From Corticibacter populi (GTDB lineage: Bacteria > Pseudomonadota > Gammaproteobacteria > Burkholderiales > Burkholderiaceae_C), in contig NZ_SGWR01000003.1 in the NCBI RefSeq assembly GCF_004217315.1, forward strand, positions 558,001-622,000: 64,000 nt of DNA, given 5' to 3'. The notes under the pieces were generated by a model. It was not told the origin of the DNA, made no database searches, and worked only from the letters and a program-made list of their open reading frames with translations. Below, piece by piece: positions 1-64,000 of the stretch. A program made the translations under genes and the position numbers. Each line of letters starts with the position of its first letter. Position 1 is the first letter of the stretch.

Positions 1-1
1 G

Positions 2-361
2 AAGGGGTCGGAGCTGATTCGCCGCCATGCGGCCGATTTCATCGCGGCGCGGCTGGCACCGGCAGAGCCGCCCCATGACGGCAAGCAGACGCCGATGCGC
101 GGGCACCCGGTCTTCATTGCCCAGCACGCCACCGCGACCTGCTGTCGAGGCTGCCTGGCCAAGTGGCATGGCCTGCCGCGGGGCCGTCCGCTTGATGCGG
201 CCGAGCAGGCGCGGGTGGTCGAGGTGCTGATGCACTGGCTGGAACAACAGGCCGCGCCATTGGCGCGCCGGCGTTCTGCGGCATCACCGGCCCGCAAGTT
301 GGCAAAACCGAAGCCTTTGACATCAGGCTCAGATCCGGTGCAGCGGGATCTGTTCGATTGA
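2..361 (+). CDS. DUF4186 family protein, 5' end outside the window
   Basis: The reading frame is open from the first bases of the window to a TGA at 359-361, so only the C-terminal 119 residues are present. The core reads DGKQTPMRGHPVFIAQHATA followed by TCCRGCLAKWHGLPRG, which I recognise as the conserved block of the DUF4186 family; the paired cysteines and histidines suggest a metal site, but the family has no established function. After the conserved block comes a basic, Ala/Pro-rich tail ending RDLFD. The gene converges with the metallophosphoesterase gene, with 32 bp between the two stops. An internal ATG at 95 lies inside the conserved block and is unlikely to be the real start. Confidence 0.8.
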   Translation, partial: KGSELIRRHAADFIAARLAPAEPPHDGKQTPMRGHPVFIAQHATATCCRGCLAKWHGLPRGRPLDAAEQARVVEVLMHWLEQQAAPLARRRSAASPARKLAKPKPLTSGSDPVQRDLFD

Positions 362-393
362 GTCCGGGGCGCTGATGGGCGGCGCCCAGGCCG

Positions 394-1506
394 TCATGCC
401 GTCGTGGTCGGGTATTGCTGTCCGTTGTCGAGCACCAGCGTGCGTTCTGGCCAGCGCATGGCGGCCAGATGCATCTGGCTTTGCGCCGGGTTGGTGATGC
501 CGCGCAGGCGTTCGCTCCAGCGGGCACCTACCGAGAAATCCACACAGAACACGTTGTGGCGCTTGCCGTGCCAGCGGGTGCCGGGCAGGCCAGCGAACAG
601 CGCTGCCTCGGTGTTGCCGGTCATGCTCATGCCGGTGCCGGGCACCGGTTGCGACGCCGGCAAGACAAAGCGCCGCCAGTAGTGACCGATCACCACGGGC
701 GTGGCCTCGTCATAGGCGTTCCACCACGCCACCCGCTCGGTGAAGCGCCATTTGCCGCCAGCATAGAACGGTGCGGCGGCAGCCTGCTCGACGCCGGTGG
801 TGAGTACCTTGAGCGGGTTGCGCATTTGCTTGAGCAGTTCGCGCTCGCCGTGCGCGGGCAGTAGTGGCGGGTGCTCGGCGCCGTCTTCCAGGTCGAAAGG
901 CCAGCGCTGCTTTTCGGCCTGCATGCGGGCAAGCAGGTCGCCATCGCGCGCCAGCCGGGCCGCATCGGTCTCGAAGGCGTCGTAGTTCTGCAGGGCGCTG
1001 CCGAGCGGAAGTTGGCGGGCGCGGCTGATTTCCGGTTCATGCCAGGCGGCATGCACCACGCGCAGGTCGGGGCGCTCCAGCGCCATGGGCAACTGTTGGC
1101 AGACCTCCACATAGCGCTGCCGTTGCGCGGGCGTGGCCACGGCGAAAGGGGCGTACTTGACTTGGTCGCGCTCGAAGCGCTCGCTGAAGTACCAGCCGGC
1201 GCCGTCCTTGGCATCCTCGCGGATCAGGTTGACCTCGTGGTTGCCCAGCACGGCCAGGCAATGGCCGGCCGCAAGGGCATCGCAGAACCAGTCCATGACG
1301 GCAGGTGTATCGGGGCCGCGGTCGCACAGGTCGCCGACGAACACGAGCCGCCGGCCCTGCGGGTGGTGGCCTTGTCGGTCGTAGCCCAGGTGTGCCAGCA
1401 GCGCCTGCAGGGCGCCCCATTCCCCATGGACGTCGCCGACGATGTCGAGCGGGCCTTCGGGCAGTGGCTGGATCAGGGAAGAGGCGGGGGCGGTGGTCGA
1501 TGGCAT
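394..1506 (-). CDS. Metallophosphoesterase (calcineurin-like, PPP type)
   Basis: This 370-residue protein carries the metal-binding signature of calcineurin-like phosphoesterases in order: GDVHG (residues 24-28), GDLCDRGPD (58-66) and GNHE (88-91), with further histidines downstream (AAWHEPE, VIGHYWRR). This is the PPP-like arrangement seen in diadenosine tetraphosphatases and bacterial Ser/Thr phosphatases. The protein is longer than ApaH (about 280 residues) and has an extra central region, so the substrate cannot be named. No signal peptide is visible, so it should be cytosolic. It reads in the same direction as miaB, which lies upstream on the minus strand across a 113 bp gap, so co-transcription is possible. 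Confidence 0.85.
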   Translation of the reverse strand: MPSTTAPASSLIQPLPEGPLDIVGDVHGEWGALQALLAHLGYDRQGHHPQGRRLVFVGDLCDRGPDTPAVMDWFCDALAAGHCLAVLGNHEVNLIREDAKDGAGWYFSERFERDQVKYAPFAVATPAQRQRYVEVCQQLPMALERPDLRVVHAAWHEPEISRARQLPLGSALQNYDAFETDAARLARDGDLLARMQAEKQRWPFDLEDGAEHPPLLPAHGERELLKQMRNPLKVLTTGVEQAAAAPFYAGGKWRFTERVAWWNAYDEATPVVIGHYWRRFVLPASQPVPGTGMSMTGNTEAALFAGLPGTRWHGKRHNVFCVDFSVGARWSERLRGITNPAQSQMHLAAMRWPERTLVLDNGQQYPTTTA

Positions 1507-1619
1507 GGCAGAGATTATTCAGTGCCCCCGTGTGCAGTGCAACATGAAAGGTGACAGATGGACGGTGGCGAGCGGCACCGGCCGCTGCGGCAGGCTGGTG
1601 TTCGGACCCCGGTGGGTTG

Positions 1620-2954
1620 TCAGGCCAGCTCTCGGGTCAGCACCTCGCCGCGCAGCGTGTAGGTCATGGCCTCGGTGATGCGCACGTCCACCAGCTGGCC
1701 GATCAGCCGGCGGTCGCCGGCGAAGTTGACCACGCGGTTGCACTCGGTGCGGCCCATCAGCTCGGCCTCGTCGCGCTTGGATGTGCCCTCGACCAGAATG
1801 CGCTGTACGGTACCCACGCGCTCTTCGCTGATGCGCTTGAGGTTGGCATTGATGGCGGCCTGCACGGTCTGCAGGCGCCCCAGCTTGACCTCGTGCGGCG
1901 TGTCGTCGTGCAGGTTGGCGGCAGGTGTGCCGGGGCGCGGGCTGTAGATGAAGCTGAAGCTGTTGTCGAAGCCGATGTCGTCGATCAGCTTCATCAGCTT
2001 GTTGAAGTCGTCATCGGTCTCGCCCGGGAAGCCGACGATGAAGTCGCTGCTCATGGCCAGGTCGGGGCGAATGGCGCGCAGCTTGCGCACCGTGCTCTTG
2101 TATTCCATTGCGGTGTAGCCGCGTTTCATCGCCATCAGGATGCGGTCGCTGCCGTGCTGCACCGGCAGGTGCAGGTGGTTGACCAGCTTGTCGATTTTTT
2201 CATAGGCGGCGATCAGCCGGGGCGTGAATTCGTTGGGGTGGCTGGTGGTGTAGCGGATGCGCTCGATGCCGGGGATCTCGGCCACGTATTCGAGCAGCAG
2301 TGCGAAGTCGGCGATCTCGCCGCTGCCGGCCATCTTGCCGAGATAGGCGTTGACGTTCTGGCCCAGCAGGTTGATCTCCCTGACGCCCTGACTGGCCAGG
2401 TCGGCCACCTCGATCAGCACGTCCTCGAAGGGGCGGCTGACTTCCTCGCCGCGCGTGTAGGGCACGACGCAGTAGCTGCAGTACTTGCTGCAGCCTTCCA
2501 TGATGGAGACGAAGGCGCTGGCGCCTTCGACGCGCGCCGGCGGCAGGTTGTCGAACTTCTCGATCTCGGGAAAGCTGATGTCCACTTGCGGGCGTGCCTG
2601 CGCCTCTCGCTCGGCCAGCAGCTGGGGCAGGCGGTGCAGGGTCTGCGGGCCGAACACCACGTCCACGAAGGGCGCGCGCTTGATGATCTCTTCGCCCTCC
2701 TGGCTGGCCACGCAGCCACCCACGCCGATCTTGACGCCGCGAGCCTTCAGGTGCTTGACGCGGCCGAGGTCGCTGAAGACTTTCTCCTGCGCCTTTTCGC
2801 GCACCGAGCAGGTGTTGAAGAGGATCAGGTCGGCCTCCTCGACGTTGTCGGTTTTCTCGTAGCCCTGGGCGGCGCCGAGCACATCGGCCATCTTGTCCGA
2901 GTCATACTCGTTCATCTGGCAGCCAAAGGTTTTGATGAAGACTTTTTTCGACAT
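1620..2954 (-). CDS. miaB: tRNA-2-methylthio-N6-dimethylallyladenosine synthase MiaB
   Basis: MiaB is a radical-SAM methylthiotransferase that converts i6A to ms2i6A at position 37 of tRNAs reading UNN codons. The 444-residue protein has the expected order of parts. The N-terminal UPF0004 domain carries C12, C49 and C81, the ligands of the auxiliary 4Fe-4S cluster. The radical-SAM motif CSKYCSYC has C155, C159 and C162. A C-terminal TRAM domain ends near [19 protein letters not shown]. Length and motifs match the family fully. The start codon gives [20 protein letters not shown], the usual N-terminus. Confidence 0.97.
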
Positions 2955-3211
2955 GGTGCGTGGGGTCTCGCGGATGTGTTGTCTGGGGGAGGCTGGCGAG
3001 CTGCCAGCGGTCTTTGACCGGGCGGCAAGGCTTGTTCAACGCTGCCTGAACGCTGCGGGCAGCATGGCCTGCACAGGGGGAGGCCGCTTGCGTGCTGTCT
3101 GGCGATTAGGACGGAGGACGGTGCACCGCGGAAAGCGGAGCGCCCGCCACGGTGGCTTGGCTTCGCCTGGGCAGAATGTGCCGTTGCGGCTCAAGGGGTG
3201 CTGTTGGCGCG

Positions 3212-3640
3212 CTAGGGCTGTTGTGCCGCGGATTCTTCCTTGGGGCCGATCAGCCCCAGCAGGCGCCGCGGCGGCACTTCCGAGTCACGCAGGAGCCAGG
3301 CGGTCAGCAGCCGGCCGGTGGAGGCCTCGATGACATAGTTCACGCGCAGCTTCTGGCCCTGCAGGCGCTGCGCCGGGATCAGGCGGTTGGTTTCGTTGAA
3401 GACCCGCATGCCGGGGGCCATGACGATGTCCTTGCCATTGAGGCTGGCCTGACGGCCCTGGCCGACGACCAGCGTGCCATACAAGGCATTGGCGGGGAAG
3501 GTGCGGGCGCTGGTGATGGACGGCGTGGCCGAGGCGTTCTGTTGCGCGTGCGCGGGCAGCACGGCACCTGCACTGGCCAGCGCCAGCAGCAGGCCACCAA
3601 GCAGGGGGGCGGGGCCGGGGAAAAGGCGGCAGCGTTTCAT
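3212..3640 (-). CDS. Small secreted protein of unknown function
   Basis: The predicted 142-residue product begins MKRCRLFPGPAPLLGG and has a classic Sec signal peptide ending near PAHAQQNA, so it should reach the periplasm. The mature part is about 110 residues, with basic and hydrophobic stretches (TLVVGQGRQASLNGKDIVMA; LRVNYVIEASTGRLLTAWLL) that look like a small beta-rich fold. I do not recognise the family. The reading frame stays open 30 codons further upstream, but the signal peptide fixes the start at 3640. Its neighbours are miaB downstream and an S4-domain gene upstream on the same strand, with no functional hint from either. Confidence 0.7.
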   Translation of the reverse strand: MKRCRLFPGPAPLLGGLLLALASAGAVLPAHAQQNASATPSITSARTFPANALYGTLVVGQGRQASLNGKDIVMAPGMRVFNETNRLIPAQRLQGQKLRVNYVIEASTGRLLTAWLLRDSEVPPRRLLGLIGPKEESAAQQP

Positions 3641-3786
3641 GGTGTTTATCCAGAGGCTGTGATCGTGGGGGCGATGAACGGACCGACACGATTGTACGTG
3701 CTGGGCTGTTGCCACACCAAGCGCTGCCAAGCGCCATGCCGCCGCGCTCTGGTATCGGACTCACCGGCAGGGCAGAAACGGCCGTA

Positions 3787-4281
3787 TCAGTCGCCGCCCC
3801 CATGGATGGCGGACCAGCGCGCATCGAGTGTGGGCTGCTGGCGCAACTGGTCGATCTGGCGTCGGTCCCGCTTGGTGGGACGGCCATGACGCAATTCGTC
3901 GGCCGGTTCGGGCGCCAGCTGACGCTGCTTGGCCAGCTCCTCGCGCCTGGCCTGACTCGCGGGCGTCTCGGCATAGAGTTGCTGCGCCACCGGCGCCGGG
4001 CCGCGGTAGTTGCTCAGGGCTTCGATGCGGACCTCTCGCAGTGCAGTGCCCTGGCGGATGCTCAGCAGGTCGCCGGCCCGCACTTCGCGGGCGGCCTTGG
4101 CGAGCTGGCCGTTGACCATTACGCGGCCTTTGCCGATCTCCTCCACGGCCAGGCCGCGCGTCTTGAAAAAGCGCGCACACCACAGCCATTTGTCCAGACG
4201 CATGGTGGTGGTTTCATCAGGGGATGTCGCGTGGGCGGCTGCGGCAAGGCGGGAGTTCTGGGCGTTCTTCTGGCGGGGCAT
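3787..4281 (-). CDS. hslR: RNA-binding S4-domain protein, Hsp15 type
   Basis: The core MRLDKWLWCARFFKTRGLAV, then VEEIGKGRVMVNGQLAKAA, is the S4 RNA-binding fold typical of heat-shock protein Hsp15. Hsp15 binds 50S subunits carrying an unreleased nascent chain and helps recycle them. After the S4 domain comes a lysine/arginine-rich tail (RHGRPTKRDRRQIDQLRQQP), also typical. With the ATG at 4281 the product is 164 residues. An internal ATG at 4203 would give 138 residues, closer to the 133 of E. coli, and starts exactly at MRLDKW. Neither start has a convincing ribosome site, so the start is uncertain. The frame continues open far upstream through the tRNA-Gly gene, which is not coding. Confidence 0.88.
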   Translation of the reverse strand: MPRQKNAQNSRLAAAAHATSPDETTTMRLDKWLWCARFFKTRGLAVEEIGKGRVMVNGQLAKAAREVRAGDLLSIRQGTALREVRIEALSNYRGPAPVAQQLYAETPASQARREELAKQRQLAPEPADELRHGRPTKRDRRQIDQLRQQPTLDARWSAIHGGGD

Positions 4282-4323
4282 GCGGGAGGGCTGGTGGTGG
4301 TGCTTGCCAGGCGTTGGCAGTTT

Positions 4324-4353
4324 TTCAAAAGTGTTCAATTTATGTGCTAGAAT
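4324..4353 (+). promoter_or_regulatory. Probable sigma-70 promoter of tRNA-Gly
   Basis: An AT-rich stretch unlike its surroundings holds TTCAAA (4324-4329) and TAGAAT (4348-4353) separated by 18 bp. The -10 box matches consensus in five of six positions and lies 39 bp before the tRNA 5' end. The -35 box is weak (4/6). Confidence 0.5.
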
Positions 4354-4392
4354 TCTACGCTTGATGTGACGGCAATGCCGCGCATTCAAAAT

Positions 4393-4468
4393 GCGGGAAT
4401 AGCTCAGTTGGTAGAGCGCAACCTTGCCAAGGTTGAGGTCGACGGTTCGAGACCGTTTTCCCGCTCCA
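4393..4468 (+). tRNA. tRNA-Gly (GCC anticodon)
   Basis: This 76-nt sequence folds as a full cloverleaf. The acceptor arm is GCGGGAA/TTCCCGC, the D-arm is AGCTCAGTTGGTAGAGC, the anticodon loop TTGCCAA carries GCC, the T-arm is around GGTTCGAGACC, and TCCA is encoded at the 3' end. It is followed by a rho-independent terminator, so it appears to be a single-gene transcript. Confidence 0.97.
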
Positions 4469-4513
4469 GGTATTGATCCATGGACATCCACGGGAATCCA
4501 TGGAACGCAGGGG

Positions 4514-4536
4514 AAAGGAGCTTCGGCTCCTTTTTT
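4514..4536 (+). terminator. Rho-independent terminator of tRNA-Gly
   Basis: A perfect 8-bp stem AAAGGAGC/GCTCCTTT closes a TTCG tetraloop and is followed by a T run (4531-4536). It lies 46 bp after the tRNA. Confidence 0.88.
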
Positions 4537-4872
4537 CGTTGCCGTCTTGTGCGCCGGGTTCCGTGGGTGTCCAACTGCAGGCGGACGCCGGCTGTTCCGC
4601 CTGGACGGCGGTGCCATGCCGTTCGCGCATGCTGCAGTCCGGCCAGCTTGGCCCGAGGATGGAGCTAATCCCCGCCAATGTTGGCTGCGGACCGGATGAA
4701 TGGGCTTGGCCGGTATCCGCAAGAACCCGCAGGCGGGACGGCTTGGCAGGGATCTGCATGGGAAAAGGCCTGCAGCCGGCCTGGTAACAGGCAACAGACA
4801 ACCGGCGGTGCGCATGATCGTCGGCGCCGGGAATGCGCATTGCATCGTGTCCAGAGATGGGCAGCAAACACC
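4537..4872. other. Non-coding gap before the yddG-like gene
   Basis: 336 bp between the tRNA terminator and the exporter start. The exporter frame stays open upstream, but the translated extension is low-complexity and matches nothing I know. A short GC-rich hairpin (AGGCC...GGCCT around 4767-4782) is visible. No promoter could be assigned with confidence. Confidence 0.5.
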
Positions 4873-5754
4873 ATGAACAGCAAGCATGCCACCTTGATCG
4901 GCCTCACCTCTGTCCTATTGTGGAGTTCGATCGTCGGCCTGATCCGCAGCGTCAGCGAGCATTTCGGCGCCACTGGCGGCGCCGCGCTGATTTACACCAC
5001 CGGTTCGGCCTTGCTCTTGCTGACGCTCGGGCCCAGCAAGGTCCGTCAGTTTCCCAGGCCATACCTGATCTGCGGTGGTGTGCTGTTCGTCGCCTATGAG
5101 CTGTGCCTGGCGCTTTCCATCGGATATGCCAACACCGGCAGGCAGGCCATCGAGGTTGGCATGGTCAACTACCTGTGGCCGGCGCTGACCATGGTTTTTG
5201 CCATTGTCTTCAACGGTCAGAAATCCAGTTGGCTGGTCGTGCCAGGCTTTGTCGTGGCTGTCGCTGGCGTTTGCCGGGTGCTCGGTGGCGAGCAGGGATG
5301 GGATCTGTCGGGCATGTGGGCAAACATCCAGGACAATCCATTGAGTTACGGGCTGGCCTTCTCGGGCGCACTGATCTGGGCCACCTATTGCACTGTCACA
5401 GCGAGAATCGCCAAGGGAAGCAATGGCGTCACGCTGTTCTTCATGCTGACCGCTGCCGTGCTGTGGGCCAAGTACCTGATCATGGGCGGCGGCGCCATGG
5501 CGTTCAGTGCCGCAGCCTGCACCCAAGTGGCACTGGCAGCGGCGGCGATGGGATTCGGCTACGCGGCCTGGAACCTCGGTATCCTGCACGGCAACGTGAC
5601 CGTGCTCGCCGGTGCCTCGTACTTCATCCCGGTGCTGTCGGCGGCCTTGGCCGCGCTGGTGCTGCGCGCGCCGCTGTCGCAGGCATTCTGGCAGGGCGCG
5701 GCCATGGTGTGCGCAGGCTCGATTCTTTGTTGGCTGGCTACCAGGGCCAGGTAG
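4873..5754 (+). CDS. yddG: DMT-superfamily exporter, YddG-like (aromatic amino acids)
   Basis: The 293-residue protein has about ten hydrophobic helices arranged as two EamA halves. It resembles YddG, which exports aromatic amino acids and structural analogues across the inner membrane. Matching features are the N-terminus MNSKHATLIGLTSVLLWSSI, the conserved segment GMVNYLWPALTMVFAIVFN, and the closing YFIPVLSAALAALVLRAPL. The start at 4873 gives the normal first helix. The gene runs alone and converges with the next one, 21 bp between stops. The YddG assignment is by resemblance; another amino-acid substrate is possible. Confidence 0.82.
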   Translation: MNSKHATLIGLTSVLLWSSIVGLIRSVSEHFGATGGAALIYTTGSALLLLTLGPSKVRQFPRPYLICGGVLFVAYELCLALSIGYANTGRQAIEVGMVNYLWPALTMVFAIVFNGQKSSWLVVPGFVVAVAGVCRVLGGEQGWDLSGMWANIQDNPLSYGLAFSGALIWATYCTVTARIAKGSNGVTLFFMLTAAVLWAKYLIMGGGAMAFSAAACTQVALAAAAMGFGYAAWNLGILHGNVTVLAGASYFIPVLSAALAALVLRAPLSQAFWQGAAMVCAGSILCWLATRAR

Positions 5755-5775
5755 CGGGGCGGCTTTTGCGGTTGC

Positions 5776-6519
5776 TCAATGCCCGCCGCTTCGCGCCCCC
5801 GCATTGCTTTGGCGCAGGAACCACTGCACACCCAGGAAGAAGGCCAGCTGGGCGATGTTCAGGCTGGCGCAGCCGATCAGCACGGCCACCAGCCGGTCGG
5901 AGAACGGCAGGCAGGCAAGGCCGATGCATGGTGCCAGCAGCAGAGGGTTGAGCCATGCCGCCTTGCGCGGCAGCGCCGTGCGCCGTGCCAGAACCTGTGC
6001 CAGCAGCAGCGCCCAGCCCAGCGCACTGGCACCGACGGAAGCGGCCCAATGCACTTGCAGCAAATGCTCGAACTGCAGGAAGGCCACGATCTGGGCCTCC
6101 AGGGCCGCGCCGCTGGCATGCTGCATGCCTTGTGCCAGCAGCCCGATGTAGGCGAAGCCCGCATGACCCAGCGGGGACAGCGCATAGCCCAGCAGCAGCA
6201 GCAAGGCGGTGAGCTGGCTGACCCGCCCTGGCCGCAGCAGGCGGTAGATACCGTATACCGCCAGCAGGTAGAGAAAGACGCTGAAGGTGGCCAGGTAGAC
6301 TCCCCAGAACAGTCGCCAGGCGGGGGCGTCCAGCATCAGCAGGGCCAGTTCGGCATTGATCTGTCCGGCCAGGACCTGCGAGAACAGCAGGTGTTTGCCC
6401 GCTTGCGGCACGAAGCCGACCAGCAGCATGTCGGCGGCGCTCCAGAGCAGGGCGGCCGCTGCGCCAGCCAGCAGGCTGGACTTCGTTTTGGAGTAATGCA
6501 TGCCCATGTCAATGTTCAT
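5776..6519 (-). CDS. Multi-pass membrane protein of unknown function
   Basis: The 247-residue protein contains about seven hydrophobic segments (for example LLAGAAAALLWSAADMLLVG, FWGVYLATFSVFLYLLAVYG, LNIAQLAFFLGVQWFL) and short polar loops, so it is an integral inner-membrane protein. I cannot assign it to a family with an established role. It is the last gene in the minus-strand direction after the iron-uptake genes, 47 bp beyond the YncE-like lipoprotein, and could be part of that transcript. A Shine-Dalgarno-like AGGAGA precedes the chosen start by about 11 bp; in-frame ATGs at codons 5 and 7 are alternatives. Confidence 0.75.
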   Translation of the reverse strand: MNIDMGMHYSKTKSSLLAGAAAALLWSAADMLLVGFVPQAGKHLLFSQVLAGQINAELALLMLDAPAWRLFWGVYLATFSVFLYLLAVYGIYRLLRPGRVSQLTALLLLLGYALSPLGHAGFAYIGLLAQGMQHASGAALEAQIVAFLQFEHLLQVHWAASVGASALGWALLLAQVLARRTALPRKAAWLNPLLLAPCIGLACLPFSDRLVAVLIGCASLNIAQLAFFLGVQWFLRQSNAGARSGGH

Positions 6520-6566
6520 GTCTGTTTCGGTCTCCTGATCCGCTGGGCGCGTGGCGACAGGGTCGT

Positions 6567-7784
6567 TCAGAACTGGATGCGGGCTACGCTTTCATCGCTG
6601 CCCTTGGGATCTTGCTCGCCGTTCTTGATGGTGACGAAGACCGCCCCTGTGACTGGGTCCAGCGCCAGGCTGTTGGGGTGCGCAGGCAGCTCGAAAGTGT
6701 GCAGCAGCCGGTAGTCGCGGCTGTCATGCACGGTCACGGAGCCGGAGCCGCGGTTGGTCACATAGAGACGGTGGCGGGCTTCATCGATCAGCAGCGCGAC
6801 CGGGTGGCGGCCGGTCGGGACGCTTTGCCGCACCTGTCCGTCGGCCGGATCGATGACGACGACGCGATTGCCTTCGCCGCGAATCTGATAGGCCAGCTTG
6901 GCGAATTTTTCGCGCACCATGTTGGGATTGTCCGAGCCCTGGTCAGTGGCCAGTATCAGCCGTTTCTGCCGGTCGAGCGTCAGATTCAAGAGCTGGTCCG
7001 CAGCGACTTCGGATGTCTTCTCAAGCGCCAGGGTCCGGGTGTCGACGGTGAAGAGCTGTCCCTGCATGTTGGAGACGTAGAGCTTGCCAGCTGGCGCGTC
7101 CAGCGTTGTCCCGGCGGCGCCGAAGCCCAGGCCCGGGATGGTTTTTTCCAGCGCCAGGGTTCGGGTGTTCATGACGTACAGGGCGCTGTCGCTGATCCAG
7201 ATGCCGGGGGCAAACAGGCGTTCGTTGGCCTTGTCCAGCACCAGTTCCCGCAGGTTGTGGGGGTAGCGCTCGATTGGTTTGCCATCGAAGTCGGTCATCC
7301 GGACCTTCTCGGCCAGTTGCACCACGCCGGTCACCCGGTTGGTTTGCGTGTCGACGACGGTGACCGAGGCGTGAAAGGCGTTGCCGACATAAAGCCGGTT
7401 GGCCTGGTCGTCGAGTACCAGCCCGAGGCCAGGGCGCTCCAGCGGGATTTCCGCTTGGACGGCAAGGGTGGCCGGGTCGAGGCGGAGGATGCGCGGCGTT
7501 GGCCCATTCTTGTCCATGATGCCGCCTGCCGATGCCACGAAGATCGCGTTCTGGCGGGCGGAATAGGCGATTTCATAAAGGGCCGGCGCGACGGCCTGGC
7601 GCTGCACCTGAACCTGTGCTTGCGCTTCTGGGGCTTGCGCCTGCTTCTGCGCGTGTTGCGGCGGAGTGGTCAGTGTCGGCGTGGACGAGGATGGCACAGC
7701 GCTCTGGTGGGCGCAGGCTCCCAGGAGCGTGGAGAGGGCGGCGAAGGTGGCTACGATGGGGTGTAGACGGAATGGGTGTGTCAT
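6567..7784 (-). CDS. YncE-like beta-propeller lipoprotein
   Basis: The 405-residue product begins MTHPFRLHPIVATFAALSTL and has a lipobox LLGAC, so it is probably a lipoprotein. The rest is a string of repeats of the YVTN/YncE beta-propeller type (NRLYVGNAFHASVTVVDTQT, RLILATDQGSDNPN, RHRLYVTNRGSGSVTVHDSR, NSLALDPVTGAVFV), enough for a seven-bladed propeller. In E. coli, yncE is an iron-regulated gene next to the TonB-dependent receptor yncD. Here the gene lies 55 bp downstream of a TonB-dependent receptor under a FecI/FecR system, so a role with that receptor is likely but unproven. E. coli YncE is a soluble periplasmic protein; the lipid anchor here differs. Confidence 0.85.
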   Translation of the reverse strand: MTHPFRLHPIVATFAALSTLLGACAHQSAVPSSSTPTLTTPPQHAQKQAQAPEAQAQVQVQRQAVAPALYEIAYSARQNAIFVASAGGIMDKNGPTPRILRLDPATLAVQAEIPLERPGLGLVLDDQANRLYVGNAFHASVTVVDTQTNRVTGVVQLAEKVRMTDFDGKPIERYPHNLRELVLDKANERLFAPGIWISDSALYVMNTRTLALEKTIPGLGFGAAGTTLDAPAGKLYVSNMQGQLFTVDTRTLALEKTSEVAADQLLNLTLDRQKRLILATDQGSDNPNMVREKFAKLAYQIRGEGNRVVVIDPADGQVRQSVPTGRHPVALLIDEARHRLYVTNRGSGSVTVHDSRDYRLLHTFELPAHPNSLALDPVTGAVFVTIKNGEQDPKGSDESVARIQF

Positions 7785-7839
7785 GTGAGAGGATCCTTGA
7801 ATGGGTCAAGACAGGAGGAGGCCAGGCCAGAGGCGGCGT

Positions 7840-10299
7840 TCAGAAGTCGACTTGGACGGACAACCGGTAAGTGCGCGGCGCGCCGACGGAGACGTAGCCG
7901 TTCCACACACCTGACCAGTAGCGTTTGTCGAAGGCATTGACGACATTGCCGCGCAGCACGACGTTCTTCCCGGCCAGGCGGGTGGCATAGCGCGCGCCAA
8001 GGTCGAAGCGCGTCCAGCTCGGCAGCTTCTGGGTGTTGGCGTCATCGGCGAACTGGCTGCCGGTGTAGATGCTGGTGGCCGAGAGGCTCAGGCCGGGCAG
8101 CCAGGGGGTATCCCATTCGGCGCCGAGGTTGGCCTGCCAGTGGGGAATGCCGGAAGCATCCTTGCCGTCGAGCGTGCCGCCGTTGGTCCGGGTCGTGACG
8201 GCCTGCAGGCGGGCGACGCCGCCAAGCAGGCGCAGGCCATCGCCGAGCTCGCCGGCGCTGCTCCACTCGATGCCGCGGTTGCGCTGCTCGCCATCGGGAC
8301 CGTAGGTGTTGGTGGCCTGGTTCTTGATGACGCTGGGACGCTTGATCTGGAACACGCTGACGGTGTTCATGAAGCGGCCCGTGTCCCACTTGAGGCCCAG
8401 CTCCAACTGCTTGCTCTTGTAGGGCGAAAACACCTCGCCATAGTTGTCGGCGCTGGCATCGGAGACCGAACCACCCTGCGACAGACCCTCGATGTAGTTG
8501 GCATACACGGAAACAGGTGCCGTCCAGGGTCTGGCGACGACGGCGATGGTGGGCGTCAAGGCACTCTTGTCATAACGGGTGCCGCCGGTGGCATTGAAGT
8601 TGCGGCTGCGCACGCGCTGCTGGCGCAGCCCGAGCGTGAGCTGGTAGCGGTCCTGGGCGAAGGAGAGCGTGTCGGCAATGGCCAGGCCGCTGAGCGTCGT
8701 CTCGGTGGATTTCGGGGCGGTTCCCGGGCTGGCGGCGGCCACCGGCAGCGTCGGCACGTAGATGTTCGAGGCCCACATGCTTCTGCCGGCCAGCGCGCCG
8801 GATTTCTGCTCGACGGCATTCGCGCTCAGCGTCAGGCTGTGCCCGACCGGACCGGTTTCGAAACGGCCGCGCAGCCCGGCATCGGCGGAAACCACGTCGA
8901 AGAAGTTGTCGACGTTCATGCCCACGCCCACATAGTCGCCCGAGGCCTGGGCGTTCATGCCCAGCGCGTTGTTGAGGTAGCCCTGGCCGCGCTGGCGCTT
9001 GGTGCCCAGCGCGGCAAAGCCGGTCCATTGATCGTTGAAGTCATATTCCACGGAGCCGGCGACGGCCTTGCTGCGCGAGATGCCGTAGGCGCCCGGCACG
9101 GTGTTGGTGGTCGGGTCCGGCGCCGCCGGGATGTCGGTGGAGGCCAGCGTCGTCATCAGCGGCAAGCCGCCGCTTTGCTCTTCCTTGATGTGGTAGATGT
9201 CGATGGCCGCGCGCAGTTGCCTGCCGCGGTAGTCCAACGCCACGGCGCCGAGCTGGCGGTCTTCGGTCTGGTTGTCCACTGCGGCATCGCCATGCGATTT
9301 GAGAACATTGATCCGTGCGCCGAACTGCCGCTCGTCGCCATAGCGCCGCGCCATGTCGAGATGGACGCTCAGGTTCGCATCCGAGGCCAGGCCGGTGGTC
9401 ACGCGGGTCAGCGGCAGGTCCCCGGCGCGCTTGGGCACCAGGTTGATCACGCCGCCCACGCCGCCACCCAGCGACATGCCGTTGAGCAGCGCGCCCGGTC
9501 CCCTGAGCACCTCCACGCGTTCGAGCAGTTCGGTGGAGGTCCGGTTGTGCGGCACCAGCCCATAGAGGCCGTTCCATGCGAACTCGTGGCTTTGCATGTA
9601 GAAGCCGCGCATGTTGAAGTACTCGCCCAGCCCGCCTTCGGGGAAGATGTCGCGCACGCTGGGCTCGTTGCGCAGCGCCTCCATCACCGAGCGGGCCTGC
9701 TGGTTGGCGATGAACTCCGAGGTGTAGCTGGTCACGCTGAAGGGCGTGTCCATGACATCCCGGTTGCCCAGCAGCCCGATGCGGCTGCCGGTGGCGACCT
9801 GCCCGCCGGCATAGACGTCCGGCAGGGTGCCCGCATTGCCTGGTGCGGCTGTCGTCACCACCACTTCGGGCAGGGTGTTCGCCGCGCCACGCGACGATGG
9901 CTCGGTGCGCATGTGGCGCAGCGTGAAGCCGCCGTTGGCCTGGTCGATGGCCTCCAGACCCGTGTCTTGCAGCAAGGCTTCGAAGCCGCCCGCGACGGTG
10001 AAATCACCGCGCAGCCCCGCGCTTCGCCGGCCCTGCGCCAGCTCGGAAATGCCGGAAACGAATACGCCCGCCTGCTGGGCAAACTGGTTGATGGCCTGTG
10101 CCAGCGGTCCGGCTGCCACGTTGAAGGTCCGGGTCGGCACGGTGGCCTCCGGAGCCTGTGTCAGCAGGATCTTTGGCACGGTGGGCGGGCTGGCCGGTGC
10201 GAGTGTCGGCGCGGCCAGCAGGCCGCTGGTGCAGACGAGGCGCGCGGCCATGGACAGAACGTGCCGAGCCGTGCGGCGGTGCGGAATTGAGGCATGCAT
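7840..10299 (-). CDS. TonB-dependent siderophore receptor with N-terminal signalling domain
   Basis: This outer-membrane receptor would import a ferric siderophore using TonB energy. The 819-residue product starts at 10299, where GGGAGC gives a good ribosome site. It has in order a long signal peptide (to about LAPASPPT), an STN signalling domain (TFNVAAGPLAQAINQFAQQA), a TonB-box-like stretch before the plug (TLPEVVVTTAA), a plug domain with LLERVEVLRGPGALLNGMSL, and a 22-strand barrel ending in the aromatic LSVQVDF. The STN domain is what FecR-type regulators contact, which fits the fecI and fecR genes just upstream. The 158 bp gap after fecR contains a short palindrome TGCCCGCGGGCA (10437-10448) and an AT-rich stretch that may be the FecI-dependent promoter. 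The siderophore is unknown. Confidence 0.92.
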   Translation of the reverse strand: MHASIPHRRTARHVLSMAARLVCTSGLLAAPTLAPASPPTVPKILLTQAPEATVPTRTFNVAAGPLAQAINQFAQQAGVFVSGISELAQGRRSAGLRGDFTVAGGFEALLQDTGLEAIDQANGGFTLRHMRTEPSSRGAANTLPEVVVTTAAPGNAGTLPDVYAGGQVATGSRIGLLGNRDVMDTPFSVTSYTSEFIANQQARSVMEALRNEPSVRDIFPEGGLGEYFNMRGFYMQSHEFAWNGLYGLVPHNRTSTELLERVEVLRGPGALLNGMSLGGGVGGVINLVPKRAGDLPLTRVTTGLASDANLSVHLDMARRYGDERQFGARINVLKSHGDAAVDNQTEDRQLGAVALDYRGRQLRAAIDIYHIKEEQSGGLPLMTTLASTDIPAAPDPTTNTVPGAYGISRSKAVAGSVEYDFNDQWTGFAALGTKRQRGQGYLNNALGMNAQASGDYVGVGMNVDNFFDVVSADAGLRGRFETGPVGHSLTLSANAVEQKSGALAGRSMWASNIYVPTLPVAAASPGTAPKSTETTLSGLAIADTLSFAQDRYQLTLGLRQQRVRSRNFNATGGTRYDKSALTPTIAVVARPWTAPVSVYANYIEGLSQGGSVSDASADNYGEVFSPYKSKQLELGLKWDTGRFMNTVSVFQIKRPSVIKNQATNTYGPDGEQRNRGIEWSSAGELGDGLRLLGGVARLQAVTTRTNGGTLDGKDASGIPHWQANLGAEWDTPWLPGLSLSATSIYTGSQFADDANTQKLPSWTRFDLGARYATRLAGKNVVLRGNVVNAFDKRYWSGVWNGYVSVGAPRTYRLSVQVDF

Positions 10300-10457
10300 G
10301 CGAGGCTGCTCCCGGGATGGTGGTGAAAATGTTTCGCTTTCACTACCGAATCGAACGAATGCCGGAAAAGGGAACGGCTCGCGGCGGAGATTGTGTAATT
10401 TTTTGTGTCTTTTGCTGCCACGCCAAAGACCGGCTTTGCCCGCGGGCAGCCTGTTCT

Positions 10458-11438
10458 TCAGGGCGCAACGATCGACACCCACCACGGCAGCGTGCGTCTG
10501 ATGCGGATGGGCAGCGATTTCTCCAGCAGCTGCAATGCAAGCTCCGTATCGCCCAGCGGATAAGTGCCGAGCACGCGCAGGCTGGCGACCTCCGGCGCCA
10601 CATTGATGCGGCCGCGGCGGTAACGCGCAAGTTCCGCCACCAACTGCGCCAGCGGCATGTCGTGTGCGATCAGCATGCCGCTCGGCCATGATGGCGTGTC
10701 GGCGGGCACGGCCCTGGCGGCACCGATGACCTGGCGGTCAAACTGCGCCTGCTGGCCTGCCTGCAGCGTGGTGGTGGCATGCGTGGCGCTGGTGTGGATG
10801 CGCACCGCTCCTTCGTACACGGCCAGCTGGGTGCTGTTGTCGAGCAGACGGGCGCCAAAACGGGTACCCAATGCCTGCATCTTCCCGTGCGGGGTGTGCA
10901 GCATGAAGGTGCGGTCCGGATCGGCGGCGGTCTCGATCAGGACCTCGCCAGCCATCAGGAGCAGGTCGCGCTGCGTCGCCGAATAACGCACATCCAGTGC
11001 GCTTGCCGTGTTGAGCCAGGCGCGGGTGCCGTCGGCCAGCCGCAGCGCGCGAGTCTCGCCCACCTCGGTATGGTGATCGGCCAGGCGGGCGACGATGCCG
11101 TGCTGCAGCGGCGTGTGCCGCCAGGCCAACCAGCCCGTCAGGCCGCAGCCGGCCAGCCATGCCAGGCTGCGCAAGGCCTTGCGGCGCGAGCCTGCAGACC
11201 GACCTATGCGGTGCACGGCCTGCAGGGTGCTCGACGCCGTCTGGCGCTGCGCCGGGGCTTGCTGCAGCCACTGGAATTGCCGGGCGATGGCCTCGATTTC
11301 CGCCCAGGCCTGGCGGTTGACCGGGCTTTGTGCCAGCCAGGCCCGCCAGCGGGTTTGGTCGGCGGCGCTGGCATCGTCCGCCAGCAGCGTGGCATACCAT
11401 TCGGCGGCCGATTGCAGGCTTTGCTGGTCGATCTTCAT
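10458..11438 (-). CDS. FecR-family sigma-factor regulator
   Basis: FecR proteins sit in the inner membrane, sense the signalling domain of a loaded receptor and activate a FecI sigma factor. The 326-residue product has the N-terminal DUF4880-type segment (AAEWYATLLADDASAADQTR), one membrane-crossing segment after an RRKALRSLAWLAGCGLTGWL stretch (about residues 90-110), and the periplasmic FecR domain (GETRALRLADGTRAWLNTAS). The C-terminal part resembles the usual STN-like fold. It lies between the sigma gene (12 bp) and the receptor gene, as in most Fec-type units. Confidence 0.92.
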   Translation of the reverse strand: MKIDQQSLQSAAEWYATLLADDASAADQTRWRAWLAQSPVNRQAWAEIEAIARQFQWLQQAPAQRQTASSTLQAVHRIGRSAGSRRKALRSLAWLAGCGLTGWLAWRHTPLQHGIVARLADHHTEVGETRALRLADGTRAWLNTASALDVRYSATQRDLLLMAGEVLIETAADPDRTFMLHTPHGKMQALGTRFGARLLDNSTQLAVYEGAVRIHTSATHATTTLQAGQQAQFDRQVIGAARAVPADTPSWPSGMLIAHDMPLAQLVAELARYRRGRINVAPEVASLRVLGTYPLGDTELALQLLEKSLPIRIRRTLPWWVSIVAP

Positions 11439-11450
11439 CCTGGCAACGCC

Positions 11451-11981
11451 TCAGCCGGGCAGGGCCGCCAGCAGTTCACCGCGCATCAGCGCGCAGTGCA
11501 GCATGGCCTGCGCGATGTATTTCTTGACCATGCGTTCGGATACTTTCAGCTCCCCGGCCACCTGCCCGTAGCGCAGTCCTTCCACGTGTACCAGCACGAA
11601 CGCGCGGGCGGCCTTTGCCGGCAGGCGCTCGAGCATGGCGGCGACATCCGCCAGCGTCTCCAGGATGATGGCACGCTGCTCCGGCGATGGCACCATCTCG
11701 GGCGGGCGCAGGGCCACGGCTTGCTGCCACGCCTGTTCCAGCGCGCGGCGCCTTTGCATGTCGGTGCACAGGCCGTGTGCCATGCGGCTGAGGTAGTTGC
11801 GGGTGCCGTCAAAGCTGTCGAACTGGCGGGGTTTTCGCAGCAATTGCACGAACACGTCGTGCGCCAGTTCGCAGGCATCAAAGCGGTTGCCGGCCTTCTT
11901 GTTGAGCAATGCCACCAGCCACCGGTGGTGGTGCTGGTAGATGCTTTCGATGTCGGGCTCGGCGGCAATCAGGGAGGACAT
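11451..11981 (-). CDS. ECF sigma factor, FecI type
   Basis: The 176-residue protein has sigma region 2 (AHDVFVQLLRKPRQFDSFDG, then RNYLSRMAHGLCTDMQRRR) and sigma region 4 (LPAKAARAFVLVHVEGLRYG, then VAGELKVSERMVKKYIAQAM). This is the FecI/PvdS group, which transcribes iron-transport operons. It is the first gene of the unit fecI-fecR-receptor-yncE-like, and a Fur-box-like sequence lies 30-50 bp upstream, so iron repression is expected. Confidence 0.93.
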   Translation of the reverse strand: MSSLIAAEPDIESIYQHHHRWLVALLNKKAGNRFDACELAHDVFVQLLRKPRQFDSFDGTRNYLSRMAHGLCTDMQRRRALEQAWQQAVALRPPEMVPSPEQRAIILETLADVAAMLERLPAKAARAFVLVHVEGLRYGQVAGELKVSERMVKKYIAQAMLHCALMRGELLAALPG

Positions 11982-12009
11982 GCGAAGACGTCGCGTGAAT
12001 AGTGCGTTA

Positions 12010-12034
12010 AATGAAAACTATTCTCTATTCTATT
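12010..12034 (-). promoter_or_regulatory. Fur-box-like sequence upstream of fecI
   Basis: Read on the minus strand, the AT-rich island contains GAGAATAGTTTTCATT, resembling the Fur consensus (repeats of GATAAT with inverted symmetry). It stands out from GC-rich flanks and lies just before the sigma gene, where iron repression is normally exerted. Inference from motif and position only. Confidence 0.45.
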
Positions 12035-12122
12035 GCGATGAATGAATGCGGTGCAAAGATGGCATCCGAATCCGTGTCCGTCTCCGTGTTGCTGAGGCGG
12101 GGCCCGCTGGTGCGCAGCCTCT

Positions 12123-13424
12123 TCAGGCTGCGGGCGCTGCCGGCTGGTGGGCCGCACCGGTCTGGCGGTGCCGGTCATAGCGCTTGACGCCCAGGCCCGC
12201 AGTGCTGATCTCGGGACGGCGGCCGCTGACCAGATCGGCGAGCAGGCGGCCCGAGCCACAGGCCATGGTCCAGCCCAGCGTGCCGTGGCCGGTGTTGAGG
12301 AACAGGTTGGGGTAGCGCGTGGCGCCGATGATGGGCGTGCCGTCGGGCGTCATCGGGCGCAGACCCGTCCAGAAGGTGGCGCTGGGAATGTCGCCGCCCG
12401 GAAAAAGGTCGGCCACCACCATCTCCAGCGTGGCGCGGCGGCGTGGATCGAGCCGCAGGTCGAAGCCGCCGAGCTCGGCCATGCCGCCGACGCGGATGCG
12501 CTGGTCGAAGCGAGTGACGGCGATCTTGTAGGTTTCGTCGAGCACCGTCGATTGCGGAGCCAGGTCCGGATTGATGAGCGGCACGGTCAGCGAATAGCCC
12601 TTGACCGGATAGACCGGCAGATCGAGGTCGAGCGGGAGCAGCGCCGCGCGCGAATAGCTGCCGAAAGCCATGACGTAGCGGTCGGCGCGCAGCACCTCGC
12701 CATCGGCCAGGCGCACACCGGTGATGCGTCCGCCCTCGGTACACAGGCCGTCGACGCTTTTTTCGAAGCGAAAGTGCACGCCCAACTGGCTGGCCATGCT
12801 GGCCAGAGCACGGGTGAACAGGCGGCAGTCGCCTGTTTCATCGTGGGGCAGGCGCAATCCGCCAGCCAAGCGTTCGCGCGCCTGTGCCAGCGCCGGCTCG
12901 ACGCTGGCGAGTTCGTCGCGGCCGAGCAACTGGTAGGGCACGCCGCATTCCTCCAGCACGGCAATGTCGCGCTGCACGGCATCGAGCTGGGCCTGGGAGC
13001 GAAAGAGCTGCAGCGTACCGCCGGTGCGCTGCTCGTACTCGATGCCGGTGTCCGCGCGCAACTGCTGCAGGCAGCTGCGGCTGTACTCGGCCACGCGCAT
13101 CATGCGCTCCTTGTTGATGGCATAGCGTTCGGCCGAGCAGTTGCGCAGCAGTTGTGCCATCCAGCGCAGCTGGAACAGGCTGCCATCGGCACGGATGGCC
13201 AGCGGCGCGTGCTTTTTGAACAGCCATTGGATGGCCTTGAGCGGAATGCCGGGCGCGGCCCAGGGCGTGGAATAGCCGGGCGAGACCTGGCCGGCGTTGC
13301 CGAAACTGGTCTCTTCCGCAGGCGCGGACTCGCGCTCGATCACAGTGACCTGCATGCCCGCGCGGGCCAGGTAATACGCGCTCGTGACGCCAATGACGCC
13401 ACCACCAAGGACAATGACTTCCAT
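12123..13424 (-). CDS. dadA: D-amino acid dehydrogenase, DadA type (FAD-dependent)
   Basis: The product deaminates D-amino acids oxidatively to 2-oxo acids and passes electrons to the membrane quinone pool. The 433-residue protein starts with the FAD-binding dinucleotide fold [20 protein letters not shown] and carries the DadA hallmarks [20 protein letters not shown] and [19 protein letters not shown] near the end. The ATG at 13424 follows an AGGCAG ribosome site; an upstream ATG would add 21 non-homologous residues. It is divergent from an Lrp-type regulator gene, a common arrangement in which the regulator controls dadA in response to amino acids. A 7-bp hairpin (12114-12131) overlaps its stop codon. 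Confidence 0.93.
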
Positions 13425-13572
13425 CGTTTTCTGCCTGATATGCCAATGAATATGGAAGTTTATGGATTGGATGGCAGTAATATTCACTGTTTTTTATCGA
13501 TTGATCAGCTGTTTTATCTTTCTTTGTGGAGATTTCGTGCCAGTCCGAAGTGAAAATCATGTGTCCGCCGGC

Positions 13573-14076
13573 ATGGAGGCGGGCGCCAAGGTCGACCGGA
13601 TCGACCGGATCGACCGGATCGACCGGATCGACCGCAAGATTCTCGCCATCCTGCAGCGCGAAGGCCGTATTTCGATGACCGAGCTGGCCGAACGCATCGG
13701 GCTGTCGACCTCACCGTGCTCGGAGCGGGTGCGGCGCATGGAGCGCACGGGTGTGATCACCGGTTACTTCGCCCGCGTGTCGCCGCAGGCGCTGGGCAAG
13801 ACGCTGCTGGTGTTCGTCGAGATCAAGCTTTCGTCCAAGTCGGCCGAGGTGTTCGAGCAGGTGCGCAAGGAACTGCTGCACGTGCCGGATGTGCAGGAAT
13901 GCCACCTGGTTTCCGGCGGTTTCGATTACCTGGTCAAGGCGCGGCTGGGCGGCATGCGCGAATACCGGCGCCTGCTCGGCGACATTCTCAAGAAGCTGCC
14001 GGTGGCGGCCGAATCCCACAGCTATGTGGTGATGGAAGAAGTCAAGGAGACCCTGGCACTGCCGATCGAGCGCTGA
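13573..14076 (+). CDS. Lrp/AsnC-family transcriptional regulator
   Basis: The 167-residue protein has an N-terminal winged helix (RKILAILQREGRISMTELAE, then RIGLSTSPCSERVRRMERTG) and a C-terminal RAM ligand-binding domain (VQECHLVSGGFDYLVKARLG). Lrp/AsnC proteins bind amino acids and typically control a neighbouring catabolic gene, here the divergent dadA. The N-terminus is odd: the usual single LDRIDRKIL-type start is expanded to DRIDRIDRIDRIDRKIL by a 9-bp tandem repeat. Three starts are possible: ATG 13462, GTG 13561 and ATG 13573. The longest adds a hydrophobic stretch foreign to the family, so I prefer 13573 or the GTG. Confidence 0.9.
   Translation: MEAGAKVDRIDRIDRIDRIDRKILAILQREGRISMTELAERIGLSTSPCSERVRRMERTGVITGYFARVSPQALGKTLLVFVEIKLSSKSAEVFEQVRKELLHVPDVQECHLVSGGFDYLVKARLGGMREYRRLLGDILKKLPVAAESHSYVVMEEVKETLALPIER
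13592..13636 (+). repeat. In-frame 9-bp tandem repeat in the Lrp-type gene
   Basis: Four exact copies of TCGACCGGA (13592-13627) and a fifth with one mismatch (TCGACCGCA, 13628-13636). The unit is a multiple of three, so the reading frame is kept, and each copy encodes one D-R-I step just before the DNA-binding domain. Confidence 0.95.
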
Positions 14077-14117
14077 AGCGCGCTCAGAACAGGCACTCGG
14101 AACAGATTCTCGGACAG

Positions 14118-14149
14118 ATGGCCGTCCACCTGCGCTGATGGACGGCCGT
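14118..14149. terminator. Possible shared hairpin terminator between convergent genes
   Basis: GGCCGTCCA (14120-14128) pairs perfectly with TGGACGGCC (14139-14147) around a 10-nt loop, between the convergent stops of the Lrp-type gene and the aminotransferase gene. No T run follows on either strand, so its strength as an intrinsic terminator is doubtful. Confidence 0.4.
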
Positions 14150-14184
14150 GACGGATCGAGCCACCCAAAGCCGTGAAACGATCC

Positions 14185-15537
14185 TCAGGCCACGGCGTTG
14201 AGGGCTTCGCCCACCGCGTCGAACATCAGGTCGAGCTCGGCGGGCGAACTGGTGAAGGTGGGGCCGAACTGCAGTGTGTCGCCACCAAAGCGCACGTAAA
14301 AGCCCTTGCGCCACAGCGCCAGGCCGGCCTCGAACGGACGGATGGCGGCATCGCCGTCGCGCGGCGCGATCTGGATGGCACCGGCCAGCCCGCAGTTGCG
14401 GATGTCGATGACATGGCGGGCGCCGCGCACGCCATGCAGGGCCGACTCGAAATGCGGCGCCAGGGCTGCGGCGCGCTCGATCAACTGATCGCGCTGCATC
14501 AGCTCCAGCGTGGCAAGGCCCGCCGCACAGGCCACCGGGTGCGCCGAATAGGTGTAGCCGTGGCCGAACTCGACGAGGTGCTCGGGCGAGGACTGCTGCA
14601 TGAAGGTGTCGTAGATCTCGCGTGAGGCGATCACCGCGCCCATCGGGATGGCGCCATTGGTGAGCTGCTTGGCGACGTTCATCAGGTCGGGCGTGACGCC
14701 GAAATACTCCGCGCCGCTGGCCTTGCCCAGACGACCGAAGCCGGTGATGACCTCGTCGAAGATCAGCAGGATGCCATGCTGGTCGCAGATCTCGCGCAGG
14801 CGCTGCAGATAGCCCTGCGGCGGCACGATCACGCCGGCCGATCCGGACATCGGCTCGACGATGACGGCGGCGATGTTCGAGGCATCGTGCAGCTCGATGA
14901 GTTTGAGCAGCTCATTGGCCAGCGCCACGCCGCCGGTCTCGGCCTGTCCGCGCGTGAAGGCCAGCTCCGGTTGCAGGGTGTGCGGCAGGTGGTCCACGTC
15001 CAGCCAGGGGCCGAACATCTTGCGGTTGCCGCCGATGCCGCCCAGGCTGGTGCCTGCGATGTTGACGCCGTGGTAGCCACGGGCGCGGCCGATCAGCCGG
15101 GTCTTGGCAGGCTGGCCCTTGAGGCGCCAGTAGGCGCGCGCCATCTTCACGGCGGTGTCGGCGCACTCCGAGCCGGAGTTGGTGAAGAATACGTGCTGCA
15201 GCGGCTCGGGCATTCGCGCGGCGACCTGCTCGGCCAGCTGGAAGGACAGCGGATGGCCGAACTGGAAGGCCGGCGAATAATCCAGCGTGCCGAGCTGGCG
15301 CGCCACGGCCTCCTGGATCTCGCGCCGCGCATGGCCGGCGCCGCAGCACCACAGGCCCGAGAGGCCATCGAAGACCTTGCGCCCCTGTGCATCGATCAGC
15401 CAATTGCCCTCGGCCGCGGTGATCAGGCGCGGATCCTTGTGGAAGTTGCGGTTGGCGCTGAAGGGCATCCAGTGGGCCTGGAGGTTCAGGCCGGCGGCGG
15501 TATCGGTTGCGGAGGGGGTGTATGCAGGGAAGTTCAT
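14185..15537 (-). CDS. Omega-amino acid (beta-alanine)-pyruvate aminotransferase
   Basis: A class III PLP-dependent aminotransferase of 450 residues. Signatures are the N-terminus with LQAHWMPFSANRNFHKDPRL, the FFTNSGSECADTAVKMARAY phosphate-binding region, the PLP aspartate in LLIFDEVITGFGRLG, and the Schiff-base lysine in VAKQLTNGAIPMGAV. The HWMPFSANRNF block is typical of beta-alanine-pyruvate transaminases, which move an omega amino group to pyruvate, giving alanine and malonate semialdehyde. The start at 15537 follows AGGA at 7 bp. It lies close to dadA and an Lrp-type regulator, which suggests an amino-acid catabolism neighbourhood. Confidence 0.9.
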   Translation of the reverse strand: MNFPAYTPSATDTAAGLNLQAHWMPFSANRNFHKDPRLITAAEGNWLIDAQGRKVFDGLSGLWCCGAGHARREIQEAVARQLGTLDYSPAFQFGHPLSFQLAEQVAARMPEPLQHVFFTNSGSECADTAVKMARAYWRLKGQPAKTRLIGRARGYHGVNIAGTSLGGIGGNRKMFGPWLDVDHLPHTLQPELAFTRGQAETGGVALANELLKLIELHDASNIAAVIVEPMSGSAGVIVPPQGYLQRLREICDQHGILLIFDEVITGFGRLGKASGAEYFGVTPDLMNVAKQLTNGAIPMGAVIASREIYDTFMQQSSPEHLVEFGHGYTYSAHPVACAAGLATLELMQRDQLIERAAALAPHFESALHGVRGARHVIDIRNCGLAGAIQIAPRDGDAAIRPFEAGLALWRKGFYVRFGGDTLQFGPTFTSSPAELDLMFDAVGEALNAVA

Positions 15538-15860
15538 GCGGGTTCCTGGTCGCTCAGGTGCGGTGGGACGTGCGGATCGGGGATGGTAGGACGAACGGTG
15601 GGCAAGTGAAAGCGGTAGCCGCGGTGATCGCGGCGGTCTCTGGTGCGGATTATGCGCAAGACCACACCCACAAGCCAGACCCATGCCGGATTCATGCGAG
15701 ATTCGTGCCAGGATGCAGCCCGTTTGGCGCCTCGTCGGCAAAAGGTGCTGGAGTCCATGCCGGTGATGGGCGTTTGTGATGCTTCCGCGCGATCTCCCTA
15801 CAATCGATGCTCATACCCTCTTTCGCGTCCGTTTTGCGTTCGCCCCATCCGGAAGTTCCC
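15538..15860. other. Divergent promoter region between the aminotransferase gene and mutL
   Basis: 323 bp with no supported gene. A -10-like TACAAT (15799-15804) reading toward mutL lies 56 bp before its start; the nearest -35 candidate, TTGTGA (15774-15779), is 19 bp away, longer than ideal. Nothing else stood out. Confidence 0.4.
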
Positions 15861-17927
15861 ATGCGCATTGCCATCAGCCCCGTCCGTCCCATCGAGGAAT
15901 TGCCGGACGAATTGATCAGCCAGATCGCCGCCGGCGAGGTGATCGAGCGTCCGGCCTCGGTGGTGCGTGAACTGCTCGACAACGCGCTCGATGCCGGCGC
16001 TACCGACATCCGGCTGCGCCTGATTGCCGGAGGCGTGCGCCTGATCGCGCTCGAGGACGATGGCCGCGGCATGGGCGAGCGCGATCTGCGGCTGTCGATC
16101 CGTCGTCACGCCACCAGCAAGATCCGCTCGTTGCATGACCTCGAATCGGTCGAGACCATGGGCTTTCGTGGCGAGGCGCTGGCCGCCATTGCCTCGGTGG
16201 CCGAGTTGCGGCTGGTCTCGCGCACCGGGGAGGCCACGGCAGCGTTGCTGCTCGATGCCCGCAGCGGCGAGCTGGAGCCCGCCGCCCGGGCCGTGGGCAC
16301 CACGGTCGAGGTCAAGGAGCTATTCTTTGCCACGCCGGCGCGCCGCAAGTTCCTCAAGTCCGAGCAGACCGAATTCGCCCATTGCCTGGAGGCCGTGCGT
16401 CGCCACGCGCTGGCGCGCCCGGACGTTGGGTTTGCCATCTGGCATGGCGGCAAGTTGCAGCAGCAATGGCGCGCACTCGCGCATGCCACGGCTGCCGACC
16501 ATGCCGAGATCGCCCAGGCCAGCCTGGACAAGCGCATCGCCGAAGTGATGGGGGCGGATTTCATCGAGCATTCGGTGCCGGTCGATCATCAGGAGGCTGG
16601 TGTGCGCGTCTACGGCCGAGCCGGCATGCCCACGGCCTCGCGCAGCCGCGCCGACCAGCAGTTCAGCTATGTCAATGGCCGTTATGTGCGGGAGAAAACC
16701 ATTGCCCATGCAGCCCGCTCTGCCTATGAGGATGTGCTGCATGGCCAGCGCCAGCCGGTTTACGTGCTGTTCGTCGAGATCGATCCGGCGCAGGTGGACG
16801 TGAACGTGCATCCCACCAAGATCGAGGTGCGTTTTCGCGATGGCCGCCTGGTGCACCAGGCGGTGCGCCATGCGCTCGACCTGGCGCTGGCGCCTTCACG
16901 CGCCCTGCCTGCCGACGACGGTGCTGGCATTCCAGCCCCGGCCGGTGACCAGCAGCCGGCCTTCCTGCCGGGGCAAGGTGAAGGTGTGGTACCGGCCAGC
17001 GCGGCGCCCTGGCGCGTGGAAGGCGCGCAGCAGCGCCTGGGCTTTGGCGCCGGTATTGCCGAGACGCGTCGTGCCCTGGCTGCGCTCTGGGGGGCAGCCG
17101 AGGACGGTAGCGATAGTGGCGATAGTGGCGCACAGGCAGCGGTGCAGGATGGGTTCCGCGCCGCACCGCGAGAGCCCGGCGATGCGGATGGAGATGACGC
17201 GCATGGCCTGACCTATGCTTCTACCACGGCATCGCCCGCCCAGGCGAGCGAGCGCCTGCCAGAGTGGGCTGGGGCTGCCGATACGGCAGTACTGCCGGCT
17301 GCGGCATCGCCAGTGCCTGCAGCGGACGATGCTGCGGCGACCGACTGGCCGCTTGGGCGGGCACTGGCACAATTGCACGGCGTCTACATACTTGCGCAGA
17401 ACCGCCAGGGCCTGGTGGTGGTGGACATGCATGCCGCCCACGAGCGCATCGTCTATGAGCGCCTCAAGGCCTTGATGCAGGCACGCCACATTCCCAGCCA
17501 ACCGCTGCTGATCCCCGCCACCTTCATGGCCACGGCACTGGAGATCGCCACGGCGGAAAAGCATGCCGAAGTGTTGCGCCAGCTGGGCGTGGAGGTGACG
17601 GCGCTGTCGGTGGCCAAGCTGGCGGTGCGCACCGTGCCTTCCGAGCTGCGCCAGGCCGATCCTGTCGAGCTGGCGCGCAGCGTGCTCGCCGAACTGGCCC
17701 AGCATGAACAGAGCACCGTGTTGCAGCGTGCCCGCGACGAAATCCTGGGGACCATGGCCTGCCATGGCTCGGTGCGGGCCAACCGGCAGCTGACGCTCGC
17801 CGAGATGAATGCGCTGCTGCGCCAGATGGAGGCGACGCCTCGCTCGGACCAGTGCAACCACGGTCGGCCGACCTGGCGGCAACTGTCCATGTCGGCGCTG
17901 GATCAGCTGTTTCTGCGGGGGCGTTGA
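15861..17927 (+). CDS. mutL: DNA mismatch repair protein MutL
   Basis: MutL couples mismatch recognition by MutS to downstream repair steps. The 688-residue protein has the GHKL ATPase motifs in order: ELLDNALDAGATDI, DDGRGM, and TMGFRGEALAAIASVAEL. The transducer domain includes VNGRYVREKTIAHA and VDVNVHPTKIEVRF. The C-terminal dimerisation domain ends MEATPRSDQCNHGRPTWRQL. The ATG at 15861 follows GGAAG; an in-frame ATG 18 codons upstream has no support. The central linker (about residues 345-490) is low-complexity and holds 9-bp repeats encoding GDSGDSG. I could not see the DQHA(X)2E(X)4E endonuclease motif in exact form; the region reads DMHAAHERIVYERLK, close to it. Confidence 0.97.
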   Translation: MRIAISPVRPIEELPDELISQIAAGEVIERPASVVRELLDNALDAGATDIRLRLIAGGVRLIALEDDGRGMGERDLRLSIRRHATSKIRSLHDLESVETMGFRGEALAAIASVAELRLVSRTGEATAALLLDARSGELEPAARAVGTTVEVKELFFATPARRKFLKSEQTEFAHCLEAVRRHALARPDVGFAIWHGGKLQQQWRALAHATAADHAEIAQASLDKRIAEVMGADFIEHSVPVDHQEAGVRVYGRAGMPTASRSRADQQFSYVNGRYVREKTIAHAARSAYEDVLHGQRQPVYVLFVEIDPAQVDVNVHPTKIEVRFRDGRLVHQAVRHALDLALAPSRALPADDGAGIPAPAGDQQPAFLPGQGEGVVPASAAPWRVEGAQQRLGFGAGIAETRRALAALWGAAEDGSDSGDSGAQAAVQDGFRAAPREPGDADGDDAHGLTYASTTASPAQASERLPEWAGAADTAVLPAAASPVPAADDAAATDWPLGRALAQLHGVYILAQNRQGLVVVDMHAAHERIVYERLKALMQARHIPSQPLLIPATFMATALEIATAEKHAEVLRQLGVEVTALSVAKLAVRTVPSELRQADPVELARSVLAELAQHEQSTVLQRARDEILGTMACHGSVRANRQLTLAEMNALLRQMEATPRSDQCNHGRPTWRQLSMSALDQLFLRGR

Positions 17928-18112
17928 GTCCGGTTGTGTGCGGTCGGCGCGTCGCCGCAGCCTGTCGAAACCGGGTTCACAGCCTTTTTGCGGGTGCGTC
18001 GCTGTCGCCGCTTGCCTGCGGTCTTGGCGAACTTCTGTCAGAATTCGGCAAAGCGCATGCATCCATGCGATCCGCTTTTTCCATTTCTGCGAGATTCCTG
18101 CGAGATTCGTCT

Positions 18113-18445
18113 ATGTCCAGTTCCCTGATCACCCACATCACCGATAGCAGCTTCGACGCTGACGTTCTGCAGTCGTCCACCCCCGTGCTGCTGGATTTCT
18201 GGGCCGAATGGTGCGGCCCGTGCCGCCAGATCGCGCCGACGCTTGAAGAACTGGCAGCGGCCTATCAGGGCAAGCTCGCCATCAAGAAGATCAACGTCGA
18301 TGAGAACCGGGACGTGCCTGCCAAGTTCGGCATCCGTGGCATTCCCACGCTGATCCTCTTCAAGGATGGCCAGCAAGTGGCCACCAAGGTCGGCGCATCC
18401 AACAAGGCGCAGCTGCAAGCTTTCATCGACGGCGCGCTGAGCTGA
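18113..18445 (+). CDS. trxA: Thioredoxin
   Basis: A 110-residue protein with the redox-active WCGPC motif (C33-C37 region, in LLDFWAEWCGPCRQIAPTLE), the cis-proline segment IRGIPTLILFKDGQ and the usual closing helix. It reduces disulfides in cytosolic proteins such as ribonucleotide reductase. Size matches E. coli TrxA (109 residues). It sits just upstream of rho, the same order as in E. coli and many Burkholderiales. A hairpin (GGCCGCA/TGCGGCC, 18462-18478) follows the stop but lacks a T run. Confidence 0.97.
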   Translation: MSSSLITHITDSSFDADVLQSSTPVLLDFWAEWCGPCRQIAPTLEELAAAYQGKLAIKKINVDENRDVPAKFGIRGIPTLILFKDGQQVATKVGASNKAQLQAFIDGALS

Positions 18446-18665
18446 TGGTTCCCCACGGGCTGGCCGCAGCATGCGGCCGGGACCTGTGGAAGCCCGTACC
18501 GCCCTGGTCCGCTACGTGGGCCGTGTGCCGCTGTGGCACACGGCTTGGGCGCCGCTCACGGTCTGTCACGGCGCAGGAAGAATCCTGAACAGCCTCCTGT
18601 CGCTGTTCATGCTTGCGGGCTTTTCGCCACAAAGGCCCGGCCCGAGGGCAATTTTTCGCAACACC

Positions 18666-18695
18666 TTGCCCCTGGCTGGCAAATCCTGCCATAAT
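18666..18695 (+). promoter_or_regulatory. Probable rho promoter
   Basis: TTGCCC (18666-18671) and CATAAT (18690-18695) are separated by 18 bp, about 150 bp before the rho start. This would leave a leader of roughly 145 nt. Confidence 0.45.
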
Positions 18696-18705
18696 CTGAA
18701 CCGCA

Positions 18706-18729
18706 GCCTGTCTCCCCGACAGGCGTTTT
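18706..18729 (+). promoter_or_regulatory. Hairpin in the rho leader (possible attenuator)
   Basis: GCCTGTC (18706-18712) pairs with GACAGGC (18718-18724) around a TCCCC loop and is followed by GTTTTCC. It lies just after the putative promoter. In E. coli, rho is autoregulated by termination in its leader; a comparable role here is inference. Confidence 0.4.
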
Positions 18730-18848
18730 CCTGAAGGTTGGCCCAGGCCCCGCACACTTCAGGCGCCTCTGAACTGCATCCGCAGGTTCCACCGGCCAAT
18801 CCCCTTTCCCTCTTTCACCATCCTCTCTCCTCTCTGGAGAACCAATTC

Positions 18849-20111
18849 ATGCACTTGAACGAGCTCAAGGCACTGCACGTGTCCGAAGTATTGAAGCAGG
18901 CCGAAGACCTGGGCATCGAGAACACGGGTCGCATGCGCAAGCAGGAGCTGATGTTCGCCATCATCAAAAAGCGCGCCAAGGCTGGCGAACAGGTGTTTGC
19001 CGATGGGGTGCTCGAGATCCTGCCCGACGGCTTCGGCTTTCTGCGCAGCCCCGACACCAGCTTTACCGCCAGCACCGACGACATCTACATCTCGCCGAGC
19101 CAGGTGCGCCGCTTCAATCTGCACACCGGTGACATGGTCGAGGGCGAAGTGCGCACGCCCAAGGATGGTGAGCGCTATTTCGCGCTGACCAAGCTCGATG
19201 CCGTCAATGGCGGCCCGCCCGAACAGAACAAGCACAAGGTGATGTTCGAGAACCTCACGCCGCTGTTCCCCAAGGAGCAGATGCGGCTCGAGCGCGACAT
19301 CAAGAGCGAGGAAAACATCACCGGCCGCATCATCGACATCATCGCGCCGATCGGCCGCGGCCAGCGGGCGTTGATCGTCGCTCCGCCCAAGAGTGGCAAG
19401 ACCATGATGATGCAGCACATCGCCCATGCCATCACTGCCAACAATCCGGACGTGCACCTGATGGTGTTGCTGGTCGACGAGCGCCCCGAGGAAGTCACCG
19501 AGATGCAGCGCACGGTGCGCGGAGAGATCATCGCCTCGACCTTCGACGAGCCCGCCGCGCGCCATGTGCACGTGGCCGAGATGGTGATCGAGCGCGCCAA
19601 GCGCCTTGTCGAGCTCAAGAAGGACGTGGTGATCCTGCTGGATTCCATCACCCGGCTGGCGCGCGCCTACAACAATGTTGTGCCCTCGTCGGGCAAGGTG
19701 CTCTCCGGCGGTGTCGATGCCAATGCGCTGCATCGGCCCAAGCGCTTCTTCGGCGCGGCCCGCAATGTGGAGGAGGGTGGTTCGCTGACCATCATCGCCA
19801 CTGCGCTGGTCGACACCGGCAGCCGCATGGACGAGGTGATCTTCGAGGAGTTCAAGGGCACCGGCAACAGTGAAATCCACCTGAGCCGCCGTCTCTACGA
19901 GAAGCGTGTGTTCCCGGCCATCGACCTCTCCAAGAGCGGCACACGCCGCGAGGAGCTGCTGCTGGCTCCGGAAGTGCTGCAGAAGACCCGCATCCTGCGC
20001 CAGTTCCTCTTCAACATGGACGAGATCGAGTCCATGGAGCTGATGCTCAAGAACATGAAGCAGACCAAGAACAACCACGAGTTCTTCGACATGATGCGCC
20101 GCGGCGGTTGA
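18849..20111 (+). CDS. rho: Transcription termination factor Rho
   Basis: Rho is the hexameric RNA-dependent ATPase that ends many transcripts. The 420-residue product has the N-terminal helix bundle ([20 protein letters not shown]), the cold-shock-like RNA-binding domain ([26 protein letters not shown]), the P-loop [10 protein letters not shown], Walker [17 protein letters not shown], and Q/R loop sequences around [20 protein letters not shown]. Length is one residue more than E. coli Rho (419). A GGAG ribosome site precedes the ATG. Its own transcript ends in a strong intrinsic terminator. Confidence 0.99.
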
Positions 20112-20158
20112 GTCGCCGCGCATCTTCCCGGACGGATTCAGCCGGCTCCTGGAACACG

Positions 20159-20194
20159 AAAAAGCCTGCAAACCTTGTGTTTGCGGGCTTTTTT
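20159..20194 (+). terminator. Rho-independent terminator downstream of rho
   Basis: A 10-bp stem GCCTGCAAAC/GTTTGCGGGC (20164-20173 with 20179-20188) with one G-T pair and a CTTGT loop, flanked by an A run and followed by TTTTTT. Confidence 0.92.
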
Positions 20195-20264
20195 CATGGC
20201 GATGACCCGTCCTATACCCAGGGTTGACACCTTTTCCTGTAAGAAAAAGCGAGTCGATGGAATC

Positions 20265-20700
20265 AGATGTCGAACGCACACAGCGTGACTACACGCTGGC
20301 TTTGAGCTGTCGGTGGTCGCGCAAGATCGTGGGTCAGCATCTGCACGACAGCTTGCATGCCGCGCAGCTCAGCCGCGCTGGGGGCGGCATTGAAAGGCCG
20401 GCAGACGCAACAGGCGCTGGTGCATCACTTGGGCGACGTATCCAGTGCTGTTCCCACGACTACCAGAATATCCACCGACGTCACGGCATGGCCTGCTCGA
20501 TGACCGACGGCTACGACTGCTATCAGAACGCGCAGGCCGAGCGGGCCAACGCGATCCGGAAGAAAGCGTTCCTGCTGCACCGTTCCGCCGACCTGGCCCA
20601 AGCGGCCCGGGTGGTTCGCCAGTCCGTACAGATCTACACTATCAGGAGAGGCCGCACCCGTCTCCAAAATTGAAAACGCCCGATGCAACGCAAGAAGCAA
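20265..20700 (+). pseudogene. Decayed IS3-family transposase (orfB) fragment
   Basis: Translated pieces in more than one frame match the DDE-transposase C-terminus of IS3-type elements. These are SRKIVGQHLHDSLHA, then in a shifted frame ALKGRQTQQALVHHLGD, then CSHDYQNIHRRHGMACSMTD, GYDCYQNAQAERANAIRKKA, FLLHRSADLAQAARVVRQSV, and finally ERPHPSPKLKTPDA in another frame. At least two or three frameshifts and several substitutions (for example the HSDRG-type motif is lost) mean it cannot make a transposase. The N-terminal part and orfA are absent and no terminal inverted repeats were found. It lies in the gap between rho and gltA and is an old remnant of insertion. Confidence 0.85.
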
Positions 20701-20716
20701 GTAGCGGTAGTGGCAG

Positions 20717-20755
20717 CCAAAGACAAGGGCGCCCATTGGGCGCCCTTGTCTTTGG
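20717..20755. terminator. Long perfect inverted repeat, likely terminator of gltA
   Basis: CCAAAGACAAGGGCGCCCA (20717-20735) is perfectly complementary to 20737-20755 across a single spacer base. It lies about 60 bp past the gltA stop. The symmetric arms carry A-rich and T-rich outer parts, so it could end transcription from both sides; there is no separate T tail. Confidence 0.6.
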
Positions 20756-20813
20756 TGCGGCAGGGTCTGGTCCCTGGGGATGAGCGACCAGCCCTTTGAT
20801 TGGAGCGGATCGA

Positions 20814-22127
20814 TCAGCCGCGTTCGGCCAGCGGCTTGACGGTGCGGGTGGTGTGGCCGGTGAAGAGCTGTCGTGGACGGCCGATCTTGTACTCGGGGTC
20901 CGAGATCATCTCGTTGAGCTGGGCGATCCAGCCCACCGTACGGGCCAGCGCAAAGATGCCGGTGAAGAGGTTGACCGGGATGCCGATGGCGCGTTGCACG
21001 ATTCCGGAGTAGAAGTCGACGTTCGGGTAGAGCTTGCGCTGCACGAAGTAGTCGTCTTCCAGTGCGATCTTCTCGAGTTGCTTGGCCAGTGCGAACAGCG
21101 GGTCCTTTTCCAGGCCGAGCTCGGCCAGCACTTCGTTGCAGGTTTCCTGCATCAGCTTGGCGCGCGGGTCGTAATTCTTGTAGACGCGGTGGCCAAAGCC
21201 CATCAGCTTGACGCCGGAGGACTTGTCCTTGACCTTCTCCATGAACTCGCCGACCTTGGCAACGCCGCCGCTGGCCTGGATCTGCTCGAGCATGTTCAGG
21301 CAGGCCTCGTTGGCACCGCCGTGGGCCGGGCCCCACAGGCAGGCCACGCCGGCGGCGATGGCGGCGAACGGGTTGGTGCCCGAGGAGCCGCACAGACGCA
21401 CGGTGGAGGTCGAGGCGTTCTGTTCGTGGTCGGCATGCAGGATGAAGATGCGGTCCATGGCACGCTCGAGCACCGGGTTGACCTTGTATTCCTCGCAGGG
21501 GTTGCCGAACATCATGCGCAGGAAGTTGCCGGCGTAGCTGAGGTTGTTCTGCGGGTACTGGTAGGGCGCACCGACGCCGTACTTGTAGGCCATGGCCACC
21601 AGCGTGGGCAGCTTGGCGATCAGGCGGATCGCGGCGATGTCGCGGTGCTCGGGGTTGTTGATGTCGGTGCTGTCATGGTAGAAGGCCGACATCGCGCCCA
21701 CCAGGCCGGTGAGGATGGCCATCGGATGCGCATCCCGGCGGAAGCCACGCAGGAAGAACTGCATCTGCTCGTTGATCATGGTGTGGCGCGTGACGCGCTG
21801 GTCGAACTCTTCCTTCTGCGCGGCGTTGGGCAGCTCGCCGTAGAGCAGCAGGTAACAGGTCTCCAGGTAGTCGCAGTTGACGGCGAGCTGCTCGATCGGG
21901 TAGCCGCGGTAGAGCAGTTCGCCCTTGTCGCCGTCGATGTAGGTGATGGCCGACTGGCACGAGGCGGTGGAGAGAAAGCCCGGGTCATAGGTGAACATGC
22001 CCGTCTGACCGTACAGCTTGCGGATGTCGATGACGTCCGGGCCGACGGTACCCTCGTAAACCGGCAGTTCGACAGGGCTTTTGCCGTTGCTGAATGACAG
22101 CGTCGCTTTGTTATCTGAGAGCTTCAT
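20814..22127 (-). CDS. gltA: Citrate synthase (type II, hexameric)
   Basis: Condenses acetyl-CoA and oxaloacetate to citrate. The 437-residue protein has the catalytic histidine block [20 protein letters not shown], the second histidine in [18 protein letters not shown], and the aspartate region near the C-terminus around [20 protein letters not shown]. Length matches E. coli GltA (427). It is the last gene of the gntR-sdhCDAB-sdhE-gltA series, 152 bp after sdhE, and probably ends at the inverted repeat at 20717-20755. Confidence 0.98.
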
Positions 22128-22279
22128 GTTTACCTTCCTTTGATATGGCCTCTGTCGTTCGGGCGGCTGCCCTGCGTGGGCCGGGATGTCGTAAAGGGTT
22201 GGCCGGGGCCGGGCTTCGCAGTGGCTGTGCCGCGCAGGGCGGCTGGCTGGGGGAAGGCGGCTTCCGGACGGGGTGAAGG

Positions 22280-22597
22280 CTATGCACTGCGATGCGCACC
22301 CGATGCGACCGGAGGAGGTCGCATCCAGTCCAGCACCTGCTGGACGAGGGGCGTATCGAGGTCTCCTTGCAATTCCTTGCGTCTGAGCAACAAGTCGAGC
22401 AAGTCGTTGTCGGCAAGGTTCATCAAAGCCGTCACGGCATCGCCCTGGGCAAGATTGAGGCGGATGCCGTGGTCGGCAAAGAACTTTTCGATGAGCAGGT
22501 CATTCTCCAGCAGGCCTCGGCGGCTGCGCCAGTGCAGCTTGCGCAACTCCAGGTCCGTGAGAAGGCGCTCGGCGTTGGTGCTTGTGCTCTCTGGCAT
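22280..22597 (-). CDS. sdhE: Succinate dehydrogenase assembly factor SdhE
   Basis: SdhE helps attach FAD covalently to the SdhA flavoprotein. The 105-residue protein holds the family signature: [20 protein letters not shown] with the RGxxE motif, then [17 protein letters not shown]. It lies 37 bp after sdhB in the same direction, the standard place in Burkholderiales. Confidence 0.95.
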
Positions 22598-22634
22598 GGC
22601 GTATCGGCTCGCGGCTGCTGGTTGAGGGATGGAG

Positions 22635-23339
22635 TCAGACGGCGCGGCGCACCATCAGTTCCTTGATCTTGCCAATGGCACGCGTCGGGTTCAGGCCCTT
22701 GGGACAGACGTCGACGCAGTTCATGATGGTGTGGCAGCGGAACAGGCGGTACGGATCTTCCAGGTTGTCCAGGCGCGAGCCGGTGGCGTCGTCGCGGCTG
22801 TCGGCGATGAAGCGGTAGGCCTGCAGGAGGCCTGCCGGGCCGACGAACTTGTCGGGGTTCCACCAGAAGCTCGGACAGCTCGTCGAACAGCTGGCACACA
22901 GGATGCACTCGTACAGGCCGTTGAGTTCCTCGCGCTCCTCGGGCGACTGCAGGCGCTCGCGCTCGGGCGGCAGGTGCTCGCTGATGAGGTAGGGCTTGAT
23001 GCTGTGGTATTGCTTGAAGAACTGCGTCATGTCCACGATCAGGTCGCGGATCACCGGCAGGCCCGGCAGCGGCTTGAGCACGATGGTGCCCTTGAGCGTG
23101 TTCATGTTGGTCAGGCACGCGAGGCCGTTCTTGCCGTTGATGTTCATTGCATCGGAGCCGCAGACGCCTTCGCGGCAGGAGCGGCGGAAGGCGATCGACG
23201 GGTCCTTGGCCTTGAGCTTGACCAGCGCGTCCAGCAGCATGCGCTCATGGCCGTCGAGCTCGATTTCGACATCCTGCATGTACGGCTTGGCATCGACATC
23301 CGGGTCGTAGCGGTAGATCTTGAATTGGCGAATAGTCAT
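22635..23339 (-). CDS. sdhB: Succinate dehydrogenase iron-sulfur subunit
   Basis: Carries electrons from SdhA to the membrane quinone site. The 234-residue protein has the 2Fe-2S cysteines (CREGVCGSDAMNINGKNGLA followed by C), the 4Fe-4S motif CILCASCSTSCPSFWWN and the 3Fe-4S motif CHTIMNCVDVCPKGLNPTRA. Length equals that of typical SdhB. It sits between sdhA (42 bp) and sdhE. Confidence 0.98.
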   Translation of the reverse strand: MTIRQFKIYRYDPDVDAKPYMQDVEIELDGHERMLLDALVKLKAKDPSIAFRRSCREGVCGSDAMNINGKNGLACLTNMNTLKGTIVLKPLPGLPVIRDLIVDMTQFFKQYHSIKPYLISEHLPPERERLQSPEEREELNGLYECILCASCSTSCPSFWWNPDKFVGPAGLLQAYRFIADSRDDATGSRLDNLEDPYRLFRCHTIMNCVDVCPKGLNPTRAIGKIKELMVRRAV

Positions 23340-23381
23340 GGTGGTCTTCTCTCGTGAGGCTGGGCTTCTTGCGGCGGTCGA

Positions 23382-25190
23382 TCAGAAGGTGCGGACCTTG
23401 GGCGGCACGGAGTCCACCGTCAGCGGCTTGAGGTTGACCGGCTTGTAGTCCAGGTGGTTGCCCTCGCTGTACCACAGCGTGTGCTTGAGCCATTCCTTGT
23501 CGTTGCGGCCCAGCGGGAAGTCAGGGTGATCGGCAGGGTGCTCGTAGTCGTACACCGTGTGGGCGCCACGGCATTCGTGGCGCGCCGCTGCCGAGGTCAT
23601 GGTGGCCTGGGCGACCTCGATCAGGTTGTCGACTTCCAGCGCCTCCATGCGGGCGGTGTTCCAGACCTTGGACTTGTCCTGCAGCGTGACCTCGGCGACC
23701 TTCTCGCGGATCGCGTTGATCTTGATGACGCCCTCGTCCATGCCCTTCTGGGTGCGGAACACGCCGGCGTGCTGCTGCATGCTCTGGCGGATCTCTCCGG
23801 CGATGTCCTGCGAGTAGATGCCACTGTTGGATTCCTGCAGGCGGTTCAGGCGCGCGAGCGTGCGATCCGCCGCATCGGCGGGCAGCGGTTTGTGCTCGTG
23901 CTGCGCCTTGACGGTCTGCACGATGTGCTTGCCGGCCGACTTGCCGAACACCAGCAGGTCCAGCAGCGAGTTGGTGCCCAGGCGATTGGCGCCATGCACC
24001 GACACGCAGGAGCATTCGCCCACGGCGTAGAGACCGTGCACCACGTCGGCATTGCTGGCGGCCGTCTTGATGACGACCTGGCCGTTGATGTTGGTGGGGA
24101 TGCCGCCCATCTGGTAGTGGATGGTGGGCACCACGGGGATCGGCTCCTTGGTGATGTCCACGTTGGCGAAGTTGTGGCCGATCTCCTCCACCGAAGGCAG
24201 GCGTTTGTGGATGGTCTCGGCGCCCAGGTGGGTCATGTCCAGCAGGATGTAGTCCTTGTTGGGACCGCAGCCGCGGCCTTCCTTGATTTCCTGGTCCATC
24301 GAGCGCGAGACGAAGTCGCGCGGCGCCAGATCCTTGAGGGTCGGCGCATAGCGCTCCATGAAACGCTCGCCATCGCTGTTGCGCAGGATGGCGCCCTCGC
24401 CGCGGCAGCCTTCGGTCAGCAGCACACCGGCTCCGGCCACGCCGGTCGGGTGGAACTGCCAGAACTCCATGTCCTGCAGCGGGATGCCGGCGCGCGCGGC
24501 CATGCCCAGGCCGTCGCCCGTGTTGATGAAGGCGTTGGTCGAGGCGGCGAAAATGCGGCCAGCCCCACCGGTGGCCAGCAGTACGGCCTTGGCCTGCAGG
24601 ATGTAGAGATCGCCGGTTTCCAGCTCGATGGCGGTGACGCCCACCACGTCGCCACTGGCATCGCGGATCAGGTCCAGCGCCATCCACTCGACGAAGAAGT
24701 TGGTCTTCTCCTTGACGTTCTGCTGGTAGAGCGTGTGCAGCATGGCGTGGCCGGTGCGGTCGGCCGCAGCGCAGGCGCGCTGCACGGGCTTCTCGCCATA
24801 GTTGGCGGTGTGGCCACCGAACGGGCGCTGGTAGATGGTGCCGTCCGGATTGCGGTCGAACGGCATGCCGAAATGTTCCAGCTCGATCACCACGTTGGGT
24901 GCCTCGCGGCACATGAACTCGATGGCGTCCTGGTCGCCCAGCCAGTCCGAGCCTTTGATGGTGTCGTAGAAGTGGTAGTGCCAGTTGTCTTCGCTCATGT
25001 TGCCCAGCGATGCCGAGACGCCGCCCTGCGCCGCCACCGTGTGCGAGCGCGTCGGGAAGACCTTGGAGAGCGATGCGACCGACAGGCCGGCCCTGGAGAG
25101 TTCAAGCGCGGCGCGCATGCCCGAGCCACCCGCGCCGATGATGACGGCATCGAACTTGCGGGTGATGATGTTGGCTTTGGTATAGCTCAT
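23382..25190 (-). CDS. sdhA: Succinate dehydrogenase flavoprotein subunit
   Basis: Oxidises succinate to fumarate with covalent FAD. The 602-residue protein starts MSYTKANIITRKFDAVIIGA. It has the GAGGSGMRAALELSRAG dinucleotide fold, the flavin-linking histidine in TRSHTVAAQGG (H50), and the active-site segment RSMDQEIKEGRGCGPNKDYI. The start is placed at 25190; the open frame runs further upstream but matches nothing. Length compares with 588-600 in the family. Confidence 0.98.
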   Translation of the reverse strand: MSYTKANIITRKFDAVIIGAGGSGMRAALELSRAGLSVASLSKVFPTRSHTVAAQGGVSASLGNMSEDNWHYHFYDTIKGSDWLGDQDAIEFMCREAPNVVIELEHFGMPFDRNPDGTIYQRPFGGHTANYGEKPVQRACAAADRTGHAMLHTLYQQNVKEKTNFFVEWMALDLIRDASGDVVGVTAIELETGDLYILQAKAVLLATGGAGRIFAASTNAFINTGDGLGMAARAGIPLQDMEFWQFHPTGVAGAGVLLTEGCRGEGAILRNSDGERFMERYAPTLKDLAPRDFVSRSMDQEIKEGRGCGPNKDYILLDMTHLGAETIHKRLPSVEEIGHNFANVDITKEPIPVVPTIHYQMGGIPTNINGQVVIKTAASNADVVHGLYAVGECSCVSVHGANRLGTNSLLDLLVFGKSAGKHIVQTVKAQHEHKPLPADAADRTLARLNRLQESNSGIYSQDIAGEIRQSMQQHAGVFRTQKGMDEGVIKINAIREKVAEVTLQDKSKVWNTARMEALEVDNLIEVAQATMTSAAARHECRGAHTVYDYEHPADHPDFPLGRNDKEWLKHTLWYSEGNHLDYKPVNLKPLTVDSVPPKVRTF

Positions 25191-25276
25191 GGTATTGGAG
25201 TGAATGGATGCTTCAACGTGGGGGCTTGGTCGGTGGGGTGGCGCGGCACGCTTGGCCGGCCGCCCTGGGGCGGGGC

Positions 25277-25642
25277 TCAGAGACGCCAGAGGGTCTGGAA
25301 GGCCCAGCCGGCGCAGCCGATCAGCCAGACGATGGTGAATACGTCCAGTGCCAGGCGAAGGCCCACTGGCTGCACGTAGTCCATCCAGATGTCGCGCACG
25401 CCCACCCAGACGTGCCAGAGCAGCGCAACCACCACCACGAAGGTCAGGATGCGCATCCACTGGCTGCTGAAGATCGCATGCCAGGCGGTGTAGTCGAGCG
25501 GGCCGCTGCCGATCAGCACCTGGGCCAGCAGCACCAGGGTGTAGACCACGATCAGGGCGGCGGTGATGCGCTGGCTCAGCCAGTCGCGCAGGCCGTAGTG
25601 GGCACCGACGACCAGGCGCCGCGAACCGTAATTGACTGCCAT
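25277..25642 (-). CDS. sdhD: Succinate dehydrogenase membrane anchor SdhD
   Basis: A 121-residue membrane protein with three hydrophobic helices, starting MAVNYGSRRLVVGAHYGLRD. The segment HVWVGVRDIWMDYVQP contains the conserved histidine and the aspartate/tyrosine pair of the heme and quinone site. AAGGAG precedes the ATG at 25642. It follows sdhC by 25 bp. Confidence 0.93.
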   Translation of the reverse strand: MAVNYGSRRLVVGAHYGLRDWLSQRITAALIVVYTLVLLAQVLIGSGPLDYTAWHAIFSSQWMRILTFVVVVALLWHVWVGVRDIWMDYVQPVGLRLALDVFTIVWLIGCAGWAFQTLWRL

Positions 25643-25667
25643 TGTGTTCTCCTTGCGATGTGCGTGA

Positions 25668-26102
25668 TCAATACAGGCCAAACAGTTTGGCGCCGAGGAC
25701 GACCGTCAGGCCCAGGCTGATGGCGAACGAAGCCAGCGCCGAACTGCGTCCGGTCTGCTTGTTGACGGCGTGGTGATCGATGTCCAGCCACAGAAAGCGC
25801 AGGCCGGCGCAAATGTGGTGCAAGTAGGCCCAGATCAGCACCAGCGCGCCCAGCTTGACCAGAAAGCCCGGGAAGATCCACAGCCCCTCGCGGAAGATGC
25901 TGGTGAGCTCGGCGTGGCTTTGTGGCGAGGCCAGCGAGCGGTCGAACATCCACAGCACGAATGGCAGCAGGACGAACATGATGACACCGCTGATGCGGTG
26001 CAGGATCGAGAGGATGGCTGCCGGAGGCATGCGGTAGCCGCGCACATCGTTGAGGAGGTGGATGTTGCGGAACTCTGGCCGTTTCTTTGCGACTTCATTC
26101 AT
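25668..26102 (-). CDS. sdhC: Succinate dehydrogenase cytochrome b556 subunit SdhC
   Basis: A 144-residue membrane protein with three helices. It has the family motifs RPEFRNIHLLN, ILHRISGV (HRxSG) and LHHICAGLRFLWLDIDH with the heme histidine. First gene of the sdhCDAB part. Its promoter should lie in the 170 bp gap after gntR, where a -10-like TAAAAT is seen on the minus strand (26163-26168); no good -35 box accompanies it, which suggests control by an activator. Confidence 0.95.
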   Translation of the reverse strand: MNEVAKKRPEFRNIHLLNDVRGYRMPPAAILSILHRISGVIMFVLLPFVLWMFDRSLASPQSHAELTSIFREGLWIFPGFLVKLGALVLIWAYLHHICAGLRFLWLDIDHHAVNKQTGRSSALASFAISLGLTVVLGAKLFGLY

Positions 26103-26272
26103 GGGAGTGTTGTGCTTTCTGAGGCTGGGGGCTGGATACTTTCGATCAGGACAAACGACCGGATTTTAGTCGCAAGCTCGGCGAATGTGCCGGGGGCGGC
26201 CCGACATTGGCTCCAAATGCTGTCCGTGCCGGGGCGACCCGGGTTCAGGAAGACGCGCCGCGGACGATATAT

Positions 26273-27070
26273 CTAGTTGATTTCATTGTGGTAGTGATGG
26301 GTGTCGGTGCGGTAGACGCCGCGCCGCACCTCCATCGGGACATCGTTGTAGGTATAGGTGGTGCGCTCGACGCTCAGGAGCGGCGTCCCGACCGCGACTT
26401 GCAGCAATGCCGCAGTGGCTTCATCGGCACAGGCAATGGCCTTGAGCTTCTCGTTGGCGCGGATCATGCGCACGCCGTATTCCTTCTCCAGCAAGGCGTA
26501 GGTGGGCCCCTGGTAGTCGGTGATCTGGGCGGCGCTGATGCCCTTGAAAGCATGGGCGGGCAGCCAGATGTCCTCGAGCACCGTGGGCGTGCCCTGCATT
26601 GACAGCGTGCGGCGGATGTGGATGACGGCATCGCCGCTGCGCAGCGCCAGTTGCTGGGCCATCTCGGCATTGGCGCGCAACCGCCGGCAGTGCAGGATGT
26701 GGCGCTGGGCCGGACCTTCCTCGTCGAGCCCGCCGGCGTCCGGGCGCAGCCGCAGGAAGCGGTACTGCACATGCCGTTCGGTGTGGGTGGCAACGAAGGT
26801 GCCCTTGCCCTGTTTGCGCACCAGCAGGTGCTCGGCGGCCAACTCGTCGATGGCCTTGCGCACCGTGCCCTGGCTGACGCGCAACTGCTGCGCCAGCTCC
26901 ATTTCGCTGGGAATGGCTTCGCCCGGCTGCCACTGGCCCGATTGCAGGCTTTGCAGCAGCAGCCCCTTGATCTGGCGATACAGCGGGCTGAAGGCGGGCA
27001 CGGCCAGCGGCGCGCTGGTGCCATTGCTGGCGTCTTCGATGGATTTGCTGATTCCGGGGGCTTCGGCCAT
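26273..27070 (-). CDS. GntR-family regulator (HutC/UTRA type), probable TCA regulator
   Basis: The 265-residue protein has a winged helix (YRQIKGLLLQSLQSGQWQPG, then PSEMELAQQLRVSQGTVRKA) and a UTRA effector domain (IHIRRTLSMQGTPTVLEDIW and YALLEKEYGVRMIRANEKLK). Placed directly before sdhC and opposite mdh, it most likely senses a TCA-cycle-related compound and controls one or both units. That is an inference from position. The same gene order is common in Burkholderiales. Confidence 0.9.
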   Translation of the reverse strand: MAEAPGISKSIEDASNGTSAPLAVPAFSPLYRQIKGLLLQSLQSGQWQPGEAIPSEMELAQQLRVSQGTVRKAIDELAAEHLLVRKQGKGTFVATHTERHVQYRFLRLRPDAGGLDEEGPAQRHILHCRRLRANAEMAQQLALRSGDAVIHIRRTLSMQGTPTVLEDIWLPAHAFKGISAAQITDYQGPTYALLEKEYGVRMIRANEKLKAIACADEATAALLQVAVGTPLLSVERTTYTYNDVPMEVRRGVYRTDTHHYHNEIN

Positions 27071-27239
27071 GGTGCGGGGGCGGCGGCCACATCAAACGTG
27101 GCGGCCTGACGAGATCGGTTGTGGAGCGGGTGTTGTGGCCGGCAATGGATGGAGGAGGGGTGCCTGGCAGGCAGTTGAATCTGCGCGCAGCACGTCACAA
27201 TGTCGGCGATTCTAAGGAATCGGCAAGGGGAAAGCAACA

Positions 27240-27251
27240 TCTTATATAAGA
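27240..27251. promoter_or_regulatory. 12-bp perfect palindrome in the gntR-mdh control region
   Basis: TCTTATATAAGA is a perfect palindrome in an otherwise GC-rich area. It is followed by further half-sites (ATAAGACATAAGACA, 27247-27261) and lies 11 bp before the -35 box of the mdh promoter. GntR-type regulators bind such short palindromes, so it is a good candidate operator of the adjacent regulator. Confidence 0.55.
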
Positions 27252-27262
27252 CATAAGACAAG

Positions 27263-27291
27263 TTGGCGTCGTGGAAAAAACCGAGTAGAAT
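27263..27291 (+). promoter_or_regulatory. Probable sigma-70 promoter of mdh
   Basis: TTGGCG (27263-27268) and TAGAAT (27286-27291) with an ideal 17-bp spacer. It would give a leader of about 145 nt before the mdh start at 27444. Confidence 0.6.
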
Positions 27292-27443
27292 GCGCGACCG
27301 GTTTCCCCTCAAGCGCTTGCCAGCCGTGGTGGCGAGTTGCGGTCGCATTGGGCAGCGCCTTCAGGCCAGTCTGGCGGTGGCGTCCGAACGATCCGGTGCA
27401 AGCGTTCATGTTTCTTTCATCTCAATCCTTTGTGGAGATCCCT

Positions 27444-28430
<987 letters not shown>

Positions 28431-28440
28431 GACATGCAGC

Positions 28441-28465
28441 CGGGGCGCCGCTGGCGCCCCGTTTT
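28441..28465 (+). terminator. Rho-independent terminator after mdh
   Basis: Stem GGGGCGCC/GGCGCCCC (28442-28449 with 28453-28460), 3-nt loop, followed by GTTTTG. The short T run makes partial read-through into the next gene possible. Confidence 0.75.
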
Positions 28466-28524
28466 GCAATGGCCTCTCAACCCCTGCCGCCCCAGTAGCT
28501 GTCTTTCTGCCCACCATCGCCACC

Positions 28525-29529
28525 ATGTCGTTCGCCAGTGACCATCCCCGAGCCGTGCTGCTGGGCGCGCAGGCCGCTGCCATGGTGCTGCCGGTGTGCG
28601 ACCACTACAGTGGCGTGCCGGCACGCATGGAAAAAAGCCTGCGCCTGCAGGCCGAGCTGGCCGAGGAGTTCGGTGGCACCTGCATGTTCGACGTCACGCT
28701 CGACTGCGAGGACGGCGCGCCGGTTGGTGGCGAGCATGCGCACGCGCAGGCAGTGGCCGCACTGGCCCGCCAGGCGCGGCCAGGCATGCGGGTGGCGGTG
28801 CGTGTGCATGCCCCGGGCCATGTCGCCTTCGAGGACGATGTGGCAACCATCGTCGGCGAAGCCGCCGCGCACTTGTGCCATGTGATGGTGCCCAAGGTGG
28901 AGGGGCCGGACGACGTGACACGGGCAGCACAGCTGGTGGATCAGGCTGGCGGCCAGGCACTGCCGCTGCATGTGCTGATCGAGTCGCCGCTGGCAGTGCA
29001 CCATGCCTTCGAGATCGCAGCGCACCCGCGGGTGCAGTCGCTCAGTTTCGGGTTGATGGATTTCGTCTCGGCCCATGGCGGCGCCATTGATGCCGAGGCC
29101 ATGGACTCGCAAGGGCAGTTCCAGCACCCGATGGTGCTGCGCGCGAAGCTCGCGCTGGCAGCGGCATGCCATGCCCATGGCAAGACGCCTTCGCATTGCG
29201 TGGTTACCGAGTTTGCCGATCCGCAGGCGATACGCCATGCCGCGCAGCAGGCCCGGCAGTTGAGCTATACCCGCATGTGGAGCATTCACCCGGCGCAGAT
29301 CCGGCCCATTCTCGCGGCTTTTGCGCCACGGCAACAGGCCATTGACGAGGCGGTGCAAATCATCGAAGCTGCCCATGCGGCACAATGGGCGCCCATCAGT
29401 TTTCAGGGGGTGCTGCACGATCGTGCCAGCTACCGTTATTACTGGCAGGTGCTCGAGCGGGCCTGGCGTACGGGCCAGCCGCTGCCAACGCTGGTGCGGC
29501 ACTGGTTGAACGATTCGCCCGCTCCCTGA
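28525..29529 (+). CDS. CitE-like CoA ester lyase (HpcH/HpaI aldolase family)
   Basis: The 334-residue protein belongs to the citrate lyase beta-subunit-like family, which cleaves or forms C-C bonds in (S)-citramalyl-, malyl- or similar CoA thioesters. Seen here are FDVTLDCEDGAPVGG (acidic metal/substrate residues), MRVAVRVHAPGH, VMVPKVEGPDDV, and LPLHVLIESPLAVHHAFEIA. No citDEF partners are present, so it is not part of citrate lyase. Its place between mdh and acnB suggests a link to C4/C5 CoA metabolism, for example malyl-CoA or citramalyl-CoA cleavage. The exact substrate cannot be read from the sequence. Confidence 0.85.
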   Translation: MSFASDHPRAVLLGAQAAAMVLPVCDHYSGVPARMEKSLRLQAELAEEFGGTCMFDVTLDCEDGAPVGGEHAHAQAVAALARQARPGMRVAVRVHAPGHVAFEDDVATIVGEAAAHLCHVMVPKVEGPDDVTRAAQLVDQAGGQALPLHVLIESPLAVHHAFEIAAHPRVQSLSFGLMDFVSAHGGAIDAEAMDSQGQFQHPMVLRAKLALAAACHAHGKTPSHCVVTEFADPQAIRHAAQQARQLSYTRMWSIHPAQIRPILAAFAPRQQAIDEAVQIIEAAHAAQWAPISFQGVLHDRASYRYYWQVLERAWRTGQPLPTLVRHWLNDSPAP

Positions 29530-29576
29530 ATCCGATGGACGGAACACCGCGTTTTACCCCCCACAGCAGGACTCAT

Positions 29577-30224
29577 ATGCGATTTGGTACTGGCATCCCC
29601 GCAATCACACTTCTGGCACTGGCCCTGACAGGCTGCGACTCCTCGTCGCTGCTGGCCTTCACCCGCAAGACGGACGACCCCGTCATCACCACGCAGGCCG
29701 CGGCCGAGCCCCAGGCCCCCGCACTGGTGCAGGCGCCGCCGCAGGCCACTTCCGCGACCGCCGATACGGCGCTGGCTGCCGCGCAGACCCGTCAGCTTAC
29801 CGGTGTCGATTACGTCATCAGCAAAGTGCAGCTGGGGCGCTTCCCCTGCAGCGGCAATACCCATGTGACGGTGAGCGTCGACCCCGACAACGCGCGCGAA
29901 TTCCTGCTTGAAGGGCAGGGCTTCAAATACCGCATGAAGCCGGTGACCACCACCACCGGAGCGATTCGCCTCGAAGACGCCGATGGCGGTGTGATCTGGC
30001 TGCAGGTGGCCACCAAGTCCATGCTGATGAACCAGAAGGTCGGCAAGCGCTTGGCCGATGCCTGCGTCAGTCCGCAGCAGACGGCTTTCAATGAAGCTTA
30101 TCAGCCGCCGGTTGTCGCGCCGGTGGCACAGACCGCGCCGGTGACTACGGCCACCAAGGCAGCGCCGAAGAAGGCCAGCAAGGCGGCTGCCACCACCAGG
30201 GCCGCTGCTGCCAAGAAGAAATGA
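29577..30224 (+). CDS. Lipoprotein of unknown function
   Basis: The 215-residue product begins MRFGTGIPAITLLALALTGC, a signal peptide with lipobox ALTGC. AGGA lies before the ATG at 29577. After a Pro/Ala-rich linker there is a compact middle domain (VDYVISKVQLGRFPCSGNTH to QKVGKRLADACVSPQQTAFN) with two cysteines, then a Lys/Ala-rich tail ending in repeated AAAKKK-type sequence. I do not recognise the family. It lies between the CitE-like gene (47 bp) and acnB (132 bp), in the same direction. Confidence 0.75.
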   Translation: MRFGTGIPAITLLALALTGCDSSSLLAFTRKTDDPVITTQAAAEPQAPALVQAPPQATSATADTALAAAQTRQLTGVDYVISKVQLGRFPCSGNTHVTVSVDPDNAREFLLEGQGFKYRMKPVTTTTGAIRLEDADGGVIWLQVATKSMLMNQKVGKRLADACVSPQQTAFNEAYQPPVVAPVAQTAPVTTATKAAPKKASKAAATTRAAAAKKK

Positions 30225-30356
30225 TGGAAGTCCAGTTGCTGCCGCGTGTTCGCATGCCGGTGGCAGCTGGCCACCAGTGTGCCTGCCGGAATCAGCCGCG
30301 GCATGGCGCACCGTGTTAGACCCCACTGACTGTCCATAAGCCCCCCGGAGAAAACT

Positions 30357-32948
30357 ATGCTGACTGAATACCGCCAACATGTTCAAGAGCGCGCTGCGCT
30401 GGGCATCCCGCCGCTGCCGCTCAACGCTCAGCAGACCGCCGAGCTGATCGAGCTGATCAAGAGTCCGCCTGCCGGAGAGGATGCGTTCCTGCTCGACCTG
30501 CTCACGCACCGCGTGCCGCCAGGGGTGGACGATGCCGCCAAGGTCAAGGCCAGCTTCCTGGCCGCCGTGGCGCATGGCGACATTCAGGTCGGTCTGATCT
30601 CCAAGGCCAAGGCCACCGAGCTGCTGGGCACCATGGTGGGCGGCTACAACGTCCATCCGCTCATCGAGCTGCTCGATGACGCCGAGGTTGCCGGCGTGGC
30701 CGCCGAGGCGTTGAAGAAGACGCTGCTGATGTTCGACTTCTTCAACGACGTGGCAGCCAAGGCCAAGGCCGGCAATGCCAAGGCGCAGGAAGTGCTCAAG
30801 AGCTGGGCCGATGCCGAGTGGTTCACCAGCCGCCCGAAGGTGGCCGAGAAGATTACCGTCACCGTCTTCAAGGTGCCTGGCGAAACCAATACCGACGACC
30901 TCTCGCCCGCGCCCGATGCCTGGAGCCGTCCGGACATCCCGCTGCACTACCTGGCGATGCTCAAGAACACCCGTCCCGATGCGGCCTTCAAGCCCGAGGA
31001 GGACGGCAAGCGCGGCCCGATCCAGTTCATCGATGATCTGAAGAAAAAGGGACATCTGGTGGCCTACGTGGGCGACGTGGTCGGCACCGGCTCCTCGCGC
31101 AAGTCCGCCACCAACTCGGTGATCTGGGCCACTGGCGCCGACATCCCCTTCGTGCCGAACAAACGCTTCGGCGGCGTGACGCTGGGCGGCAAGATCGCGC
31201 CGATCTTCTTCAACACGCAGGAAGACTCGGGTTCGCTGCCGATCGAGGTCGACGTCTCCAAGATGGAGATGGGCGACGTCATCGACATCTTCCCCTATGA
31301 AGGCAAGATCGAGAAGAACGGCGAGCAGATTGCCGACTTCCAGCTCAAGAGCGAAGTCATCCTCGACGAAGTGCAGGCCGGTGGCCGCATCAACCTGATC
31401 ATCGGCCGTTCGCTCACCGCCAAGGCGCGCGAGGAACTGGGCCTGCCCGCTTCGACCGAATTCCGCCTGCCCAAGCCGCCCGCCGAATCCACGGCCGGCT
31501 TCACGCTGGCGCAGAAGATGGTCGGTCGCGCCTGCGGTCTGCCTGAAGGCCAGGGCATTCGCCCCGGTACCTACTGCGAGCCGCGCATGACCACCGTGGG
31601 TTCCCAGGACACCACCGGCCCGATGACGCGCGATGAGCTGAAAGACCTGGCTTGCCTGGGCTTCTCGGCCGACATGGTGATGCAGTCCTTCTGCCACACC
31701 GCCGCGTATCCCAAGCCCGTGGACGTGCGCACGCACCGTGAGCTGCCGGCCTTCATCTCCAACCGTGGCGGCGTGGCGCTGCGCCCGGGCGACGGTGTGA
31801 TCCACAGCTGGCTCAACCGCCTGCTGCTGCCGGATACCGTGGGTACGGGCGGCGACAGCCACACGCGCTTTCCGATCGGCATCAGCTTCCCGGCCGGCTC
31901 GGGCCTGGTGGCTTTCGGCGCGGCCACCGGCGTGATGCCGCTGGACATGCCTGAATCCGTGCTGGTGCGCTTCAAGGGCGAACTGCAGCCGGGCGTGACG
32001 CTGCGCGATCTGGTGCACGCCATTCCGCTGTACGCCATCAAGGCCGGTCTGCTCACGGTGGCCAAGGCTGGCAAGAAGAACATCTTCTCGGGCCGCGTGC
32101 TGGAAATCGAAGGCCTGCCGGATCTGAAGGTCGAACAGGCCTTCGAACTCTCGGACGCCTCGGCCGAACGCTCGGCCGCCGGTTGCACCATCAAGCTCAA
32201 CCCCGAGCCGATCAAGGAATACCTCACCAGCAACGTCGTGCTGATGAAAAACATGATCGCCGATGGCTATGCCGACGCGAAGACCCTGCAGCGCCGCATC
32301 GAGAAGGTGGAAGCCTGGCTGGCCAAGCCCGAACTGCTCGAAGCCGACAAGGATGCGGAGTACGCCGCCGTCATCGAGATCGACCTGGCCGACATCAAGG
32401 AGCCCATCGTCTGCTGCCCGAACGACCCGGACGATGCCAAGTTCCTCTCCGAAGTGGCCGGCACCAAGATCGACGAAGCCTTCATCGGCTCGTGCATGAC
32501 CAACATCGGCCACTTCCGCGCCGCGGCCAAGCTGCTGGGCGGCCAGCGCGACATCCCGGTCAAGCTGTGGGTCGCGCCGCCGACCAAGATGGACCAGAAC
32601 GAGCTGATCAAGGAAGGCCACTACAACGTGTTCGGCACCGCCGGCGCGCGCACCGAGATGCCGGGGTGCTCGCTGTGCATGGGCAACCAGGCGCAGGTGC
32701 GCGAAGGCGCGACGGTGATTTCCACGTCGACCCGCAACTTTCCGAACCGTCTGGGCAAGAACACCAACGTGTTCCTGGGCTCGGCCGAACTCGCAGCCAT
32801 CGCCTCGCGGTTGGGTTATCTGCCTACACCTGAGGAATACCTCAAGGAAATGGGTGTGATCGATGCCGACAAGACCAGCGTGTACCGTTACATGAACTTC
32901 GACCAGATCGAGGAGTATGCGGACGTCGCCAAGGGCGTGACAGCCTGA
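30357..32948 (+). CDS. acnB: Aconitate hydratase B (2-methylisocitrate dehydratase activity likely)
   Basis: Isomerises citrate to isocitrate. The 863-residue protein starts [20 protein letters not shown] and has the AcnB-specific HEAT-like N-terminal domain. The swivel domain comes first ([20 protein letters not shown]), as expected for AcnB rather than AcnA. The 4Fe-4S cysteines are in [19 protein letters not shown] and [14 protein letters not shown]. Length matches E. coli AcnB (865). A strong hairpin terminator lies 53 bp after the stop. Confidence 0.98.
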
Positions 32949-33001
32949 ACCTGGTCGCCCAGGCAACTGGCCGCGGTGGAAGCGGCCGGGCTGCGGACAT
33001 G

Positions 33002-33031
33002 AAAAAGGCGCTGCGTCTGCAGCGCTTTTTC
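33002..33031 (+). terminator. Rho-independent terminator after acnB
   Basis: GCGCTGC (33008-33014) pairs with GCAGCGC (33019-33025) around a GTCT loop. The stem extends through A run/T run pairing (33003-33006 with 33027-33030). It could also serve the convergent gene on the other strand. Confidence 0.88.
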
Positions 33032-33110
33032 ATTGCCCGTCGTTGGTGCGTGTGTGGCAGGTTGAAGCCTCGGTGCGGCAGCCACCGAGGCTTAGCGCAC
33101 TTCAGGCGCT

Positions 33111-33722
33111 TCAGGTGCCGCTGGCGGGGGCTGCGGGAAGCTGGTCCGCAGGCGGTGCCGGTGGCCTGGGCGCGTCAGGGCGGTGGCCATCACCCTTTCT
33201 GTGCTCCTGGGGGCCGCGCGGGCCCTGGGGTGGGCGTGGCAGGGTCTCTGCATCGAAGATCTTTTGCTGCTCGGCCGTCAGGCTGGCGTAGAACGTCTTG
33301 GTGGCGGTATCGCGTTCGGCCTGGAGCTGGTCCATGCGCGCCTTGTGCGCATTGCGCAGGTCGATGCGCTCCGGTGTCGTCAGCTTGGCCAGGGACTGGG
33401 GGCCGCCATCCTGCGGCTTGGCATCGCCCTCGGCAGGGGCGGGCCTGGCAGGAGGGCGCATGGCTTGCTGCCAGGTCTGCCACGCACCCTCCTGGGCGCT
33501 GCTGAGCTGCAGCTTCTCCTTGAGGGCCGCGAGCCGGCGCTCACCGAAACGCGCATGGTCCGGTCCCTGGCGGGGGCCGCCATCGGCGCCGGGGCCCCGC
33601 GTCTCGTGGGGACGTGGCGATGATGATGGCTGCGCGTCATCAGCGGCAAATGTGGTGCCGGCAATGGCCAGCGCGAGGCTGCCCAGGATTGCAGCGTGCA
33701 GTCGGGTGGCTTTCAATGACAT
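33111..33722 (-). CDS. Periplasmic LTxxQ-motif protein, Spy/CpxP-like
   Basis: The 203-residue product has a signal peptide (MSLKATRLHAAILGSLALAI, cleavage near TTFAADD). A helical middle part carries the repeated LTxxQ family pattern (LQLSSAQEGAWQTWQQAM and TFYASLTAEQQKIFDAETLP), as in Spy and CpxP, periplasmic chaperones induced by envelope stress. Long Pro/Arg-rich linkers before and after are unusual for E. coli Spy. No two-component genes are adjacent. Confidence 0.82.
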   Translation of the reverse strand: MSLKATRLHAAILGSLALAIAGTTFAADDAQPSSSPRPHETRGPGADGGPRQGPDHARFGERRLAALKEKLQLSSAQEGAWQTWQQAMRPPARPAPAEGDAKPQDGGPQSLAKLTTPERIDLRNAHKARMDQLQAERDTATKTFYASLTAEQQKIFDAETLPRPPQGPRGPQEHRKGDGHRPDAPRPPAPPADQLPAAPASGT

Positions 33723-33901
33723 GGTGTCTCTCCTGTGGGTGGATCAAGGGGACACTGCAGGCCTTGGCGGCGCGGCAGTGACGGTGATGTCAGTATTGCC
33801 AGGCCATGTAAGCATTGCGCGGGGCGACGGTAAGCGGCGCGTAAACCTTTGTTGTCCTCCCGTAGGGGCCGCTCGGTTGGCAGGTTCGCCTGAGTGGCGG
33901 C

Positions 33902-35227
33902 CTATCCGGCCTTGCCTTGAGGGCGCGGCCTGCCCAACTGTTCGAGCCGGCCTTGCCACTGGGCGCGTTGGCGTGGCGTCAGGTCACGCGGGCGGGCGCG
34001 CAACTGGTCCAGCACCCAGCGGGCACGCGTCAGGTCGATCTGGCCGGTGCCGCGCCATTGCCTGGCGTGGTAGTCGGGCCGGTGCAGCATGGCGGCCAGC
34101 CAGGCCGCCTGGGCCGGGTTGAGATCAGCCGCGTCCACGCCAAAGTAGTGCTGCGCCGCGGCCTGGCCGCCGCACTGACCCTCGCCCCAGGGCACGCGCT
34201 GCAGGTATTGCTGCAGGATCCGTGCCTTGCCCAGGCTTTGCTCCATCTCCACCGCATACAGCAGTTCGCGGATCTTGCGCAGCGCCGTGCGGTCATCGCC
34301 GGTGAAGGCCAGCTTGGCCAATTGTTGCGTCAGGGTGCTGGCGCCGCGCAGGCGGCTGGGGCGTCCGTCTGCGCGCGCTTGCTGATTCTGGCGCAGGCTG
34401 TGCTGCCACTCGATCAGGTCGTAGCCCGGGTGCTCGAAGAAGCGCTGGTCTTCCGCGGCGATGACTGCGCGGGCCAGCAGTCCATCCGTAGCGATGGGCG
34501 GAGCGCCATCGGTCTGGCAGCGATGGGGGGCTTGCAGCAGCCTCCGGGTGTCCAAGCCGCTGACGGCAAAGCCGCTGAGTGCGGGATCAACGCTGAATGC
34601 GCCGGCCGGCCAGCGGGCCTGCGCATTCAGGGTGATGCTGCCTTCGATGTGTGCGTGGGCCAGTTCGGGAATGGCGCCGCCGAACAGCGCGAACGCCTCC
34701 TGCAGCGGCTGGTCCTGCAGGTGCAGTTCGACTTCGATCGCATGGGCGTCAAGCGTTCCTTGCCATTGGCCATGGATGCCGTTGGCGCGCCACTGGCCGC
34801 GCAGTTGCTCCACGGCGTCATGGCCTTGCCCCTGGGTTTGGCCGTGCAGCGAGACTTCCAGTTCAGGCAGTTCCAGGGGCGCGCTACCCAGGGCCGGCAG
34901 CAGCAGGCGGCAAGGCGCACAACGCAGTTGCTGGGCCTGCTGCGCGGCGTCCCAGCGGATGTGGAGCAGCCCGGCCGGGGTTTGCCATGTGCTGCCATCG
35001 AGCAGGCGACCGACGCCAGGCTGGCTGAGCAACCGCACTGCGGCGGCGATGCTCACGGGGGCATCGAAGCGCTGGTCGGCCAATCGCAAAAGAGGCAGTC
35101 TCAGTTGCCAGTCGCCGGGCTGCGGGTGCAGGTACCACAGCAGCCCGGTGGCCAGGGCCAGGCCACCGGCCAGCACCATGGCGGCGGCCATGGCCGTCCA
35201 GCGCAGGGCGTTCTTCAAGAGTGGCAT
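33902..35227 (-). CDS. GT51 peptidoglycan glycosyltransferase with long N-terminal extension
   Basis: The 441-residue protein has one N-terminal membrane anchor (about residues 10-32). It carries a GT51 domain in its second half with all key motifs: AAEDQRFFEHPG (catalytic Glu 259), GASTLTQQLAK (295-305), and RKIRELLYAVEMEQSLGKAR then ILQQYLQRVPWGEG. These enzymes polymerise lipid II into glycan strands. There is no transpeptidase domain, so it is monofunctional, but it is almost twice the length of MtgA (about 240). Roughly 210 residues between anchor and catalytic part form a periplasmic, beta-rich-looking domain I do not recognise. It is the third gene after the PEP-CTERM protein and exosortase, 85 bp behind the latter, so it is probably in their operon. 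Confidence 0.88.
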   Translation of the reverse strand: MPLLKNALRWTAMAAAMVLAGGLALATGLLWYLHPQPGDWQLRLPLLRLADQRFDAPVSIAAAVRLLSQPGVGRLLDGSTWQTPAGLLHIRWDAAQQAQQLRCAPCRLLLPALGSAPLELPELEVSLHGQTQGQGHDAVEQLRGQWRANGIHGQWQGTLDAHAIEVELHLQDQPLQEAFALFGGAIPELAHAHIEGSITLNAQARWPAGAFSVDPALSGFAVSGLDTRRLLQAPHRCQTDGAPPIATDGLLARAVIAAEDQRFFEHPGYDLIEWQHSLRQNQQARADGRPSRLRGASTLTQQLAKLAFTGDDRTALRKIRELLYAVEMEQSLGKARILQQYLQRVPWGEGQCGGQAAAQHYFGVDAADLNPAQAAWLAAMLHRPDYHARQWRGTGQIDLTRARWVLDQLRARPRDLTPRQRAQWQGRLEQLGRPRPQGKAG

Positions 35228-35312
35228 TGGGGGAATCTGTCCATGGTCTTTTTGGTGGGCTGCGTCGTACGTCGGGTCTATGGCATGCGCGCAGCCGCTG
35301 TTTCACGTGCGC

Positions 35313-36746
35313 CTACAGCGGGCTGACCACCGTCACGGCCTGCCAGGGGCCCTGTGTCTGGTCCAGCAGCGCAGCCCAGTACCAGGCCGAGGTGTCGGTG
35401 AAACCGTGCCCGGCGGCATCCTCGATGCGTTCGCAGACCCGCAGTTTCTCACCATTTCGCTCGGCGATGAAGCAGCGCCAGGTGTGCCCGCCCGCCTGCT
35501 GTTCCAGGCGTTCGCCATGCACCCGGTAGCCAATGCCGCGGAAGCAGTCGGCGGCCGGATGCAGCATGCGCGTGGGGCGCAGCACATAACGCCAGACGAG
35601 CACCTCGCGGCCAGTGCTCAGGCGTTCGATGCGGCCGGGGAATTGCGCTGCAAACCGGGCCTCGATTTCACCGAGTGCGAGCGGGCGCAGAGGTCGGCCC
35701 TGCCAGTCGACCGGCCATTCGACGGCAGCATGGGCTGAGGGGCGGGATGGGTGGCCGTCCTGCGCAAAAGGCCCTGGCGCCGCAGCCATCAGTTGCCAGG
35801 CCGCGCACAGCCCGGCGAGCAGCCACAGCGCAGTGGCTGCGCGGCGCGGCGGCAAGACCGTTGGCGCGGAGGCTGTCAGCACCGGCCGGTGCGCCAAAGA
35901 GGCTGCACTGCTGGGCTGCATCAGCCTCCAGACGGCGGCGCAAACCAGCAGCAGCACGGCCAGCCCGATGCCCTCATGCCAGAAGGGGGCCAGTGGTTCT
36001 CCCTGGGACTGCCAGGCTACCAGCACGGTGTTGCGCACGATGTTGCCCGCCAGCACCAGCGCGCCTACCAGCGGCAGCCGGCGCAGAAAGCGGCGGTTGC
36101 CCGCGCCGGCGTGCAGGGCCGCCAGGCAGGCGACGAAGTAGCCCCACCAGGCCATTTGTACGCCGGAGCAGGCGGCATCGACGAGGACCAACTGCCCATC
36201 GACCAGCAAGCTGGCGCCGCTGCGCGCGACCACATGCTGGCTGCTCAGCAACCAGCGCGAGGCTTCGGCCACCAGCACGCGCAGCGGATAGCCCAGGTAG
36301 AACTGCAGCGAGGCCAGCAGCGGCAGCGAGAGCACGGCCAGGCCCAGCAGCGGGGCGCTGGCCAGCTTGACCGGCCGGACCGATAGCAGACAGGCGGTGA
36401 CTGCCAGCATGGCCAGCAGCGCCGAAAGCAGGGCCGGCCCATGCGCATGGGCCAGCATGGCCAGCAGCGTCAGCAGCGCGCCGGCCATCAGCCAGCGGGC
36501 ATCGGCCTGGCGCCGCCATGGCTGCCGCTGTGCCAGGCCCAGCCACAGCAGTGCCAGCAGTGCAAGGATGCCCAGCGGCTCGTCCGATCCGTCGCGCAGG
36601 CGGGCCAGCATCCACAGCGCCTGAGGCCACAGCGCCGCTGCCAGCAACGCCAGACCCCATGCCATGGTGCGGATCCGTGATTTCCGGCTTGATGCGGGCG
36701 CGGGCATGGCCGTGGTGGATGTCGAGGCTTGCGTGGGAGTGGTCAT
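35313..36746 (-). CDS. Exosortase with C-terminal periplasmic domain
   Basis: Exosortases are membrane enzymes that process the PEP-CTERM tails of secreted proteins. This 477-residue protein has about eight to nine hydrophobic helices and the catalytic triad in standard order: Cys193 in VDAACSGVQMAWWGYF, Arg238 in GNIVRNTVLV, His257 in WHEGIGLAVLLL. After a last helix (about 304-320) there is a 150-residue soluble domain with LHPAADCFRGIGYRV, reminiscent of the EpsI-type partners often fused to exosortases. Unlike EpsH/XrtA, it is not next to exopolysaccharide genes; instead it lies 37 bp after a gene for a single PEP-CTERM protein. It may be a dedicated one-target class (XrtT-like naming is possible but I could not verify it). 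Confidence 0.88.
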   Translation of the reverse strand: MTTPTQASTSTTAMPAPASSRKSRIRTMAWGLALLAAALWPQALWMLARLRDGSDEPLGILALLALLWLGLAQRQPWRRQADARWLMAGALLTLLAMLAHAHGPALLSALLAMLAVTACLLSVRPVKLASAPLLGLAVLSLPLLASLQFYLGYPLRVLVAEASRWLLSSQHVVARSGASLLVDGQLVLVDAACSGVQMAWWGYFVACLAALHAGAGNRRFLRRLPLVGALVLAGNIVRNTVLVAWQSQGEPLAPFWHEGIGLAVLLLVCAAVWRLMQPSSAASLAHRPVLTASAPTVLPPRRAATALWLLAGLCAAWQLMAAAPGPFAQDGHPSRPSAHAAVEWPVDWQGRPLRPLALGEIEARFAAQFPGRIERLSTGREVLVWRYVLRPTRMLHPAADCFRGIGYRVHGERLEQQAGGHTWRCFIAERNGEKLRVCERIEDAAGHGFTDTSAWYWAALLDQTQGPWQAVTVVSPL

Positions 36747-36783
36747 GGCACTGGCTGGCTGGTGGGATGGGACAGATGGGGGA

Positions 36784-39114
36784 TCAGCGCGTCCAGCGCT
36801 GGCGTCCTGCGCGATGCTGGCGGCGCGTCAGCAGGGCCAGCAGCGACAGCACCAGCAAGGCCGCGCCCCAGGTGGCGGGTTCCGGCGTGCTGGGCACGGC
36901 AGCGCCAATGGCCAAGGGGCTGACGCCCTCGGGCAGTGGCGTGGGTTGATCCACTGGCGCGCTCACCGCGTCGGCTGCCCTGCGTACCAGTTGGTCGATG
37001 GCGATGAAACTGGTGTAGTCGGTCAGCAGGCCATACTGCAGGCCCAGCGCGGTGATGGCCTGGCGCTGTGAATCGTCGCCCAGCAGGGCTTCCTGGTCGG
37101 AGAGGCCGGCAATGCGGTGGCGCGCCCACAGGTGCCGCAGGGCCTGGTGCAGGGCGGCTGCATCCGCATTGGTGTCTGCATCGGCATTTCCGGCGGCGGG
37201 TGTGGCGCCTGGCGGCACCGGCGGTGTCTGGGCGAAGGGCAGGCGCTGTTCATAGCGCAGCTCGGCGGTGTGGCCCTGCAGGCGCAGGCTGCCCGCCGGC
37301 AGGTCTTCGCGCGTCCCGCGCCATTTGCCGAACAGCACCACGGGGCGCTGGGCGAGCACATCGGGCAGTTGCGGCGGCTCGACGTCGTAGGCATCAATGT
37401 CGTCGAACACTGCCTTGACGCTGGTGAGCACCGGCGTCTCGACCATGCGGCGAAAGCGCTCGGCTTCACTGCGGGCCTGGCGGGCGTCGGTGATGATGAA
37501 GGGCTCGCCCATGCCGGCACGCGCCAGGCCTTCCATCAGATGGCGGTTGACCGAAGAGCCGATGCCGAAGGCGAACACATTGGCCTCGTTGAGGTGCTCG
37601 CGCACCAGTGCGAAGGCCTCGCGCTCGACCGAGACGTAGCCGTCGGTGACGACGATCACGCTGCGCGAGAGCTGTGGTGCCTTGGGCAGGCGGTAGACGC
37701 GCCGCAGCGCCGGCATGAGCTCGGTGCCGCCGCCGCCCTGGTAATGCTCGATGGTGTCGATGGCGCGCTGGATATTCTCGGCCGTGGCTGCCACCGAGCG
37801 CTCGTGCAGCACGCGGTTGCTGCCGGAGAACAACAACACGTTGAAAGTGTCGGTGGGACGCAGGCCGCCGATGAGCTCGCGCAGCATGGTTTTGGCGGTC
37901 TGCAGCGGAAAGCCGTGCATCGAGCCGGAGACATCGACGACGAAGATGTAGTCGCGCGGGCTGATCTGCGCGCTGGGGACGGCCTTGGGCGGCTCGATCA
38001 TGGCGAGGAAGAAGTTCTCGTCATCGCCGCCGCCGTTGCCCGCGTCGCCGCCGTGGGAGACCAGCAGGCCGGCCTCGACCCGATCACCTGCTAGCCGGTA
38101 GTCGAGGATGAAGTCGCGGTTGTGCGGCGGACGGCCCTGGGCGTCGGCGGCGAGGCGCAGGCTGGCCCGGCGACCGTTGTCATCAATGTGCGTCTCAAGG
38201 GCATGGCTGGGAGATTCAATGGCCTTGATGGGGATCGGCGAATCCAGCCGCAGCGCCAGTGTGAAGGCATCGGCCGGGGTGGTGGCGCCGGCGGCCGTGG
38301 CGAGCACGGGCTGGGCGATGGGCGTGTCAAGGGCCTGCGCGGCAGCGGGGCTGTTGTAGCGCGGGCCGACGACCGTGGGGAACACGAACTGGTAACGGCC
38401 ATCGCTGGGTACCAGCAGTTCGGTGTAGCGCAGCTCGACCTGCACCGTGTCGCCCGGCAGGATGTTGGCCACGTTCATCTGGAACACGTTGGGGCGGTGC
38501 TGCTCCAGCAGCGCGGCGGTCTTGCCCGCGCGCTGAGCTTCCTCGTAATCGACGCGGGCCTGCTGCTTCTCGCGGATCTGCGCGGTGATCAGCCGCTCGC
38601 CCAGCCGCACCTGCATGGCATGCACGGCCGCGTGCGTCGAGCCGGGAAACAGATAGCGTGCCTCGATGGCCCGGCTGCCCTCGTTGCGGTAAGTCTGCCG
38701 CACCCTCACGTTGGCGATCACACCGGCGACATGCACGTCCACCTCGGTGGCCTTGAGGGGCAGCGCATCGAGTGCCGGGTCGGCATGGGGCAGATAGAAG
38801 TAGGGACTTTCGGCCTGGCCGGTGCCAGCACCTCCCGCCTGAGTGGCCGCAGGCAGGCAGGCCCAGCCGATGAAGACCAGCCCCGCCATGGCGGCGGCTC
38901 GGCCGAGCTGCCGTGCGGCTGTCCGGCACTGGTCGTGCAGGCGCAGCAGCTCCAGGATGAAGGTCTCGGCCCGGGGACCGTCCACGTCATGGGCGGTTCT
39001 CGGTGCTGTAGACACCATGGCTTGCATGGCCGATGCGGCATGGCGGCGCAGCCGGGGAGGCAGAGGGCGGGAGGTGGCATCGCGGCGGATGGTGTCAGCG
39101 CTGTAGGCGGGCAT
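36784..39114 (-). CDS. VIT and VWA domain protein with PEP-CTERM sorting tail
   Basis: The 776-residue product has a long cytosolic N-terminus and a hydrophobic export segment (about 70-93, ending PAATQAGG). It then has a VIT domain (about 105-240, with TYRNEGSRAIEARYLFPGST and NVFQMNVANILPGDTVQVEL), and a VWA domain (about 388-570) with an intact MIDAS start, DVSGS (394-398). A closing PEP-CTERM signal has TPEPATW (743-749), a hydrophobic helix and Arg-rich end. This is the layout of inter-alpha-trypsin-inhibitor-heavy-chain-like surface proteins. It is presumably exported and cut by the exosortase encoded next. The start at 39114 follows GGAG; a longer form to 39156 is less likely. Function unknown; adhesive or matrix-binding roles are typical of the domains. 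Confidence 0.9.
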   Translation of the reverse strand: MPAYSADTIRRDATSRPLPPRLRRHAASAMQAMVSTAPRTAHDVDGPRAETFILELLRLHDQCRTAARQLGRAAAMAGLVFIGWACLPAATQAGGAGTGQAESPYFYLPHADPALDALPLKATEVDVHVAGVIANVRVRQTYRNEGSRAIEARYLFPGSTHAAVHAMQVRLGERLITAQIREKQQARVDYEEAQRAGKTAALLEQHRPNVFQMNVANILPGDTVQVELRYTELLVPSDGRYQFVFPTVVGPRYNSPAAAQALDTPIAQPVLATAAGATTPADAFTLALRLDSPIPIKAIESPSHALETHIDDNGRRASLRLAADAQGRPPHNRDFILDYRLAGDRVEAGLLVSHGGDAGNGGGDDENFFLAMIEPPKAVPSAQISPRDYIFVVDVSGSMHGFPLQTAKTMLRELIGGLRPTDTFNVLLFSGSNRVLHERSVAATAENIQRAIDTIEHYQGGGGTELMPALRRVYRLPKAPQLSRSVIVVTDGYVSVEREAFALVREHLNEANVFAFGIGSSVNRHLMEGLARAGMGEPFIITDARQARSEAERFRRMVETPVLTSVKAVFDDIDAYDVEPPQLPDVLAQRPVVLFGKWRGTREDLPAGSLRLQGHTAELRYEQRLPFAQTPPVPPGATPAAGNADADTNADAAALHQALRHLWARHRIAGLSDQEALLGDDSQRQAITALGLQYGLLTDYTSFIAIDQLVRRAADAVSAPVDQPTPLPEGVSPLAIGAAVPSTPEPATWGAALLVLSLLALLTRRQHRAGRQRWTR

Positions 39115-39353
39115 GGAAGGCTCCAATCGAAGTGACAGGGGGAACATGCCCGCCACGATGCCGGCCGCCCGTGAACTGCGCTTGAAGTGCCAGGACCCAC
39201 TGTGAAGCCCGTGTGATGACGGTGTGAAAAGCGCACAGTCCCTGGCCTGCGGCGGCGCCGCTCCGCATCAGGGCCTGGCGGCCGCAGGCTTGTGCTATCG
39301 TGCGGGCCTCTGGCGGCCGCGCTGCGTGGCCATGTCGATGTTGTGCCCCCTTT

Positions 39354-39887
39354 ATGTCTCCAAACCTTCCGAATTCTTCCCTCTCCCGGGCGGCCGCGCG
39401 TCAGCCTTTCTGGCGCTGGCTGATGGTGGCACTGCTGGTGGTGGCGCTTGACCATGCGACCAAGTACTGGATCCTGCAGCATTACCAGTGGGGCGATGCG
39501 AGTGTCGTGACCGGCTTCTTCAACATCGTGCGGGCGCACAATACCGGCGCGGCGTTCTCGTTGTTGGCAGACCATGGCGGCTGGCAGCGCTGGTTTTTCG
39601 TGCTGGTGGCTGCTGCTGCGACGCTCTTCATCCTGTGGCAGCTCAGGGCGCATGGCGGGCAGAAGCTGGCGTCCTTCTCGCTGGCCTGCATCATGGGCGG
39701 CGCCATCGGCAATGTGATCGACCGCCTGATGCACGGCTACGTGGTGGACTTCCTCGATTTCCACTGGCAGGGTCGCCATTTCCCTGCCTTCAACGTGGCC
39801 GACATGGCCATCAGCGTTGGCGTCGCCGGCATGCTGCTGGCCGAGCTGCTGCGCTGGCGCCGCGAGCGCAGCCAACCGCAGGCATAG
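39354..39887 (+). CDS. lspA: Lipoprotein signal peptidase (signal peptidase II)
   Basis: Cuts signal peptides from prolipoproteins in the inner membrane. The 177-residue protein has four hydrophobic helices and the family motifs [46 protein letters not shown] (catalytic Asp in IDR) and [14 protein letters not shown] (second catalytic Asp). It is unusual in not sitting with ileS and ispH. No strong ribosome site precedes the ATG; upstream in-frame starts exist but would not match the family. It is divergent from the PEP-CTERM protein gene. Confidence 0.96.
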
Positions 39888-39929
39888 AATGGCCATCCAG
39901 TACATTCAACCCGACGAGGAGAAGCCAAC

Positions 39930-40604
39930 ATGAGTGAACCCATTTCCGAAGAAATCCTCAGCCAGCTGCGTGGCGGCTCGCTGAACCAGATGGCCCAGCA
40001 ATTGGGTACCGACACGCAACAGACCGAGCAGGCCATCAGCGCGGCGCTGCCGCTGTTGCTGGGCGCGCTGGCACAGAACGCCCAGCAGCCCGGTGGCGCG
40101 CAGGCGCTGTTCGGCGCCATCGAGCGCGACCATGTGCCCGCTGCCGGGCAGCAGGCACAGGGCCTGGCCGGCGGCCTGGATCTGGGCGGCCTGCTCGGTT
40201 CGCTGCTGGGCAGTGGGACTGGCACTGGGACTGGCAGCAAAGGTGCTGCGGCGGCCCCGCAGTTCAATGCGGAAGCCATCCTCGGGCACATCTTGGGTGG
40301 CAAGCAGGGCCAAGCCGAAAGCGGTTTGAGCCAGGCCACGGGACTCAATGCAGCCAGCGTGCAGAAGTTGCTGCTGATGCTCGCGCCCATCGTCATGAGC
40401 TACCTGGGCAAGCAAGTGGCCAGCGGCCAGGCGCAGTCGGCAGACCAGCTCGGCTCGCTGTTGGGCAAGGAGCGTCAGCAGACCGCGCAGCAGGGCGGCC
40501 TCGCCGGCGGGCTGCTGTCGGCCGTGCTGGATCAGAATGGAGATGGCAAGCTCGACATGGGCGATCTGCTCAAGCTCGGCTCGGGCTTCCTGAACCGCCG
40601 CTGA
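39930..40604 (+). CDS. DUF937 (YidB-like) protein
   Basis: The 224-residue protein starts MSEPISEEILSQLRGGSLNQ and shows the DUF937 pattern: helical, Gln/Ala/Gly-rich, with a LLLGALAQNAQQPGG block. A short Gly-Thr repeat linker (SGTGTGTGSK) is encoded by a small 12-bp tandem repeat. The C-terminus has an EF-hand-like calcium loop, DQNGDGKLDMGDLL. No enzymatic function is established for the family. It follows lspA by 42 bp in the same direction. Confidence 0.85.
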   Translation: MSEPISEEILSQLRGGSLNQMAQQLGTDTQQTEQAISAALPLLLGALAQNAQQPGGAQALFGAIERDHVPAAGQQAQGLAGGLDLGGLLGSLLGSGTGTGTGSKGAAAAPQFNAEAILGHILGGKQGQAESGLSQATGLNAASVQKLLLMLAPIVMSYLGKQVASGQAQSADQLGSLLGKERQQTAQQGGLAGGLLSAVLDQNGDGKLDMGDLLKLGSGFLNRR

Positions 40605-40743
40605 CACCGCACGCGCTTGGCCAATACAAGGCCACAAAGCTCGGCAGCGCCGGTGCCTGGCGGTCGTCGGTGAAGTCGGTTTTGACCTTCAAGCGGGTTG
40701 AGAGAAGGGCGTGGTTCAACACGCTCCCTTTGGGATTGGCCTG

Positions 40744-40893
40744 AGAACCTGTTCACAGTTTTTTCGCGGGTCACGTTGCCCCGGCAGGCGATGCGGTGCA
40801 AGACGCAAACCGCAGTCGGGCCGGTGGCCCGGCGAGGATTTGTCACACCGCAGCGCGCGCCTGCCGGGGCAATCCGAAGGGGCAGGAGGTCAA
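40744..40893 (+). repeat. Palindromic repeat element, copy A (truncated)
   Basis: A 150-bp intergenic sequence starting AGAACCTGTT that matches, at roughly 90% by eye, the reverse complement of 58604-58754 (copy B). It includes the strong partial stem CCCCGGCAGGCG...CGCGCCTGCCGGGG and the inner GGGCCGGTGGCCC. It stops inside GGAGGTCAA, where copy B continues with a nested hairpin and the second terminal repeat, so copy A is shortened at that side. It lies between the convergent stops of the DUF937 gene and the substrate-binding protein gene. Confidence 0.85.
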
Positions 40894-40912
40894 TCGATCC
40901 ACTCGAACATCG

Positions 40913-41911
40913 TCAGTCTGCCGGCATTCGCACGCTGGTGTCCAGATACTCGTTGGTGAACAGCGTGGCGGGGTCGAGCGGCTTGTCGAGTCCGATCAAG
41001 GACTGCACCAAGTCATAGTCGGCCTTCACGCGCTCGGGCGAGAAGGCGCCCAGCGCAACCTGGGTGGTGGTATCGTCGCGCATCAGCTGCTTGATGCGGC
41101 CCCACTGGTCGCGCAGGTTGTCGGGGTTCAGCCCGCTTGCGGCATCGGTCAGTGCCTTCAGGCAGGGTTCGAAGTCCTTGACACAGACTTCATAAGCACG
41201 TTGCGTGGTGGCTGTGAACTGATGCACCACCTCGGGTTTGGCGTCGAGGTAGGCACCGTTGACCACCAATGAGTTGCCATACACGTTCACCCCCACGTCG
41301 CGCCACGCGACGAAGCCCAGGTCGTCGCCGAAATCGCGCACCTTCATGTCGTGCTCGTTGTAGAAGTCACTGATGATGTCCACCGACTTTGACTTGAGTG
41401 CCGCCACCTTGGCCTGGGGGCTCAGGTTCACGAACGTGACGGAGGAGGGGTCGATGCCCACCTTCTTGGCGAAGGCCGGCCACATCAGCCGGGCGGCATC
41501 GCCGGGCGGGTTGCCGATCTTGCGACCCACGAAATCCCTGGGGCTGCCGATGCCGGCAGACTTGCGCCAGTAGAAGCCTTGGGGGCTGTTGGCGTAGATC
41601 ACCATCACGGCCTTGAGGTCGGCGCCTTTGGAGCGCGCCTGCATGGCGGTGGGCAAGTCTGCAATGCCGACTTGCGCGCCGCCGGCTCCAACACGCTGTG
41701 CGGAGGCTGCGGAGCCGCGTCCAGCCTCGATGCTCAGGTTGATGCCGGCCTGCTCATACCAGCCCTGTGCCTTGGCATAGTAGAGAGGGGCATGGTCGGC
41801 GGTGGGCGTCCAGTTGAGCATGAGATTCATGCGCTCGTCGGCCAACGCAGCGTGGGGCAGGGCCAGGGCAGTGCCCAGGATGGACAGTAGGGCAATGGGT
41901 CGGATGCGCAT
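40913..41911 (-). CDS. ABC transporter substrate-binding protein (NMT1/ThiY-like)
   Basis: The 332-residue product has a signal peptide (MRIRPIALLSILGTALALPH, cleavage near ALADERM). Its fold is that of ThiY/SsuA-type periplasmic binding proteins: MNLMLNWTPTADHAPLYYAK, then YEQAGINLSIEAGRGSAASA and VGIADLPTAMQARSKGADLK. This group binds small molecules such as pyrimidines, sulfonates or nitrate, and the ligand cannot be read. GGAGCG precedes the ATG at 41911. It is divergent from a TetR-type gene, which reads toward a permease/ATPase operon; together they form one ABC importer. Confidence 0.9.
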   Translation of the reverse strand: MRIRPIALLSILGTALALPHAALADERMNLMLNWTPTADHAPLYYAKAQGWYEQAGINLSIEAGRGSAASAQRVGAGGAQVGIADLPTAMQARSKGADLKAVMVIYANSPQGFYWRKSAGIGSPRDFVGRKIGNPPGDAARLMWPAFAKKVGIDPSSVTFVNLSPQAKVAALKSKSVDIISDFYNEHDMKVRDFGDDLGFVAWRDVGVNVYGNSLVVNGAYLDAKPEVVHQFTATTQRAYEVCVKDFEPCLKALTDAASGLNPDNLRDQWGRIKQLMRDDTTTQVALGAFSPERVKADYDLVQSLIGLDKPLDPATLFTNEYLDTSVRMPAD

Positions 41912-42178
41912 CGGTGTTCGCTCCAGGAAAAGGAAGGAAGAGGGCGGGTGTGTGATAGCTTCTCCAGTGAAAGCCTGCGAGACCGCGACGCCTTGGGATC
42001 TGTTCTGGCGGCGCTGTGCCTTGTGGATTCTTGTAGCCAACGGCAGCGCTGCTGATAGCAAGAATCTCCTTGCACTGCAACTGCCGCGACAACGGCCCTG
42101 GCTTGCCGCCGAGGTGATGCAGGCCTCCTGGAGACGTGTTGGCTGCATGGGCCGTCATCTAGTAGTGCATTTATAATA

Positions 42179-42194
42179 TCAACTGTTTGGTTAC
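42179..42194. promoter_or_regulatory. Operator-like site 1 (TetR candidate)
   Basis: TCAACTGTTTGGTTAC resembles the perfect palindrome at 42950-42965 (TCAACCAACTGGTTGA). It shares the outer TCAAC and the right arm TGGTT. It lies in the divergent gap between the binding-protein gene and tetR, next to TATAAT (42172-42177), so it could control both. Confidence 0.5.
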
Positions 42195-42242
42195 TAGGCA
42201 ATGCCAGCCTGCATGATGGCTGGCAACAGAAGAGCGCAAGAC

Positions 42243-42908
42243 ATGACCACCACATCCACCCCCCCCTCCCAGAGCAAGAGCGCCAGCACCCGGCGCCAGG
42301 TTTCCAGTGCCTCGGCGCGCGATGCGTTGATTGCCGCCGCCATCGGGGAATTCGCGGCAAAGGGCTTCGCTGGAGCGCGCGTCGATGAAATCGCCGGGGT
42401 GGCAGGCGTGAACAAGCAACTCGTCTACCACTACTTCGAGAATAAGCAAGGCTTGTATCTGGTGGCGCTGGAGTCGGTGTATGCGCAGATTCGCGAGAAG
42501 GAGAAGGCGCTGTCGCTCGATGCCATGGGCCCGCTCGAAGCCATGTCGGAACTGGTTGGCTTCTCGTTCGACTATCTGGCCGAACACCCGGAGTTCATCT
42601 CTTTGCTGACCGATGAGAACCGCAACCGGGGGCGCTACATCCTTGCGTCGGACCGGCTCAAGACCATGCACTCACCCTTCATCGAGATGCTGGAGGCCAC
42701 ACTAAGCCGAGGCGTGGAGGCGGGCGTGTTCCGCGCGGAGTACGACGCCGTGAATCTGTACATCTCCATGGCGGGCGTGTCGTACTTCTTCTTCTCCAAC
42801 AACCATACCTTGTCTGCCATCTTCGGGCGCTCGCTGGATGCCCCCAGCGCCTTGCTGCAGCGGCGCAGGCATGTGATCGCGTTCGTACTGAACGCCTTGC
42901 GGCCCTGA
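42243..42908 (+). CDS. TetR-family transcriptional regulator
   Basis: The 221-residue protein has the TetR N-terminal helix-turn-helix: ARDALIAAAIGEFAAKGFAG, then VDEIAGVAGVNKQLVYHYFE. The helical C-terminal ligand domain includes LLTDENRNRGRYILASDRLK. TetR proteins usually repress neighbouring transport or degradation genes until a ligand binds. Its gene lies between the binding-protein gene and the permease operon of the same importer, and two similar palindromes flank it. Start taken at 42243; an ATG 14 codons earlier is possible. Confidence 0.92.
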   Translation: MTTTSTPPSQSKSASTRRQVSSASARDALIAAAIGEFAAKGFAGARVDEIAGVAGVNKQLVYHYFENKQGLYLVALESVYAQIREKEKALSLDAMGPLEAMSELVGFSFDYLAEHPEFISLLTDENRNRGRYILASDRLKTMHSPFIEMLEATLSRGVEAGVFRAEYDAVNLYISMAGVSYFFFSNNHTLSAIFGRSLDAPSALLQRRRHVIAFVLNALRP

Positions 42909-42949
42909 ACTGGCCCTGGACTGACCATGAAACGCATTACGGCCAAATA

Positions 42950-42965
42950 TCAACCAACTGGTTGA
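42950..42965. promoter_or_regulatory. Operator-like site 2 overlapping the permease promoter
   Basis: TCAACCAACTGGTTGA is a perfect 7-2-7 inverted repeat. Its right arm covers the first bases of the TTGACA -35 box (42962-42967), so a bound repressor would block the polymerase. Its relative at 42179-42194 supports a shared regulator, presumably the TetR protein. Confidence 0.68.
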
Positions 42966-42989
42966 CAAAAGTCAATTCGCGCCTATGAT
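42962..42989 (+). promoter_or_regulatory. Near-consensus sigma-70 promoter of the permease operon
   Basis: TTGACA (42962-42967, perfect) and TATGAT (42984-42989, 5/6) with a 16-bp spacer, about 30 bp before the permease start. Confidence 0.8.
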
Positions 42990-43021
42990 GCAAAGCAGAC
43001 GACTCCCACGAAGGCATCTGC

Positions 43022-43843
43022 ATGACAGCGCACACCCCCGCCGCCGCGGCCAGCCCGCTCCACGCCGCCCCGCCCCCGCGGCGTGACCCTTGGCCCTGGG
43101 GCCGCTGGGCCACGATCATCGGTGTGCATGCCGCGGGCATCGCGTTGTGGGAAGCGGTGGTGCGCATCTTCGCGATCCAGCCGTTCCTGCTGCCCGCGCC
43201 GTCGGCGGTCCTGGCCACGCTCGCCAACCCGCAGTACGCCTGGGTGTCCAACACGGCGGTGACGGCGGTCGAGGTGTTCGGCGGCTATGTGCTGGGGCTG
43301 GTGCTGGGCATCCTCTGCGCGCTGCTGTTCGTGACCAGCAAGCGGCTGATGCTGCTGGTGTTTCCGGTGCTGGTCACGCTCAACATGATTCCGAAAGTGG
43401 CGCTCGGGCCCCTGCTCATCGTGTGGTTCAGCTACGGCATCGGGCCGAACATCCTCATCACCTTCAGCCTGTGCTTCTTTCCCATCCTGATGACCACCAT
43501 CCGGGGTCTGAACGAGACGGAGCCCGACCTGCTGGATCTGGTGCGCTCGCTCAAGGGTTCGCGCTGGCAGCTGTTCCGCTACATCCAGCTGCCTGGCTCG
43601 CTGCCCTACGTCTTCTCGGGCATGAAGGTGGCGACCATCCTGGCCGTGGCGGGCGCCGTCGTGGGGGAATTCATTGCCTCCGACAAGGGCCTGGGCTACC
43701 TGATGATCCAGGTGCAGGCCGCGCTCGACACTCCCGCTGTCTTCATGGCGGTGCTGCTCATCACCGCCATCGGCGTGCTGCTCTACCTGCTGGTTCTGCT
43801 GCTGGAGCGGTTCTTCATCACCCAGGACGCCCGCATCCAATGA
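43022..43843 (+). CDS. ABC transporter permease (SsuC/ThiX-type)
   Basis: The 273-residue protein has six hydrophobic helices and the permease signature around FSLCFFPILMTTIRGLNETE, with the EAA-like loop DLLDLVRSLKGSRWQLFRYI and LPGSLPYVFSGMKVATILAV. This family pairs with NMT1/SsuA-type binding proteins. It is the first gene of a plus-strand operon and overlaps the next gene by 4 bp (ATGA), so the two are translationally coupled. Confidence 0.93.
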   Translation: MTAHTPAAAASPLHAAPPPRRDPWPWGRWATIIGVHAAGIALWEAVVRIFAIQPFLLPAPSAVLATLANPQYAWVSNTAVTAVEVFGGYVLGLVLGILCALLFVTSKRLMLLVFPVLVTLNMIPKVALGPLLIVWFSYGIGPNILITFSLCFFPILMTTIRGLNETEPDLLDLVRSLKGSRWQLFRYIQLPGSLPYVFSGMKVATILAVAGAVVGEFIASDKGLGYLMIQVQAALDTPAVFMAVLLITAIGVLLYLLVLLLERFFITQDARIQ

Positions 43844-44922
43844 CCACCACGACATCCACCATGACCGCTGAATTCTCCCCCGCCGTGCTCGACGGCCTGC
43901 CGCTGCCCGACTGCTTCGAGACCGAAGAGGCGCTGGAAGCCTATCTCTCCACCCCCACGAGCGACCTGGTGCGCGACATGGCCCGCACGGAGGGGGATTT
44001 GCTCATCCTGGGTGTGGGTGGCAAGATGGGACCCACCCTGGCGCGCCTGGCGCGCAACGCCATGGCGCCGGAGCGCCGCGTGATCGCCGTGGCGCGCTTC
44101 TCGGAACCCGGCGTGCGCGAGCAGCTGGAGGCGCACGGCATCGAGACCATTGCCTGCGATCTGCAGGACCGGGCCGCGCTCGCGCAACTGCCCCAATGCG
44201 CCAACGTGGTGTTCATGGCGGGACGCAAGTTCGGCGCGGGCGGCAACATGCCGCTCACCTGGGCCATGAATGCCTACGTGCCCGCGCTGGTGGCTGAAAC
44301 GTTCGCCCGCTCGCGCATCGTGGCGTTCTCCACGGCTTGTGTGTACCCGTTCGTGCCGGTCACGGGCCAGGGTGCGGCCGAGGATTCCCCGCTCGCGCCG
44401 CCCGGCGAATACGCCAATTCCTGCGTCGGGCGCGAGCGCCTGTTCGAGCACTTCTCGCAGCTGCACGGCACCCCCGGCCGGCTGTTCCGCCTGAGCTACG
44501 CCATCGACCTGCGCTACGGCGTGCTGGCCGACGTGGCCACCAAGGTCTGGCGCGGCGAGCCGGTGGACGTGACCATGGGCCACGTCAACGTGATCTGGCA
44601 GGGCGATGCCAACACCCAGGCATTGCGTTGCCTGGCGGCGGCCACGGTGCCGACCTCGCCGATCAACGTGAGCGGCCCCGAGACCACCTCCGTGCGCTGG
44701 CTGGCCGAGGAGTTCGCCCGCCTGCTCGAGCGGCCTGCCACCATCACCGGCGCCGAAGCGCCCACGGCCTGGCTCATGAACACGGGCGAGGCGGAGCGGC
44801 TGTTCGGCTACCCGCGCGTTCCGCTGTCGCAGCTCATGCTCTGGGTGACCGACTGGACGCGCCGCGAGCAGCGCCTGTACGGCAAGCCCACCAAGTTCGA
44901 ATCGCGCGACGGCCGCTACTGA
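43840..44922 (+). CDS. NAD-dependent epimerase/dehydratase-like SDR with altered active site
   Basis: The 360-residue protein has an extended-SDR dinucleotide fold starting after about 50 residues (LLILGVGGKMGPTLARLARN), then an ACDLQD acidic turn, VVFMAGRKFG and STACVYPF. In classical SDRs the catalytic pair is YxxxK. Here the matching stretch is GEYANSCVGRERLFEHF, with Tyr191 kept and Cys195 in the place of the lysine. It may therefore be a modified enzyme or rely on another residue. It is encoded between the permease and a DapA-like aldolase of an importer operon, so it probably acts on the imported compound or a product of it. Substrate unknown. Confidence 0.85.
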   Translation: MTTTTSTMTAEFSPAVLDGLPLPDCFETEEALEAYLSTPTSDLVRDMARTEGDLLILGVGGKMGPTLARLARNAMAPERRVIAVARFSEPGVREQLEAHGIETIACDLQDRAALAQLPQCANVVFMAGRKFGAGGNMPLTWAMNAYVPALVAETFARSRIVAFSTACVYPFVPVTGQGAAEDSPLAPPGEYANSCVGRERLFEHFSQLHGTPGRLFRLSYAIDLRYGVLADVATKVWRGEPVDVTMGHVNVIWQGDANTQALRCLAAATVPTSPINVSGPETTSVRWLAEEFARLLERPATITGAEAPTAWLMNTGEAERLFGYPRVPLSQLMLWVTDWTRREQRLYGKPTKFESRDGRY

Positions 44923-44979
44923 GGCCGGAGCCATCCACCATCGCAAGCAACCGGCCACCAAGCCCCGCAGGAGTCCCCG

Positions 44980-46047
44980 ATGTCCTTGAACCGAAACGAT
45001 CTGCCCCACGACGTGCTGGCGCTGCTGGCGCAGGGCGCGGTGATTCCCGCCCACCCGCTGGCGCTGGATGCCAACCGCCAGCTGGATGCGCGGCGCCAGC
45101 GCGCCCTCACGCGCTACTACGTGGACGCCGGCGCCGGCGGCCTGGCCGTGGGAGTGCACACCACGCAGTTCGCCATCCGCGAGCGTGGCCTGTACGAGAC
45201 CGTGCTGCGCGGCGCGATGGAAGCGCGGCTGGCCTGGAGCGACCGGCCCATGGCCATGGTGGCCGGCCTGTGCGGCCCGACCGCGCAGGCGCGGGCCGAG
45301 GCTCGCACGGCCGTGGCGCTGGGCTACCACGCCGGGCTGCTGAGCCTGGCCGCGCTGGCCGGGGCCTCGGAAGACGAACTCATCGCGCACTGCGAGGCCG
45401 TGGCCGGGGAGATCCCGCTCGTCGGCTTCTATCTGCAGACGGTGGTGGGCGGGCCGGTGCTGTCGAGCGACTTCTGGCGGCGCTTCGCTCTCATTCCCAA
45501 CGTGCTGGCCATCAAGGTGGCGCCGTTCAACCGCTACCGCACCATCGACGTGGTGCGCGGGCTGGTCGATGCGGGCGCGGAGGAGCGGGTGTTCCTCTAC
45601 ACCGGCAACGACGACCACATTGTGCTCGACCTCGCGCTGCCCTTCGTCGCCATGCGCGGCGGCGAGCCGGTCACGGTGCGCTTTCGCGGCGGCCTGCTGG
45701 GCCACTGGTCGGTCTGGACGCACAGCGCGGTGCGCCAGCTGGCGCAGATCAAGGCCGCCATCGCGGCGCAGGGCGGCGCGCTGCCGCCCGAGGTGCTGGC
45801 GCTGGACGCTCGCGTGACCGACTGCAACGCCGCCTTCTTCGACGTGCGCAACAACTTTCACGGTTGCATCGCCGGTTGCCACGAGGTGCTGCGCCGCCAG
45901 GGGCTGCTCGAAGGCATCTGGTGCCTGGACCCGGCCGAAGGCCTGGGCCCCGGCCAGTCCGCCGAGATCGACCGCGTGTACGCCGCGCACGGCGACCTGG
46001 CGGACGACGCCTTCGTGCGCGAGAACCTGGCACGGTGGCTGTCATGA
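44980..46047 (+). CDS. DapA-like (dihydrodipicolinate synthase family) aldolase
   Basis: The 355-residue protein belongs to the class I pyruvate-aldolase superfamily. Features are a TIM-barrel start with ALTRYYVDAGAGGLAVGVHT, the tyrosine in GFYLQTVVGGP (Tyr151), and the Schiff-base lysine in VLAIKVAPFNRYRTI (Lys179). It is longer than DapA (about 292) and lacks the GTTGE motif of true lysine-biosynthesis enzymes (here GVHTTQF), so a catabolic aldolase/dehydratase role is more likely. It lies between the SDR gene (57 bp) and the ATPase gene (ATGA overlap). Confidence 0.85.
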   Translation: MSLNRNDLPHDVLALLAQGAVIPAHPLALDANRQLDARRQRALTRYYVDAGAGGLAVGVHTTQFAIRERGLYETVLRGAMEARLAWSDRPMAMVAGLCGPTAQARAEARTAVALGYHAGLLSLAALAGASEDELIAHCEAVAGEIPLVGFYLQTVVGGPVLSSDFWRRFALIPNVLAIKVAPFNRYRTIDVVRGLVDAGAEERVFLYTGNDDHIVLDLALPFVAMRGGEPVTVRFRGGLLGHWSVWTHSAVRQLAQIKAAIAAQGGALPPEVLALDARVTDCNAAFFDVRNNFHGCIAGCHEVLRRQGLLEGIWCLDPAEGLGPGQSAEIDRVYAAHGDLADDAFVRENLARWLS

Positions 46048-46859
46048 GCGCCGCAGCGCCAGCGCTTTCCCCGGCCACGCCGACCGCACCGGATGCGGCG
46101 CCGCTGATCCGCATGCGCAACCTGCGCAAGGTGTACCGCAAGCGCGGCGAAGACTTCCTGGCCGTCTCCGACGTCACCATGGACGTCTTCCCCGGCGACA
46201 TGGTCTCGCTGGTGGGGCCGTCGGGCTGCGGCAAGTCCACGCTGCTGAAGATCCTGGCAGGCCTGCACGGCCACGACGGCGGCACGCTGGAGATCGGCGG
46301 CGCGGGCCACGCGGCCTTCGACGCGGGCCGCGACGTCGGCATGGTGTTCCAGCAGCCGCTGCTGCTGAAGTGGCGCACCATCCTCGACAACGTGCTGCTG
46401 CCGGCCGACATCCTGAAGATCGACAAGCGCCAGGCGCGCGAGCACGCCCTGGCCCTCCTGGAGATGGTGGGCCTGGCCGGCTTCGCCGACAAGATGCCCT
46501 ACGAGCTCTCGGGCGGCATGCAGCAGCGCGCCGCCATCGCCCGCGCGCTGATCCACGACCCCAAGCTGGTGCTGATGGACGAACCGTTCGGCGCGCTCGA
46601 TGCGCTCACGCGCGAGAAGATGAACCTGGAGATGCTGCGCATCCGCGAACGCACCGGCAAGACCTTCATCGTGGTCACGCACAGCATCCAGGAGGCCGTG
46701 TTCCTGGGCTCGCGCTGCGCGGTGCTGACGGCCGGCCCCGCACGCATGGCCGAGTGCTTCGACATCAGCCTGCCGCAGCCGCGCACCCTGCACGTCAAGA
46801 CCAGCCCGGCCTTCGGCAGCTACGTGCAGCGCATCTACGACCTGCTCGGCGTGGAGTAG
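46044..46859 (+). CDS. ABC transporter ATP-binding protein
   Basis: The 271-residue ATPase has Walker [14 protein letters not shown]-loop [10 protein letters not shown], signature [15 protein letters not shown], Walker [15 protein letters not shown] and H-loop [14 protein letters not shown]. This is the SsuB/TauB-type subunit that works with the permease at the head of the operon. Translation is coupled to the DapA-like gene by an ATGA overlap. Last gene of the operon. Confidence 0.95.
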
Positions 46860-46938
46860 GCGGCGCGCCGGCAGCGGCACCCCATGCCGCACAATGCGGC
46901 CGCACGGATCCCCATCTATTCCCACGACCGGAGCCGCC

Positions 46939-48327
46939 ATGGCCGTCAGCGTTTTCGACCTGTTCAAGATCGGCATCGGGCCGTCGAGCTCGCATACCGT
47001 GGGGCCCATGCGCGCGGCCCGGCTCTTCGTGCAGCGCCTGGCGCGCGACGGGCATTTGCCCGCGGTGGCGCGGGTGCGCAGCGCGCTCTACGGCTCCCTG
47101 GGCGCCACGGGGCGCGGCCACGCCAGCGACCGGGCCGTGCTGCTGGGCCTGGCCGGGCATGCGCCCGACACGGTGGACGTGAATGCCATCGACGGCATCA
47201 TCGACGGCATCCGCAGCCAGCGCGTGCTGCCGCTGGCCGACGGGCCCGCGGTGCCCTTCGACGAGGCGGCCGACCTGCTGCTCGTGCCCGGCACTACGCT
47301 GCCCCTGCACGCCAACGGCATGCGCTTCGAGGCCTTCGATGCCGTCGGCGGGCTGCTCGACGCGCAGGTGTATTACTCGGTCGGCGGCGGCTTCATCGTG
47401 AGCGAAGAGGCCGCCGCCGACGCCGCGCGCCAGTCGCAGATCGCGCCCGACACCACGGTGCTGCCGCTGCCGTTCCACAGCGGCGGGCAGCTCCTGGCCC
47501 AGGCGCGCACCCACGGCGGCTCGATCGCGCGGGTGATGCGCACCAACGAGCGCCACTGGCGCAGCGACGCCGAGATCGACGCCGGCCTGCTCGCGATCTG
47601 GCGCGCGATGCAGGCCTGCGTGGAGCGCGGCTGCGGCACCGGCGGCGTGCTGCCCGGCGGCTTCAGGGTGCGCCGGCGCGCGCCCGCGCTGCATCAGGCG
47701 CTGCAGGGCGGGCCGCAGCCGTCCGAGGACCCGCTGCAGGTGATCGACTGGGTGAACCTGTTCGCGCTCGCGGTGAACGAGGAGAACGCCGCCGGCGGCC
47801 GCGTGGTCACCGCACCCACCAACGGCGCGGCGGGCATCGTGCCGGCGGTGCTGCACTACTACCGGCGCTTCGTCGCGGGCGCGGACGACGCGGGCGTGGT
47901 CGACTTCTTGCTCACCGCCGGTGCCATCGGCATCCTCTACAAGGAGAACGCCTCCATCTCCGGCGCCGAGGTGGGCTGCCAGGGCGAGGTGGGCGTGGCC
48001 TGCTCGATGGCGGCGGCGGGCCTGTGCGCCGTGCTCGGCGGCACGCCCGAGCAGGTGGAGAACGCAGCCGAGATCGGCATGGAGCACCACCTGGGCCTGA
48101 CCTGCGACCCGGTGGGCGGCCTGGTGCAGATCCCCTGCATCGAGCGCAACGCGCTCGCGGCGGTGAAGGCGATCAACGCCGCGCGCATGGCGCTGCGCGG
48201 CGACGGCACGCACCACGTGAGCCTCGACCAGGTCATCAGGACCATGCGCGAGACGGGTGCGGACATGATGACCAAGTACAAGGAAACCTCGCGCGGCGGT
48301 CTCGCGGTGAACATCGTTGAATGCTGA
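46939..48327 (+). CDS. sdaA: L-serine ammonia-lyase (iron-sulfur type)
   Basis: Deaminates L-serine to pyruvate using a 4Fe-4S cluster. The 462-residue protein starts [24 protein letters not shown], the diagnostic N-terminus. It has [20 protein letters not shown] and the cluster cysteines in [16 protein letters not shown] and [16 protein letters not shown]. Length agrees with E. coli SdaA (454). It begins 79 bp after the ABC ATPase gene; whether it belongs to the same transcript is open. Confidence 0.97.
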
Positions 48328-48443
48328 TCGGGGGGCGCCAGGGGCAGCGGGCGATCCGGCACGTGGCTGTGCGCGACCCCTTCATGCACCTCGACCGGAC
48401 GCGCTGGTGCCGACCTGGCGGGGGGCGTGGCCAAGTCCATGCC

Positions 48444-48950
48444 TCAACGGCCGGCAGGCGGCTCCGGTCGCTGCCACAGCCAGATGGCCACGCCGGCCAT
48501 GCAGCTGGCGGCCAGTATCATCGCCCAGACAGGTGGCCGGAACACGGCCATGACCAGCATGCAGGCCAGCATGGCCAGCGAGGCGCTGCGCTTGGCCTTG
48601 CGGCTGACGTAGCCGCCGGCCTCCCAGTTGACGAGCATCGGACCGAACAGCCGGTGGCGCCGCAGCCATTGGTGCAGCCGGGGTGAACTGCGTGCCGCGG
48701 CCCAGGCCGCCATCAGGATGAACACGGTGGTCGGCAGGCCGGGGACGAACACACCGATGATGCCCAGCGCCAGGAAGACCATGGCCAGCAGATAGAGGAT
48801 GGCACGCTCGATGCGGCTCTCGCGCGGACGGGCCGCGCGCGCCGGCGGCGGCATGTCAGCGCACTCAGGGCCGCCAGCCGGAGACCGTGCTTCGGCTGGG
48901 GCCGGCGCGTGCTCAGGCGGGGAAGGCGGAGGTGCCGAAGACTCGGTCAT
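48444..48950 (-). CDS. DUF454 (YbaN-like) inner-membrane protein
   Basis: The 168-residue protein has a Pro/Ala-rich cytosolic N-terminus of about 45 residues, then the DUF454 core: LGIIGVFVPGLPTTVFILMA, WAAARSSPRLHQWLRRHRLF and GPMLVNWEAGGYVSRKAKRS, with hydrophobic helices between. Function not known. The proline-rich N-terminus is longer than in E. coli YbaN. Confidence 0.88.
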   Translation of the reverse strand: MTESSAPPPSPPEHAPAPAEARSPAGGPECADMPPPARAARPRESRIERAILYLLAMVFLALGIIGVFVPGLPTTVFILMAAWAAARSSPRLHQWLRRHRLFGPMLVNWEAGGYVSRKAKRSASLAMLACMLVMAVFRPPVWAMILAASCMAGVAIWLWQRPEPPAGR

Positions 48951-49305
48951 GGTGCATCGTCATGGTGTCTGCCCTGCACTGTAACGGGCGCAGGCCTGCT
49001 TTGGGCATGGCATTGCCGCTGCTGTGGATTTTGCGGAGCCGCGGCGCCGTGCGGCTTTGTGCGATGATCACCGACGCGGATTCTCCTCTGGATGGCATGG
49101 CGGCCATTATCGGCGCTGATGAACCCTCGCGGCCCGGTCTCCAGGTGCGCATATGAGCATGTATCAGCGCATATCGGCGCATATCAGCGCATGGGAGAGC
49201 ACAGGGGCGGCCTGAAGACCATCGGGCCACCAGTACCTTTCCGGGCAGGAGTCCATCCGCTGCATTTCTTCCTGTTCATTGACGAAACCAGCACACCAGA
49301 CGGCC
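48951..49305. other. Intergenic gap before the MgtC-like gene
   Basis: 355 bp without a supported gene. It contains the 10-bp direct repeats at 49162-49191. Open frames crossing it are short and low in coding character. Confidence 0.5.
49162..49191 (+). repeat. Three 10-bp direct repeats upstream of the MgtC-like gene
   Basis: TATCAGCGCA (49162-49171), TATCGGCGCA (49172-49181) and TATCAGCGCA (49182-49191) follow each other directly, one DNA turn apart, with a weaker copy (TATGAGCATG) just before. The gene starts 114 bp later. Confidence 0.75.
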
Positions 49306-50586
49306 ATGCATCTTCCCGACGAGTTGAGCCATTTCTTCAACCTGGCGGTGGCGCTGGGCATCGGCCTGCTGGTGGGCGCCGAGCGCGGCTGGCGCGAGCG
49401 CGCCGAGGACGATGCGCGTCAGAGCGCGGGCATTCGCACCTTCTCCATCGCCGGTCTGCTCGGTGGCGTGGCGGTGCTGCTGGCGCAGGGCCTGGGCCCG
49501 CAACTGGGCGCGGCCGCCTGGGCCGCGGTGCTGCTGGTCGTGGGCATTCTGGCGCTGGCCGGCTATGTGGCGCACTGCCGGATCACCGGGGACGTGGGCC
49601 TGACCACCGAGCTGGCCTTGCTGACGACCTTCGCGCTGGGCAGCCTGGCGATGGCCGGCATGCCATTGCTTGCGGCTGGCTGTGCGGTGGTCCTGGCCAT
49701 CCTGCTGAGTCTCAAGGAACGCCTGCACCAGGCCTTGCAGCGCATGGAGGCGAGCGAATTGACGGGAGCCTTCAAGCTGCTCTTCATCTCGCTGGTGGTG
49801 TTGCCGGTGCTGCCCAATGAAGGCTATGGGCCCTGGCAGGTGCTCAACCCCTACACCATCTGGTGGATGGTGGTGCTGATTGCGGCGCTGGGCTTTGCCG
49901 CCTATGTGGCCATCCGCGTGGCGGGCGAGCGCTACGGGCTGATGCTGACGGCCGTGCTCGGCAGCATCGTCTCCTCCACGGCGATCACGCTCACGCTCTC
50001 CAAGATGGGCGAGCGCAGGGAACTGCGCTGGGTGCTGGCTGCCGGGCTGCTGGTGGCTTCGGGCCTGATGTTCGTGCGCATGCTGCTGGCGGTGGCGGTG
50101 ATCAACCACGGCCTGCTGCCGGCGTTGGCGCTGCCGTTGCTGGCGTGCACGGCGGTCTATATCGCGGGCGGCCTGGTGTTCTGGCTGCGCGCCAGCCGCA
50201 GCAGCGCGCCACAGGCCGCCGCCCAGGCGCCATTGAACAACCCTTTCGAGCTGTGGCCGGCGCTGCGTTTTGCTGCACTGCTGACGCTGATACTGCTGCT
50301 GGTGCAGGCCGGACGCCACTATCTGGGCGATGCCGGGGTGTACGTGGTGGCGCTGCTGGCGGGCCTGACGGATGTGGATGCCATCACCCTCTCGCTCTCG
50401 CGCAGCGCGCTGGGCAACCTGGATGCGGCGGTGGCCGTGCGCGGCATTTTCCTGGCCGCGGTCAGCAACAGCCTGGTCAAGCTCGGGTTGGTTGGCGTGG
50501 TTGGCGGGCGCGCGCTGTTCCTGCCGATCTTGCCGGTGGTGCTGGGCGGTCTGGCACTGGGCAGTGCCTGCCTGCTCTGGCTGTGA
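49306..50586 (+). CDS. MgtC/SapB N-terminal plus DUF4010 membrane protein
   Basis: The 426-residue protein has about eleven to twelve hydrophobic segments. The N-terminal third shows the MgtC/SapB signature (FNLAVALGIGLLVGAERGWR and SAGIRTFSIAGLLGGVAVLL); the remainder fits DUF4010 (GSIVSSTAITLTLSKMGERR and LLAGLTDVDAITLSLSRSAL). MgtC proteins are linked to magnesium limitation and virulence in other bacteria, but this fusion type has no defined transport activity. A TTG at 49279 could be an alternative start. Confidence 0.9.
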   Translation: MHLPDELSHFFNLAVALGIGLLVGAERGWRERAEDDARQSAGIRTFSIAGLLGGVAVLLAQGLGPQLGAAAWAAVLLVVGILALAGYVAHCRITGDVGLTTELALLTTFALGSLAMAGMPLLAAGCAVVLAILLSLKERLHQALQRMEASELTGAFKLLFISLVVLPVLPNEGYGPWQVLNPYTIWWMVVLIAALGFAAYVAIRVAGERYGLMLTAVLGSIVSSTAITLTLSKMGERRELRWVLAAGLLVASGLMFVRMLLAVAVINHGLLPALALPLLACTAVYIAGGLVFWLRASRSSAPQAAAQAPLNNPFELWPALRFAALLTLILLLVQAGRHYLGDAGVYVVALLAGLTDVDAITLSLSRSALGNLDAAVAVRGIFLAAVSNSLVKLGLVGVVGGRALFLPILPVVLGGLALGSACLLWL

Positions 50587-50602
50587 CCAGGTTCCGGGAA
50601 GA

Positions 50603-51379
50603 TCAGGCCAAACCCTCTGGTCGCCAGTCCTGCAGTGCATGCACCCACAGGCGCGCCGGCAGCTTCCAGCGCTGCTCGATCACTTCGGCACGGTGACGCA
50701 GCAGCGGCAGGTCGAAGGCTCCGGGGGACTTGCGCGCCAGCAGAATGGTGTTGCCCTCGCGGGTAGGCTTGAAGTGCCAGACGGCATCGGCGCCGAAGGC
50801 GCTGGCGATGTTCTGCATGTTGCGCTCGAAGCTGGCGTGGCGACCGAACAGGTTGACGGTCATGCAGCCTTCGGGACTGAGCATGGCATGGCAGTGCCGA
50901 TAGAATTCGGCGCTGTCGAGTACCGGGCCGGCCGCCTCGTGGTCGTAGAGGTCGACCTGCAGCGCATCGACGCTGCCGAGCCAGTCGGGGTCCTGCACCG
51001 CCTCCTCGGCGTTGGCCAGCAGCACCTGCAGGCGCTCGTCGTTGTCGGGCAGGCGAAACCATCGCAGGCAGGCAGCGACCACCTGCGGGTTCAGTTCGAT
51101 GGTGGTGGTGCGCATGCCCAGGCGCTTGTGGCAGAACTTGGTGAGCGCCGCAGCGCCCAGCCCGAGCTGCATGGCATGCAGATCGGGAACGGCATCGGGC
51201 TCGAAGAACAGCAGCCAGGCCATCATGCGTTGCACGTATTCGAGTTCGATGTCGACGGGCTTGGCAATGCGCATCGAGCCCTGGATCCAGGGCGAATCCA
51301 GGTGCAGGTGGCGCACGCCGTCTTCCTCGGAGATGCTGACGCCGGGCAGTTCGCTGCCGGCAGGAGAGGCGTTCTTCAC
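50603..51379 (-). CDS. Spermidine-synthase-like methyltransferase-fold protein
   Basis: The 258-residue protein has a spermidine-synthase-type Rossmann core: MQLGLGAAALTKFCHKRLGM, TTTIELNPQVVAACLRWFRL, and DALQVDLYDHEAAGPVLDSA. The N-terminal part (HLDSPWIQGSMRIAKPVDIE) also fits SpeE-like proteins. The polyamine-binding aspartates of true SpeE are not all evident, so the activity is uncertain. No speD is adjacent. It converges with the MgtC-like gene, 16 bp apart. Confidence 0.8.
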   Translation of the reverse strand: MKNASPAGSELPGVSISEEDGVRHLHLDSPWIQGSMRIAKPVDIELEYVQRMMAWLLFFEPDAVPDLHAMQLGLGAAALTKFCHKRLGMRTTTIELNPQVVAACLRWFRLPDNDERLQVLLANAEEAVQDPDWLGSVDALQVDLYDHEAAGPVLDSAEFYRHCHAMLSPEGCMTVNLFGRHASFERNMQNIASAFGADAVWHFKPTREGNTILLARKSPGAFDLPLLRHRAEVIEQRWKLPARLWVHALQDWRPEGLA

Positions 51380-51426
51380 GCGGGAAATCCTTTCGCGGGG
51401 TTCATGGGTTGTCCCGGCCCTTGCGA

Positions 51427-51963
51427 TCAGGCAGCAAGAGCCGGTTCAAAAGCTGCGCGCCAGGCGGCCAGTTTGCGCTCGAAGCTCCAGCTCGCATTGG
51501 CCGGGCTGGTCGAAGGCAGGCGCACCACGGGCACGCCGAGCTGGCGGGTGATGCGGGCATGGCGCCAACTCTCGCCGCCATTGTGGGCGATCAATTGCAG
51601 GTCGGGACATTGCGCGCGCAGGGCGGGAAGGTCATTGACGCGGGCGTTGCGGATGGCGCTGTCGAGACTGCCCTCGCGCTCGCAGGCAGCATACACGTCC
51701 CACAACCCGAGCCGCCGCTGCCGCAGCCAGTCGCAGCGGCCCGCATAGTCGAGCGGCTGTGGGAACTGGGGCCACAGTGCCGCGAGAATGGGCCAGAACT
51801 GGTTGCGCGGGTGTGCATAGTATTGCTGTGCCGCCAGCGAGGCGGCGCCGGGAAAGCTGCCGAGGATCAGGATGCGCGTATGGATATCGGCCACCGGCGC
51901 CAGGCCGCTGAGGGCGGCGGACGCGGGGGATGCGATGGGCGCAGTGGATGGGTGCACGATCAT
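51427..51963 (-). CDS. DNA glycosylase, Mug/hypoxanthine (deoxyinosine) type of the UDG superfamily
   Basis: The 178-residue protein resembles deoxyinosine/uracil glycosylases of the UDG superfamily, which remove deaminated bases. Motif-like segments are ILGSFPGAASLAAQQYYAHP then RNQFWPIL (motif A region with the catalytic-loop GSFPG), GLWDVYAACEREGSLDS and VRLPSTSPANASWSFERKL (motif B). The start ATG overlaps the tatD stop (ATGA at 51960-51963), so the two are translated together; pairing with TatD, a nuclease family, suggests a DNA-repair unit. Confidence 0.85.
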   Translation of the reverse strand: MIVHPSTAPIASPASAALSGLAPVADIHTRILILGSFPGAASLAAQQYYAHPRNQFWPILAALWPQFPQPLDYAGRCDWLRQRRLGLWDVYAACEREGSLDSAIRNARVNDLPALRAQCPDLQLIAHNGGESWRHARITRQLGVPVVRLPSTSPANASWSFERKLAAWRAAFEPALAA

Positions 51964-52787
51964 GGGGTGGCAAACAGCGCAGCGAGGCGGGGCAGCGCCT
52001 GCAGCGCATTGCGCGCGGTCTGCTGCATCCATTCTTCAGTGTCGGCGCCGCGCAGCCCGGCGACGGTGCGCGCAATGCGCGGCAACTCGGCGGGGCTGTT
52101 GCGGCCCTGCGGCAGGCCCTGCGCGCGCGCATGTGCCGCCACGTACAGCCAGTGCGGCGGAATGTCCGGCGCATCGGTCTCCAACACGATGGCGTCGGCC
52201 GGCAGCTCGGCCGCCAGCCGGCGCAACTGCAGGGCACGGTCATAGGTCACGGCGCCGCCAAAACCCAGCTTGAAGCCCAGGTCCAGAAAGGCCTGGGCCT
52301 GTTGCCGGCTGCCATTGAAGGCGTGGGCAATGCCGCCTCCGTCGAAATGCGCTTCCCGCAGGTACTTGAGTACCTTGTCCACCGAGCGGCGCACATGCAG
52401 GATGACCGGCAGGCGCTGTGCCTTGGCCAGGCGCAGCTGTTCGCGGAGGAAGCGCTCCTGGCGGGGATTGTCGAGCGGTTCGAAATAATCCAGCCCGATC
52501 TCGCCGACGGCCACCAGCCGGGCATCGCCCTGCCGGGCGGCAAGCTGCTGCTGCAGCGTCTGCAGGTCGTCATCGCGCGCGGCGGGTGTGTAGAGCGGGT
52601 GGATGCCCAGTGCATAGGCATCGCCAAAGGCATGGGCCGTTTGTGCAGCCGCTTCGAAGCTGTTGGCGGCCACGGCCGGAATCACGCAGCAGGCCACGCC
52701 TGCCGCACGCGCAGCGTCGCGCACGGCCGCGCGGTCGGCATCGAACTCGGCGGCATCGAGGTGGCAGTGCGTATCGATCCAGGGCAT
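51960..52787 (-). CDS. TatD-family metal-dependent hydrolase (DNase)
   Basis: The 275-residue protein starts MPWIDTHCHLDAAEFDADRA with the HxH metal motif. It continues with AVGEIGLDYFEPLDNPRQER, VILHVRRSVDKVLKYLRE, GGIAHAFNGSRQQAQAFLDL and ADAIVLETDAPDIPP. These are the TatD metal ligands. Family members are 3'-5' exonucleases. It is 32 bp after panE and coupled to the glycosylase gene. Confidence 0.93.
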   Translation of the reverse strand: MPWIDTHCHLDAAEFDADRAAVRDAARAAGVACCVIPAVAANSFEAAAQTAHAFGDAYALGIHPLYTPAARDDDLQTLQQQLAARQGDARLVAVGEIGLDYFEPLDNPRQERFLREQLRLAKAQRLPVILHVRRSVDKVLKYLREAHFDGGGIAHAFNGSRQQAQAFLDLGFKLGFGGAVTYDRALQLRRLAAELPADAIVLETDAPDIPPHWLYVAAHARAQGLPQGRNSPAELPRIARTVAGLRGADTEEWMQQTARNALQALPRLAALFATP

Positions 52788-52819
52788 GGCAACGGGGAGA
52801 TGGCGTTCTGCTGTGACGC

Positions 52820-53716
52820 TCAGTGCACGGCCTTGTTCTCAAGCACGCGCACCATCACCAGCAGCGCCCGGTTGGCGGGCGTGGCCACGCCCAGCCGTTC
52901 GCCCAGGCGGACGATGTGGCCGTTGATGTACTCGATCTCGGTGGGCTTGCCGCGTGCCAGATCCTGCGCGGTGGAGGAGTGCTGCCCCGCCATCCCGCGC
53001 GCCAGGCCCAGCACCGCATCCATGCCGGGGTGGGTCAGTGCCAGGCCCTGGGCGGCAGCGACGGCCAGGCACTCGTCCACCACGTCCTGCATGAGCCGGG
53101 CCACGCCTTCGGTCTGTACCAATTGCCCGTAGTTGACCTGGGCGACGGCCGAGAGCGCGTTGTAGGCGCAGTTGATGATGAGCTTCTGCCACTGCCTTTG
53201 CACCACCTCGGCGTCGATGGCGAGCGGGATGCCCGCTTCAGCAAACTGCGTCTGCGCGGCATCACAGCCTTCCCAGGGCCCGGCAATCAGTTCGCCCCGG
53301 CCATGGTGCAGCACGTGGCCGGGGCCGGCCATCTCGGTGGCCACATAGACCACCGCGGGCACCACCGGATTGGGCAGGATGGCGCGGATGCGCTCGGGAT
53401 TGTCCACCCCGTTCTGCAGCGACAACACCACCGCCTGCGGGGCGAGCGTATCCTCGAGGGCCCGTGCGGCAGCTTCCGAATCGCTGGACTTGACACAGAA
53501 CAGCACCAGTTCCGCGTCGGCCAGCGCGGCGGGCTCCTGCGAAGCCTGCATGGCCACCTGCACATCCAGATCGGCGCGCTGCAGCCGCAGGCCTTCCTGC
53601 CGCACCACCGTGACCAGCGCCGGACGACCAATCAGAGTCACCGCATGGCCGGCGCGTGCCAGCAGCGCACCGTAATAGCAACCGACGGCGCCCGCTCCCA
53701 TGACTCCGATTCGCAT
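52820..53716 (-). CDS. panE: 2-dehydropantoate 2-reductase
   Basis: Reduces ketopantoate to pantoate with NADPH in coenzyme A synthesis. The 298-residue protein has MRIGVMGAGAVGCYYGALLA (dinucleotide fold), the catalytic lysine region QRQWQKLIINCAYNALSAVA and the downstream GKPTEIEYINGHIVRLGERL. Paralogous ApbA/PanE-like reductases with other substrates exist, so the physiological substrate is likely but not certain. Confidence 0.88.
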   Translation of the reverse strand: MRIGVMGAGAVGCYYGALLARAGHAVTLIGRPALVTVVRQEGLRLQRADLDVQVAMQASQEPAALADAELVLFCVKSSDSEAAARALEDTLAPQAVVLSLQNGVDNPERIRAILPNPVVPAVVYVATEMAGPGHVLHHGRGELIAGPWEGCDAAQTQFAEAGIPLAIDAEVVQRQWQKLIINCAYNALSAVAQVNYGQLVQTEGVARLMQDVVDECLAVAAAQGLALTHPGMDAVLGLARGMAGQHSSTAQDLARGKPTEIEYINGHIVRLGERLGVATPANRALLVMVRVLENKAVH

Positions 53717-53788
53717 GCCTGTATCCTTGTCAGATTCAAAAGTCCGAAGATAGCAGAGCTTCCCTTGGACTGTGGCAGCGGCGGGTTT

Positions 53789-54478
53789 TCAGTGCGCCTC
53801 GCCGAGAACACCCGAGGCCATGCGCAACTGGCGGTCGCAGCGGGCGGCCAGATCCGCGTCATGGGTGACCAGCACGAAAGCGGTGCCGTGGTCGCGCGCG
53901 AGTTCGAGCATCAGCGCGAACACGGCATCGGCGGTCTCGCGGTCGAGGTTGCCGGTGGGTTCGTCGGCCAGAACGCAGATCGGCTCGGTCACCAGCGCGC
54001 GGGCGAGGGCCACGCGCTGGCGCTCGCCTCCGGAGAGTTCGGCGGGGCGGTGCTGCAGGCGCTCGCCCAGGCCCACCTTCTGCAGGATGGCGCTGGCCTT
54101 GCGCACGCACTCCTCGTGGCTGGCGCGGCGGATGCGCAGCGGCATGGCAACGTTCTCCAGCGCCGTCAGTTCGGGCAGCAGGTGGTGGAACTGGTAGACG
54201 AAGCCGAGCTTGCGGTTGCGCATCACGCCACGCTGGTTGGCGTTCATGGCCTCGAGGGCCTGGCCTTGCAGTTGCACGCTGCCGGAAGTGGGTTTGTCCA
54301 GGCCGCCGAGAATGTGCAGCAGCGTGCTCTTGCCCGAGCCGGAGGCGCCAACGATGGCCAGTGTCTGGCCGGCATGCACGTCCAGGCTCAGGCCCTTGAG
54401 CACGGTGACGTCCAGTGGCCCCTCGACGAAACGCTTGACGACATTGCGGGCGGAGAGGATGACGGGTTTCTCACTCAT
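53789..54478 (-). CDS. lolD: Lipoprotein-releasing ABC ATPase LolD
   Basis: Powers release of lipoproteins from the inner membrane. The 229-residue protein has Walker [20 protein letters not shown], the LolD motif [20 protein letters not shown], signature [19 protein letters not shown] and Walker [16 protein letters not shown]. Overlaps the upstream lolC by 8 bp. Confidence 0.95.
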
Positions 54479-55727
54479 AGCGCAGCGCCTCCGCCGGGTT
54501 GATGCGGCTGGCGCGCCAGCTCGGGTACAGGGTGACGATGAAGGACAGCACCAGTGCCACCAGGCAGATCGAGACGATGTCGCCCAGCTGCGGGGCGCTG
54601 GGAATCTCGCTGACGAGGTAGACGTCCTGGGGCAGGATCTGGAAGCCCAGCAGGCGTTCGATGAAGGGCACGATGACGTCGATGTTGAAAGCCACCAGCA
54701 GGCCCAGCAGCAGCCCGGCGAATGTGCCGATGATGCCGACCATCGCGCCCTGCACGACGAAGATCGCCATGATGGAGCCGGAGGTGGCGCCCAGTGTGCG
54801 CAGGATGGCGATGTCGGCGCGCTTGTCGGCCACCGTCATCACCAGTGTGGCGACCAGGTTGAAGGCGGCGACCGCGATGATGATCGAGAGGATGATGAAC
54901 ATCATGCGTTTTTCCAGCTGCACGGCGACGAACCAGTTGCGGTTCTGCATGGTCCAGTCCTTGAGCAGCAGCGGGTCGGTCAGCGTCTGGGCCAGCTGCT
55001 GCACGACCTGCGGTGCCTTGTGCAGGTCCCGGAGCTTGAGACGGATGCCGGTTGGAGCTTCCAGCCGGAAGATGCGCTGGGCATCCTCGTAGTGCAGCAT
55101 GGCCAGCGAGGAGTCGTACTCGTAGTGGCCGGAGTCGAAGGTACCCACCACCGTGACCTGCTTGAGGCGCGGTATCACCCCGGCCGGCGTGACCTGGCCC
55201 GAAGGGGCGACCACCGTGACCTTGGCGCCTTCCTTGACGCCGAGTTGCTCGGCCAGCACCTTGCCGAGTACGATGTTGAAGGTGCCCGGCTGCAGGCGCT
55301 GCAGCACCTCGGACGGCATGGCGGTGGCCAGGTCGGTGACCTGCGGCTCCAGCGCCGGGTCGATGCCGCGCACCATCACGCCGCGCATGTCCTCGCCGTG
55401 CGCGATCAGGCCCTGCGCCGAGACGAAGGGCGCCGCTCCCACCACTTCGGGGTTCTGCAGGGCCTGGCGGGTGGTGCGTTCGATGTCCGGCAGCACGCCA
55501 CCGGCGGGTGCGAATATCTCGATGTGGGAGACGACGCTGAGCATGCGGTCGCGCACATCGCGCTGGAAGCCGTTCATCACGCTGAGCACGATGATCAGCG
55601 CCGCAACGCCCAGCGCGATGCCGATGGCCGAGATGCTGGCCACGAAAGAGAGCAGGCCCTTGCTGCGGCTGGTGCGTCCCGCACGGGTGTAGCGCCAGCC
55701 CATGGACCATTCATAAGGTGTTTGCAT
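54471..55727 (-). CDS. lolC: Lipoprotein-releasing system permease LolC/LolE
   Basis: The 418-residue protein has an N-terminal helix after [20 protein letters not shown], a large periplasmic loop and three C-terminal helices ([60 protein letters not shown]), the LolC/E pattern. It makes up the membrane part of the Lol complex with LolD; a single LolC/E-type (LolF-like) gene is present here. Start at 55727; a longer open frame adds no homology. Confidence 0.95.
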
Positions 55728-55907
55728 AGTTTCAGGCGGTGGGTGCCGCAGGGCACCGAAGGAGGCGATTGTGCATGAAATCCCCACCGGCCGGCCTTTG
55801 CCCGGCAGGCGCGGCGCCGCCATGTCCCAGAATCGGGCGGGCGCGGCGCGAGCGCATACAATGCCGGCCAGGATTTTTCATGAACACACAGATGGGGATT
55901 TGCAAGA

Positions 55908-56561
55908 ATGGCAGAACAAAAGGACAGTGAAACACGCGTGGCTCTGCTGCTCGTCTCGGCCCTGATTGCCGCGGTGGTCGGTGGCGTGGTCTGGTTTGGC
56001 GCTTCCACGGTCGTGGGCAAGCAGCCGGCTGGCAGCACCGGCACCGAGACCGTGGTGGTCGAGACCGTCGGCACGACGCCGACGGGGGCGGTGGTGGTCG
56101 AGCGTGAGGAAGTGGACATCACCCAGGTGGCTGCCGGCGAACAATCCGCCGTGGATGTCAGCGAAACGGTGGCCGTTGCTGTCCCGGCGGCCGGAACCGC
56201 CGAAATTGGCGAAACTGCCGCAGCCGATGACGAGGCCCGCGTGGTGGTCGAGGATGGCGTCGTCAAGTTCTACTTCGCCGTGGGCAAGGCCGACATCGCC
56301 CCCGGTGCCGCCGAGGCCCTGTTGGACGTGATCACCGCCACCAATTCGGGCAAGCGCGCCATCATCTCCGGCTACACCGATGCCAGCGGCAATGCCGAGA
56401 TCAACGAGGCGCTGGCCAAGCAACGCGCCGAAGCCGTGCGCGAGCAACTGGTGGCTTTGGGCGTTCCCGCCGAGCGTCTGGAGCTGCGCAAGCCCGAAGC
56501 CTTGACGGGCACCGGCAACGCTGCCGAGGCGCGCCGCGTGGAAGTGCGACTGGAAGACTGA
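55908..56561 (+). CDS. OmpA-like domain protein with N-terminal membrane anchor
   Basis: The 217-residue protein has a single hydrophobic helix (VALLLVSALIAAVVGGVVWF, residues about 11-30) and an acidic, Val/Thr-rich linker. A C-terminal OmpA peptidoglycan-binding domain carries FYFAVGKADIAPGAAEALLD, IISGYTDASGNAEINEALAK and RAEAVREQL. It is probably anchored in the inner membrane with the OmpA domain in the periplasm. A -10-like TACAAT (55857-55862) lies upstream, and an intrinsic terminator follows. Confidence 0.87.
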   Translation: MAEQKDSETRVALLLVSALIAAVVGGVVWFGASTVVGKQPAGSTGTETVVVETVGTTPTGAVVVEREEVDITQVAAGEQSAVDVSETVAVAVPAAGTAEIGETAAADDEARVVVEDGVVKFYFAVGKADIAPGAAEALLDVITATNSGKRAIISGYTDASGNAEINEALAKQRAEAVREQLVALGVPAERLELRKPEALTGTGNAAEARRVEVRLED

Positions 56562-56579
56562 GCACCCACAGGATCCAGG

Positions 56580-56615
56580 GCAAAGGCGCTGCTGACCGCG
56601 GCGCCTTTTTCTTTT
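56580..56615 (+). terminator. Rho-independent terminator of the OmpA-like gene
   Basis: AAAGGCGC (56582-56589) pairs with GCGCCTTT (56601-56608) around an 11-nt loop, followed by TT and a pyrimidine/T-rich tail. Confidence 0.82.
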
Positions 56616-56679
56616 CTTTTTTTGGGACCTGCTCCGCAGGCCCGTTCATGCGCCGATCATGAACGATGAACGGGTGTTT

Positions 56680-57720
56680 TCACGGCGCTGGCTCCAGGGC
56701 GGGCAGTGGATGGTCCGGTACGAGTGCTTCGAGCAGCTTGCGGCGGGCTCCGGGTGTCAGTGGTGAAATCCACGCCTGCTCCAGCCCGGGGCGCTGCCAG
56801 AGAATGGCTTGCAGCCCGATGTGCGCCTGTAGCAGTCCATGCGGTGACTGAAGTTCGATGGTGGGGCCTGCCGACTCGCGCTCCGGAGGTGCGGCGCCCC
56901 GGTTGGATGGATGCCCCTCCGTTCTGTTGTTGCCGACCTGCGGGGCCGAGGCTGTCTCTAGTGCCTGTGATGTCCCCGGCTGGGCTGTTTCGAGCGCAGC
57001 CAGCAAGCCGGCCCGGATCGCCTCCAGCGAGTCCGCCGGTACCGGTTGTTTTGCGGCTGGACCGGAATCTGGCGGCCGCCACTGCATGGCAGTGGCCGAT
57101 TGCACGATGGCGGGCAGCAGACGGAGTTGCGGCGTGGCTGCTGCTGGTGCCGCTGGCGCCGGCATGCGCGCAGCCATGGGTGACGTGACTTGCGCAACGG
57201 CGGCCGGCGCGCGCGCGGCAGGCGCCTGTCGTACCGTGTCATCGGCCTTGGCGAAAGGCGTGATGACCGGGGCAGGGGCGCTGGCCGCCGCCATGGCGGG
57301 TTCGGCTTCCTGCCGTTCCGGCGCAGCCTCCGACCATGGTTGCGGTGGCTTGCGCTCATACCAGAGCAGCAGGACCAGGCTGGCCAGTGCCACCGTGGCC
57401 AGGCTGGCGGTGAAAGGCTGGCCCCAGCCATGACCGGATGGTCGCAGCCATTGGCGCCATCGTTGCCAGAGCGGCGGTAGTGGTGTCCGGGAGGACGCGG
57501 CGGGAGCATTCGGTGCCGCAGGTTCCGCTGCCAGGGCCTGCCGTGCCGCGGCATGGATGCGAGCGCGCATGGCGGGCATTGCATCGGGGGCTGGCAGCCC
57601 TTCGGGTGCCGGGGCGTTGGCCAGTGCCTGGCGCCAGAACGCGTGCAGCGCTGCTTCCTGGGCGCCATCCAGCGTTGGCGCAGCGTGGTCCCGCTCGGGC
57701 GGGGCAGGGCGTTCAGTCAT
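56680..57720 (-). CDS. Putative anti-sigma factor / single-pass membrane protein
   Basis: The 346-residue protein has a soluble N-terminus of about 90 residues (starting MTERPAPPERDHAAP) and one transmembrane helix (SLATVALASLVLLLWYERK, about 100-118). A long Ala/Pro/Gln-rich periplasmic part follows with little order, and a compact C-terminal piece (ATIELQ-like TIELQSPHGLLQAHIGLQAI). Its ATG overlaps the stop of the ECF sigma gene (ATGA), the classical sigma/anti-sigma layout. I did not see the HxxxCxxC zinc motif of ZAS anti-sigma factors in the N-terminus. The role is inferred from position and topology. Confidence 0.72.
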   Translation of the reverse strand: MTERPAPPERDHAAPTLDGAQEAALHAFWRQALANAPAPEGLPAPDAMPAMRARIHAAARQALAAEPAAPNAPAASSRTPLPPLWQRWRQWLRPSGHGWGQPFTASLATVALASLVLLLWYERKPPQPWSEAAPERQEAEPAMAAASAPAPVITPFAKADDTVRQAPAARAPAAVAQVTSPMAARMPAPAAPAAATPQLRLLPAIVQSATAMQWRPPDSGPAAKQPVPADSLEAIRAGLLAALETAQPGTSQALETASAPQVGNNRTEGHPSNRGAAPPERESAGPTIELQSPHGLLQAHIGLQAILWQRPGLEQAWISPLTPGARRKLLEALVPDHPLPALEPAP

Positions 57721-58370
57721 GCCACGCCCTCCAGCGCCTGCAGGTAGCTGCGCATGCAATGGCGCAGCTTCTGGTTGCCATAGCGAAGGCGGCTGCGCAC
57801 GGCCTCGAAAGCGAGGTTCAGGTGCTCGGCCAGTTCCTGCAGGCTCCAGTCTTCCTGGTGGCGCAGCAGGAAGGCGGCGCGCTGCTCCTCGGGCAGTTCC
57901 TCCAGACAATGCATCAGCCGCTGGCCGGCGGCGCGCCAGAACACGCACTCCTCGGTCGAGCAGGCTCGGGCCTGCTGCAGCGCCGCGGGGTCAAGGCGCA
58001 TGGCCTGCTCCTCGGGTGTCTGGCCCCACTGGGCATCATCGGCATGCACATCGGGCAGTGCCACTTCCACCTGGCGCTGGCGGCCGGTGCGGCGCAGGCA
58101 GTCCATGCTGGCATGGTGGGCGATGGTGAAGGCCCAGGTGCGCCAGCGTGCCCCTTGCGGCTGGAAGCTGGCGCGTGCGGTGACGATGCGCAGCCAGGCT
58201 TCCTGGAAGACTTCCTCGACCTGCGCCTGCAGCGGGCGGCCCAGCAGGCGGGCGACGAAACGCAGCATGCCGGTTTCGTGGCGCGCGTACAAGGTGTCGA
58301 ACGCGGCCATGTCGCCTGCCGCGTAAGCCAGCATCAGGTCTTCATCCGAGAGTTCGGGTCGTGTCTGCAT
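57717..58370 (-). CDS. ECF-type RNA polymerase sigma factor
   Basis: The 217-residue protein has sigma region 2 (LSDEDLMLAYAAGDMAAFDT, then EEVFQEAWLRIVTARASFQP and WAFTIAHHASMDCLRRT) and region 4 (LPEEQRAAFLLRHQEDWSLQ, then LAEHLNLAFEAVRSRLRYG). It belongs to the extracytoplasmic-function group. A palindrome TTGAACCGGTGTTCAA lies about 40-55 bp upstream and may bear on its control. Coupled to the membrane protein gene by ATGA overlap. Confidence 0.9.
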   Translation of the reverse strand: MQTRPELSDEDLMLAYAAGDMAAFDTLYARHETGMLRFVARLLGRPLQAQVEEVFQEAWLRIVTARASFQPQGARWRTWAFTIAHHASMDCLRRTGRQRQVEVALPDVHADDAQWGQTPEEQAMRLDPAALQQARACSTEECVFWRAAGQRLMHCLEELPEEQRAAFLLRHQEDWSLQELAEHLNLAFEAVRSRLRYGNQKLRHCMRSYLQALEGVA

Positions 58371-58409
58371 GTGGTGTGAGGGACTGGGTGCGCAATCCGT
58401 GAAAATACT

Positions 58410-58425
58410 TTGAACCGGTGTTCAA
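58410..58425. promoter_or_regulatory. Palindrome upstream of the ECF sigma gene
   Basis: TTGAAC (58410-58415) and GTTCAA (58420-58425) form a 6-4-6 inverted repeat 40 bp before the sigma start. On the minus strand GGTTCAAAG follows the arrangement of a GAAC-like -35 element; meaning uncertain. Confidence 0.35.
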
Positions 58426-58530
58426 GGTGCCATGATGACACGGATCGCAGCGCGGATGCATAGGGCATGCCGACAGCTGGAATGTCTTGTCCGGCCTGTA
58501 TCATGCGTGGCGAACCGCACGCATTCCATA

Positions 58531-58754
58531 AGAACCTGTTGACGATATTTTCGTGGGTCACGCAGGAGGTCAAAAATGCAGTGGGCAACGCCGCCTGATG
58601 CATTTTTGACCTCCTGCCCTTCGGGTTGTCCCGGCAGGCGCGCGCTGCGGTGTGACAAATCCTCGCCGGGCCACCGGCCCGACTGCGGTTTGCGCCTTGC
58701 ATCGCATCGCCTGCCGGGGCAACGTGGCCCGCGAAAATATCGTCAACAGGTTCT
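58531..58754 (-). repeat. Palindromic repeat element, copy B (complete, MITE-like)
   Basis: A 224-bp intergenic element with 32-bp terminal inverted repeats (58531-58562 and 58723-58754; 30 of 32 match; outer part AGAACCTGTTGACGATAT). Inside, GCAGGAGGTCAAAAATGCA (58562-58580) pairs perfectly with 58599-58617, and a second GC-rich partial stem (CGGCAGGCGCGC... / ...CGCCTGCCGGGG) spans the rest. There is no credible coding frame and no clear target-site duplication. It starts about 160 bp before the sigma gene and ends 14 bp before the sulfurtransferase start. Copy A is at 40744-40893 in opposite orientation. Confidence 0.88.
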
Positions 58755-58768
58755 AAGGACTCCAACCG

Positions 58769-59632
58769 ATGCCCAGCCCCGTTTCCCCCGTGCTCAGCTG
58801 CCAGGAACTGGCCGAGTGGCAGGCCCATGGCGTGGCGCGCCGCCTGGTGCTGGTCGATTGCCGCCACGAGCTGGCCGATCCGGCCTGGGGCCGCCAGGCC
58901 TACCGGCAGGGGCGCATCCCGGGCGCCATCTTCCTCTCGCTCGACGATGATCTGTCGGCCGCGCCGGATGGCCGCAATGGGCGCCATCCGTTGCCCACGC
59001 CGCAGGCCTTCGCGCAGACGCTGGCCCGCGCGGGCATTGGCAATGACAGCCATGTGGTTGCCTACGACCAGGGCGTTGGCATGTTTGCCGCACGCCTGTG
59101 GTGGATGCTGCGCTGGCTCGGGCACACGGCCGTGCAGGTGCTCGATGGCGGCTCCGCCCAGTGGCAGCGCGAGGCCCGGCCGATCGAGATCGGCACGCCC
59201 AAGGCGCCGGCGCCCGCGCATTTCGTGCCGGATGTGCAGACCGGCATGCTGCGCGATGCCGGCACGGTGCTGCAGGCGCTCGGTGATGGGCGCCAGTATC
59301 TGCTCGATGCGCGCGCGCCCGAGCGCTTCCGCGGCGAGGTCGAGCCGCTCGATCGGGTGGCGGGCCACATTCCCGGCGCCGTCAACCGGCCGTTCACCGA
59401 CAACCTGGAGGCCGGCCTTTTCAAACCGGCCGGGCAGCTGCGCAGCGAGTTCGAGGCCTTGCTGGCCGGCCGCGCGTCCGGGCAGGTGATACACCAGTGC
59501 GGTAGCGGGGTGTCGGCCTGCGTCAATCTGCTGGCGATGGAGCGCGCCGGCCTCTCCGGCAGCGCACTCTATGCCGGCAGCTGGAGCGAGTGGTGCAGCG
59601 ATCCGGCCCGCCCAGTGGCGGTGGGGGCCTGA
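58769..59632 (+). CDS. sseA: 3-mercaptopyruvate/thiosulfate sulfurtransferase (two rhodanese domains)
   Basis: The 287-residue protein has an inactive N-terminal rhodanese domain (LVLVDCRHELADPAWGRQAY, then GRIPGAIFLSLDDDLSA, HVVAYDQGVGMFAARLWWML) and an active C-terminal one with the persulfide cysteine in HQCGSGVSACVNLLAMERAG. CGSGV[ST]A points to SseA/mercaptopyruvate sulfurtransferase. The repeat element ends 14 bp upstream, so promoter and ribosome site must lie in or next to it. Confidence 0.9.
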   Translation: MPSPVSPVLSCQELAEWQAHGVARRLVLVDCRHELADPAWGRQAYRQGRIPGAIFLSLDDDLSAAPDGRNGRHPLPTPQAFAQTLARAGIGNDSHVVAYDQGVGMFAARLWWMLRWLGHTAVQVLDGGSAQWQREARPIEIGTPKAPAPAHFVPDVQTGMLRDAGTVLQALGDGRQYLLDARAPERFRGEVEPLDRVAGHIPGAVNRPFTDNLEAGLFKPAGQLRSEFEALLAGRASGQVIHQCGSGVSACVNLLAMERAGLSGSALYAGSWSEWCSDPARPVAVGA

Positions 59633-59666
59633 TTACGTGCCGATCGTGGCCGCCGCGCGGCCACGC

Positions 59667-59690
59667 ATCAGCGGATCAGCGGATCAGCGC
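59667..59690 (+). repeat. Three 8-bp tandem repeats across the mutM 3' end
   Basis: ATCAGCGG (59667-59674), ATCAGCGG (59675-59682), ATCAGCGC (59683-59690). The mutM stop lies inside the last copy. A hairpin CGTGGCCGC/GCGGCCACG (59645-59665) precedes it. Confidence 0.8.
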
Positions 59691-60499
59691 TGGCAATGTG
59701 GACAGTAATAGGTGCTGCGCTGGCCCTGCACGATCTGGCGGATGGGACTGCCGCACTGGCGGCAAGGCTGTCCCTGGCGGCCATAGACGTTGGCGCTGAG
59801 CTGGAAGTGGCCGTGGCTGCCATCGGCGGCCGTGAAATCGCGCAGGCTGCTGCCGCCCCTGCGCACCGCCTCGGAGAGCACCTGAACGATGGCTGCATGC
59901 AGGCGAGCGAGCCGCAGGCGGCTGATTTTCCCGGCGGGCGTGGTGGGGCGGATGCCGGCCAGGAACAGTGCCTCGCTGGCATAGATGTTGCCCACGCCCA
60001 CCACCACATCGCCGGCCAGCAGCGCCTGCTTGATGCTGAGGCTGCGCTGGCGCAGGCCGCGGGCCAGGGCCTCGACGGTGAAGTCTTCGCTCAGGGGCTC
60101 GACGCCCAGGCCGGCAAGCAGTTTGCGCACCAGTGGCGCATCGGCACTCTCGGCAAACACCAGGGCACCGAAGCGGCGCGGGTCATGCAGCCGCAGCAGA
60201 TACCCGGCAAACACCATGTCCACATGGTCGTGCGGGCCAAAGGGCAGGTTCCTGGGCAGGATGCGCACGCTGCCGGACATGCCCAGGTGCAGCATCAGAA
60301 GGCGTCCGCCATCGAGATCGAACAACAGGTATTTGCCGCGCCTGCGCACGCCTTCGATGGTGCTGCCGGCGAGCTGTTCCGGCGCGCAACCCAGCGGCCA
60401 GCGCAGCGGTTTGCCAAGTCGCAGGGCTTCGAGCCGCTGGCCGGTGACGGCGGGGGCAATGCCCAGGCGGGTGACTTCGACTTCCGGGAGTTCTGGCAT
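59684..60499 (-). CDS. mutM: Formamidopyrimidine-DNA glycosylase
   Basis: Removes 8-oxoguanine and formamidopyrimidines from DNA. The 271-residue protein starts [20 protein letters not shown] (catalytic Pro2-Glu3). It has the lysine region [40 protein letters not shown], and the C-terminal zinc finger [20 protein letters not shown] with CPHC. All four zinc cysteines are present. The start at 60499 fixes the PELPE terminus; the gene is divergent from the TPR lipoprotein. Confidence 0.97.
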
Positions 60500-60630
60500 G
60501 GCAAGGGGGCGGTGGGTTGGATGACTGCCCTTCATGTGTGGGCGACGGCCGTGGCATCAAGTCCGTGCAGACCCGTGCGTACGCTGGCGGCTCACCCGCC
60601 GATGGGTGCGTTTCCGATTATTATCTTCGG

Positions 60631-62460
60631 ATGCGCGCACACCATCACCCCCTTCTCCTGTCCTTGACTCTGGGCGCCGTGCTGCTCAGCAGCGGCTGCC
60701 AGGCCTCATCGCCGCTGCTTGCGGCAACGTCCACGACCGCGCCGCAGGCCGTGGTCGAATCCGGCCAGTCCGTCGAGCAGGCGGTGGCCTCGCGGGCGCT
60801 GTCGCCAAGAGCGGCAGCCGAGACGTTCTATGAGGTGCTGGTGGCTGAACTGCTGGGCCAATCCGGCGACTACGTCTCCAGCTACGAGCTGTTGATGCGC
60901 GCGGCGCAGACCCTGGGGCAGCCCGACCTGTTCGAGCGTGCCGCCGAGGCGGCGTTCCATGCGCAGGATGGCCAGCGCGCGCTGCGCGCCACGCAGGCCT
61001 GGCAGCAGTCCGACCCGGATTCCCGCGACGCCAACAAGGCGGTGCTGCAGGTGCTGCTGGCGCTCAACCAGATTCCGCAGACGCAGTGGCATCTCAAGCA
61101 CGAGCTGTTTCTGATGCCCGACGACGAGAAGGCCGAGAGCCTGTACGCCATCCCGTTCGTCTACCAGCGTGCGCCCGACAAGCACCAGGTGCTCACGGTG
61201 GTCGAGGCCGCGCTCGAGCGCGAACTGGCGGTAGGCTCGCCCTGGCGCGCCGATGCCCTCGCTGTGGTCGGTCGCCTCCAGCTGCAGGCAGGCGATGGCG
61301 CCAAGGCCTTGCAGACCCTGCAGGAAGCCCATGCGCTGAACCCGCAGTCCTCCGGCGTCGCTTTCCTGGCCATGGAACTGCTGGCGCAGGGGCAGCAGCA
61401 GGTCGAGCCGATCCTGCGGGCCTATGCCGCCAGCGAGGCGCCCACGCCCCAGTTCCTGCTGGCGTATTCGCGGCTCCTGATCGCGCAGCAGGACAGCCAG
61501 CAGGCCCTCTTGGTGCTGGACAAGCTGACCGAGCGCGATGCCGGCATGCCCGAGGCCTGGCTGGCCAAGGGTGCCTTGCACACGGGCCTGGGGCAGTTCG
61601 CCGAGGCCGGGCTGGCGTTGGACCACTTCGAGATGCTGATGGAGAACGTGCCGGATACCACGCTCAAGAGCCGGGCCATGAACGAGTCCTATCTGCTGCG
61701 TGCGCAGATCGCCGAGCAGCAGAACGACGCGGTGGAAGCCTCGCGCTGGCTCGACCTGGTGGACGATCCGGCCGAGATACTGCGTGCCCAGTTGCGCCGC
61801 GCCTCGCTGCTGGCCGGCAGCGGCCAGATGGATGCCGCGCGTGCGCTGATCCGCAGCGTGCCTGCGGACGATGCCGAGACCGAGCGTCTCAAGGCCCAGG
61901 CCGAGGTGCAACTGCTGCGTCAGCATGGCCTGTATCAGGATGCCTATGCGCTGCAGAGCAAGCTGGTCGAGGCCGATCCCGATGACGATGAGCTGCTGTA
62001 TGACCAGGCCATGCTGGCTGAGCGCATCGGCGATGTGCCGAGCATGGAGCGCATGCTGCGCACCATCATCCGCCGCTCGCCCGATTTCCACCATGCCTCG
62101 AATGCGCTGGGCTACTCCTACGCCGACCGGGGCGTGCACCTGCGCGAGGCACGCCGGTTGATCGAAAAGGCCCTGCAGGCTGCGCCTGGCGATCCCTACA
62201 TCACCGACAGCCTGGCTTGGCTGGAGTTTCGCGAAGGCAACCTGCCGCGCGCGCGCGAGTTGCTGCAACAGGCCTTTGGGCAGCAGCCCGACGCCGAGAT
62301 CGCCGCGCATCTGGGCGAAGTGCTCTGGCAACTGCAGGAGCGCGACGCGGCGCGTGCCATCTGGGCCGAGGGCCTCAAGCTCAATCGCGACAACGCCACG
62401 CTGCGTGAGACCGTGCAGCGCCTGGGAGCGGGCGAGCTGCTGCAGCAGGAGGCGCCGTGA
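60631..62460 (+). CDS. TPR-repeat outer-membrane lipoprotein
   Basis: The 609-residue product has a lipoprotein signal ending LLSSGC (start MRAHHHPLLLSLTLGAVLLS). Helical repeats follow throughout, including tetratricopeptide units such as DGAKALQTLQEAHALNPQSS, AWLAKGALHTGLGQFAEAG and the last ones FHHASNALGYSYADRGVHLR then EARRLIEKALQAAPGDPYIT. It precedes lolB and overlaps its start region; mutM/TPR/lolB/ispE is the usual Burkholderiales order. Likely scaffold role in the envelope; no enzyme motifs seen. Confidence 0.9.
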   Translation: MRAHHHPLLLSLTLGAVLLSSGCQASSPLLAATSTTAPQAVVESGQSVEQAVASRALSPRAAAETFYEVLVAELLGQSGDYVSSYELLMRAAQTLGQPDLFERAAEAAFHAQDGQRALRATQAWQQSDPDSRDANKAVLQVLLALNQIPQTQWHLKHELFLMPDDEKAESLYAIPFVYQRAPDKHQVLTVVEAALERELAVGSPWRADALAVVGRLQLQAGDGAKALQTLQEAHALNPQSSGVAFLAMELLAQGQQQVEPILRAYAASEAPTPQFLLAYSRLLIAQQDSQQALLVLDKLTERDAGMPEAWLAKGALHTGLGQFAEAGLALDHFEMLMENVPDTTLKSRAMNESYLLRAQIAEQQNDAVEASRWLDLVDDPAEILRAQLRRASLLAGSGQMDAARALIRSVPADDAETERLKAQAEVQLLRQHGLYQDAYALQSKLVEADPDDDELLYDQAMLAERIGDVPSMERMLRTIIRRSPDFHHASNALGYSYADRGVHLREARRLIEKALQAAPGDPYITDSLAWLEFREGNLPRARELLQQAFGQQPDAEIAAHLGEVLWQLQERDAARAIWAEGLKLNRDNATLRETVQRLGAGELLQQEAP

Positions 62461-63035
62461 TGCGTGTTGGCGATCGTGCTGGAAGCGCAGCGCTGGCACC
62501 TGCGGCGGCCGGCTGGTCGCGCCGGCGCTGGCTGCGCACCGGGGTGGCCGCCGGTGGCGCGGTGCTGCTGGCGGGCTGTGAGCTGTTCGGGCCGCGCCGG
62601 CCCTATGTGCTGCATCAGGGCATCTGGCGCGGCCGCATCTCCATTCACACCGAGGAAGAGCGCAGCGAATCCTATATTGCCAGCTTCTACCTGCGCGGCA
62701 GTGCCGCACAGGGCGCGCTGGAGGTCTACAACCCGCTGGGCTCCATCATGGCCCGGCTGGAATGGAACGAGCGCCTGGCGCATCTGCGTGCCGGCTCGCA
62801 GGAATATGCCGACGCCTCGTTGGATAACCTGGTCCGCGACGTGTTCGGCACGCCGATTCCGGTGCGTGCGCTGTTCGCCTGGCTCTCCGGGGATGCGGTG
62901 GAGGAAGACGGCTGGCAGGTCGACCTGAGCCGTTACGGACGTGGTCGCATCGATGCGGTGCGCCAGCAGCCGCTGCCCGTGGCGCGCATGCGCATCGTGC
63001 TGCAGTCGGGCGATGGCGAGGAAGAGGTGCTGTGA
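62460..63035 (+). CDS. lolB: Outer-membrane lipoprotein receptor LolB
   Basis: LolB accepts lipoproteins from LolA and inserts them into the outer membrane. The product of 191 residues has a signal with lipobox LLAGC preceded by a twin-arginine-like RRRW, and LolB features WRGRISIHTEEERSESYIAS, FYLRGSAAQGALEVYNPLGS, IMARLEWNERLAHLRAG. The ATG at 62460 overlaps the TPR gene stop; a GTG one codon earlier is an alternative. lolC and lolD are elsewhere in this window (53.8-55.7 kb). Confidence 0.93.
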   Translation: MRVGDRAGSAALAPAAAGWSRRRWLRTGVAAGGAVLLAGCELFGPRRPYVLHQGIWRGRISIHTEEERSESYIASFYLRGSAAQGALEVYNPLGSIMARLEWNERLAHLRAGSQEYADASLDNLVRDVFGTPIPVRALFAWLSGDAVEEDGWQVDLSRYGRGRIDAVRQQPLPVARMRIVLQSGDGEEEVL

Positions 63036-63946
63036 CAGCAGCCTTGCCACCGGCCGCAGGCGCACCTTTGCATCTGCGCGATGTGTTGGCACCAGCCAAG
63101 CTGAACCTGTTCCTGCACATCACCGGTCGCCGCCCCGATGGCTACCACCTGCTGCAATCGGTTTTCGTGCTGATCGACTGGTGCGACGTGTTGCACTTCG
63201 AGACCCGCCCGCGCGATGCGCGCATCAGCCGCGAGGACCTGGGCGAGCCGCTGCCGGCCGAAGATCTGATCGTGCGGGCCGCGCGCGTCCTGCAGCAGGC
63301 CACCGGCTGCCGTCAGGGGGCGCACATCCAGATCGACAAGCGCATTCCGAGCCAGGCCGGCATGGGCGGCGGCTCTTCCGATGCGGCCAGCACGCTGATG
63401 GCCCTCAACCGCCTGTGGGGCCTGCACCTGGCGCCGGCCCAATTGCAGGCCATCGGCCTGCAATTGGGTGCCGATGTTCCCTTCTTCCTGGGTGGACACA
63501 ATGCCTGGGTGGAAGGAATTGGCGAGGCGATCACGCCCCTAGAGGGGGAGGCGGCATTGCCGCCAGCGCGCTTCCTCGTCGTCAAGCCGCCGGTGGGCCT
63601 GGCGACGGCGGAAATTTTTTCGCATCCGGCGCTGCAACGCGAAACAGATGCTGCTACAATCTCGCGCTTTACTGCTGCAGCGTATGGGTTCGGAAGAAAC
63701 GACCTGCAGCCTGTTGCAGAGTTGATCTGCCCGCCAGTTAAAAAAGTCATCGATTGGCTCAATGCTCGCGGATTTCATGCTAGAATGACAGGCTCAGGAA
63801 GCGCAGTGTTTGCAAGAATTCCTGAAGACTTTTCAAGTCTTCAACTGCAGGAAATCATTGCAGATGCAGAGCCGGACTGGCTGGTGCGGATATGCCAAGG
63901 GCTTTCCGTGCATCCCATGTGGGATCGGGCAGAAAACGGTTTTTGA
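63032..63946 (+). CDS. ispE: 4-diphosphocytidyl-2-C-methyl-D-erythritol kinase
   Basis: GHMP kinase of the non-mevalonate isoprenoid pathway. The 304-residue protein starts with GTG overlapping the lolB stop. It has APAKLNLFLHITGRRPDGYH, the ATP-binding glycine loop IPSQAGMGGGSSDAASTLMA and ARMTGSGSAVFARIPEDFSS. The last third of the gene is visibly richer in A/T than the first, and may contain a promoter for the following tRNA gene. Confidence 0.96.
   Translation: MTAALPPAAGAPLHLRDVLAPAKLNLFLHITGRRPDGYHLLQSVFVLIDWCDVLHFETRPRDARISREDLGEPLPAEDLIVRAARVLQQATGCRQGAHIQIDKRIPSQAGMGGGSSDAASTLMALNRLWGLHLAPAQLQAIGLQLGADVPFFLGGHNAWVEGIGEAITPLEGEAALPPARFLVVKPPVGLATAEIFSHPALQRETDAATISRFTAAAYGFGRNDLQPVAELICPPVKKVIDWLNARGFHARMTGSGSAVFARIPEDFSSLQLQEIIADAEPDWLVRICQGLSVHPMWDRAENGF
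63778..63786 (+). promoter_or_regulatory. Possible extended -10 promoter inside ispE
   Basis: TGCTAGAAT is an extended -10 element (TGnTAGAAT) in the AT-richer end of ispE, reading toward tRNA-Gln. A similar TGCTACAAT lies at 63651-63659. No good -35 box at 17 bp. The tRNA-Gly promoter of this window shares GCTAGAAT. Confidence 0.4.
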
Positions 63947-63968
63947 GACAGGACAATATGTCCTGTCT
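63946..63968. other. Perfect 10-bp inverted repeat between ispE and tRNA-Gln
   Basis: AGACAGGACA (63946-63955) pairs with TGTCCTGTCT (63959-63968) around ATA, beginning at the ispE stop codon and ending 4 bp before the tRNA. It could be a weak terminator or a processing hairpin. Confidence 0.6.
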
Positions 63969-63972
63969 TGCG

Positions 63973-64000
63973 TAGGGGAGTCGCCAAGTTGGTTAAGGCA
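63973..64000 (+). tRNA. tRNA-Gln, first 28 nt, cut by the window end
   Basis: The sequence TAGGGGAGTCGCCAAGTTGG and TTAAGGCA matches the acceptor strand and D-arm of Burkholderiales tRNA-Gln(TTG), which commonly follows ispE and precedes prs and rplY. The anticodon is outside the window. Confidence 0.82.

Follow-up and report, generated by a model that had tools for sequence, protein, structure and literature searches.

A putative dedicated exosortase Q operon with a VIT/VWA target and a GT51 protein as a probable part of the CreBC regulon

Known sorting systems and the CreBC regulon

Exosortases are mostly discussed together with exopolysaccharide. Dedicated pairs of a sorting enzyme and its target, with VIT/VWA proteins as targets, had been published by 2011 (PMC3237569). 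In the Gram-negative dedicated sortase system, the VIT/VWA target (TIGR03788) adjoins its own sorting enzyme, the sortase TIGR03784 (PMC3237569), and NCBIfam names a family-specific two-component pair, TIGR03785/TIGR03787. The operon described here shares this pairing but has an exosortase (XrtQ) and a PEP-CTERM-like tail, its target in the window scores below the TIGR03788 cut-off and the linked two-component genes are creBC. XrtT and XrtN are likewise exosortases with VIT-domain targets, yet they belong to other exosortase families. In locus L115, XrtT has as neighbours a VIT/VWA protein and a regulator that resembles CreB but scores under the CreB cut-off; the L115 stretch has no GT51 match. 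The destination of exosortase products is not settled (PMC12188702).

The CreBC/CreD regulon of E. coli and Pseudomonas and BlrAB of Aeromonas use the CreB box (cre tag) TTCACN6TTCAC (PMC4689548), and in P. aeruginosa CreBC is activated by loss of PBP4 (PMC2654508). The same box precedes the exosortase operon, and creBC, as well as creD in 9 loci, adjoin it; the parts of the source consulted here do not name an exosortase operon as a regulon member (PMC4689548). In the open-licence PMC literature, we found no paper that treats XrtQ together with exosortase, and no joint paper on exosortase and VIT domain, exosortase and CreB, or PEP-CTERM and peptidoglycan glycosyltransferase; exosortase with transglycosylase returned only papers unrelated by title, and neither the GT51 linkage nor the CreB box of XrtQ was found in print there.

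Layout of the predicted operon and the sorting pair

The window, the whole stretch of 64,000 nucleotides from Corticibacter populi that was analysed, carries three adjacent minus-strand genes, as the preliminary description had reported. The features are:

33902..35227, minus strand: GT51 protein gene
34523..35227, minus strand: N-terminal part of the GT51 protein, profile A1 (residues 1-235), with an invariant CxxC
35313..36746, minus strand: exosortase gene
36784..39114, minus strand: VIT/VWA target gene with VIT and VWA domains; TIGR03788-like, under its cut-off
36787..36903, minus strand: C-terminal sorting tail (VPSTPEP, helix, basic end)
39202..39228, minus strand: candidate CreB box, triple TTCAC-N6-ATCAC-N6-TTCAC, roughly 88 bases upstream of the ATG at 39114

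The genes are separated by 37 and 85 bases, and neither intergenic gap contains a terminator-like site. The VIT/VWA gene starts with the ATG at 39114, an in-frame GTG at 39156 being a possible alternative. Of the 52 VIT/exosortase loci from other genomes, 47 repeat the order VIT-exosortase-GT51, always on one strand (47/47); two of the remaining five loci are truncated by contig ends and three lack GT51. In the 44 loci where it could be measured with script-assigned start codons, the spacing between GT51 and the gene before it does not exceed 30 bases in 31, and in 22 the GT51 start overlaps the stop of that gene by 4 bases. Pairwise distances of the three proteins correlate across 46 loci (r 0.78-0.82), to which shared descent contributes. 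A search of a plasmid collection with the three genes gave a single weak match, annotated as a TonB-linked receptor.

The exosortase is XrtQ, with 302.4 bits against the curated cut-off of 270 for NF012182 and 88.9 bits for Pfam Exosortase_EpsH. Cys193, Arg238 and His257, which we take to be the exosortase catalytic residues and which the preliminary description had already pointed out, are each conserved in 59 of 60 aligned rows. Its reading of the gene as an exosortase is correct but incomplete: the XrtQ model spans residues 27-276 only, and the gene additionally encodes a fused C-terminal domain, presumably EpsI-like, which most relatives encode as a gene of its own.

The target matches Pfam VIT (115.9 bits) and VWA_3 (72.4 bits) and reaches 421.7 bits against the TIGR03788 cut-off of 551.65. 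Its tail had been called PEP-CTERM. It does have the tripartite form of P-E-P, helix and basic end, and among aligned VIT rows the proline and glutamate of the motif are conserved in 54/54 and the second proline in 51/54, but the Pfam PEP-CTERM score (PF07589) is 16.1 bits, under the cut-off of 20.7. A PF07589 search of the window's genome missed even the target itself, and therefore a tail profile was used; with 150 of 166 first-look candidates scored, its sole match in that genome is the VIT/VWA target. One exosortase was found in this genome, and exosortase and VIT/VWA protein look like a dedicated pair there, in agreement with the single substrate proposed earlier. As to the accompanying claim that exopolysaccharide genes are missing, 10 large ORFs of the window were checked: none is an exopolysaccharide gene, and 4 have no Pfam match.

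The GT51 protein

The third gene encodes a GT51 protein (Pfam Transgly PF00912, 144.9 bits against a cut-off of 27) with a single helix at residues 2-33, a beta-rich domain at 41-223 and the GT51 domain at 251-409. E259, D260, H266, G268, S297, Q301, Q302, R317, K318 and E321, which we take by their role to be the glycosyltransferase motif residues, are present in 49/49 rows, and the PDB fold matches with E of 0.001 or below, 27 in number, are all monofunctional GT51 or class A PBP enzymes. The earlier assignment as a peptidoglycan glycosyltransferase is thus borne out at the level of domain and motifs, from which the activity is predicted. Like MtgA and class A PBPs, the protein has a GT51 domain with its motifs; unlike them, it has an additional beta-rich domain ahead of GT51 and no transpeptidase domain. 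It scores 127.8 bits against MtgA (TIGR02070; cut-off 182.65) and stays under all curated NCBIfam cut-offs listed.

The N-terminal domain has an invariant CxxC, and P187-E188 and G196 are conserved in 49/49 rows. At most 1 of 29 members matches any given Pfam family (best E 0.023), PDB sequences give no match better than an E of 0.56 and no PDB fold match reaches 0.001. An AsmA/GspN-like domain, an idea from its appearance, is unsupported by any of these searches.

Co-occurrence and exceptions

Among 299 genomes of the family, 46 have both XrtQ (at least 200 bits) and the GT51 N-terminal domain (by profile A1), 2 only XrtQ, 2 only the domain and 249 neither, counts that are uncorrected for kinship and include some near-copies among the loci. 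Judged by sequence comparison, GT51 is a conserved linked gene and not a chance neighbour, because the order of the trio recurs and the N-terminal domain co-occurs with XrtQ.

The link proposed in the preliminary description between GT51 and the pair therefore stands as conserved linkage, but not as a strict partnership. Absence of GT51 beside the pair in relatives, which had been named as evidence against that link, does occur: G279, G432 and G827 have target and exosortase without an adjacent GT51 at loci that no contig end truncates. The complete genome G518, in turn, retains GT51 with no target or exosortase at that place. An obligate partnership is ruled out by these four genomes. The G518 protein falls inside a 21-row set whose other GT51s are XrtQ-linked (96/88), with weak placement as to its exact position (80/24), and with the root at midpoint, G518 more probably lost target and exosortase than retains an ancestral state. 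In G311 and G340, a GT51 whose N-terminal domain is related has a Mur ligase and a TonB-like gene as neighbours, with no XrtQ. Other irregular loci are G537, where XrtQ is truncated at the contig start and the following 8 kb have neither GT51 nor a full partner domain; G653, a 4.1 kb contig that has no match to target or exosortase and whose GT51 frame is without the catalytic middle; and G424, with a partial XrtQ match (model 1-107) after creC and no VIT match within 20 kb.

A CreB box upstream of the operon

Upstream of the VIT gene, a cre tag with at most one mismatch is found in 49 of 53 loci, the window included, and an exact tag in 44 of 53. The window has no exact TTCACN6TTCAC: the middle repeat of its triple tag reads ATCAC, so that each repeat pair has one mismatch, and this triple tag occurs once in 4.2 Mb. 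The 50 kb upstream contain 68 tag matches, while 788 kb from other parts of these loci contain 36, and all 65 matches from the 52 other loci lie on the VIT strand. Among 5-mers repeated at a spacing of 6, TTCAC ranks top (44/53 loci), against a maximum of 7 in the control stretch. These patterns suggest a putative CreB binding site.

Furthermore, creC (at least 250 bits) precedes the operon on its strand in 29 of 52 loci, and of the 23 whose fetched flank shows no creC, 19 still carry the tag. Of 20 genomes searched, G171, G443, G474, G512, G516, G586 and G674 have an operon-adjacent creC over the curated cut-off. Divergent creD stands beside VIT in 9 loci, where the box could serve creD, yet it is oriented as for VIT. 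Like the imperfect middle repeat and the divergent creD, further observations count against assignment of the operon to CreBC. In the window's genome, creBC is unlinked to it (creC with 612.8 bits against a cut-off of 356 on contig C2, with an adjoining creB match), and 12 kb around creBC contain no creD match and no tag. A sigma-70 scan, moreover, found no promoter-like site.

Proposed mechanism and alternatives

The trio looks like part of the CreBC regulon because the tag precedes the VIT gene and creC is frequently upstream. We thus consider a dedicated XrtQ operon within this cell-wall stress regulon, with target and polymerase as parallel effectors, the most likely reading, at a probability of roughly 0.6. 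CreC/CreB, encoded elsewhere in the window's genome, would sense disturbed peptidoglycan, and CreB would bind the tag at 39202-39228 and switch on the three genes. The VIT/VWA protein would leave the cytoplasm through Sec and stay in the inner membrane by its tail until XrtQ, together with the domain fused to its C-terminus, cleaves it at TPEP or nearby, so that the target is released or anchored; the VWA domain of the processed target might then bind a partner. Concurrently, the GT51 protein, with one helix as its anchor and the beta-rich domain in the periplasm, would polymerise lipid II and patch the wall. Surface display might in this way be coupled to local wall synthesis within a shared repair or reinforcement response. 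The coordination with the cell wall suggested earlier gains independent support from the CreB box and the frequent creBC neighbours, but not in the form of a strict GT51 partnership.

Parallel effectors are likelier than an obligate enzyme chain because some loci are without GT51 and one complete genome has GT51 alone. In such a chain, XrtQ would load the target onto a wall precursor, e.g., lipid II, and GT51 would polymerise the loaded precursor into peptidoglycan, by analogy with the lipid II path of sortase A. The dedicated GT51 of the same operon with its conserved catalytic residues and the near-complete co-occurrence of its N-terminal domain with XrtQ would fit, as would the peptidoglycan-type sortase that serves the same target type in other bacteria (PMC3237569). 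However, target and exosortase persist without this GT51 in G279, G432 and G827, G518 keeps GT51 alone, a related GT51 exists without XrtQ in G311 and G340 and the exosortase acceptor is not settled (PMC12188702). We regard this chain as improbable, and equally so a CreBC-induced XrtQ that plants the VIT/VWA protein covalently in new peptidoglycan via GT51-polymerised lipid II or a similar precursor.

Somewhat less unlikely, though still doubtful, is that the beta-rich domain passes the target through or onto the wall as a gate or scaffold, with the polymerase reclosing the wall. The additional domain with its invariant residues and its co-occurrence with XrtQ are consistent with such a role, but no fold or family match indicates it and some loci do without GT51. 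Between these two in probability, and hence also unlikely, GT51 might be a mere neighbour carried along with an exosortase pair that acts alone, the shared box being a relic of an old creBCD neighbourhood. While creBC or creD adjoin the operon in many loci and the modules separate in a few genomes, the frequent 4-base overlaps, the co-occurrence of 46 versus 2 and 2 and the retention of the box in the window and in most loci whose fetched flank has no creC argue against a passive passenger.

Implications

This XrtQ type is accompanied by a peptidoglycan polymerase and lies beneath a box of a cell-wall stress regulator. Wall stress as the condition, CreB as the regulator, one substrate and a partner enzyme are proposed, so that exosortase function and acceptor become directly testable. 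The GT51 architecture, with a domain that matches no Pfam or PDB entry, would be a further addition. If our reading is true, the operon would be a new gene class for the CreBC regulon and suggests that PEP-CTERM-like sorting can belong to a wall-damage response.

Conservation of the Three-Gene Order

In the Corticibacter populi window, three minus-strand genes follow one another in the order of transcription:

36784-39114, minus strand: VIT/VWA protein, transcribed first
35313-36746, minus strand: exosortase, second
33902-35227, minus strand: GT51 protein, third

The intergenic gaps measure 37 and 85 bases, and neither holds a terminator-like site. The window sits on contig C3 of a 4.2-Mb genome; among named organisms, Lampropedia puyangensis (Comamonadaceae) carries the closest relative of the window's GT51 protein.

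The exosortase is assigned to XrtQ by NCBIfam (NF012182; 302.4 bits, cut-off 270), a type that exceeds the cut-off in 46/299 genomes of the family, 5/399 of the order and 5/398 of the phylum, samples that overlap. Flanks were fetched for XrtQ matches above the cut-off, for weaker ones and for two named loci. Apart from the window, a VIT gene adjoins the exosortase in 52 loci, L022 and L023 being counted though their XrtQ lies below the cut-off. The preliminary description had proposed the three-gene order as something to be sought in other genomes, and it recurs: GT51 comes next in 47 of the 52 loci, all 47 with the genes on one strand. Of 44 loci in which this could be measured, with starts picked by script, 22 show a 4-base overlap between the GT51 start and the stop before it. 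Loci L100 and L109, without a full GT51 gene, run into contig edges, and L100 carries the first part of one. Three loci (L020, L094, L111) hold the VIT/exosortase pair without GT51, and the GT51 N-terminal domain was not found anywhere in their genomes (G279, G432, G827).

Counting XrtQ at 200 bits or more and only strong matches to the GT51 N-terminal domain, the 299 family genomes divide into 46 with both, 2 with XrtQ alone (G432, G537), 2 with the domain alone (G518, G653) and 249 with neither (Fisher p 3e-49, kinship ignored). In G537, XrtQ is truncated by the contig start, and the available 8 kb behind it contain no GT51 and no complete partner domain. G518 has the row creB-creC-GT51-lemA, target and exosortase missing at that place, and its GT51 branches within the XrtQ-linked GT51s. 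The GT51 of G653 is without the catalytic middle, and G424 carries a partial XrtQ behind creC.

An LTXXQ gene (33111-33722, minus strand), which we take to be of the Spy/CpxP type, comes after GT51 in the window, and LTXXQ matches also lie behind GT51 in L018, L065, L067, L080 and L089. LemA and two TPM-domain genes occupy this side, on the same strand, in 14 XrtQ loci (e.g., L075, L086, L104) and likewise in L138. Divergent from the VIT gene lies lspA, encoding signal peptidase II (39300-39887, plus strand), as in L016; creBC or creD take that place in other loci.

Exosortase, Target and GT51 Protein

Cys193, Arg238 and His257 of the exosortase are conserved in 59 of 60 aligned rows. The XrtT model gives a longer match, up to residue 476, which indicates a second domain behind the exosortase part. 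This domain, presumably EpsI-like, is a separate gene in most relatives and fused in 8 of 47 loci by an automatic length rule. The window genome yielded one exosortase. The target ends in a VPSTPEP-helix-basic tail that scores under the Pfam cut-off; Pro and Glu of the motif are present in 54/54 aligned VIT rows and the second Pro in 51/54, with the variants TPEA (L096, L103) and TPEQ (L106). A profile built from 28 tails matches only the target itself in the window genome; among 13 XrtQ genomes tested, nine gave one match each and four gave 2 to 8.

AlphaFold2 (39 aligned sequences, pLDDT 93.0) predicts for the GT51 protein a helix (residues 2-33), a beta-rich domain (41-223) and the GT51 domain. 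All 27 PDB fold matches at E <= 0.001 are GT51 enzymes. The GT51 motif residues and the CxxC of the beta-rich domain, which lies in the N-terminal part (profile from residues 1-235), are unchanged in 49/49 rows. Neither Pfam (29 members scanned) nor PDB sequences or folds gave a convincing match to this domain. Outside the family, G311 and G340 encode a similar GT51 adjoining a Mur ligase and a TonB-like gene, without XrtQ; hence the enzyme form extends beyond its XrtQ link. In L169 (5610-10751) and L170 (5929-11066), a GT51 with a related N-terminal domain stands in a row with Mur ligase, TonB-like and pseudouridine synthase genes (domain names taken from L169), and neither row has an exosortase match.

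A CreB Box Upstream of the VIT Gene

In 29/52 loci, the fetched flank includes creC (a match of 250 bits or more) upstream and in the same orientation; in some others (e.g., G350), creC lies just past the flank. Among 20 genomes searched, the adjoining creC exceeds the curated cut-off in G171, G443, G474, G512, G516, G586 and G674; in relic locus L138, both CreB and CreC do so. A divergent creD adjoins VIT in nine loci, and in L172 (4734-10022) the interval between creBC and VIT contains creD and a gene for a bifunctional PBP, both on the opposite strand. In the window genome, creBC lies on contig C2, and the surrounding 12 kb contain neither a creD match nor a CreB box.

Because of these neighbours, 53 loci were examined for the known CreB box, TTCACN6TTCAC (PMC4689548), between positions -900 and +60 relative to the VIT anchor. 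With at most one mismatch, 49/53 loci have it. Matches number 68 in 50 kb upstream versus 36 in the remaining 788 kb of the same loci, and in the 52 loci other than the window 65/65 lie on the VIT strand. When all 5-mers repeated at spacing 6 were ranked without preset letters, TTCAC came top (44/53 loci), followed by its own shifts; other spacings (2 to 13) reached 5 at most, and 7 was the highest count in a control stretch taken from within the VIT gene. The box is missing within the searched stretch in L023, L095, L100 and L111. L095 yielded only the 3' part of VIT as one frame, so that the stretch falls inside the gene, and L100 offered just 73 bases. All four come from the group of 23 whose fetched flank lacks creC; the other 19 thus have the box. 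Relic loci L138, L139 and L140 keep it. The window carries a triple form:

39202-39228: triple CreB box, TTCAC-N6-ATCAC-N6-TTCAC

This pattern, with T or A at the variable place, occurs once in the entire window genome (reversed control, 0). About 28-45 bases past the box, many loci show a loosely conserved CTTC(A/G)AA followed by GCTTC at about the same period, which could be further half-sites or promoter elements.

A second exosortase unit occurs on the minus strand of L024 (7438-11219) and L025 (7453-11171). An 800-residue protein with the tail VPTVPEPETW (in L024, best family XrtN-system VIT protein, 114.6 bits, below cut-off) precedes an XrtQ-like enzyme that is also below cut-off (129 bits in L024). 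Both units have an exact CreB box right upstream, and neither stretch has a GT51 match. A comparable target and exosortase are present in L114, where the stretch examined has no exact box. In L115 (4270-8882), XrtT (687.6 bits) adjoins a VIT/VWA protein (TIGR03788, 435 bits, below cut-off) and a response regulator that resembles CreB but does not reach the CreB cut-off.

Interpretation

A publication of 2011 reported VIT/VWA proteins bearing sorting tails of three kinds, together with the corresponding enzymes (PMC3237569), and XrtQ has a curated model. Passages of a 2025 paper on cyanoexosortase B stress exopolysaccharide and do not settle where PEP-CTERM proteins are finally anchored (PMC12188702). 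In the open-licence PMC papers searched, exosortase was found together with neither XrtQ nor CreB, nor PEP-CTERM with peptidoglycan glycosyltransferase. Two features are new: a GT51 component that carries its own domain, and the CreB box.

The exosortase and GT51 might act in one chain, the target being handed to a wall precursor that GT51 then polymerises. Their joint occurrence would suit such a chain, which we nevertheless consider improbable, and we hold the two to be parallel effectors because the modules separate in several genomes. CreBC becomes active in P. aeruginosa when PBP4 is lost, and creD then rises (PMC2654508). The trio is therefore best read as an operon of the cell-wall stress response, to which CreB binding at the box would connect it. 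Within this response, a dedicated exosortase would process one VIT/VWA protein, while the GT51 protein would polymerise peptidoglycan.
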